A stretch of DNA of 33,609 nt, taken from assembly GCA_024278345.1 (NCBI GenBank), contig JAJRTK010000543.1:1-33609 (forward strand). Direction: 5' to 3'. The position numbers were made by a program, and so were the translations under genes. This stretch comes from a bacterium. GTDB lineage: Bacteria; CSSED10-310; JAJRTK01. Shown piece after piece: positions 1 to 33,609 of this stretch (position 1 is the stretch's first letter; every line of letters begins with the position of its first letter). Under the pieces are notes generated by a model. It was given only the letters and a program-made list of their open reading frames with translations, made no database searches and was not told where the DNA came from.

Positions 1-539
1 GGAGCTTCTTCCGGTTCCGGATCTTCTTGGGGCGCCTGCGCCTGGCCGTCGAGGTCAGGTGGAGGCCGGAACCGCGGAGTGGTGGTTTCCGCGGTTTCCT
101 TGGCCTGGGCTTCGGGAGGCTCACTCTCCTTGGTCGGGATGCGCGGCGATGTGGGTTCCTGGGCTTCTTCCGGTTCCGGGGCTTCTTGGGGCGCCTGCGC
201 CTGGCCGTCGAGGTCAGGTGGAGGCCGGAACCGCGGAGTGGTGGTTTCCGGGGTTTCCGTGGCCCGGGCTGGAGCTGGTGTTGTCTCTCGGTCAGCTAAC
301 GTGGCGGCATCTTCAAGGCAGCGAGAACGAGATTCGGGTGTCCATTTTTTTCTCGCGACCGATGAGGGGATTCCCAGCCGCTGCCGCCATCGCCCCAGTG
401 ATCTGGGACCGAGGCGAATTCCCTGAGAGAGAAGGATCGTGCTGAGTTTTCTGTCAGCCCACGGGTAGTCCGGATGTTCGTTGCTAATGAGCTGAACCAA
501 GGCACGAGCAGTCTCTTTCGATCTCGCTTGCGAACTCAT
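1..539 (-). CDS. Orphan sigma-54 (RpoN) DNA-binding-domain protein with Pro/Glu/Thr-rich repeats, partial
   Basis: The reading frame is open from an ATG at 539 (read leftwards) to the left edge of the window, so at least 179 residues are present and the C-terminus is missing. Residues 1-60 resemble the C-terminal domain of sigma-54: a helical stretch with ETARALVQLISNEHPDYPWA, then KLSTILLSQGI, then RSLGRWRQRLGIPSS, which aligns with the RpoN box (typically ARRTVAKYRE followed by LGIPSS). No room exists for the core-binding or activator-interacting regions of sigma-54. The rest is low complexity, with a 53-residue repeat containing TTTPRFRPPPDLDGQAQAPQ and PEPEEA, seen once fully and once in part. 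GGAG five bases upstream supports the ATG at 539. An in-frame ATG at 590 would add 17 residues resembling the sequence preceding this domain in RpoN, but has no ribosome site. A stop at 636-638 closes the frame. DNA binding is inferred from family resemblance. Confidence 0.6.
   Translation of the reverse strand, partial: MSSQARSKETARALVQLISNEHPDYPWADRKLSTILLSQGIRLGPRSLGRWRQRLGIPSSVARKKWTPESRSRCLEDAATLADRETTPAPARATETPETTTPRFRPPPDLDGQAQAPQEAPEPEEAQEPTSPRIPTKESEPPEAQAKETAETTTPRFRPPPDLDGQAQAPQEDPEPEEA
5..271 (-). repeat. Tandem direct repeat, 159-bp period, inside the orphan sigma-54-box gene
   Basis: Two copies of a near-identical stretch begin at 5 and 164, giving a period of 159 bases (53 codons, in frame). 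The match covers about 105 bases with very few differences, and the remaining 50 or so bases of each period differ. The array meets the window edge, so more copies may follow. Translated on the minus strand it encodes the Pro/Glu/Thr-rich segment with TTTPRFRPPPDLDGQ. Confidence 0.85.
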
Positions 540-615
540 CACATCTCCGCGGTATCTCGGGTCGAGGTACGTCTTGAGGGCTTTGAGCATGGTTCCAGGG
601 CGATGAAAGGCAAGT

Positions 616-692
616 GTCGGCGGACGGATGGGTACTCACGCCGTAGGCGTGGGTCATGCCGCCGCGAGCGGACCGCAACTTTAAGAGAACAA
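616..692 (+). repeat. Dispersed repeat copy 1 (hairpin form)
   Basis: This is one of eight related intergenic elements in the window. It contains the left block CGGCGGACGG, an insert of about 28 bases with the hairpin CACGCC-GTA-GGCGTG (636-650), and the right block GCGAGCGGACCGCAAC (663-678) followed by an A-rich tail. The closest relatives are at 11288-11384 (opposite strand) and 19511-19596. It lies just upstream of the orphan sigma-54-box gene. Confidence 0.8.
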
Positions 693-754
693 GGCCACCG
701 AGAATGTTCATGCCCTTGAAGCGTCCCACCATCTTATCTCATGCGCCGACAGTG

Positions 755-839
755 GTCTCGCCACCCATGGCAGAGCAACCACCACGGGTCATGTGGTGGG
801 GGTTGGGATGTCTCGCCAGCGATCTGGCGGAGCAACCCC
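755..839. other. Structured region: duplicated small hairpin plus competing stems
   Basis: A 26-28 base unit beginning GTCTCGCCA and ending GAGCAACC occurs at 755-780 and again at 810-837. Each unit has a small stem, and the second is perfect: CGCCAG (814-819) pairs with CTGGCG (824-829). Between them CCACCAC (779-785) pairs with GTGGTGG (793-799). GGGGTTG (799-805) can pair with CAACCCC (833-839) to enclose the second unit, while its GGTTG part can pair instead with CAACC (776-780), so two folds compete. It matches no riboswitch class I recognise. Either strand could carry the functional RNA. Confidence 0.5.
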
Positions 840-1107
840 TTTCTCATGAATCTTTATACTGAAATGAGGGTTCATCTTCGAATGCGGGAAGAGCGTGGAT
901 TGCAGTAAGCCAATCATACCATGTACACTTCAATTTGATGAGAGACGCGCTGGAAGGCTTGAACCCGGAGTTCTCATGACGTCTCTACCGTGGCGGTCGA
1001 TCCAACGTTTCCACCGGCGTCCTTTGGCTGGCGGCGAACCAGGGGCTGACATGCGGGAAGGACTTGTCCATTTTCTAGGCCAGTGGCTGCATCCGGCGGT
1101 TTGCCTG

Positions 1108-1170
1108 GGGAGGGGCGCGAGCGGCTGCGAGCGACCCGACCGGAACGCAACAGAGAAGAAACTCCCTCGG
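1108..1170 (+). repeat. Dispersed repeat copy 2 (short form)
   Basis: This is a short, diverged copy without the hairpin insert. It ends in CGACCCGACCGGAACGCAAC followed by AGAGAAGAAA. It is closest to copy 8 (32664-32731, reverse strand), with which it shares the CGACCCGACCGGAA block. Confidence 0.6.
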
Positions 1171-1405
1171 ACCAATCACTAGCAAGAACCGCCAGAGGCG
1201 CCAGCGCGTGGCCGACTGGATGGACGAGGCCATGCGGGAATCATCGGCGGACAGATCTTTCTTGGTTCTTGGGGGCGTAAGTCTCAGGCAGCTTTACCAG
1301 AGCCGTGGTGAGAAATGCAGACTTGTGGGATAGGCTGTGGGCCAAGATTCATTGGAGTGAACTTGAGTTTTCGACCACGGTTGTAACGAAGATCGGAGGA
1401 ATGGT

Positions 1406-2779
1406 TTGGTGTATGAGACTGGGAAGATCGGCTTTGAGCGCGGATGGCTGTGCGGGATGATCGTTGCCGTTGCTTGTTGGGGACAGGGCTTCGCTCATGC
1501 CGGTGGTTCTTACATTCCCGACATCGGGGTGCGAGCCTTGGGTCGTGCGGGCGCCGTGGTTGTCGGGGCCGATGATCTCATGGCACTTCACTACAATCCC
1601 GCGGCTTTGACCAGGCTTCGAAAAACCAGCTTTTTCGTGGATGTAGCTGCGGTCAGTGCTCCCGTAAAATTCCAGCGTGCCCCCGGGATCTTTCGGCCCG
1701 ATGGTGAAGCCATCGATCCAGACAGGATCTTCCCTGAAGTGGAGAACCAGGCATCGCGCCGCATCATTCCCTCGTTGCTCATGGGAAGTTCCCTGGAACA
1801 ATTTGGCTGCGAGGAGTGTGCGGTGGCCTTTGGCCTCTATGGCCCTTACAACGCTGCGTTTGAGTACCCTGCCGATGGTCCGCAGCGATACGCCATCGTC
1901 AAATCGGGTTCCACCCAGGTCATGTTGACCGCCGCCTTTGCCCGGCCCATCACCTCTTGGCTCAAGATTGGGCTCAGCGGGTCTGCCGTGTACGTGGGGC
2001 TCATCCAAGACCTGATTTTTCAGGCAAGCAAGAATGGCATCGAAGACCCCAGCGAGGATTTGATTCTTTCGGCGAATCTTGGAGATTGGACATGGGCTTA
2101 TGGCGGTGGTCTCTTGATCCAGCCGGTGGACTGGATCGAGTTTGGTCTTTCGGCGCAGTCGCGGATTAGTTTCCACGTGACGGGCAATCTGACGGCCACG
2201 GCGCCGCAGCTAGGGAACATCTCCATTGATCTTCCGGCCGAAACGGAGGGGGCCCTGCCAGCCATCTACCGGGCCGGCGTTCTTCTCCGTCCCTTCAGAG
2301 GGCTGGAGCTGGAAGCCGATATCGTGCGCTATACCTGGTCCAACTTCGGCGAGTTCGTCATCGAGTTCCAGGGGGAGCTGGGAGATACGCTCGACCCCGT
2401 GGTTCTGGTCAACAATTATCAAGATGTTTGGAATCCCAGATTTGGCGTCGAATACAAAGGGTTGCGGCGACTGAGGTTACGGGCGGGAATGCAGTTCGAG
2501 GAAGCAGCGGTGCCTCTGGAGACCGTGAGTGTTTCCGGAGTCAGTGGCGCCAAGACCATTGTCACCGCGGGGTTGACCTATGATTTCGGCTTTTGGGATG
2601 TCGATTTTGCGTACGCAAACATCGCCGTAGGCAAGCGAGAAACCGATGTTTCACGGGCGCAGATGATCAACCTTATGGGGCCCTCCACCGTCATTGGGAA
2701 CGGCACCTATGAGATGGCTGCCAACATCATTGCCGTAGGCATCCATTTCTATCCGGGCCGAGATCGCGACGACCTCTAA
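1406..2779 (+). CDS. FadL/OMPP1/TodX-type outer-membrane protein
   Basis: The 457-residue protein is predicted to be an outer-membrane beta-barrel of the OMPP1/FadL/TodX type, which carry hydrophobic compounds across the outer membrane. The N-terminus has a hydrophobic segment (about residues 14-27) ending QGFAHA, a likely signal peptide. It is followed by the family hallmark: a Gly-rich VRALGRAGAVVVGADDLMAL stretch and HYNPAALTRL (compare NPAGL in FadL). The rest alternates strands and polar loops. The start is a TTG five bases after GGAGGA; an ATG at 1401 is out of frame and a GTG at 1409 is possible. The stop overlaps that of the convergent amidohydrolase gene by four bases. The substrate cannot be told from sequence. 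Confidence 0.85.
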   Translation: MVYETGKIGFERGWLCGMIVAVACWGQGFAHAGGSYIPDIGVRALGRAGAVVVGADDLMALHYNPAALTRLRKTSFFVDVAAVSAPVKFQRAPGIFRPDGEAIDPDRIFPEVENQASRRIIPSLLMGSSLEQFGCEECAVAFGLYGPYNAAFEYPADGPQRYAIVKSGSTQVMLTAAFARPITSWLKIGLSGSAVYVGLIQDLIFQASKNGIEDPSEDLILSANLGDWTWAYGGGLLIQPVDWIEFGLSAQSRISFHVTGNLTATAPQLGNISIDLPAETEGALPAIYRAGVLLRPFRGLELEADIVRYTWSNFGEFVIEFQGELGDTLDPVVLVNNYQDVWNPRFGVEYKGLRRLRLRAGMQFEEAAVPLETVSVSGVSGAKTIVTAGLTYDFGFWDVDFAYANIAVGKRETDVSRAQMINLMGPSTVIGNGTYEMAANIIAVGIHFYPGRDRDDL

Positions 2780-3786
2780 TCAAGCCCGAAGAGGCGGATC
2801 GCATTTTCAGAAAAGACGGCCCTGCGAAGCTCTTCGTCGTTTTCCGATGCCATGAGAATCTTCGCGATTCCGGGCGCCTGATGGTAGAAGGGCCAATCCG
2901 TGCCGAACAGCAAGCGCTCGGGAGAGGCCGAGGCCAAGATTTTCCGGATGTTTGGGAGCCCCTGGCACGAGAGTTCCAGATAGACGTTGGGAAACTCCAT
3001 GGCGAGCTCCAGCGCTTCCTCCATCTGCAGCGCCCCGGAGTGCCCAAGGATGAAGGTCGTCTCCGGACATTTTTCGATGGGCTCGCGGTAGCGCTTGACC
3101 TGGCTGAGCTTGCGGCCCATGCGGGTCTCGATGTCCACGGGGCCACAGTGCCACAAAACAGGGAGTGACCGCTTGCCGCAAAGGCGGTACAGCTTTTGGG
3201 CTCGTGGATGCTCGGGTCCCACGAGCTGCACCGCCGGATGCACCTTGATTCCTTGGGCGCCCAGGGCGATCTGCCGTTCCAGGCGCTCCTCGAGGTTTCG
3301 CGAGAAGGGGTGGATGGACCCGAAGCCGATGAACTGGGGGTCATTCTTCGCTGCCTGGAGGTGGTTCCGCGCATTGTTCGACAAAACGGGGAGTTCGATG
3401 GGAAGAATGCAGCAGTGGGAGACTCCCAGCTCCTCCATCTCTCGGGCGAGGTTGCCCAGCGTGTGGCTTCCTCTCATGCCTCCGGCCGTCAAACTGCCGA
3501 GAGTCAGGTCCCGCTTGAGATTCGAAAGATCCTCTTCCTTGAGATTCCGGTTCATGTAAACGTTGAGATCGAGGGCTCTTTCCAAGGGTAGATAGTGTTC
3601 CGTCTTTTCGGTGCGCCGCTTCAGGTCAACGCGGTTGGGAAATAGAAACGACAAGGCCAAATGCGTGTGAACGTCGATAATTGGACCCACCGACTCGTCA
3701 CACATTCGGAGGCGGCCAGCGGAATCCTGCTCGAACCAGGGCAGTTGTGCCAGCTCGTAGGTATTGGGAAACTGGGTTGGATGCAT
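2776..3786 (-). CDS. Amidohydrolase-2-family metal-dependent hydrolase
   Basis: The 336-residue protein is a predicted cytoplasmic TIM-barrel hydrolase or decarboxylase of the amidohydrolase-2 family (the ACMS decarboxylase/PF04909 type). Visible metal-site motifs are the HxH in IIDVHTHLAL (His40 and His42), a lysine/histidine pair in GIKVHPAVQL, LWHCGP, ILGHSG, and the late aspartate in LLFGTDWPF near residue 300. Order and spacing are normal and it looks full length. The start is an ATG with GAGG seven bases upstream. It ends in a four-base overlap with the convergent barrel-protein gene. The substrate is unknown. It is the last gene of the minus-strand series that begins at 11044, with a 143-base gap to the exporter gene upstream. 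Confidence 0.85.
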   Translation of the reverse strand: MHPTQFPNTYELAQLPWFEQDSAGRLRMCDESVGPIIDVHTHLALSFLFPNRVDLKRRTEKTEHYLPLERALDLNVYMNRNLKEEDLSNLKRDLTLGSLTAGGMRGSHTLGNLAREMEELGVSHCCILPIELPVLSNNARNHLQAAKNDPQFIGFGSIHPFSRNLEERLERQIALGAQGIKVHPAVQLVGPEHPRAQKLYRLCGKRSLPVLWHCGPVDIETRMGRKLSQVKRYREPIEKCPETTFILGHSGALQMEEALELAMEFPNVYLELSCQGLPNIRKILASASPERLLFGTDWPFYHQAPGIAKILMASENDEELRRAVFSENAIRLFGLD

Positions 3787-3929
3787 ATTTGGGCCTCGGT
3801 CATCGTGCCGGCCACCCGGGGTTGGTCAGCCTTCCGGGAGCGCCGGTTGTCAGCGGTAGTGGGCTAACGGGCGGAACGTTAACGGAAGAAAGGTACCACC
3901 GATGACCTCCTCCCAGTTTTGGATTTTTC

Positions 3930-4694
3930 TCAAGGGGCAAGAATCAGAGAAACCCCCGCCACCGCAAGGATAGAGAAGACCATTTTTTGAAACTGCGGTG
4001 GGTCAAGGTGGCGGTGGAGTTTTTCGCCCACGATGATTCCCGCCAACGTCGCCCCCAAAAGAGGCGGGAACAAGCGCGCGAAGTCTGGTCCCACGGTGTC
4101 CGCCGAAAAGTAAGAGCCCAGCAATACGATGTCGAGCAGAAGCCAGAGCACGCAAAGTGTGCTCCGAATTGCCGCCTTGCCTTCCAGTTGCCGAGTCACA
4201 TAGTAAACAACCAGTGGGCCACTGGACGCAAATAGCCCATGAACGAATCCCGCCCCCAGAAGGATCTTGGCGCCCTGCCTGTTGGAAAGTGATGCTCGCG
4301 GCCCACCCTTGGGGCATCTTAGCCGCCACAACTCAAAGAGGGCCACACAGGCCACCAAAAGACCGAAACCAAGCTTGAGAAGTCGGTTGTCACCGCGCCA
4401 ATAGAGCCAAAACCCCAAGGGCATCCCCGCCATCATCCAGGGAAGAATCCGACGAAACAAAACCTCCCACCGCACAAAGTGAAAATCCCGACCCACGATG
4501 TAAACGGTGTTCACAAGGCTCAGCGCCACCAGGAGAGGGAGGAGGGTTCGGATGGGGAAGAGGTGCGCCCCAAACGTCACGCCCAGGACGACGGACCCAA
4601 AACCGATGGTCGTCTGGACCATGAACGCAAACGCAACAATGAGAGCAAGAGCTAGAGTCGCCACCGCCAGCGGACCTTCCCCGAGAAGGATCAA
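3930..4694 (-). CDS. TauE/SafE-family membrane transporter (DUF81)
   Basis: The 254-residue hydrophobic protein has about eight membrane segments. It resembles TauE/SafE permeases, proposed to export sulfite, sulfoacetate or related anions. The first repeat has the typical AFMVQTTIGFGSVVLGV segment, and the second half repeats the pattern at GAGFVHGLFASSGPLVVYYV, as expected for the family's internal duplication. The start is uncertain: a TTG at 4694 is the longest and has no clear ribosome site, while a GTG ten codons later has GGAAGG about ten bases upstream and keeps all membrane segments. Upstream lies dispersed repeat copy 3. The substrate is not decided by sequence; the DASS anion transporter at 9491-11044 is in the same gene series. 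Confidence 0.8.
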   Translation of the reverse strand: MILLGEGPLAVATLALALIVAFAFMVQTTIGFGSVVLGVTFGAHLFPIRTLLPLLVALSLVNTVYIVGRDFHFVRWEVLFRRILPWMMAGMPLGFWLYWRGDNRLLKLGFGLLVACVALFELWRLRCPKGGPRASLSNRQGAKILLGAGFVHGLFASSGPLVVYYVTRQLEGKAAIRSTLCVLWLLLDIVLLGSYFSADTVGPDFARLFPPLLGATLAGIIVGEKLHRHLDPPQFQKMVFSILAVAGVSLILAP

Positions 4695-4743
4695 GAATGG
4701 ATTCGGGTTGTGGAGCTCCTGAAGGGCGCGATTCGAGCAAACC

Positions 4744-4810
4744 GCTTTCTTTTCCTTGGGTTGCCTTCCGCTCCCGGCGACGGCAATCCGTCCGCCGCCA
4801 CTCGCCCGTT
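4744..4810 (-). repeat. Dispersed repeat copy 3 (short form)
   Basis: Read on the minus strand this copy has GGGCGAGTGGCGGCGGACGG, then a short 10-12 base link in place of the hairpin insert, then GGAGCGGAAGGCAACCCAAG and an A-rich tail. The left and right blocks match copy 6 (19511-19596) almost base for base; only the central insert is missing. It lies upstream of the TauE/SafE gene. Confidence 0.8.
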
Positions 4811-4914
4811 AGCTCCAAGGCCCAGTCAATGCACCGGCACAATCGCCGCTTGTTCGCCGACTTTCTGATTCGGTCGTCCTGGCAGAGGCAGAGGCAGAGA
4901 CCTAGGAATACCCA

Positions 4915-5094
4915 TCAAATAGAGAACGACCCCAAGAGATCTCCAATTTTTTCCACCAGTGCGTCCCAAATCGCCATCAATCCTTGACCCGTGGCCAGCC
5001 CAATGACGATCATCGACATGACGATCAAAATCGTGAGCACGATGTACTCCATCGTCGTTTGGCCAGTTTCATCGCCCGAGAACCGGTCCCACAT
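4915..5094 (-). CDS. Flp/Fap-type (class III) pilin-like small protein
   Basis: The 59-residue protein has a type IVb/Flp prepilin layout: a short charged leader ending DETG, then QTTMEYIVLTILIVMSMIVI. Glycine precedes the probable cleavage site, glutamate is at mature position 5 and tyrosine at 6, followed by one long hydrophobic helix. Flp pilins are cut by a dedicated prepilin peptidase and assembled by Tad machinery. The start at 5094 is decided by a strong AGGAGG six to nine bases upstream; a longer frame from 5142 has no such site. No tad/cpa genes are in the window, so this may be a solitary pilin or a small membrane protein using the same signal. It lies 83 bases downstream of the phosphatidyltransferase gene. 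Confidence 0.75.
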   Translation of the reverse strand: MWDRFSGDETGQTTMEYIVLTILIVMSMIVIGLATGQGLMAIWDALVEKIGDLLGSFSI

Positions 5095-5177
5095 AGCTGT
5101 TTCCTCCTCGCTGGGATGACTGATTTTTTTGGCGTAAACCAACTCAGCCTAACATGATCTAGAAGGGCGCTGCAATC

Positions 5178-6143
5178 TCATTTTATTGAGCCTTGCCTTT
5201 TAAGCCAGGCGAGCAGGCGCTGGTCCACTTTGCGTTGAGCTAGGATCAAGAAAACCATGGCCGTGTTGAGCAAGAGTAAATTGTAGAGAAAAAAAGTGGC
5301 CAGACCGAGGCTCCTGAGAGGTTCCCAGGGCGCGAAAAACGGAAGGAATGAACAGAGAACGATGCCAATCTTGTGGGAATTGGATCCGAGGAGTGCCCAT
5401 CTTGGCAGAAGCCAGCCGTTTTCCCTTCGGTACTGGTCCAAGAAGGCGGGCCCTTTGCCGGGGTTTTGTGCGATGAATCGCCTATACTCGGAAAAGAGCT
5501 TGTCACTGGAGGGCAGGCAGCCCCGTTGTTGTCGAGCGTAGTTGATATGGGATCTAAGAAGAAGCGCGCGATAAAGAAACTGTTCACCTCTTTCTGTCAG
5601 CTCGCGACGACGTCTTGCCAGGGTTTCCGGCGCTTCTTTCTCAACATCGGGTTGGCCGTGAAAATAGTAGAGGTACAAGAGGCGTTGGTAGTCGGTAAGA
5701 GCGCTTTGAATAGAATGAGAAGCCCCACCGAATAGACCGGCGAAGAAAAGAAGCACTCCATGCTGGCCACCAGCGGCGAAGTAGGAAAGAAGGGCGCTCA
5801 AGTAAATGGCGATGAAGGACAGATTGTCGCAGACCCCATCCACAAGCCGCCCGAACTCCGTTTTTCGCCCGGTTGCTCGGGCAAGTTGGCCGTCAGCGCT
5901 GTCAAGGGCTGACGAGAGCAGGAGAAAAAGCCCCCCCAAGGTCGCCCCCTGAAGCGTCCGTTCATAGTAGAAGAGAGCCGCGCCGATTCCGGCGAAAACC
6001 GAGGCCACGGACACCATGTTCGGCGTGATTTGCGTGTGGCGAAAACCCTGAACAAGCAGATAACCAAGGGGCCGGATTAGATAGGTATCCAGAAACTCCT
6101 CGATCGCCTTGGGTTTGTTCATGCGGGCAAATTCGCTCGCCAT
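5178..6143 (-). CDS. CDP-alcohol phosphatidyltransferase family protein
   Basis: The 321-residue integral membrane enzyme is predicted to join a CDP-linked lipid and an alcohol in phospholipid synthesis. The signature DxxDGxxARx8Gx3Dx3D is complete: Asp81, Asp84-Gly85, Ala88-Arg89, Gly98, Asp102 and Asp106, seen in DSADGQLARATG and GRLVDGVCD. Usual members have about 180-240 residues. This one has an extra hydrophilic stretch of about 90 residues (roughly 145-240, Arg/Glu/Tyr-rich) between membrane segments. The ATG at 6143 has GGGAGA seven bases upstream; a start at 6191 would add 16 polar residues without a good site. The product lipid cannot be named from sequence. Confidence 0.88.
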   Translation of the reverse strand: MASEFARMNKPKAIEEFLDTYLIRPLGYLLVQGFRHTQITPNMVSVASVFAGIGAALFYYERTLQGATLGGLFLLLSSALDSADGQLARATGRKTEFGRLVDGVCDNLSFIAIYLSALLSYFAAGGQHGVLLFFAGLFGGASHSIQSALTDYQRLLYLYYFHGQPDVEKEAPETLARRRRELTERGEQFLYRALLLRSHINYARQQRGCLPSSDKLFSEYRRFIAQNPGKGPAFLDQYRRENGWLLPRWALLGSNSHKIGIVLCSFLPFFAPWEPLRSLGLATFFLYNLLLLNTAMVFLILAQRKVDQRLLAWLKRQGSIK

Positions 6144-6582
6144 GGTTTTCTCCCTGCTCTGGGTCGATGGCAACGCTCTCTCCCGTTCCATTACAGGATG
6201 TTTCCTATTCCGTGCAAATGGCCTCGCCTATCGTCCCGGCCAACCAGTGAATTTCGGGTCCAGCAGTGCCAGGGCTGGTGATGACCTTGCGGTCATTATT
6301 TTTGCGGCCCGCGGTTTTTGTCGGGTGGCCGAGACGACGAACGACGCCCCTTCTCTCATGGCTTTGGGGGAAGAGGAACCGTCAGTGGCGGGCGGTGCTC
6401 CAGCCCTAGGGCAATGGAGCGAAGGTGGCGCCAATGGCGAGGAGCGGGCGCCGGATGGCGACCGATGTGAGCGGAACGCAACACGTAGAAAACAAAGGGT
6501 TTGCCGATAACTCCGCCCTAAAAGAAGAGCACGACCCAGTCGCGAGGTTTCCCGAGGATGGTCCGCGGTGGGAGCTTCGGGA
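6144..6582. other. Intergenic stretch with dispersed repeat
   Basis: About 440 bases separate the phosphatidyltransferase start from the end of the metalloprotease-barrel gene. The main recognisable content is repeat copy 4 (6391-6538). A plus-strand open frame from 6425 runs through the repeat into the antisense of the next gene and looks like a shadow. The first half (6144-6390) shows nothing I can name. Confidence 0.6.
6391..6538 (+). repeat. Dispersed repeat copy 4 (long form, pair with copy 7)
   Basis: This 148-base element matches 21561-21709 across nearly its whole length. Shared blocks include GGTGCTCCAGCCC/GGTGTTGCTCCAGCCC, GCGGGCGCCGG, GATGTGAGCGGAACGCAACA and GAAAACAAAGGGTTT. The GAGCGGAACGCAAC core ties it to the other copies. 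There is no 28-base hairpin insert. It is non-coding here, unlike copy 7. Confidence 0.85.
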
Positions 6583-9471
6583 TCACGGTTTCCAGACCGT
6601 TGTGACCCACCAGTGGGTCTTGTCTTTGAACGGCTTGTCCAAGATACGGGCAAGGCCCACCCGGAACTCGAGGCCCGGAATCTTGAGCAGGGGAACGCGG
6701 CCCGATTGGAAACGAAGCTCCGTTCCGATGCTGGCGATCCAGTCCCTCTCTTCGCCTTTCTCCCAAATGCCGTGTCTTTGCAGGATCAGCGGGAAGGGCA
6801 AGAGCGCCGTGCTCAGTTCGAGACGTTGCCCCTCGTAGCTGTTCCCCATTCCCGTGCCAATGGGCAACTCGGGCGCCAGGATTCGCTGCCGGAGAAGTGC
6901 CGAGGGAAGGATGGAGGAGTCCGACCCACCCAACTGAAGTTGGAGCATTGCCGCATTGTTCTCGGTTTCTAGCCTACCACGGCTCCAGGAAATCAGGACT
7001 CCCGTTTGGCCCCGACGGAATCCCAATTGCCCGTGGCCTCGGAAGATTCCAAAGGTGTTTCCGTCAGATTGTCCTGCCGTGAGGTCTCCTTCAAGGAGGT
7101 ACTCCAGACCCCATCTTCTTGGCGGTGCCCGTCGGGCGTATTGGAAACCGAGGTTCCCCTGGACTTCCCAGAGCCTTGGCCCCTGCTTTGGGACCATCCG
7201 GAACAATGAGAGCCTGCTGCTTAGACGGCTCCAGCCCAGACGCCTCTTTCGACGCCAGACCGTGCCGACCTCCATCCCCAACATTGTTGCGTCCAAGGCC
7301 TCTTCTAAAACGGCGTCAGAAGATCCTTGCCGGGATGGAGCCTCCCGGAGGGCAAAGAAATCGAGTCCCACCTCTGGAGCCCAGCCGCGCCACCTCAGTT
7401 TCGCGGCGGCACCAGAAATGCTGCCCCCCTCCATGGGAATGGCCCCCATGACAAGAAGCTCTCGACGCCCAAGGATGTCGCCAAGGCGGAGGCCAACTTC
7501 TAGGGATTTCGATGACGGGGATCGCCCTCCGCCAAAAAGAAGGCGTTTCTCGAGGCGGCCCGCACCATATTCCCATTCCGGTTCCACGGGTTTTCTGGTG
7601 AGCGGTCGCGGGGGAAGGCTACTTTGGGGAATCACGGCAGGCCAGAGTTTTGTCGGCGGCGCTGGAGCGGTGCGAGAGGCGAGTATCGGTCGGACTGAAT
7701 CTAGCCGCCGGAGGTCGAATCCTCGTGGCTCCAGGCTCAAGAAAAAGAGCGCCTTCCCATGGGGCGTAGCTTCCGGCGAAAGCGCGGCGCCGACGGTCTG
7801 CGTCAATTGTCCCAGGTGGTGGCCGTCCCGTGCGCGAAAGGCGTGAAGATTGATGAAGCCACGTTGTCCCACGGCGGCATAGAGAATCGATCCGTCCGGG
7901 CTCCAGCAAGGCCCCGACACACTACTTCCATCAGGAATCAGGGCCAGGGTTTCCCGGCTCGTTTCAAGGTCTCTCACAACCAGCCGCCAGCCGCCAGAGT
8001 CGTGGCGCACGAACGCTAGGGCGTCGCCGCCGGGACTCACCCGCGGCGTCCGGAAAATCAGGTCCACCGACGGATCGGTGAGGGCTTCGACTTGCCCAGA
8101 CGCCAAATCCACCCGCACCAGTTGCGATTGTCCGTACCGCTGGCGCACGGCCACGGCCCACCGGCCATCGGGGGCTGGATCGGGATCGCGGAGATCCGCC
8201 AGCCGCGTGAGGCGCTTTGGGCGGCCTTTGCCGGGCTTCCAGATGAACAGGTCAGGATGAATCTCCCCGCGAGAGTCCATCAGTTCCCGCGCAAAGAGAA
8301 GACCGCTTCCATCTGGCAGCCAGCGGGGGCCGTAGATGCCCGAGCCATCCAGAAACTGGGTGCTGGCCAGTTCCTTCGGAGGGGATGGGAATGGAAACTT
8401 CGGAGCCACGTCTTCCGGATCCCTCTTCAATAGACGCTGAATTCGCGTTTTCCTTTTTTGCTCAAACTCCTGGTTGCGGGAACTGCTCCAGATGACCAGG
8501 CGAGGAGGCTTTTTTCGGTATCGCAAGACAAGGGCGAGTTTCTTTCCGTCCGGCGCCACGGCTGGCGCTCCCGTGGTCCATTCCAGGCGCTGCCAGAGTC
8601 TGCCCACCCTGACGTTGGGGGCCAGCCAGCGCTCCGCTTCCAAAGCGCTGTGTGTCAGCTCTGCCCTGAAGCGGGCGTACAGAGCCTTGGCTGACTCGCC
8701 GAAGACACCTTGGAACGCGCCAGAGAAACCGCGGCTCTCCCGTGCTGACATGCGAGCCCAGAGGTCCCGCAAGCTTTGCCTGCCTTCGCGACGTTCCAGC
8801 CACTCCAGAAAAGCTGAGCCCATCAGATAGGCCATGGACATTCCGTGCCAGGTCCGGGTATTGCCAGATAGCTCTTCGTAGCTCGGAAGCTGTCCAGCTT
8901 GTGCCCAGCGGCGAAGAATGGCCGCCCGGAGGTTGCTGTGAGGCCGGCCGGCACCCGTGAGCCGGCCTTCTACCACTGTTGCATATCCTTCGATAAGCCA
9001 ACGAGGGGATTTCATGGCGATGGGGCCGATAGGGAAGAGCAGTTCGAGAAAGCGGTCGAACCCGTTTCGCGATGGCCGCGCCAAATGGACCAGATGGGTC
9101 ACTTCGTGGATCATCAGGAGCTCGGGCCAATCATAGTAGTGACCGATGAGGGAGTCGGCCGGTGGGGGGCTGGCGTAGAGAAGTATTCGCGGCGAGCGAA
9201 GGAAGGGGATCGCCGCACCATTCGCCCTGGCCACCGGGTCGAAGACCAAAACGTCTACCGTGCGACTCTGCTTGTACCCCACCTCCCTTTCTACCCGTTT
9301 TTGGATTGCTTCCAGCTTGGATGCGGCCGTCAGGACCCATTCTTCGAGCTCCGCCCGGTAGTGAATCCGGTAGCCGGAGACTTCCACTGTCTTCCAATGA
9401 GCACTGGGGAGTTGTGCAAGGCTTGGCGCAACCCAGCAGAAAACCCCCCAAAAAACGGCAATCAAGCGCAT
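6583..9471 (-). CDS. Secreted HExxH metallopeptidase with beta-propeller and putative outer-membrane barrel
   Basis: The 962-residue protein has a signal peptide (cleavage near residue 19, VAPSLA). The M1/MA-like peptidase domain has HEVTH at 122-126 and a downstream WLIEGYA that places a third zinc ligand at Glu161, as in gluzincins. Residues about 290-600 carry TolB/PD40-type propeller repeats (WLPDGSGLLFARE, APDGRWAVAV, SPGGDALAFVR, SPDGSILYAA). From about 640 the chain is rich in alternating strands with Gly and aromatic residues and ends KTHWWVTTVWKP; an aromatic end is typical of outer-membrane barrels. The most likely picture is a protease held at the outer membrane. It lies 20-odd bases downstream of the DASS transporter gene and is probably co-transcribed. 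Substrate unknown. Confidence 0.8.
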   Translation of the reverse strand: MRLIAVFWGVFCWVAPSLAQLPSAHWKTVEVSGYRIHYRAELEEWVLTAASKLEAIQKRVEREVGYKQSRTVDVLVFDPVARANGAAIPFLRSPRILLYASPPPADSLIGHYYDWPELLMIHEVTHLVHLARPSRNGFDRFLELLFPIGPIAMKSPRWLIEGYATVVEGRLTGAGRPHSNLRAAILRRWAQAGQLPSYEELSGNTRTWHGMSMAYLMGSAFLEWLERREGRQSLRDLWARMSARESRGFSGAFQGVFGESAKALYARFRAELTHSALEAERWLAPNVRVGRLWQRLEWTTGAPAVAPDGKKLALVLRYRKKPPRLVIWSSSRNQEFEQKRKTRIQRLLKRDPEDVAPKFPFPSPPKELASTQFLDGSGIYGPRWLPDGSGLLFARELMDSRGEIHPDLFIWKPGKGRPKRLTRLADLRDPDPAPDGRWAVAVRQRYGQSQLVRVDLASGQVEALTDPSVDLIFRTPRVSPGGDALAFVRHDSGGWRLVVRDLETSRETLALIPDGSSVSGPCWSPDGSILYAAVGQRGFINLHAFRARDGHHLGQLTQTVGAALSPEATPHGKALFFLSLEPRGFDLRRLDSVRPILASRTAPAPPTKLWPAVIPQSSLPPRPLTRKPVEPEWEYGAGRLEKRLLFGGGRSPSSKSLEVGLRLGDILGRRELLVMGAIPMEGGSISGAAAKLRWRGWAPEVGLDFFALREAPSRQGSSDAVLEEALDATMLGMEVGTVWRRKRRLGWSRLSSRLSLFRMVPKQGPRLWEVQGNLGFQYARRAPPRRWGLEYLLEGDLTAGQSDGNTFGIFRGHGQLGFRRGQTGVLISWSRGRLETENNAAMLQLQLGGSDSSILPSALLRQRILAPELPIGTGMGNSYEGQRLELSTALLPFPLILQRHGIWEKGEERDWIASIGTELRFQSGRVPLLKIPGLEFRVGLARILDKPFKDKTHWWVTTVWKP

Positions 9472-9490
9472 AGATATCTCAGTTCAGAGG

Positions 9491-11044
9491 CTAGTGGGCG
9501 CCGGAGCCCATCCTTGCGGCCCATTCGGGAAAGACGGAAGGATCGATGGAAAAGACAAAGGTCCCCACGAAGTAGAAAAGAATGGAGACCACCAGGATTC
9601 CCGCGATATTGATGGCGAGGCCCACCTTCGCCATCTCGGCTATCCGGATACGGCCGCTACCAAAGATGATGGCATTTGGCGGGGTGGCTACGGGCATCAT
9701 GAAAGCGTGAGACGCCGAGAGGGTCGCCGGAATCATCAGCATGAGTGGGTTCATCTTCATGGCGACGGCCACCGATGCCAGGATGGGAAGGATCATCTCA
9801 GTGGTCGCTGTATTGGACGTGAGCTCCGTCAGGAACGTCAACGTGAGGCAGATCACCACGATCATGGCAAGAGGCGGCACGCCAGAAAGTCCCGCAAACT
9901 TCTGGCCCACGAAATCGGAAAGCCCCGTCACTTGGAAACCCTTGGCCAGAGCGAATCCGCCGCCAAAAAGGAGCACGATATTCCAGGGAAGCTGCCCGAT
10001 GGCCTTCCCATCCAGAAGGGCCGAGGACTTGGCCATGGGACTTCTTGTGGGAATCAAGAATAGCAAGATTCCCATGCTCATGGCCACGGTCCCGTCATCC
10101 AGAAGCCTGGGATAGGGCACCCAGGCCGACCATCCCGGAATGGAGAAACTCCCCAATTCCAGCTTCTTCCGGAAAACCCACAACAAGGCAGTCAACACGA
10201 AGATGACAAGGACCGCCTTCTCCTCAAAGCTCGCCGGCCCAAGTTTCTTGATTTCCCGCTCCACGATGGTCCCGTCAACCCCAAGCTCTTTGGGAGAGGG
10301 AAAAAAAATCTTGGTCAAGAGCAGCCATACAACCAACATCATGACCGCGGTGATAGGAATTCCCATGAGCAGCCACTGGCCGAAGGGAATGGGAGGGGCG
10401 TCGGGGAACGTGATCTCGAAGATCCTCACAAACGACAGATTGGGCGGTGTCCCCACAAGCGTCGCAATCCCCCCCAGCGAACAGGCATAGGCAATGGCCA
10501 GCATGAGGGAAGTAGAAAAAGCCCTCGCCTTTTCCTCTCCAACCTCGTCCTCCATCCGCAACACAATGGCCAGACCGATGGGCATCATCATGATGGCCGT
10601 GGCGGTGTTCGATATCCACATCGACAAAAAGGCCGCGGCCAGCATGAAGCCCAGGATGATCCGGCTCGGGCCGCCACCAATGAACCGGATGATGAGGAGC
10701 GCGATTCGCTTGTGAAGACCCCAACGCTCCATGGCAAGCGCAATCATGAAGCCGCCAAGGAATAAAAAAACCGTGCTGTTGATGTAGATAGGAGCTGTCA
10801 GCTTGCCCTGGAGAATACCTAAAAGAGGATAGAGAACCACCGGCAAAAGTGCCGTGACGGCCAGGGGAATCGCGTCCGTTACCCACCAAACGGCCATCAA
10901 AACCGCTACCGCCGCCATCCGCGTCACCACCGGCTTTCCCGGCTCCAAATCCAGAAACAGCAGCAGAAAAAAGAGCAAGGGCCCCAACAACAACCCGATC
11001 TTTTGGGCTCTGGATCTTGAAGCAGCGCCAATTCTCTCCGCCAC
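9491..11044 (-). CDS. DASS/SLC13-family sodium-coupled anion (dicarboxylate or sulfate) symporter
   Basis: The 517-residue membrane protein has about 11-13 helices and belongs to the divalent-anion:Na+ symporters, which take up C4-dicarboxylates, citrate, sulfate or phosphate. Both substrate-site SNT motifs are present: SNTATAIMMMPIG in the first half and SNTATTEMILPI in the second, the latter followed by the signature segment ASHAFMMPVATPPNAIIFG. The start is taken as the GTG at 11044, six bases after AAGGAG; a TTG one codon earlier (11047) is too close to that site. It leads into the metalloprotease-barrel gene after about 20 bases. The choice among substrates is not visible. Confidence 0.9.
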   Translation of the reverse strand: MAERIGAASRSRAQKIGLLLGPLLFFLLLFLDLEPGKPVVTRMAAVAVLMAVWWVTDAIPLAVTALLPVVLYPLLGILQGKLTAPIYINSTVFLFLGGFMIALAMERWGLHKRIALLIIRFIGGGPSRIILGFMLAAAFLSMWISNTATAIMMMPIGLAIVLRMEDEVGEEKARAFSTSLMLAIAYACSLGGIATLVGTPPNLSFVRIFEITFPDAPPIPFGQWLLMGIPITAVMMLVVWLLLTKIFFPSPKELGVDGTIVEREIKKLGPASFEEKAVLVIFVLTALLWVFRKKLELGSFSIPGWSAWVPYPRLLDDGTVAMSMGILLFLIPTRSPMAKSSALLDGKAIGQLPWNIVLLFGGGFALAKGFQVTGLSDFVGQKFAGLSGVPPLAMIVVICLTLTFLTELTSNTATTEMILPILASVAVAMKMNPLMLMIPATLSASHAFMMPVATPPNAIIFGSGRIRIAEMAKVGLAINIAGILVVSILFYFVGTFVFSIDPSVFPEWAARMGSGAH

Positions 11045-11418
11045 CAACTTCTCCTTCCACTCCCACCTTCAGAGGTTTTCCCACGTCACTCCGAAACTAG
11101 GGAATCACACAAATCAACCACAAGCCCAATCAAATCACATCACCTTCATCCGCGGCAATCCAAAACCATGAACCTCTTGTCTCCCAGTCTCCAACTCCAA
11201 TTCGCGTTTGAATCGAGGCCCCGAGTCCAGTACGATCAGCCAAGGCTTCAGAAACTCAGTCGTTTGCCCTCTGCGAGGAGTGAATCGATGAAAACGCTTT
11301 TCTTTCCCTGGGTTGCGTTCCGCTCGCGTCGGCATGACCCACGCCTACGGCGTGAGTACCCCTCCGTCCGCCGCCACTCGCCTTCTTTCTCGTCAAAAAA
11401 GATCGGATTGGACTCCCC
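11045..11418. other. Intergenic stretch upstream of the DASS gene
   Basis: This stretch separates the minus-strand DASS start from the small plus-strand primase-domain gene. Repeat copy 5 occupies 11288-11384. The part 11056-11287 should contain the promoter of the DASS series, but I see no clear -35/-10 pair. No other gene is supported. Confidence 0.55.
11288..11384 (-). repeat. Dispersed repeat copy 5 (hairpin form)
   Basis: Read on the minus strand this is the fullest hairpin-form copy: GGCGAGTGGCGGCGGACGG, then GGGGTACTCACGCCGTAGG and the rest of the hairpin insert, then GCGAGCGGAACGCAACCCAG with an A/G-rich tail. It is nearly identical over about 80 bases to copy 6 at 19511-19596 on the opposite strand. 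It lies immediately upstream of the orphan primase-domain gene at 11419. Confidence 0.88.
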
Positions 11419-11739
11419 GTGACGAATTTTTCTCCACCATCGGCATCAAGCACCTCCACGCCCAGGCCTCCCGGAGACCCGGCCACCGTTGCGCACTTTT
11501 TGGAAAACAGATGCCGGAAGGCCAGTGATGCCCGATCTCCCGTCCCCAAGCTTTACGACCAATATGAGCGATGGGCTTTGGAGAACGGCCTTTCTCCAGT
11601 GGGCCAGTTCCTTTTCGGCCTTGAACTCGATAGCCAGGGCTGCCGAAGTGAAGCTTCCGGCCGCTTTGCCATTTGGGTCGGGCTGGAGCTTCTAGAAAGC
11701 GGAGATGTTGGCTCGGACGCCGCACCGGATCCGTCATGA
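11419..11739 (+). CDS. Small protein resembling the C-terminal domain of P4/D5-type primases
   Basis: A 106-residue frame begins at a GTG with no strong ribosome site. After a Pro/Ser/Thr-rich lead, residues about 25-92 match the pattern of the winged-helix domain at the C-terminus of phage P4/D5-type primase-helicases: VAHFLENRC, a short variable loop, VPKLYDQYERWALENG, QFLFGLELDSQGC, then GRFAIWVGLEL (family pattern: F..C, LY.AYR.WC.ENG, F...L...G, GR.W.G..L). No primase or helicase part is nearby, so this is a stand-alone domain or a remnant. Codon use is like neighbouring genes. It starts 35 bases after repeat copy 5 and ends ten bases before the convergent kinase gene. The role is unknown; DNA binding is inference. 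Confidence 0.5.
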   Translation: MTNFSPPSASSTSTPRPPGDPATVAHFLENRCRKASDARSPVPKLYDQYERWALENGLSPVGQFLFGLELDSQGCRSEASGRFAIWVGLELLESGDVGSDAAPDPS

Positions 11740-11749
11740 AACTCCCGGG

Positions 11750-14461
11750 TTATCCCCTTTCCACTGGTACCACGGGAGTGGGCCGCTGAAGCGGGGAACT
11801 GGTTTCCTCCCGAAACCCTTGCCCGCCGCCAATGGCCACGGCCGCACCCCAACCGAAGAGAAGAAGCAGGCTGGCGAGTCCAGCTAGGCTGGGAAGAACG
11901 GCCCACGAGGCAAACCCAAGGTTCACCGGCGGACCGATGAGAATGGCAAAGCCATAGGTCGCCGCGATCCCGGCCAGAATGCCAAGGCGCCAGAGACAGA
12001 TTGTCAGGAGAGTCACCGGGGCAAGGACCGCAAGAAAGCCCGGGATTCCCGAGACTCCCAACGCCAAGCCAAGAGCCAGGGATGCCAGGAAGGCAAAGCT
12101 CGCCATCACGGCCGCTGGGACTTTGAGTACTTTTTGCGCGACCCCAAGGACCAAGCTCGCAATGAGAGTCGCCAGAACTGAGCCCAAGAGTGTGTCCATC
12201 AGGTGGGCAACGACGCGGTTTGCCGCCAGCGCTCCATTGAGATCCGCCGCCGAGGGGAAAAGGTAAGAATCGAACCCCAGGGCGACTGGTGTCCAGGCAA
12301 GGAAGGCGGTTGTGGTACCGAAGGCGCATCCAATGACGATCTCCCGTCCCAGGCCGCGATGTCGAAACTGCCTTTCCAGAAGCCGGCTCCAACCCGTAAA
12401 TAACGAGGGCAAAGCGCTCCGAATGGTGGGCTCGAAGTAGGTGTAAAGGAACCATGCGATGACAGCCAGGGAAAGCGCCAGGCTCACGGACGTGTAGATC
12501 AGGTCCGTTTCGTATTCCAGGTGGAAAGCATGATCGGCTCCCACCAACCTGCTGCCGGCGCCTAGTAGAAATAGAATGCAAGCAGCCCTGAAAGCGCGGC
12601 CTGCTGTTGCGCGCCGCCTTTCGAAAAGAGGTCTGGAACTGGGCAGGCCCAACAAGATGCCCAAAGAAAAAAGCGCAAGAACCCCGGTCCAAGGGTCTGG
12701 AAAAGCTTGGTCCGTCTCCCCTGGAAATCCCAGAGAATCCTCTTCAGGCGACGCCAGATCGAAGTACATGAGCATCCCGTCCATGACGATTCCCGACGCG
12801 GTCAGGCTCTTGCTTGGATGATCCGGGTCTGGACCGGTCCAATGGACGGAACTCCTACTCCCTTCAGACTTTTCTTCGGTGCTGTTGCCCAGGAACGCAT
12901 CTGGATCCAGGCCCGCGAATATCAGAAGTTTCCGCCAATCCAGCTTGTTGAGGGCCTCATCCGGGTCGTAAGTGGAGGAGTGAGCTTCGAGGTTCCGCAG
13001 TCGGCCCTTGCCATCAAGGATCACTTGGACCATGTACAACTGGTCCGATAACGGATCGTCCGGGGTTGCCCAGCTCGAGCCAAGAAGGGTGTGGACTGTC
13101 CGTGGCAGAATGGGCGCGTCATTCTTGCGGTACCAATAAGAAAGCTGTTGGGAGTTGCCCGTGCCCTTTTCCTGGAAGAAGCCACGGGCCATGGTATTCC
13201 CGGGAGCCCCTTTTCTGCCGGTCTGAAGAATGGCTTCGGCCCGCTCCTCAAACTGGCTGGGAGAAAGCGCCACCCCTAACTGCTCCAGTGGTCCGCTCAC
13301 CACGGCCAACACTAGAGCGCCGACCAATCCACCAAGGAACATGGTGCCCCATGCCATGCACCGGCGCCGACTCATGGGGGCGGTTGTCAAGTTCCTCATG
13401 CCCGCTATCGTCGCCGTGGTACCGTCATGGATTTCGTTTTGCTGGAGCGGCGAAGGGAGCGATTCCATCAGTTCCCTGGCGGAAGCCGGGCGCCCTTCAG
13501 GATCGGGATTGAGGCAGCGGAGTAAGAGATCCTCAATGCTCCTATCCAGATCTGGCACGAACTGGGTGGGGGGAGTTGCCAACGGCCCCCCAGCCGGGTC
13601 TCCCGGAAGAACCGGCTCTCCGAAGGGCCGGTGTCCGGTAAAGAGTTCGTAAAGTACGAGGCCCAACGAGTAGATATCACTCCGGGTGGTCGCGGGCTCT
13701 CCAAGGTGCTGTTCGGGGGCCATGTAGCCCGGAGTTCCCGCCGCGCTGGCCTTCTTTTGGGAGCTATCGATGGATGCGGCGATCCCGAAGTCAGTGATCC
13801 GTGCCCTTCCACGGCCATCAATCATGATGTTGGCTGGTTTGATGTCGCGGTGGACGACTCCGCAGTCATGGGCCGCGCTCAGCGCTTCGCAAAGCTGTCG
13901 GGCCACCTCCGTGGCCTTGCGCCGCGGGAGTCGTCCGATTCGGCGAAGCAGCATTGACAGGTCTTCGCCATCGATATATTCCATGGAGACGAAGGTTCCC
14001 GATTCCGCCTCCGCGATATCGTAGACCCGGCAGACATTGGGATGAGTCACACCTCGGGCAATCCGAACCTCGGTGTGGAGACGCCCGAGCCAGTGCGGGT
14101 CAAATGCGAACAGAGGTGACAAAAACTTGAGAGCCACCGTCTGGCCAAGCTTGATGTCGTCAGCACGATAGACTTCTCCCATCCCGCCTTGGCCCAGCAA
14201 GGAGACGATACGGTACCGGCTGGCCACCACATCCCCTGGCTCGAACCGCTTCCGGCGGGACGATTCCGGTGGAGGCGGAGGAGATCCAGCAGATCCCGTC
14301 GGTTCACTGGGGTCGTGGTGCTTCAGGAGGGTTGCCACCTCTTCGTAGAGCTCTCCATCGCCATCGCAGGCAGCCTCCAGGTAGACTCGCCACTCATCCG
14401 GCTCCATCTCGCAGGCCTGTAAAAAGAGCGCCTTTGCCCGGTGAAACCGCGTAGCCGTCAT
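11750..14461 (-). CDS. Membrane Ser/Thr protein kinase (Hanks type) with multi-pass C-terminal domain
   Basis: The 903-residue protein has an N-terminal cytoplasmic region with a Pro-rich linker, then a complete kinase domain (about 80-345): GQGGMGEVY nucleotide loop, VALKFL lysine, VVHRDIKPANIMID catalytic loop, ITDFGIA, GTPGYMAPEQ and RSDIYSLG. One membrane segment follows (about 360-385), then an extracytoplasmic region of about 200 residues, then about eight more membrane helices from residue 600 on, including EPTIRSALPSLFTGWSRLLE. I recognise that last block from kinases common in Acidobacteriota. The ATG at 14461 overlaps the stop of the sigma-factor gene as ATGA, which decides the start and implies translational coupling. 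Likely role: sensing at the membrane and control of the partner sigma factor or its targets. Confidence 0.88.
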   Translation of the reverse strand: MTATRFHRAKALFLQACEMEPDEWRVYLEAACDGDGELYEEVATLLKHHDPSEPTGSAGSPPPPPESSRRKRFEPGDVVASRYRIVSLLGQGGMGEVYRADDIKLGQTVALKFLSPLFAFDPHWLGRLHTEVRIARGVTHPNVCRVYDIAEAESGTFVSMEYIDGEDLSMLLRRIGRLPRRKATEVARQLCEALSAAHDCGVVHRDIKPANIMIDGRGRARITDFGIAASIDSSQKKASAAGTPGYMAPEQHLGEPATTRSDIYSLGLVLYELFTGHRPFGEPVLPGDPAGGPLATPPTQFVPDLDRSIEDLLLRCLNPDPEGRPASARELMESLPSPLQQNEIHDGTTATIAGMRNLTTAPMSRRRCMAWGTMFLGGLVGALVLAVVSGPLEQLGVALSPSQFEERAEAILQTGRKGAPGNTMARGFFQEKGTGNSQQLSYWYRKNDAPILPRTVHTLLGSSWATPDDPLSDQLYMVQVILDGKGRLRNLEAHSSTYDPDEALNKLDWRKLLIFAGLDPDAFLGNSTEEKSEGSRSSVHWTGPDPDHPSKSLTASGIVMDGMLMYFDLASPEEDSLGFPGETDQAFPDPWTGVLALFSLGILLGLPSSRPLFERRRATAGRAFRAACILFLLGAGSRLVGADHAFHLEYETDLIYTSVSLALSLAVIAWFLYTYFEPTIRSALPSLFTGWSRLLERQFRHRGLGREIVIGCAFGTTTAFLAWTPVALGFDSYLFPSAADLNGALAANRVVAHLMDTLLGSVLATLIASLVLGVAQKVLKVPAAVMASFAFLASLALGLALGVSGIPGFLAVLAPVTLLTICLWRLGILAGIAATYGFAILIGPPVNLGFASWAVLPSLAGLASLLLLFGWGAAVAIGGGQGFREETSSPLQRPTPVVPVERG

Positions 14462-15057
14462 TCTTCCGCCCCTTCGCCCAGCTCGCGCCGAAGCCATGCC
14501 TTCGCATGGGTCCAGTCCCCTTCCACCGTCCGTTTGGAGACTTTCAGGACTTCCGCGACTTCGCTCACCGTCAATCCTCCGAAGAAACGAAGCTCGACGA
14601 TCCGCGCCTGCCGAGGGTCGAGTTCCCCCAACTTTTCCAGAGCATTCCGGAGAGCATCGGCCTCGAAATCGGTTTGCCGGGCAATGGCGACTCTGTCATC
14701 CAAAGTGACCCGTGCCCAGCCTCCGCCACGCTTCTTCCGATTGTGTTTGCGGGCGTGATCGATGAGAATGCGGCGCATGATCGATGCGCCGATGGCAAAA
14801 AAATGCGTGCGCCCCCGCCAATCCACCCGCGTTTGATCCACAAGACGCAGGTATGCCTCATGCACGAGAGCTGTCGGTTGGAGGGTATGATTGACTCGCT
14901 CGTTTGCCAACCGTTTTCGAGCCAGCCGATGGAGCTCGTCGTAGACAACTTCGAAAAGCCGGTTCGCCGTAGGCGGATCCGTGGGAGCTCCGCGGGCCAG
15001 AAGTTGCGTGAGGTCAGCTCGGTTTTCGTCGGACTTTAATGGCTCTTGTTCTTTCAT
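14458..15057 (-). CDS. ECF-family RNA polymerase sigma factor (TIGR02999-like)
   Basis: The 199-residue sigma-70-family factor has region 2 (about 30-95) with NHTLQPTALVHEAYLRLVDQ and THFFAIGASIMRRILIDHAR, and region 4 (about 140-190) with LDPRQARIVELRFFGGLTVS, EVAEVLKVSKRTVEGDWTHA, a normal helix-turn-helix. This sequence type is typical of ECF factors encoded beside Ser/Thr kinases in Acidobacteriota, Planctomycetota and relatives, and those pairs usually lack a classical anti-sigma factor. The stop overlaps the kinase start (ATGA). An 8-base inverted repeat (GGCGAAAC/GTTTCGCC) sits five bases upstream of the ATG. No good Shine-Dalgarno sequence is visible. Confidence 0.9.
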   Translation of the reverse strand: MKEQEPLKSDENRADLTQLLARGAPTDPPTANRLFEVVYDELHRLARKRLANERVNHTLQPTALVHEAYLRLVDQTRVDWRGRTHFFAIGASIMRRILIDHARKHNRKKRGGGWARVTLDDRVAIARQTDFEADALRNALEKLGELDPRQARIVELRFFGGLTVSEVAEVLKVSKRTVEGDWTHAKAWLRRELGEGAEE

Positions 15058-15061
15058 GATC

Positions 15062-15090
15062 GGCGAAACGATATCCTGTTCTGTTTCGCC
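15062..15090. promoter_or_regulatory. Perfect inverted repeat before the ECF sigma gene
   Basis: GGCGAAAC (15062-15069) and GTTTCGCC (15083-15090) form a perfect 8-base inverted repeat with a 13-base spacer, in the gap between the divergent sigma-factor and metalloprotease genes. It is five bases from the sigma-factor ATG, so in mRNA it would form a hairpin over the ribosome-binding region; in DNA it could be an operator. Function is inferred from position only. Confidence 0.45.
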
Positions 15091-15244
15091 CCCAAAATGT
15101 GCGCCGGCTTGGCAGGGTCTCGATGCGCCATGACTTCCAAGAGATCACGATTCAACTTTTTGATTGCGGAATCCCATGGTGAAGAGCGCGTGGTGAGATG
15201 AGGACTCGGTGGAAAGCAAGTTCATTCTAACAGGAGCGGCTCTC

Positions 15245-16729
15245 ATGAGAAATAGATTTCATCAAAATGCCGAGATTGTCGGCCTTTCACCGGCAAGAAA
15301 ACGGGGCGGCGGTCCAACTGGTGCAACTCCATTGGCTTTGGTACTCCCGCTGCTCGCCTTCTTGTTCTTGGCCCAGGCGGGGTTTTCCGGAAACGCCCTT
15401 GCGCGTTCGGCTGCCGACGGGCCTGTCGTTGTTCAGGGCATCGCCTACAAAAGCTGGACCGACTGGGCATTGTCCGATGAATTCCAGGCGACCGGTGCCC
15501 GCTGCAAGCTCCCCCCCAAGTCGGAGCGCCCGTACACCGCCCGTGCGGCCGGTGACTGCACGGCCAGTTTCACCAACCCGGCCGAAAAATATGCTCCCGG
15601 CAATACCTATGAGATTCCCGTGGTCGTCCATATCATTCAGTCGAGTTCCGGGCAGGGAGTGATTTCCGATGCCATGGTCCAGAGCCAAATCGACGTGTTG
15701 AACGAGGATTTCCAAGCCCTGGCAGGGACCCCGGGATCCCAAGGCTCGCCAGGCGCCATCCGATTTCGCCTTGCGACGGCTAATCCCGATGGCCAGGCGA
15801 CAAGCGGTATCACCCGGGTCACCAACGACAATTGGTTCCAGGAGATCGGCAACTACTGGGACACGCTTGCCTGGGACACCAACCGCTACCTCAACATCTA
15901 CACCGCCCAGATCGACGGCCTGGGCTATGTTCCGAACCTTCCTCAGGGCGGGATTGTTGGGAAAAAGGAAGACCGTGTGGTCATTCTCTGGACGGCGTTC
16001 GGCCGGAATTCCCCCATGGCTCCGTTTGATCTTGGCCGGACCGCCACCCACGAGGTCGGCCACTACCTTGGCCTGGAGCATACCTTCGCCGGAGGTTGCG
16101 CCTCGGCTTCCAAGCCCAGTTGCTATTCCAGTGGCGATATGATTTGTGACACGGCCAGTGAACTCGACCCAGCCTCTGGTTGCCCCAACAACCAGCAAAG
16201 CTGCGGAAGCCCGGATCCCACCGACAACTATATGGACTACTCCAATGATTCCTGCATGACGCGATTCACCAACGAACAGATTCGAAGGATGCGCTGCACG
16301 TTGGAGAGCTACCGCTCCAATCTCTACACGGTGATTTCTTCCGGAACCCCGACGCCAACGATGACCCCCGTCCCAACGGCCACCCCTACACCCCGGCTCG
16401 TCCGCGTTCGCTCCGGACTCTTCCCCGGTTCCTGGAGCTTGACCCTGACCCTGCCCACCAGCACATCCGTCGATGTCTATGATGGCGTGGGAAATCTACT
16501 GGCCTCGGGCCAGGATAGCGATGGCGACGGCCTGGTGATCCTGGACCTGTCTCGGGCGCTGCTTCCGGAGGAAGAGGTTTCCTTGTGCGGCGCCGAACTG
16601 CCTTGCCGTTCAGTCTTCGTGCCGCTTTCCGTTCCCGCGCAGTTCTGGGTTGCCAGCCTACTCCTCTTCCTGTTTGTCGCCTTTGGAGCCCTAGCCCGGC
16701 TCCGGAGAGGGTCGAGGGTCCGACCCTGA
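15245..16729 (+). CDS. Secreted M43/pappalysin-like zinc metalloprotease with C-terminal membrane anchor
   Basis: The 494-residue protein has a long N-terminal signal peptide (hydrophobic LALVLPLLAFLFLAQAGF, about residues 33-50). The catalytic site is HEVGHYLGLEH (His269, His273, His279), a metzincin HExxHxxGxxH motif, with the Met-turn in NYMDYSND around 330. Cysteines near the site suggest disulfides, as in pappalysins (M43B). A Thr/Pro linker (TPTPTMTPVPTATPTPR) separates it from a small beta domain. The C-terminus, VPLSVPAQFWVASLLLFLFV followed by an Arg-rich tail, looks like an IPTL/PEP-CTERM-type sorting signal or a plain anchor. The ATG at 15245 has AGGAG eight bases upstream; a GTG at 15209 is less likely. 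It is convergent with the copper ATPase gene. Confidence 0.85.
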   Translation: MRNRFHQNAEIVGLSPARKRGGGPTGATPLALVLPLLAFLFLAQAGFSGNALARSAADGPVVVQGIAYKSWTDWALSDEFQATGARCKLPPKSERPYTARAAGDCTASFTNPAEKYAPGNTYEIPVVVHIIQSSSGQGVISDAMVQSQIDVLNEDFQALAGTPGSQGSPGAIRFRLATANPDGQATSGITRVTNDNWFQEIGNYWDTLAWDTNRYLNIYTAQIDGLGYVPNLPQGGIVGKKEDRVVILWTAFGRNSPMAPFDLGRTATHEVGHYLGLEHTFAGGCASASKPSCYSSGDMICDTASELDPASGCPNNQQSCGSPDPTDNYMDYSNDSCMTRFTNEQIRRMRCTLESYRSNLYTVISSGTPTPTMTPVPTATPTPRLVRVRSGLFPGSWSLTLTLPTSTSVDVYDGVGNLLASGQDSDGDGLVILDLSRALLPEEEVSLCGAELPCRSVFVPLSVPAQFWVASLLLFLFVAFGALARLRRGSRVRP

Positions 16730-16740
16730 AACCACGCGGT

Positions 16741-16768
16741 AGAGTGAGCGCCCGTGGCCGCACACTCT
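16741..16768. terminator. Hairpin between convergent metalloprotease and P-type ATPase genes
   Basis: AGAGTGAGCG (16741-16750) pairs with CGCACACTCT (16759-16768) with one mismatch and an eight-base loop. It lies 11 bases after the metalloprotease stop and before the stop of the minus-strand ATPase gene. No long T run follows on either strand, so intrinsic termination is possible but not certain. Confidence 0.45.
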
Positions 16769-16773
16769 TCACC

Positions 16774-19305
16774 TCAACTTCGCGCAGGCGCCCCTTCCAT
16801 GGGCGCCTGCGCCGGATTTCTCTCAGAAGTCGCCATGGGTGAAAAGCGCTTCAAGCGGAGTGCATTGGTCACCACTGACACCGAGCTCATGGCCATGGCG
16901 GCCGCCGCGATGATGGGCGAGAGCTGGAGGCCCAACGCGGGATAGAGAACGCCCGCGGCAATGGGGATGCCCAGCGTGTTGTACAGGAAGGCGAAAACCA
17001 GGTTTTGTCGGATGGTCGATAGCGTCCTCTTGGAGAGTTCGATGGCCTGAACCACGCTCCAGAGGTCTGACCGCAAAAGCGTGAATCCCGCCGCCTCGAT
17101 GGCGACGTCAGTCCCCGTCCCGATGGCGATCCCCACCTCCGCCCGGGCCAGAGCGGGGGCATCGTTGATCCCGTCGCCCACCATTCCGACGATCCGATCC
17201 TCGCCCTGAAGCCGCCGGATATGGCGCTCCTTGTCCGCAGGCAAGACTTCGGCCAGAACCGTGGAAATCCCAATTTCTTCGGCGATGGCCTGGGCCGTTC
17301 GCCGGTGATCGCCAGTGAGCATGACGATTTCAATGCCCAGCTCTTTCAGCCGTCGAACGGTCGGCGCCGCCTCCCGCCTGGGCCGATCCGCTACCGCCAG
17401 CAATCCCACGAGATCCCCGTTGATCGCCACGAACATTGATGTCTTGCCCTGGTCGGCCAGGGAATCGGCTTCTGCTTCCAGCGAAGAGGCGTCGATCCCG
17501 GATTCTTCCATGAGCAGTTTATTTCCGATCAGAACTTCCGAGTCATCCACGGCGGCTTCCAGCCCGCGGCCTGCCACAGCCCAGAATTCCTTCGGCGCCG
17601 CAAGATCCAGCCCCCGCTCCTTTGCCGCCGCTACTACCGCTTTTCCAATGGGATGCTCGCTGGAAAGCTCCGCGGATGCGGCAAACCGGAGAAGTCGCGT
17701 TTCATCTTCTTCATTTGCGGGCACGATGTCGGTCAGTTGGGGAGTTCCTTGGGTGAGAGTTCCGGTCTTGTCGAAGACCAAGATTTTCATCTTGCCCGCG
17801 GCTTCCAGGACATCGGCTCCCCGGATGAGGATTCCCAGCTCCGCGCCCCGCCCGGTCCCCACCATGATCGCCGTGGGTGTGGCAAGCCCGAGGGCGCAGG
17901 GGCAGGCGATGATGAGCACTGAAACGAAAGTGAGCAGAGAATGAGCGAGTCTGGGTTCCGGTCCGGCCAGGTACCAAACCCCGAAGCTTACAACGGCGAT
18001 ACCAAGAACGATGGGAACGAATACAGCGGCCACCGAATCGGCCAGTTTTTGGACTGGAGCCCGAGATCCCTGTGCCTGGCGCACCAGTCCCACGATCCGC
18101 GACAGAGTTGTTTCTTGCCCCACTCGCGTCGCCCGGAAGCGGATGGCACCAGTCTGGTTGACCGTTGCTCCGGTGACGACATCGCCGGCTCTTTTGTCCA
18201 CGGGGAGACTTTCGCCGGTGAGCATCGATTCGTCGATGCTGGTGCTCCCCTCCAGGACGATGCCGTCCACAGGCACCTTTTCGCCTGGCCGGACAAGAAC
18301 GAGATCACCACTCTTCACCTTGTCGATAGGAAGCTCAAGCTCAACACCATCTCGGACAATCCGGGCGGTTTTGGCGCCCAACCGCACCAAGCGCCGAATC
18401 GCTTCGGACGTTTGGCCTCGGGCCCTGGCTTCCAGGAGCCGTCCAAGAAGAATGAAGGCGATGATCATGGCCGCGGTGTCGAAGTAGAGATCCGGCGCTC
18501 GGCCGGTTTCAGCCAGAAACCCTGGCATTGCCGTCGCCACGGCACTGTACCCGTAGGCCGAGAGTGTACCCACGGCGATGAGGGTGTTCATGTCCGCCCG
18601 GCGGTGGCGCAGGGCTGCCCAGGCGCCGCGCAGGAACTGCCAGCCCACCCAGAACTCCACGATTGTCCCAAGAGCTAGCAGGGTCCAGGGAGACTGAAGA
18701 ATCGGTGGAGCCCATGGAAACCAGCTCTTCATCGAGCCAACGAAGATTGACAGTGCCAAAACTCCGCCCACTGCCAGCTTCTGCTTCAGAATCGCCAGAT
18801 CCTTTGCGTGGGCCGCCGCCTCCATCTCCTCACCGCTCTCGCTCCCATCCTTGAAGGTTGCCTGGTAACCCAGTTCTTCCACCACGGCTTTGATTCTTCG
18901 GGCCACGCCATCCAGGGCAATTGCCTCGATCCTGGCTTGCTTCGCTCCCAGATGCACCGCGGCGGAGATGACCTCTGGAACCTTCTCCAGCGCTGTTTCG
19001 ATTTGGCTGACGGCTGCCCCGTCCCAAAGGTCAGGAAGCTCCAGAACCAGGGATGCCGATCTGGCATCGTATCCCGCGGAACGCAGGCTTTCGACAATCT
19101 TGCCAAGTTTGGCTTCTCCAGGCCCGAGATCCACCGTCGCCATGGACGAGGAAAAATTGACCTCGCAGCGGGTGACGCCTTCCACCTCGGCGATGGCGCC
19201 TTCCACGGCCCGAACACAAGCCGCGCAGCTCATGCCGGCGACCGGTAGCAGAACTTGGTGACCGGGCGTAGCTGGCACCGCTGTGGTACGGTCCTTGGTG
19301 TCCAT
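16774..19305 (-). CDS. copA: Copper-transporting P1B-type ATPase
   Basis: The 843-residue protein predicts ATP-driven export of Cu(I) across the inner membrane. The first metal-binding domain has GMSCAAC (Cys27, Cys30). A second HMA-like domain (about 85-155) has lost its CxxC and reads [10 protein letters not shown] at that place. The ATPase core has [10 protein letters not shown], the membrane metal site CPC near 466-468 in [12 protein letters not shown], phosphorylation motif DKTGTLTQG near Asp512, a Ser-Glu-His-Pro motif (SSEHPIGKA), and [13 protein letters not shown] plus SEHP fits the Cu(I) group. GAGGAG about ten bases upstream supports the ATG. The last codons contain a perfect 12-base inverted repeat. 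No copper regulator or chaperone gene is adjacent. Confidence 0.92.
16782..16812. repeat. Perfect 12-bp inverted repeat in the 3' end of the copper ATPase gene
   Basis: GCGCAGGCGCCC (16782-16793) and GGGCGCCTGCGC (16801-16812) form a perfect GC-rich stem with a seven-base loop. It lies entirely within the last 13 or so codons of the ATPase, giving the near-symmetrical peptide [10 protein letters not shown]. With the hairpin at 16741-16768 it makes two stems at this convergent junction. Confidence 0.8.
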
Positions 19306-19697
19306 GGAGTAGAGTCTCCTCAGCTAGAGTGTGATAGGATCTTCATCTGAAAGGCCGCTCCCCGTGGACTTGAACCTTCAACCCGGAGAAATGTTCTGGC
19401 AAAGAACGGCAAAGAATGAGAAACTATCCTCTCTTTTCCAGCGGGAAGTGACGACGTGAAATGCCGGTGGCTTCATGCTATCTGGAGAGGATTGGGTTTC
19501 TGGGCGCTGGAGGGCGAGTGGCGGCGGACGGAGGGGTACTCACGCCGTAGGCGTGGGTCATGCCGACGCGAGCGGAAGGCAACCCAAAGAAAAATAGTTG
19601 TCGGAGGCTTCCGGATCGTTGGCGGGTGGAAAGGCTGAAATGTCGGGGATGTCCAGATCCGTTATCATCGGGAATCATCCACCGGTAGAGGGAAGAG
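19306..19697. other. Divergent promoter region, copper ATPase / AI-2E transporter
   Basis: This region of about 390 bases lies between divergent starts. It contains repeat copy 6 (19511-19596) and a short inverted repeat TTGAA-CC-TTCAA (19370-19381) some 65 bases upstream of the ATPase ATG, a possible operator. GGCAAAGAA occurs twice close together around 19400-19415. No -35/-10 pair can be assigned with confidence and no small gene is supported. Confidence 0.5.
19511..19596 (+). repeat. Dispersed repeat copy 6 (hairpin form)
   Basis: This is a hairpin-form copy: AGGGCGAGTGGCGGCGGACG, then GAGGGGTACTCACGCC-GTA and its complement GGCGTGGGT, then GACGCGAGCGGAAGGCAACC and CAAAGAAAAA. It is almost identical to copy 5 (11288-11384, opposite strand). 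It lies about 100 bases upstream of the AI-2E transporter gene. Confidence 0.88.
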
Positions 19698-21731
19698 ATG
19701 AAGCGCTCTGACGAAACGAGGTTTCGATTGCCCTTCGGTGTTTCTCTGGAGAAACTGCTCATTTGGGCTCTCTTTGCCGCCGTCGTTTACTCCATACGCC
19801 AGTTCTTCTCTATTGTCTTTATGACGTTCATCATGAGTTACCTGGCGGGCCGTGTGGTTGGAGGTACCACCCGGTTTTTGGGCCGGTCGGCGGAGCATTG
19901 GATTCGGCGGCCCATCGTCTTCGTAGTCTATCTGGGGATTCTGGCCTTGGGATACCTTGCGGGCCAGGGAGTCTTGCCACGAGCCTTGGATCAGGGGCGA
20001 TGGCTCCTGGAAACGGTGCAAAAGATCGATCTCGAGGCCATTCGGGAAGATATCCTTGCCAAGACACTGGGGCGAATCGAGTTTACGCGCTTCAAGTTGA
20101 GCAAGGATTATGCCGCTGAATTCGACCGTTTCATCCGGGAGAAGTACAATCTTCTCACCTACCAGGAATCCCTTGAACAAGCCCTGGAGATTCGGGCGAC
20201 GTTTCGGCGTGAGCTGGCTGCCAAGGAGGGCGCCAATGCTCTTCGAGAATTCCAAACCGATCGGCCCAAGGAGTTTCGGGATCTCTATGTCAGGTGGTTG
20301 GAAAAAAACCGAGTCTCGGTGGAGGTCGAGCAACACCCCGACGTCTGGCGGAGATTCGCCGGCGTCTTCGAAGAGTCTTGGCGCCTCATCCACCGGGACG
20401 AAGAGTTCGAGAAGCAGCGATTGACGCCCGAATATATCGAACGCCGGGATGCGGCGACCCGCAGGCTTATCGCGGAAGACCTTGAATCAAAGGGAAAGTT
20501 TAAGGAAGAGTTCGAGTCAGGGCTTCTGGCCGATCTGGGCGGCCAGCGACTCAATGAGTTTTCCCCCGAGGAGCTCGAAGAGCGGTTCCAGCGTTTCTAC
20601 AAAAGGGAAGCTCCCCTTCGCTGGGCCGGGTATCCCTACAGTTACGAAAAGCTCGTGATCCTTCAGTCGGTTGCCGACGAGAACGAGTTCAAGGACAAGC
20701 TGACGGAAGAAGCTGCCGGGGAACAGACGGCCGAGGAAAAGTTCGCGCAGTACATGGAGCGGCGGTTGGCTCGGGATCACCCTTGGAACGATATGTTGGG
20801 CAACACGTCGGAGATCTTTGACAAGAACATGCCCACCATCGCCGCTTGGGTGACGACGGCCTTGAACAACGTCATCGCCTTTGGCTTCGATGCCCTTCTG
20901 TCTCTTATGTTCTCCTTCATGATCGTCTGGGAAGTGCCCCAGATCCGCCGTGGTCTTTCCCGAGTCGCCGGAACGCGGGCGGAGCCGTTATTCAACGAGA
21001 TCGCACCTGGCATCTATCGTCTTGGCCTGGTCATCGGTCGTGCGCTCTCCGCGCAGCTTCTCATCGCCTCTCTTAACGCTGCATTCGCCTTCACGCTCAT
21101 CAGTTTCCTTGGATTGCCTTCCAGAGTTTTCCTCACGTTGATGGTGCTTTTCCTGAGCCTGGTTCCCTATGTTGGGATCGTCATTGCAGGCGTCCCGATT
21201 TGCCTCGTTGCCCTCCAGCACGGAGGCACTGAGCTGGGGTTCTACGCCATGGTTGCCATGTTTTTCATCCACGAATTGGAGGCTTGGATTCTGAGCCCCA
21301 TGATCCTCGGAGAGTTCCTCCAATTAAATCCCATCGTTGTGATTTTCGTGCTTTTTGTAGCGCAGCAGCTTTCGGGTATCTGGGGGCTGCTTTTGGGCGT
21401 GCCCATCGCGGTCTTTTTCATCAACGACGTGCTGCTGAAGCCTGTTCATACTTCTGTGGAAGCCGAATCTGGGACTGCTCCACCGGACACGGGTCCTCTG
21501 GAGAAGCCCCGGGAATCGTGTGGCGCCAGGGAGACTGAAAGCGGAGAACGGGAGAATCTCGGTGTTGCTCCAGCCCAAGGGCAATGGATGACGAAGGCTG
21601 CGATAATGGCGAGCAGCGGGCGCCGGCTGGCGGTCGATGTGAGCGGAACGCAACACGAAGAAAACAAAGGGTTTTCTGGTAACTTCGACCTAAACGAAGA
21701 GGACGACCAGAATCTCAAGTCCAAGGAATAA
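19698..21731 (+). CDS. AI-2E family transporter with large extramembrane insertion and repeat-derived tail
   Basis: The 677-residue protein belongs to the AI-2E/PerM family, whose members include autoinducer-2 exporters and Na+/H+ antiporters. Two N-terminal helices (about 17-40 and 70-95) precede a charged stretch of roughly 270 residues (100-370) rich in Glu, Arg and Lys, predicted helical. The family core then follows: FSFMIVWEVPQIRRGLSRV, a Gly/Ala-rich helix, LSLVPYVGIVIAGVP, and HELEAWILSPMILGEFLQLN. Usual members have about 350 residues with only a 100-residue loop at that position. The last 57 residues or so (from about 621) are encoded by dispersed repeat copy 7 and look unrelated to the family. 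AGGGAAGAG supports the ATG at 19698. The transported substrate is unknown. Confidence 0.82.
   Translation: MKRSDETRFRLPFGVSLEKLLIWALFAAVVYSIRQFFSIVFMTFIMSYLAGRVVGGTTRFLGRSAEHWIRRPIVFVVYLGILALGYLAGQGVLPRALDQGRWLLETVQKIDLEAIREDILAKTLGRIEFTRFKLSKDYAAEFDRFIREKYNLLTYQESLEQALEIRATFRRELAAKEGANALREFQTDRPKEFRDLYVRWLEKNRVSVEVEQHPDVWRRFAGVFEESWRLIHRDEEFEKQRLTPEYIERRDAATRRLIAEDLESKGKFKEEFESGLLADLGGQRLNEFSPEELEERFQRFYKREAPLRWAGYPYSYEKLVILQSVADENEFKDKLTEEAAGEQTAEEKFAQYMERRLARDHPWNDMLGNTSEIFDKNMPTIAAWVTTALNNVIAFGFDALLSLMFSFMIVWEVPQIRRGLSRVAGTRAEPLFNEIAPGIYRLGLVIGRALSAQLLIASLNAAFAFTLISFLGLPSRVFLTLMVLFLSLVPYVGIVIAGVPICLVALQHGGTELGFYAMVAMFFIHELEAWILSPMILGEFLQLNPIVVIFVLFVAQQLSGIWGLLLGVPIAVFFINDVLLKPVHTSVEAESGTAPPDTGPLEKPRESCGARETESGERENLGVAPAQGQWMTKAAIMASSGRRLAVDVSGTQHEENKGFSGNFDLNEEDDQNLKSKE
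21561..21709 (+). repeat. Dispersed repeat copy 7 (long form) forming the transporter C-terminus
   Basis: This 149-base element matches copy 4 (6391-6538) along its length. Here it lies inside the reading frame of the AI-2E transporter and encodes residues about 621-671, including SGRRLAVDVSGTQHEENKGF. The same frame in copy 4 would give SGRRMATDVSGTQHVENKGF, so the element stays open in that frame although copy 4 is probably untranslated. Confidence 0.85.
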
Positions 21732-21831
21732 CGGCGGGCCGATCCGCCGGTCCTCCTTCACAATTTAGCAACATGGGTGGTATATGCTGCCATTCTTCTT
21801 CACAACGGAATGCGAGGTTTCTTAAAGTCCC

Positions 21832-22911
21832 ATGGCAATGATTGACAAATTCTTGGAGCATTCCCGCAAGATCGGGGGCTCGGATCTGCACGTCAGTGTG
21901 GGGTGTCCGCCTCTCGTCCGGCTTCACGGTCACCTACTGCCTCTGGGAAAGCGACCTTTGAGCGATCCTGAGACTCTCGCCCTTATTGGGGAGATTCTGA
22001 GCCCCGCCCAGCGTCGCCGATTCGGAGAAACGAACGATTTGGACCTGAGCTACGAAGTCGAGGGGATTGGCCGGTTCCGGGTCAACGTCCTTCGGCAACG
22101 GCGGGGAGTTGATGCCTGTTTTCGCGTGATTCCCGCAAGTGTGCCCACCCCGGAGTCCCTGGGCCTTCCCGAAGCCGTGGTGGAGCTGACGAGCCTGAAG
22201 AAAGGTCTCATCCTGGTGACCGGGCCTTCCGGGTGCGGTAAATCCACAACCCTCGCGGCGCTCATCGCCGTGATCAACGAGTCGCGTGCCGAGCATATCC
22301 TTACCGTGGAAGATCCCGTCGAGTTCGTGCATCCGCCGAAAAAGTGCATCATTAATCAGCGCTCCGTAGGGAAACACACCGAATCCTTCGCTCGGGCACT
22401 GCGCGCGGCTCTTCGGGAAGATCCAGACGTGATCCTGGTGGGAGAGATGCGGGACTTGGAAACGATTCAGCTAGCCATCACGGCTGCCGAGACAGGCCAT
22501 CTGGTCTTGGGGACCCTCAATACGTCGTCGGCACACAAGACCATTGACCGGATCATCGGTTCCTTTCCGCCTGGCCAGCAGAACCAGATTCGGGCCATGG
22601 TCGCCGATTCCTTGCGCGGCGTGGTGACGCAGATCCTCCTGCCTCGGGCCGATGGCCAGGGCCGAGTCGCTGCTTTCGAAGTGCTCATCGGCACCCGCCC
22701 GTTGGCGAACATGATCCGGGATGGGCGCACATTCCAGATCCCCTCTCTTATGCAGACCGGGACCCACCAGGGCATGTGCTTGATGGACCAAAGTTTGTTG
22801 GACTTGGCCCAAAAAGGGATCGTCAAGCCGCGGGTCGCCTATGGCCGTTCCACCGACAAGCGTTTGATTGAGCCGCTCCTCAAGCAAGCCGAGAAGCGAG
22901 GACCCAACTGA
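21832..22911 (+). CDS. PilT-like type IV pilus retraction ATPase, first paralogue (divergent His box)
   Basis: The 359-residue protein belongs to the PilT/GspE secretion-ATPase family, hexameric motors at the base of type IV pili. N-terminal domain about 1-100, then Walker A GPSGCGKST (131-139), Asp box LTVEDPVEF, Walker B ALREDPDVILVGEMRD, His box GHLVLGTLNTSS, and a retraction motif in the form LANMIRD (usually AIRNLIRE). The His box keeps His223 but has Asn230 where PilT normally has the second histidine. The start is ATG 21832 (a second ATG follows two codons later); no strong ribosome site. Its TGA overlaps the next gene's ATG by one base (TGATG). Probably co-translated with the second paralogue; may form a mixed hexamer or a PilU-like accessory motor. 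Confidence 0.88.
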   Translation: MAMIDKFLEHSRKIGGSDLHVSVGCPPLVRLHGHLLPLGKRPLSDPETLALIGEILSPAQRRRFGETNDLDLSYEVEGIGRFRVNVLRQRRGVDACFRVIPASVPTPESLGLPEAVVELTSLKKGLILVTGPSGCGKSTTLAALIAVINESRAEHILTVEDPVEFVHPPKKCIINQRSVGKHTESFARALRAALREDPDVILVGEMRDLETIQLAITAAETGHLVLGTLNTSSAHKTIDRIIGSFPPGQQNQIRAMVADSLRGVVTQILLPRADGQGRVAAFEVLIGTRPLANMIRDGRTFQIPSLMQTGTHQGMCLMDQSLLDLAQKGIVKPRVAYGRSTDKRLIEPLLKQAEKRGPN

Positions 22912-24008
22912 TGGCCGCCATGGATCAGCTTTTTGCCAAACTTAGAGAAGATGGGGGCTCCGACCTTCACATGTCGGTGGGGCAACCGATGATGATGCGG
23001 GTTCACGGCCACTTGCAGCCCATCGAACCCGGTCTCTTGGACCAGGAGAGGTTCGAGGCCTTGATTTCAGAAATCACTCCGCCCAAGCTTTGGGAGGAGT
23101 ATCTGGAAACCGGGGACGTGGATTTCGCCTACGAGGTCCCCGGCCTTGCCCGGTTCCGGGCGAATCTCTTGAGCCAATACCGAGGCCGAGCCGCCGTTTT
23201 CCGCATCATTCCCACGAAAATCCAGACCCTCGACGAGTTGGGCATGCCCGACCAAGTTCGCAATTTTACCAACTTGAAAAAGGGACTCGTCTTGATTACC
23301 GGACCCACCGGCTCGGGGAAATCAACCACCCTTGCGGCGATTGTTGACGAGATCAATTTCAAACGAAACTGCCACATCATCACCATCGAAGATCCTATCG
23401 AGTTCGTCCACGACAATAAGCGGGCTCTGGTGACTCAGAGAGAGATTGGAGCACATACCGAGACCTTTGCTCAGGCCCTTCGTGCCGCCGTTCGCGAGGA
23501 TCCTGACGTGATCCTCATCGGGGAGATGCGAGACCTCGAGACCATCGACCTTGCTCTCACCAGCGCCGAGATGGGGCTTCTGGTCTTCGGAACCCTCCAC
23601 ACCAATAGTGCGGCAAAGACCGTCGATCGCATCATTGACGCCTTTCCTTCCGACGAGCAGGAGCAGGTCCGGATGATGCTTTCCGATTCATTGTCGGGGG
23701 TCGTTGCGCAGCAATTGCTCAAAAGGATCGACAAGCCGGGGCGGATTGCTGCCATCGAGGTCCTCCTTGGGAGCCCGGCGCTGGCGAACCTGATCCGCGA
23801 GGGCAAGACTCACCAAATCGGCTCCATGATGCAATCGGCCAAGGGCCAGGGGATGGTCCTCATGGACAGTTCGCTTCTCGAACTGGCCGAAAAAGGGATG
23901 ATTGAGCCTCGTGCCGCACTGGAGCTTGCGGCGGAAAAAGGGCCCTTCGAGCAGCTTATCCGGAAAGCCGAGGGCACGGAGATTCCCACCTCCCTTGTCG
24001 GGCGCTGA
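22911..24008 (+). CDS. pilT: PilT-like type IV pilus retraction ATPase, second paralogue
   Basis: The 365-residue protein is closer to canonical PilT. Walker A GPTGSGKSTT, Asp box ITIEDPIEF, Walker B AVREDPDVILIGEMRD, His box GLLVFGTLHTNS and the retraction motif ALANLIRE are all present. Leu223 replaces the first His-box histidine while His230 is kept, the reverse of the upstream paralogue. GAGGAC inside the end of the first gene can serve as its ribosome site, and the one-base stop/start overlap suggests coupling. These motors depolymerise pili for twitching and surface sensing. No pilin, PilB, PilC or PilM-Q genes lie in the window, so the rest of the machinery is elsewhere. Confidence 0.92.
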   Translation: MAAMDQLFAKLREDGGSDLHMSVGQPMMMRVHGHLQPIEPGLLDQERFEALISEITPPKLWEEYLETGDVDFAYEVPGLARFRANLLSQYRGRAAVFRIIPTKIQTLDELGMPDQVRNFTNLKKGLVLITGPTGSGKSTTLAAIVDEINFKRNCHIITIEDPIEFVHDNKRALVTQREIGAHTETFAQALRAAVREDPDVILIGEMRDLETIDLALTSAEMGLLVFGTLHTNSAAKTVDRIIDAFPSDEQEQVRMMLSDSLSGVVAQQLLKRIDKPGRIAAIEVLLGSPALANLIREGKTHQIGSMMQSAKGQGMVLMDSSLLELAEKGMIEPRAALELAAEKGPFEQLIRKAEGTEIPTSLVGR

Positions 24009-24110
24009 CAGATTGCTGGGAACTGGCCAACATTTCGACCGTCGCGGCAGATCCGTCATGAGATATCGGGACAGAATCGACCTCCGAGCAACACCATCAG
24101 AGGCAGAGCC

Positions 24111-25412
24111 ATGAAAATGTTCAAGAGGATCATCGCGTTCACGCTATTTGGCTTCTTTTTGGCCGGATCCATTTTGGGGCAAGGTAAGGCTGAAGTCGAT
24201 TCTTCAACGTCCAAAACGGTCGATCCCGCGGAAACCCCGGAAAGGGCCGCCGGGGCGGAAAAGGAAGAGGCCCGAGCTTTCACCTCCCCGGTTGCTCCGG
24301 AAAGCGGCGATCTTTCCCCTCCGTCTGATTCCCACGAGCCTGGTCCGGATGCCCTTGGGGACGACGCTAAAAACTCCCCAACGTCATCAGATCCCGAGGA
24401 TGTTCGGGAGGCGCCGGTCGTCGAAGAGGAGGAAGGAAGGCCAGAAGACCAAAGTGAAGAGGAGGAGTCCCTTTCGGACATTCTCGCGCACTTGGACCGG
24501 GAGGTGAGGGAAGCTATTGGAGAAGCCTTTCGGGAGAGCCGGAAAAGGATGCGCAAGTCTCGCCGGGATCTTCGGAGGACCCGCAAGGAGGCCGGTGAAA
24601 ATATCCGGGAAAGTCGTCGTCGAGTTTTGGAGGCTCTTCGGCGGAGCCGCAGTGGAGCGCTGGAGACTGCCCGGAAAAGTGTCCGGAGCCTTGGGAAGGA
24701 ACTCGAGCGCCTTGGTAAGAGGCGAGGGATCGATCTTCCGGGAGTAGTCGATGGAGACCTGACCATCACGGGCGCCAATGAATCCATCCGCGTGGGGCTT
24801 GTTCGAGGCGACGCCTCCATCGTCACCTACGCTGGTGGGATCGAAATCGGCGAAATCGGCGGGAGTGCTCGCCTGACCGCCTACAGTGGCGATCTCGTTG
24901 TCGGTAAGGTGGACGGCGATCTTCGGGCCGAAGCTTATGGAGGTGACATAGAGATCGGCGAAGCTTCCAGAAAAGCAATTCTGTCGGTCAAGGGCGGCGA
25001 TTTGCGGGTGGGGAAGTCCAAAGGGCTCCTCACGGCGAAGGTCGAAGGCGGCGAGATTCGCCTCCATGGCATCGAAGCTTCCGTAGAGGCTTTCTCCGTA
25101 GGAGGAGACATTCGGGGGCGTGTCACCCAATTCCTGAGTCAGGAGTCCGTCCGCCTGGAAACCAAGGGTGGCTCCATCGACCTGGAGATTCCGAAGGGGA
25201 TGGGCATCGACCTTACCATCGAGTTCACGGTCCACCGCAGGGCGGAAGGGGACCGGTTGCTTGAAACAAACATCAAGGGCCTAAAACGCTCTGTCCGCGA
25301 CGTGGGCGGCGATGTCCGGATCCTCTACAAAGGGGTTCTTCATGGGGGAGGAGCGAAGATCGACCTCAGTGCCTTCTACGGCACCATCACCGTCATGGAG
25401 AGGGAAGAGTAA
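24111..25412 (+). CDS. Exported DUF4097-like beta-repeat protein with acidic and Arg-rich segments
   Basis: The 433-residue protein has a signal peptide (FTLFGFFLAGSILG). Next comes an acidic, Ser/Pro-rich, probably disordered segment (about 27-140), then a strongly helical segment alternating Arg/Lys with Glu (about 140-215, for example RESRKRMRKSRRDLRRTRKE). The last 210 residues are short repeated beta strands of the DUF4097/adhesin type (GDLTITGANES, GGIEIGEIGGSARLTAYSGD, GDLRVGKSKG, GGSIDLEIPKGMGIDLTIEF). DUF4097 proteins form right-handed beta-helices of unknown role. The start is the first of two close ATGs, after AGAGGCAGAGCC. It lies 102 bases after pilT and 41 before the methyltransferase gene, same strand. 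No catalytic residues are visible. Confidence 0.75.
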   Translation: MKMFKRIIAFTLFGFFLAGSILGQGKAEVDSSTSKTVDPAETPERAAGAEKEEARAFTSPVAPESGDLSPPSDSHEPGPDALGDDAKNSPTSSDPEDVREAPVVEEEEGRPEDQSEEEESLSDILAHLDREVREAIGEAFRESRKRMRKSRRDLRRTRKEAGENIRESRRRVLEALRRSRSGALETARKSVRSLGKELERLGKRRGIDLPGVVDGDLTITGANESIRVGLVRGDASIVTYAGGIEIGEIGGSARLTAYSGDLVVGKVDGDLRAEAYGGDIEIGEASRKAILSVKGGDLRVGKSKGLLTAKVEGGEIRLHGIEASVEAFSVGGDIRGRVTQFLSQESVRLETKGGSIDLEIPKGMGIDLTIEFTVHRRAEGDRLLETNIKGLKRSVRDVGGDVRILYKGVLHGGGAKIDLSAFYGTITVMEREE

Positions 25413-25453
25413 GTGGGGCACGAGTTACGGAATTGCGGCGAGGAGGCGGGCTG

Positions 25454-26059
25454 ATGGGAACGACGACCAGTGGAGTGAGACAGGGACTCCATTTCTTGGG
25501 GAGTTTTTTTCGAAACCCGTTCCAAGTGGGTGCGGTTTTGCCCAGCTCCCGTGCCCTTGGGAGGATGATGCTGGCTCCTTTCGATGTTGCCTCAGCAGAC
25601 CTTGTGGTGGAGGTAGGGCCGGGAACTGGCGCTTTTACAGGGCTCATCCTGGATCGCCTCCGCGAGCCATCGAAGTACATGGGTATCGAGCTCAATCCCT
25701 CATTCGTGGAGCATCTCCGACGAGAATATCCTCAGGCAACATTCTACCGGGATTCGGTAGAGCGCCTTGGGGAGATCCTGGTGGCGGGAGAAGGGAGCGG
25801 AAAGGCGGACTTGGTCGTTTGTGGCCTGCCCTGGGCACAGTTTGGCGATGAGCTTCAGGAACGCCTGCTGGGGGGCATCCTGACTTCTCTTCGGCCTGGT
25901 GGCGGATTCTGCACCTTCGCGTACATCCATGCCTTGGCCATGCCGGGGGCCCGGAAGTTTCGGCGGAGGCTGGAGACGACTTTTTCCCGGGTCGAACAAA
26001 GTCCAGTGGTATGGCGGAACGTTCCACCGGCCATCGTTTACTCTTGCCGGAGTTCGTAA
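25454..26059 (+). CDS. Class I SAM-dependent methyltransferase, phospholipid N-methyltransferase-like
   Basis: The 201-residue protein has the SAM motif VVEVGPGTGAFTGLILDRL near residue 52, GIELNPSFVEHLRREYP (motif II acid Glu) and LVVCGLPWAQF (motif IV). The N-terminus FLGSFFRNPFQVGAVLPSSR is characteristic of PmtA-type phosphatidylethanolamine methyltransferases and related rRNA-dimethylase-like enzymes. PmtA proteins methylate the lipid headgroup at the membrane surface on the way to phosphatidylcholine. The ATG at 25454 is preceded by AGGAGG at nine bases; a TTG at 25433 would add seven residues that include that site. A lipid role would fit the CDP-alcohol phosphatidyltransferase elsewhere in the window, but the two are not linked. 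Confidence 0.75.
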   Translation: MGTTTSGVRQGLHFLGSFFRNPFQVGAVLPSSRALGRMMLAPFDVASADLVVEVGPGTGAFTGLILDRLREPSKYMGIELNPSFVEHLRREYPQATFYRDSVERLGEILVAGEGSGKADLVVCGLPWAQFGDELQERLLGGILTSLRPGGGFCTFAYIHALAMPGARKFRRRLETTFSRVEQSPVVWRNVPPAIVYSCRSS

Positions 26060-26086
26060 GCTAGAGGCCAGGAGGAGGCCCGGACG

Positions 26087-27484
26087 ATGACCGAGACGAG
26101 CTCTCTTTCTCATCCTCTGATCAGCCGGGAAGTCACCAGACTGGAGGCGCTTTCCGAAGATGCCTCTGGGCTTTCGGCGCGGCCCGAGGGGGTCGCCCGA
26201 CCTGGGACCGCCGGGGAGGTCTCTGAGATTCTCCGCCACTGCTCTGCCTCTGGACTGGCTGTCACTCCCCTCGGCCTCCAGTCCTCTACCACGGGAGCCT
26301 CCGTGGTGGAGCGAGGGATCGCCCTGGACCTCACGGGACTGTCAAGGCTCTTGGATATCGACCGGAAACGGAAGGTGGCTCGGGTGCAGCCGGGGCTGGT
26401 GTTGGGAGAGCTGAAGCGCCAGGTTCTGGAGGCGGGGCTTTTCTACCCGCCCGATCCAACAAGCGTGGAGGAGTGTACCGTCGGCGGCTCCATCGCCACC
26501 AATGCTTCGGGGCCGGCGACTCTCAAGTATGGCTCCACCAATCGTTATGTCCGAAGTCTGGAAGTCATTCTGGCCAGCGGCGAGCAAGTGAGGCTCCAGC
26601 GGAAGGATCTGGAAAAGAATGCCGCGGGATACCGGCCGTTCCTCAATCCTTGCGATCTTTTCGTCGGATCGGAGGGCACATTGGGTGTCATCGTAGAAGC
26701 CGAGCTCGATCTATTAGAGCCGCCCGAGAGCCTATTCGGGTTGTTGATCTTTTTTCCTTCTCTGGAATCGGCCCTGGATTTTGTCATCCAGTCTCGGCGC
26801 ACACCCGGTCTCAAACCCCGGTGCATGGAGCTCCTGGATTCCCGGGCGCTAGCGATCTTCCGAGGCCAGGCCTCCCCAATGGAGCTACCGGCATCCGCCG
26901 GCGCGGCTCTCTATATGGAGCAGGAGTGCTCCAGCGACGAAGAGCCAGCTTGGTTGGAAAGGTACTGGCAAGCACTGGAGTCGTCCGAGGCGGGCAGCGC
27001 GGAGCCGCTCGTACTCCAGACTGCCAGGGAGTTTCAAGAGATCCGGCGCCTTCGACACTCGGTTCCCAGCACGATGATCGAGCGCGGTCGAAGAGCCACG
27101 GCTCGCGGTGGCCGCCGTGTTTCCACCGACTTCGCCGTTCCCTATCCGGTCTTGCCGGAGCTGTTTGCCGCTGCCCGATCCATTCTGGATCGACATGGGA
27201 TTGAGGTCTGGGTTGCCTACGGGCATATCGGGAACGGGCATCCCCACGTGAACCTCATCGCGGAAGATTTCCCGCAATTGACCCGCTGCCTGAAGGCTGC
27301 CGATGAACTCATCAGCGTCGCTCTCGAACTGGGGGGAACGGTTTCCGCCGAGCACGGGATCGGCAAGTTGAAGCGGGACTATCTGGTGCGGCAGTACCCG
27401 GCCATCATCCTCCAGGGGATGCAGGCTCTGAAGCATGCCTTGGATCCCAAGGGAGTTCTGGCGCCGGGCAACATTTTCCCGTGA
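26087..27484 (+). CDS. FAD-linked oxidase/dehydrogenase, GlcD / D-lactate dehydrogenase type
   Basis: The 465-residue flavoprotein has the PCMH-type FAD domain (about 30-210): VAVTP-like TPLGLQSSTTGA, YPPDPTSVEECTVGGSIATN near 120, and FVGSEGTLGVIVEAEL near 192. The FAD-oxidase C-terminal domain follows (about 215-460) with the metal/substrate motifs AYGHIGNGHPHVN near 378 and SAEHGIGKLKRDYL near 420. Such enzymes oxidise 2-hydroxyacids (glycolate, D-lactate, D-2-hydroxyglutarate) and pass electrons to quinones or an Fe-S partner. No GlcE/GlcF partner is adjacent, which favours a stand-alone D-lactate or 2-hydroxyacid dehydrogenase. A run of AGGAGGAGG precedes the ATG. Convergent with the sortase gene, 13 bases apart. 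Confidence 0.9.
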   Translation: MTETSSLSHPLISREVTRLEALSEDASGLSARPEGVARPGTAGEVSEILRHCSASGLAVTPLGLQSSTTGASVVERGIALDLTGLSRLLDIDRKRKVARVQPGLVLGELKRQVLEAGLFYPPDPTSVEECTVGGSIATNASGPATLKYGSTNRYVRSLEVILASGEQVRLQRKDLEKNAAGYRPFLNPCDLFVGSEGTLGVIVEAELDLLEPPESLFGLLIFFPSLESALDFVIQSRRTPGLKPRCMELLDSRALAIFRGQASPMELPASAGAALYMEQECSSDEEPAWLERYWQALESSEAGSAEPLVLQTAREFQEIRRLRHSVPSTMIERGRRATARGGRRVSTDFAVPYPVLPELFAAARSILDRHGIEVWVAYGHIGNGHPHVNLIAEDFPQLTRCLKAADELISVALELGGTVSAEHGIGKLKRDYLVRQYPAIILQGMQALKHALDPKGVLAPGNIFP

Positions 27485-27497
27485 ACGTTCCAGCTAT

Positions 27498-28208
27498 TTA
27501 CCCGCTGCTATTCGAGGCCGGCGATGATGGCTTGGTGACCGATAAGAGTTCCGGCGCGAAAGCCCGGGTAGAGAAGAGGCCCGGTCCCCGGAAATGCTTC
27601 CGCCGGTGCGTAGAAGGCCCGTTCCGCTTCCTGGCCACCACCACGTACCGCCACGGGCTGTGCCATACGCCGGAGAAGGGATAGCAGGTCACCAGCGTCA
27701 GCCTCGTGTCCAACGACGGTTCGAGAACGGAGTCGTCTCCCATGGAAACCACCCGTAGCTCTTCTACGACGTAGTAGACCAGGCCGCGTCGGGTGCTGAC
27801 CTGCAGTTCGTCTCCAGCTTCCAGGTCCTCCAGGAAGGAGAACCAGGTATCGCGGTGCCCGGCAAGCCCACAGTTGCCCTGCATGCCCGGAGCCGCCGTT
27901 CCATCGATGTGTCCTGGGCCGAAGGCCATGGACTCGCCCGAAGCCCCGCTGAGCACGATGCGTCGGATCCCCAGGCGAGGAACCTCCAGGCTGGCAATGG
28001 GATGCATGTCGGCCCAGCTCCACGGGGGATGGGATCGACCATCGGCGAGGGAAGCGGCAAAGGCGCGCTCGATGAGCAGGCCGGCCAACCGGGCCTTCAG
28101 TTCCAGCCAGACCTGCCCGCCCAGTAACGTGACTCCCGATACCAACATCAGCACCGAGAGCGCTTGCGCGACCCTGATCGTTGTCGTGGCACGCTTCTTT
28201 CCATCCAT
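27498..28208 (-). CDS. Class GN (Gram-negative) sortase
   Basis: The 236-residue transpeptidase would be held in the inner membrane by an N-terminal helix (about 11-33). Sortase catalytic residues are all present: His118 in GLAGHRDT, Cys175 in LTLVTCYPF, Arg187 in SPWRYVVVA. The motifs PPWSWADMHPIASL, VLSGASGESMAFGPGH and NCGLAGHRDT are those of the marine-proteobacterial or class GN sortases. A tail of about 42 residues after the last beta strand (RNGPSTHRRKHF onward) is longer than usual, and its Arg/Ser/Pro composition looks like read-through into former non-coding DNA. GGAGG before the ATG supports the start. It follows its probable substrate gene after 112 bases. Confidence 0.92.
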   Translation of the reverse strand: MDGKKRATTTIRVAQALSVLMLVSGVTLLGGQVWLELKARLAGLLIERAFAASLADGRSHPPWSWADMHPIASLEVPRLGIRRIVLSGASGESMAFGPGHIDGTAAPGMQGNCGLAGHRDTWFSFLEDLEAGDELQVSTRRGLVYYVVEELRVVSMGDDSVLEPSLDTRLTLVTCYPFSGVWHSPWRYVVVARKRNGPSTHRRKHFRGPGLFSTRAFAPELLSVTKPSSPASNSSG

Positions 28209-28320
28209 CTCCTTGCCTCCTGGCGTTCAAATTCCCGGTCGGTTCGGCCGGGCCGGGGTTCCGGGCAACGCAGCCGGATCCCGGGCCTCAGCCTCCTTGA
28301 CCTTGGAACGACAACGGAAC

Positions 28321-30450
28321 CTACCCGTGCGAGAGTCTGCGTGAGAGGCCGGCAAGAGCCAGCCCCAGCAGGGAAAGGAGGAGGCCGATCCGAACGTACA
28401 GCGGTCCCGTGGTTCCTCCCCTTGGCAAGCCGGGTCCCTGGAGCCGGGATCCGGTCGGAAGGGTGTTGGAAACCTGCCGCGAAACGGCTGGCCCCTCGGC
28501 GGTGGCAACGTTCTCCACCGCCACCAGGCTCGTGTATTTCGTCACCAGGTTGAACTCCGTGGCGACCTCGATGACCGCGGCCCGGACCTCGGCCCCGTCG
28601 GCTCCCTCGTGGAGGCTGTTCATCAGGCTTTCGATCTTGGCCCGGCCCCACCGTGTGCCGATTCCCGACTGTTTTGGCCCGTCTGGGGACACCTCCAGGC
28701 GCAGGGAAACCTCACCCTGTTTCGTCCGCCCCCTTAGCACTACCCGTCCCGACAAGGGTTTGACGGGGAGCTTGAGGGAGAGTACCAGGGGTTCGCCGGC
28801 GTAGAGATCCGGCAGCCGGGCAGGGTAGATCTCTTCCGGCTCGATTCCCTCCCAGTCCAGTTCCAGGTTGGTCATGACCGGCCGGCGCAGCCGGGCATAG
28901 AATCGGTCGATCTGGTTTTCGGCTCCTTCGGTGGTGGCGACGAATTCAGACAGCCCTCGGCCGAACTTGGCCATCTTTCGCATCAAGTACCTGTTGGGGG
29001 CGTTGCCGATGCCAATGGTGTGGAGCCGCACTGGTCCCAGCTTCCGGATCACGGTGTCGAAAATCCGGCTTTCGTTGTCCACCGCCCCGTCCGTGAGAAA
29101 GATGATCCGTTGCACGTTGTCCCGGTTCCCGTTCCGGGTCATCGCCAGGCCGCGCATGAGAGCCGGAAGAATTCTGGTGCCGCCCCCGGCTTCCAGGAGC
29201 TGCACCCAGGCGCGGGCCTGGTTCAGGGCCTCCTCGGTCGCCGGTAGGAACCTGTCGGCGAACGCATCGGTATTTTCGTTGAACTGAAGAAGGTTGAACC
29301 GGTCCTCGGGACCGAGCCGGTCCAGGGCGGCCAGAAGCGCTTGCCGGGCCTGGCGGATGGAAGGGCCTCCCATGGAGCCCGAGACATCGACAATGAAGAC
29401 CGTTTCGGTGGGCAAACCGGTCGGTGGCCCGCCCTCGGGGGATGGCGGCACCATCATCAGCAGGGCGTAGCGGCTTTCTCCCAGCTTTTCGGTGAAGATC
29501 GCCGCGGCCGGTTCTTGGCCGTACTTGGGTCTCCACTGTAGGATGAAGTCGTGATCGGCCGTGATTGCGCCGGAGAGGGGCTCGACTCTCCACACCTTCC
29601 CGTGGGAGAAGGCGCGGATCGGGTGAGATGGACTCTCCACACCCAGGAGATCGAGGCCGGCATCGATCCTGGCATCGATGACGGCAAGGGGACCCGGCCC
29701 GTCGGTGAACCGGCCGAACGGGGCGGAACTCCGTCCGGCGTCGGACTCGCCGCCGGAAACGCCGGCATCTTCGGAGCCCGCGTCGCCCGTCGCGAAGCGG
29801 GGCGTGAAGGTCAGCGGGAAGCTGTAGCGGAAGAGGCCATCTCGGAATTCCACTTCGTCCAACATCTCCATGGTGACCTGGATCGACTCCCCGGGATTGA
29901 TGTTGGCCACCGCGGTGGTGAAGAGGTTGGGCCGCTCCTGATCGAGCAGTGCGGCCTTATGCCCCAGTCGTTTTGCCCGCCGGTAGGTCTTCCTGGCTTC
30001 TCCCCGCTCCTTCAGCCGGGAAACGATGCGCCGCTCGCCGATCCACATCTCCATGTGATGGACGGCGGCCCGGTCCGGAAGAGGAAAGACGTAGATCGCT
30101 TCAATGACCTTTCCGGTGGGATTGGCAAAAAGCTGGGTCACGGTCGCGTGGACCAGGATCCCGGTCACGTCCAGTCGCACGTCGGTCTGGGCGAGGGGAA
30201 GCGGGACCAGGCCATCATCGGTTCTCCACAAGAGATCGCCTGCTCCCACGTCGCGCAGGTCCCGGATTGGCCGCGGCTCCCAACGTTCCAGAAGCTCAGC
30301 CGGAACCTCGCGGCGCTTGTCCATGGCAGCCTCGACACCTCCCGTTTTCCAGCAGAAGCCGAAAAAAAGGAGGATCCAGACGCCGAACGCCCTCCATGGC
30401 TTCCGGTATGAACAGGCTTTCCGTCTAGGGGCAAGGAAAGTTTCTCTCAT
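28321..30450 (-). CDS. VIT/VWA-domain sortase-target protein (marine proteobacterial sortase target type)
   Basis: The 709-residue exported protein has a membrane segment at the N-terminus (about 22-38), a VIT (inter-alpha-trypsin-inhibitor-like) domain about 75-200 (VTQLFANPTGKVIEAIYVFP, EARKTYRRAKRLGHKAALLD, TTAVANINPGESIQV) and a von Willebrand A domain from about 350 with an intact metal site, DVSGSMG near 353. The C-terminus has LPTGSR near 661 followed by a hydrophobic helix (YVRIGLLLSLLGLALAGL) and Arg-Arg, a sortase-type sorting signal. This family is normally encoded beside a class GN sortase, as here. The protein is probably attached or released at the cell surface by that sortase. 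AAGGA precedes the ATG. Confidence 0.9.
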   Translation of the reverse strand: MRETFLAPRRKACSYRKPWRAFGVWILLFFGFCWKTGGVEAAMDKRREVPAELLERWEPRPIRDLRDVGAGDLLWRTDDGLVPLPLAQTDVRLDVTGILVHATVTQLFANPTGKVIEAIYVFPLPDRAAVHHMEMWIGERRIVSRLKERGEARKTYRRAKRLGHKAALLDQERPNLFTTAVANINPGESIQVTMEMLDEVEFRDGLFRYSFPLTFTPRFATGDAGSEDAGVSGGESDAGRSSAPFGRFTDGPGPLAVIDARIDAGLDLLGVESPSHPIRAFSHGKVWRVEPLSGAITADHDFILQWRPKYGQEPAAAIFTEKLGESRYALLMMVPPSPEGGPPTGLPTETVFIVDVSGSMGGPSIRQARQALLAALDRLGPEDRFNLLQFNENTDAFADRFLPATEEALNQARAWVQLLEAGGGTRILPALMRGLAMTRNGNRDNVQRIIFLTDGAVDNESRIFDTVIRKLGPVRLHTIGIGNAPNRYLMRKMAKFGRGLSEFVATTEGAENQIDRFYARLRRPVMTNLELDWEGIEPEEIYPARLPDLYAGEPLVLSLKLPVKPLSGRVVLRGRTKQGEVSLRLEVSPDGPKQSGIGTRWGRAKIESLMNSLHEGADGAEVRAAVIEVATEFNLVTKYTSLVAVENVATAEGPAVSRQVSNTLPTGSRLQGPGLPRGGTTGPLYVRIGLLLSLLGLALAGLSRRLSHG

Positions 30451-30666
30451 GGCTCATCCTTTCGTTCCAGTGGTATGGTCAAAGGATGGGCACAATTCAT
30501 GCCAAAACATCGCCATCCCCGGACAAGCCTTGTTTCAGGCAACTTCAGGGGCTGTCAAACGCGTGGTTTTCTGGACACGGGCGAGTCAAGACGGCCGCGA
30601 CCTGGCCGGCGAGCCTTCCGACGGGGCCACCTACTCTTCAGCCGAGCCCAGTAGTGAAGGTCCCAG

Positions 30667-32475
30667 CTATTTGGACGCTGATTTCCTGCGGCTATGGTTC
30701 CGGATCCTTTTCCGCAGTCTCACCGCACCTGGCGTCACTTCTACCAGCTCGTCTTCCTGGACGAATTCGATGCACTCCTCCAGGCTCATCTTGATGGCCG
30801 CATCCAGAACGACGGTGGAGTCTTTGGTGGAGGAGCGCATGTTCGTAAGGTGCTTTCGCTTGCAGGGATTGACCACAAGATCGTTGGACCGAGTGTGGAG
30901 CCCCACGATCTGCCCACCGTAAACCCGGTGGCCCGGTTCCGTGAAGAGAAGCCCCCGCTCCTGGAGGTTTTCCAGGGCGTAGGCCGTCACCGGCCCGGTT
31001 TCCTTGGCAATGAGGACTCCGCGCTGCCGCGTTTCGATCTCTCCGGAGAGCTTCCGCCAGTGGTGGAGGTTGTGGCTCATGATGACGGTCCCCCGCGTGT
31101 CGGTGAGAAGGCTCGACCGGAGTCCAATGAGACCGCGGGTGGTCATGTGAAAATCCATCCTGGTCCGGCCCGTTCCCAGGGCGACCATCTCTTTCAGCTC
31201 GCCACCCCGGTTGGAGACACGTTCCAAAACGATTCCAACATAAGTTTCGGGCACCTCAACCACGAGCCATTCTACAGGCTCGACACGGACTCCATTCTCC
31301 ATCCGGGTGATCACTCGTGGCCGCCCCAAACAGAGCTCGTACCCCTCGCGCCGCATGGTCTCCACCAAGATCGAGAGGTGGAGGACACCCCGCCCCGCCA
31401 CCTTGAAGGTTCCCGGCCGCTCTGCCGGTTCGATGATCATTCCAACGTTTTGCCTGCGTTCCCGGCCAAGCCTCTCTTCCAGGTGCTTCGCCGTGACGAA
31501 ATCGCCTTCCTGTCCCACAAAAGGGCCGTCGTTGGCGCAGAACTCCATGCTCAACGTAGGTTGGTCGATCTCAAGAGGCGGCAGCGCCTCCGGGTGAGTG
31601 GGGCTACACAGGGTGTCGCCCACCTCGCAATCCCGGATCCCGGCGATGGCCACGATCTCTCCGGCCTCGCAACTGACCGCATCGTAACGGCCCAAACCTG
31701 AAAAACCGAAAATCCGCAGCACTCGGCATGTGAGGTTCCTCCCGTTTCCATCGACGCAGGACACATCTTCTCCTGGCTTCAATCGGCCGCGGGAGACCCG
31801 CCCGATAGCGATCCGGCCCAAGTGCTCCGTGGAATCAAATGTGGTCACTTGAAACTGAAAGGGTCCGTCGGGATCGCCACCCGGTGCCGGAACCCCGGAA
31901 AGAACCGCATCTAAGAGCGCTGAAATGTCGCCAACGTCGGTGTCCCCAGGGTCGATCCGCGCATAGCCCCTTTTCGCCGAGGCATAGATCACCGGAAAAT
32001 CGAGCTGCTCGTCTGAAGCGCCTAGCTCCACGCAAAGGTCGAAAAACTCATCCAGTACCGCGTGACACCGAGCCGCCGGCCGATCAATCTTGTTCACCAC
32101 CAGAATCGGCAAGATGCCGAGAACTAGCGCCTTCCGGAGTACAAACCGAGTCTGCGGCATGGGGCCTTCTACGGCATCAACCACCACAAGCGCGCCGTCT
32201 ACCATCCGTAGAATCCTCTCCACCTCGCCGCCAAAATCGACGTGGCCCGGAGTATCGACGATGTTAATTCGCACGCCTTTCCACTGGATGGACGTGCATT
32301 TCGACAAGATGGTGATGCCTCGCTCGCGCTCCAGATCTCCCCTGTCCATCGCCCGCTCGGCTACTTTTTGGGACGCTCGGAACGCCCCGGCCTGGTGGAG
32401 CAGGCAATCGACGAGGGTCGTCTTTCCATGATCGACATGGGCAATGATGGCAATATTTCTGAGATCTTTCTTCAT
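30667..32475 (-). CDS. typA: Ribosome-associated translational GTPase TypA/BipA
   Basis: The 602-residue GTPase has the length normal for TypA/BipA. GTP motifs: AHVDHGKTT (residues 12-20), RGITI, DTPGHVDFGGEVERI, NKIDRP and ASAKRG. The EF-G-like domains III and V and the BipA-specific C-terminal domain follow (NRGGELKEMVALGTGRTRMD, TRGLIGLRSSLLTDTRGT, VGLHTRSNDLVVNPCKRKHL TNMRSS). BipA binds the ribosome at the factor site, helps 50S assembly and is needed under cold and other stress. The ATG at 32475 begins at the normal N-terminus (MKKDLRNIAII); 15 upstream in-frame residues are not conserved in the family. No strong ribosome site. It is 216 bases upstream of the VIT/VWA gene on the same strand. 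Confidence 0.95.
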   Translation of the reverse strand: MKKDLRNIAIIAHVDHGKTTLVDCLLHQAGAFRASQKVAERAMDRGDLERERGITILSKCTSIQWKGVRINIVDTPGHVDFGGEVERILRMVDGALVVVDAVEGPMPQTRFVLRKALVLGILPILVVNKIDRPAARCHAVLDEFFDLCVELGASDEQLDFPVIYASAKRGYARIDPGDTDVGDISALLDAVLSGVPAPGGDPDGPFQFQVTTFDSTEHLGRIAIGRVSRGRLKPGEDVSCVDGNGRNLTCRVLRIFGFSGLGRYDAVSCEAGEIVAIAGIRDCEVGDTLCSPTHPEALPPLEIDQPTLSMEFCANDGPFVGQEGDFVTAKHLEERLGRERRQNVGMIIEPAERPGTFKVAGRGVLHLSILVETMRREGYELCLGRPRVITRMENGVRVEPVEWLVVEVPETYVGIVLERVSNRGGELKEMVALGTGRTRMDFHMTTRGLIGLRSSLLTDTRGTVIMSHNLHHWRKLSGEIETRQRGVLIAKETGPVTAYALENLQERGLLFTEPGHRVYGGQIVGLHTRSNDLVVNPCKRKHLTNMRSSTKDSTVVLDAAIKMSLEECIEFVQEDELVEVTPGAVRLRKRIRNHSRRKSASK

Positions 32476-33033
32476 TTCTGTCCAGATCCATGGCGCAAGG
32501 CCCGAAAAATAGGGGATCACTCATTTTTTTGCAAAAGTGACGGGAAAAGTGAGGCCCGATTCTAAGCGAATTCCCGGATTCAGGCAAAACAATGTCTTCC
32601 CGGTCATCAGCAACGGAAAAACCGCCGAATCCGATCCACCCAGTTCATTCCTCTTCCGCCAGCAGGTTTTCGTTTGGGTTGGCTTCCGGTCGGGTCGGCG
32701 GCAGTCCGTCCGCCGCCCCTCCCCCTCATCGCCCCCCAACAGAGCTCATGGCCCTCATTACCGGTCCCCCCTCAATAGGCTGGTGGAGCACCATTCCGAT
32801 GGCTTTCCTTCCCGCTGACTCCCAACTGCATCGCTCGCCACTACTCCGAAATACCCGAGCCTTACCGCTCACGGTATTTCTTCGATAGAATGTTAGGCGA
32901 AGGTCAGCCCTGCCAGGTGCGTGAGGAGGACTCCTCGCAAGGAGGTGCGAGATTGCTCGGACCAGGAAGTTGCCCGGAGCAGGCGCAATTGTCCCGCTTT
33001 ACATGGAGACTCAGCCCGACAGGAGAGAGAATC
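32476..33033. other. Intergenic stretch between divergent typA and the small membrane-protein gene
   Basis: About 560 bases. Repeat copy 8 lies at 32664-32731. Near 32867-32890 the sequence TTACCG ... TAGAAT has a spacing loosely like a promoter for the plus-strand gene, but it is weak. A small stem GAGGA-GGAC-TCCTC (around 32926-32939) follows. An open frame from 32890 leads into the next gene but has no recognisable protein in its first 48 codons. Nothing else can be named. Confidence 0.5.
32664..32731 (-). repeat. Dispersed repeat copy 8 (short form)
   Basis: Read on the minus strand this copy has GGGGCGGCGGACGGACTGCC, then GACCCGACCGGAAGCCAACC and CAAACGAAAACC. It shares the left block with copies 1, 3, 5 and 6, and the CGACCCGACCGGAA block with copy 2. 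There is no hairpin insert. It lies upstream of typA. Confidence 0.7.
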
Positions 33034-33468
33034 GTGAGCGAAGAAGTCTTGGGAGCAAAAAAAAAGATCGAGGCCTGGAAAAAGGTCCTGTTCTTGAGCC
33101 TGGTCGCTTTCCTAGGATCCGGATATTTCCTTGTAGATAACCTCTTCATTCTTGCCAATTTTAACAAGACTACCGCGAAAGTCGTGAAGTCCGAAACCAT
33201 TCGACTGCCTGGGAGCGGCTCGACGAGAACCTATTATTTGACCGTGAGATTCACCAACAGTAAGGGAGATAAAGTAACAAAAAAAACCAGTTACGGGTCA
33301 TCGATGTTCAACTATAGCAGTGGTGATGAAGTGGCCATCTATTATCGGCCTGGGAAGGCCCATGACTTTTATGTCGGCTCTTTCATGACGATGTGGGCTG
33401 CACCCTTGACCGGCCTCGCCCTGGCCTTCTTCGTCCTCTGGGGCGCAAGAGTGCTGAAAGACAGTTAA
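33034..33468 (+). CDS. Small membrane protein, DUF3592-like
   Basis: The 144-residue protein has one helix near the N-terminus (VLFLSLVAFLGSGYFLVDNL) and one near the C-terminus (WAAPLTGLALAFFVLWGARV). Between them is a beta-rich domain of about 70 residues (TAKVVKSETI, TYYLTVRFTNSKGDKVTKKT, GDEVAIYYRPGKAHDFYVGS). That layout, two helices around a small OB-like domain with an IYYRPGKPxxF-type motif, is that of DUF3592 proteins, whose function is unknown. The GTG start at 33034 has AGGAGAG seven bases upstream; the longer frame from 32890 is less likely. Codon use from 33100 on is more AT-rich than its neighbours. Confidence 0.75.
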   Translation: MSEEVLGAKKKIEAWKKVLFLSLVAFLGSGYFLVDNLFILANFNKTTAKVVKSETIRLPGSGSTRTYYLTVRFTNSKGDKVTKKTSYGSSMFNYSSGDEVAIYYRPGKAHDFYVGSFMTMWAAPLTGLALAFFVLWGARVLKDS

Positions 33469-33524
33469 GGGACCTATCAAATTGTCGTGTTTTTGCTTTA
33501 CAATTTTCTTCGCCGAAATGGTGG

Positions 33525-33543
33525 CACCGGCATCTTGCCGGTG
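33525..33543. repeat. Perfect hairpin CACCGGCA-TCT-TGCCGGTG
   Basis: A perfect 8-base stem with a three-base loop lies 57 bases after the DUF3592-like gene. It could act as a terminator, although no T run follows, or as one end of an intergenic palindromic repeat. The rest of the window (33544-33609) shows nothing else I can support. Confidence 0.6.
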
Positions 33544-33609
33544 TAGCGCCCTCCGGACTGCACGGAGCCGGGAAGGAGGCCCGCCCCAGCGGTGATGTTG
33601 TCAACCAGA

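Follow-up and report, generated by a model that had tools for sequence, protein, structure and literature searches.

We asked whether the open reading frame starting at position 539 on the reverse strand of this DNA encodes a natural RpoN-type DNA-binding domain outside a sigma factor, and what such a protein might do. The stretch analyzed (the window, 33,609 nucleotides) comes from a bacterial genome of 6.06 Mb in 550 contigs, with a completeness of 87.9%. In the genomes searched, the RpoN domain is almost always the C-terminal part of sigma-54, and no other separate N-terminal module was found. A natural stand-alone RpoN domain whose recognition helix is altered would be a direct test of three points: whether the domain functions outside a sigma factor, what part R455 plays in −24 specificity, and whether a counterpart of the engineered RpoN* roadblock is in use in cells.

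The frame extends from 539 to 3 on the reverse strand (179 open codons) and runs past the left edge of the window. An earlier note, made from the DNA letters, had described it as opening with a domain that resembles the C-terminal part of sigma-54, and database searches bore this out. Residues 5–65 matched positions 99–160 of PF04552 (Sigma54_DBD) with a score of 35.7 bits (E = 8.7e-9), above the curated cut-off of 22.8 bits, and no other Pfam family was matched by the part of the protein within the window. Every specific NCBIfam match was an RpoN model, and the top PDB sequence matches were all RpoN C-terminal domains (2mt3, 1.3e-7; 2o8k, 3.6e-6). A transposase helix-turn-helix (HTH) was rejected as the identity of the domain, as the matches to IS3 (E = 0.15) and to a PHROG transposase (E = 0.019) were far weaker than those to RpoN. 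The features of the locus are listed in Table 1.

Table 1 Features of the frame-539 gene in the window.
Feature	Position	Strand	Basis
ATG start (539–537), with GGAG (548–545) five bases upstream and GTG (542–540) directly before the ATG	537..548	−	Sequence reading; predicted start
RpoN (sigma-54 region III C-terminal) DNA-binding domain, residues 5–65	345..527	−	PF04552, PDB matches, fold match 2o8k
RpoN-box equivalent GPRSLGRWRQ, residues 44–53	381..410	−	Alignment, box survey
Pro/Glu/Thr/Ala-rich repeat with a 159-nt (53-aa) period, present twice in the window and broken off at the contig end	1..272	−	Repeat search
Contig end; gene probably continues as G000:C11:2-2533 (+), 843 codons	1..1	−	Shared repeat, open frame

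The polymerase-binding regions of sigma-54 had been reported as absent, and across positions 1–3000 of the window only RpoN positions 419–477 were indeed represented at a significant E-value. Read from its sequence, the predicted protein is opened by an RpoN-type DNA-binding domain and is otherwise unrelated to RpoN. It shares with RpoN/sigma-54 (PF04552; TIGR02395 rpoN_sigma) the three helices of the C-terminal domain, the IPSSxxRK tail, and the equivalents of R456 and R462. In contrast to RpoN, it carries the domain at its N-terminus, has Pro and Trp at the positions of R455 and Y461, and is fused to repeats and, probably, to the acidic region and TPR-like domain encoded beyond the contig end. 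Region I, the core-binding domain, and the −12 HTH, which define a sigma-54 factor, are missing.

The fold was checked by structure prediction, as the earlier note had proposed. The model built with an RpoN-containing alignment (pLDDT 78) showed the three-helix RpoN fold, with helices at residues 3–20, 29–38, and 45–55. It superposed on the RpoN/−24 DNA structure 2o8k with an rmsd of 1.5 Å over 56 columns (TMt 0.77), and its best 25 fold matches were all sigma-54 or its RpoN domain, although the RpoN rows inside the alignment bias the model toward this fold. The model without an alignment was poor (pLDDT 60) and too weak to judge the fold. The predicted recognition helix (45–55) begins with Pro45; because proline is tolerated at this position of a helix, the RpoN fold is compatible with it.

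The RpoN box was located where the earlier note had placed it, but its sequence departs from the RpoN box ARRTVAKYRE at eight of the ten positions, and the only identities are the equivalents of R456 and R462. R455 is replaced by Pro, K460 by Arg, and Y461 by Trp. The R455/R456 pair was present in all but one of about 50 surveyed boxes, the exception being a divergent second copy (L121), and the Pro at position 455 sets the frame-539 domain apart from the canonical box with both arginines. In closed-complex structures, R455 and R456 of sigma-54 read −28CTGGC−24 (PMC9770992), and the R456A change abolishes the DNA binding of sigma-54 (PMC9017345). We infer that the frame-539 domain is likely a DNA-binding domain of altered specificity.

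The 53-residue low-complexity repeat described earlier was recovered directly after the domain. The left edge of the window is base 1 of contig C491, which breaks within this repeat. Beyond this edge, where the earlier note had suggested looking for the full protein, the repeat offers a probable continuation. The repeat DNA was found elsewhere in the assembly only at the very start of contig C11 (96% identity), where two further units follow in the same reading frame (G000:C11:2-324). They lie in the C11 frame entered in Table 1, which contains the repeats, a low-complexity region of acidic character, and a TPR-like C-terminus. The ends of C491 and C11 overlap inexactly (95.6% over 159 nt), and one or more repeat units are therefore probably missing between the contigs. 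Joined via the common in-frame repeat, the two frames probably form one protein, with a minimum length of 1,022 residues given the gap in the repeat between the contigs. The order of domain and repeat given in the earlier note was correct, but the putative protein is larger than described there.

After the repeats, the C11 part has a stretch of about 500 residues with a high content of Glu, Asp, Pro, and Ser, and the net charge is about −118 over residues 101–850 of the joined protein (750 residues). The C-terminus is weakly suggestive of TPR repeats, with a best score of 19.1 bits (TPR_16/ANAPC3, E = 0.0016–0.0018) that lies under the Pfam cut-offs. No relatives specific to the TPR region were found in the phylum or in plasmids. 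The acidic region of this frame (L042 2–2533) also contains three tandem motifs of about 16 residues with the pattern (D/E)ELLxxxLxxG (SGELLANLLRG, ADELLIEMVEG, and SEELLAQALRV), which may be short interaction helices.

We searched the remainder of the genome for RpoN. As the earlier note had proposed checking, an intact full-length rpoN was found on a separate contig (G000:C72), as a 491-codon frame with a canonical ARRTVAKYREELRIPSS. The genome also has 26 strong PF00158 matches, representing sigma-54 activators. The frame-539 domain shares about 32% identity with the genome's own RpoN. No further RpoN pieces were detected in the six frames of window positions 1–3000 by tblastn with 29 RpoN proteins and by profile search; a decayed 3′ fragment of rpoN, one of the outcomes that would have undone the earlier note, was ruled out on this basis. 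Contamination is argued against because the interspersed repeats of C491 are also present on the rpoN contig C72 and a second element is common to C491 and C11.

The same layout was absent from seven other genomes of the phylum. It was also absent from 386 genomes in a direct protein search, whose only matches were consistent with RpoN C-termini, and among the PF04552 matches listed for these genomes, where weak matches in one-match genomes may be missed. The listed matches, together with a recheck of 14 genomes that had two of them, comprised complete copies of RpoN, RpoN split between contigs, a small number of weak partial matches, and one protein combining an RpoN half with a GIY-YIG-like domain. 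The latter (L047, 1773–3008, reverse strand, genome G028) has 411 residues, with the C-terminal half of RpoN followed by the GIY-YIG-like domain recognized by eye. Single-protein scans of genome contigs and viral contigs gave no homologue, and a search for the pattern P-R-[ST]-x-x-R-W-R..L.IP across 84,980 species and the viral contigs, followed by translation and profile search, gave no RpoN domain in the right context. The degenerate pattern had 27 genome matches against about 23 expected from its information content. In plasmids and phages the layout was likewise absent, with matches that were RpoN C-termini or weak and at chance level. The viral RpoN matches were all full-length or clipped by a contig end. 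About 22 viral-labelled contigs (L135–L156, IMG/VR), some of them contig-clipped, encode a related RpoN, short at about 430 residues, whose loop ahead of the box is reduced; it may be phage-borne or mis-binned sigma-54.

The earlier note knew of no family with this layout, and these searches agree with it. No description of a natural stand-alone RpoN domain was found in the open-licence literature, which is weak evidence of absence. The layout is unusual and real, and is so far represented by one fragmented genome. The closest comparisons are an engineered and an altered RpoN. RpoN*, the C-terminal 60 residues of A. aeolicus RpoN, was engineered as a roadblock that blocks or modulates sigma-54 promoters (PMC5626770). 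It is a stand-alone RpoN domain of equal size, but unlike the frame-539 protein it is artificial, has a canonical box, and lacks a fusion partner. The atypical meningococcal RpoN has an RpoN box without the −12 HTH and is a natural product (PMC6755734). It is an altered rpoN product that retains other RpoN regions, whereas the frame-539 protein has the RpoN domain only and coexists with full-length rpoN.

With modest confidence, we favor an intact, lineage-specific gene for a large DNA-tethered adaptor or regulator that reuses the RpoN domain with altered specificity and is not a sigma factor. Its basic helix-turn-helix would dock at a specific DNA site via Arg46, the equivalent of R456, and with Pro45 in place of R455 its specificity may be shifted or relaxed, away from that for the canonical −24 TGGCAC. 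Through the acidic arm, long and flexible, the TPR-like domain would keep a partner protein close to the DNA site. By these three steps, the protein would act as a site-specific adaptor. The PF04552 and PDB matches, the alignment-based fold, the separate rpoN, the sigma-54-rich genome, and the lack of rpoN remnants suggest this reading. It is also suggested by the occurrence of the repeat at only two genomic sites, both contig ends and in frame, and by the retention of the arginine whose change abolishes DNA binding in sigma-54. The below-cut-off TPR scores, the inferred contig join, the flat GC by codon position in codons 1–72, and the RpoN-biased alignment stand against it. Since there is no orthologue, conservation provides no argument for function. 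More tentatively, and with appreciable doubt, the promoter-reading tip of sigma-54 may have been split off as the DNA-binding module of a new regulator class, equipped with a long acidic arm and a protein-binding domain; such a natural factor would be directed to sites of the sigma-54 type, or compete there, and yet be no sigma factor.

A natural −24 competitor, as the earlier note had considered, would bind TGGCAC-like −24 elements and block or modulate sigma-54 promoters like RpoN*, with the TPR arm adding control. The stand-alone size matching RpoN* (PMC5626770), the retained R456 and R462 in GPRSLGRWRQ, and the abundance of sigma-54 activators are in its favor. However, one of the two −28CTGGC−24 readers (PMC9770992) is lost with R455, the RR pair is otherwise departed from only by L121 among the surveyed boxes, and Y461 is Trp; the Y48A change attenuates RpoN* (PMC5626770), and Y48 may be the equivalent of Y461. 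No enrichment of −24/−12-like sites was seen in the window. Plain −24 competition is therefore doubtful given the change of R455 to Pro, and the claim as stated is unsupported. We regard such competition as unlikely, and as less likely than the DNA-tethered adaptor.

In scaffolds of the FimV/HubP type, a long low-complexity region of acidic character goes together with C-terminal TPRs, LysM, and a membrane segment. The joined protein recalls them in its very long acidic region and TPR-like C-terminus, and may be a nucleoid- or position-anchoring scaffold with weak or non-specific DNA binding that would chiefly serve, through its TPRs and linker, in assembly at some cellular location. We consider this improbable, as an N-terminal RpoN-type domain replaces LysM and the membrane segment (inspection by eye showed no membrane segment, and Pfam reported no LysM), and the conserved R456 and the fold argue for specific DNA contacts. 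Least probable is a functionless relic or assembly chimera, a decayed or misjoined rpoN-like fragment, to which the repeat-caused break at the contig end, the occurrence in one genome only, and a codon-position GC that is flat over the first 72 codons (with unusually high GC2) would point, against the gene's own ATG with GGAG, the single frame open through the repeats on both contigs, the failure to find further RpoN pieces in any of the six frames over 3 kb, the distance from the genome's own RpoN, and the interspersed repeats common to these contigs.

The coaE neighborhood was not conserved across the phylum. A palindromic interspersed element of about 100 nt occurs in the window at 591–689, just upstream of the gene, and at 11303–11385 and 19495–19593. 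It had at least 42 matches in the genome, with 40 of 290 candidates scored. The second interspersed element (6420–6536 and 21592–21708 in the window; 16528–16623 on C11) overlaps the ends of open reading frames and gives some predicted proteins a similar tail. At 27498–30450, a VIT/VWA protein identified by Pfam adjoins a frame that appears sortase-like by eye (27498–28208), and the two may be a sortase-target pair.
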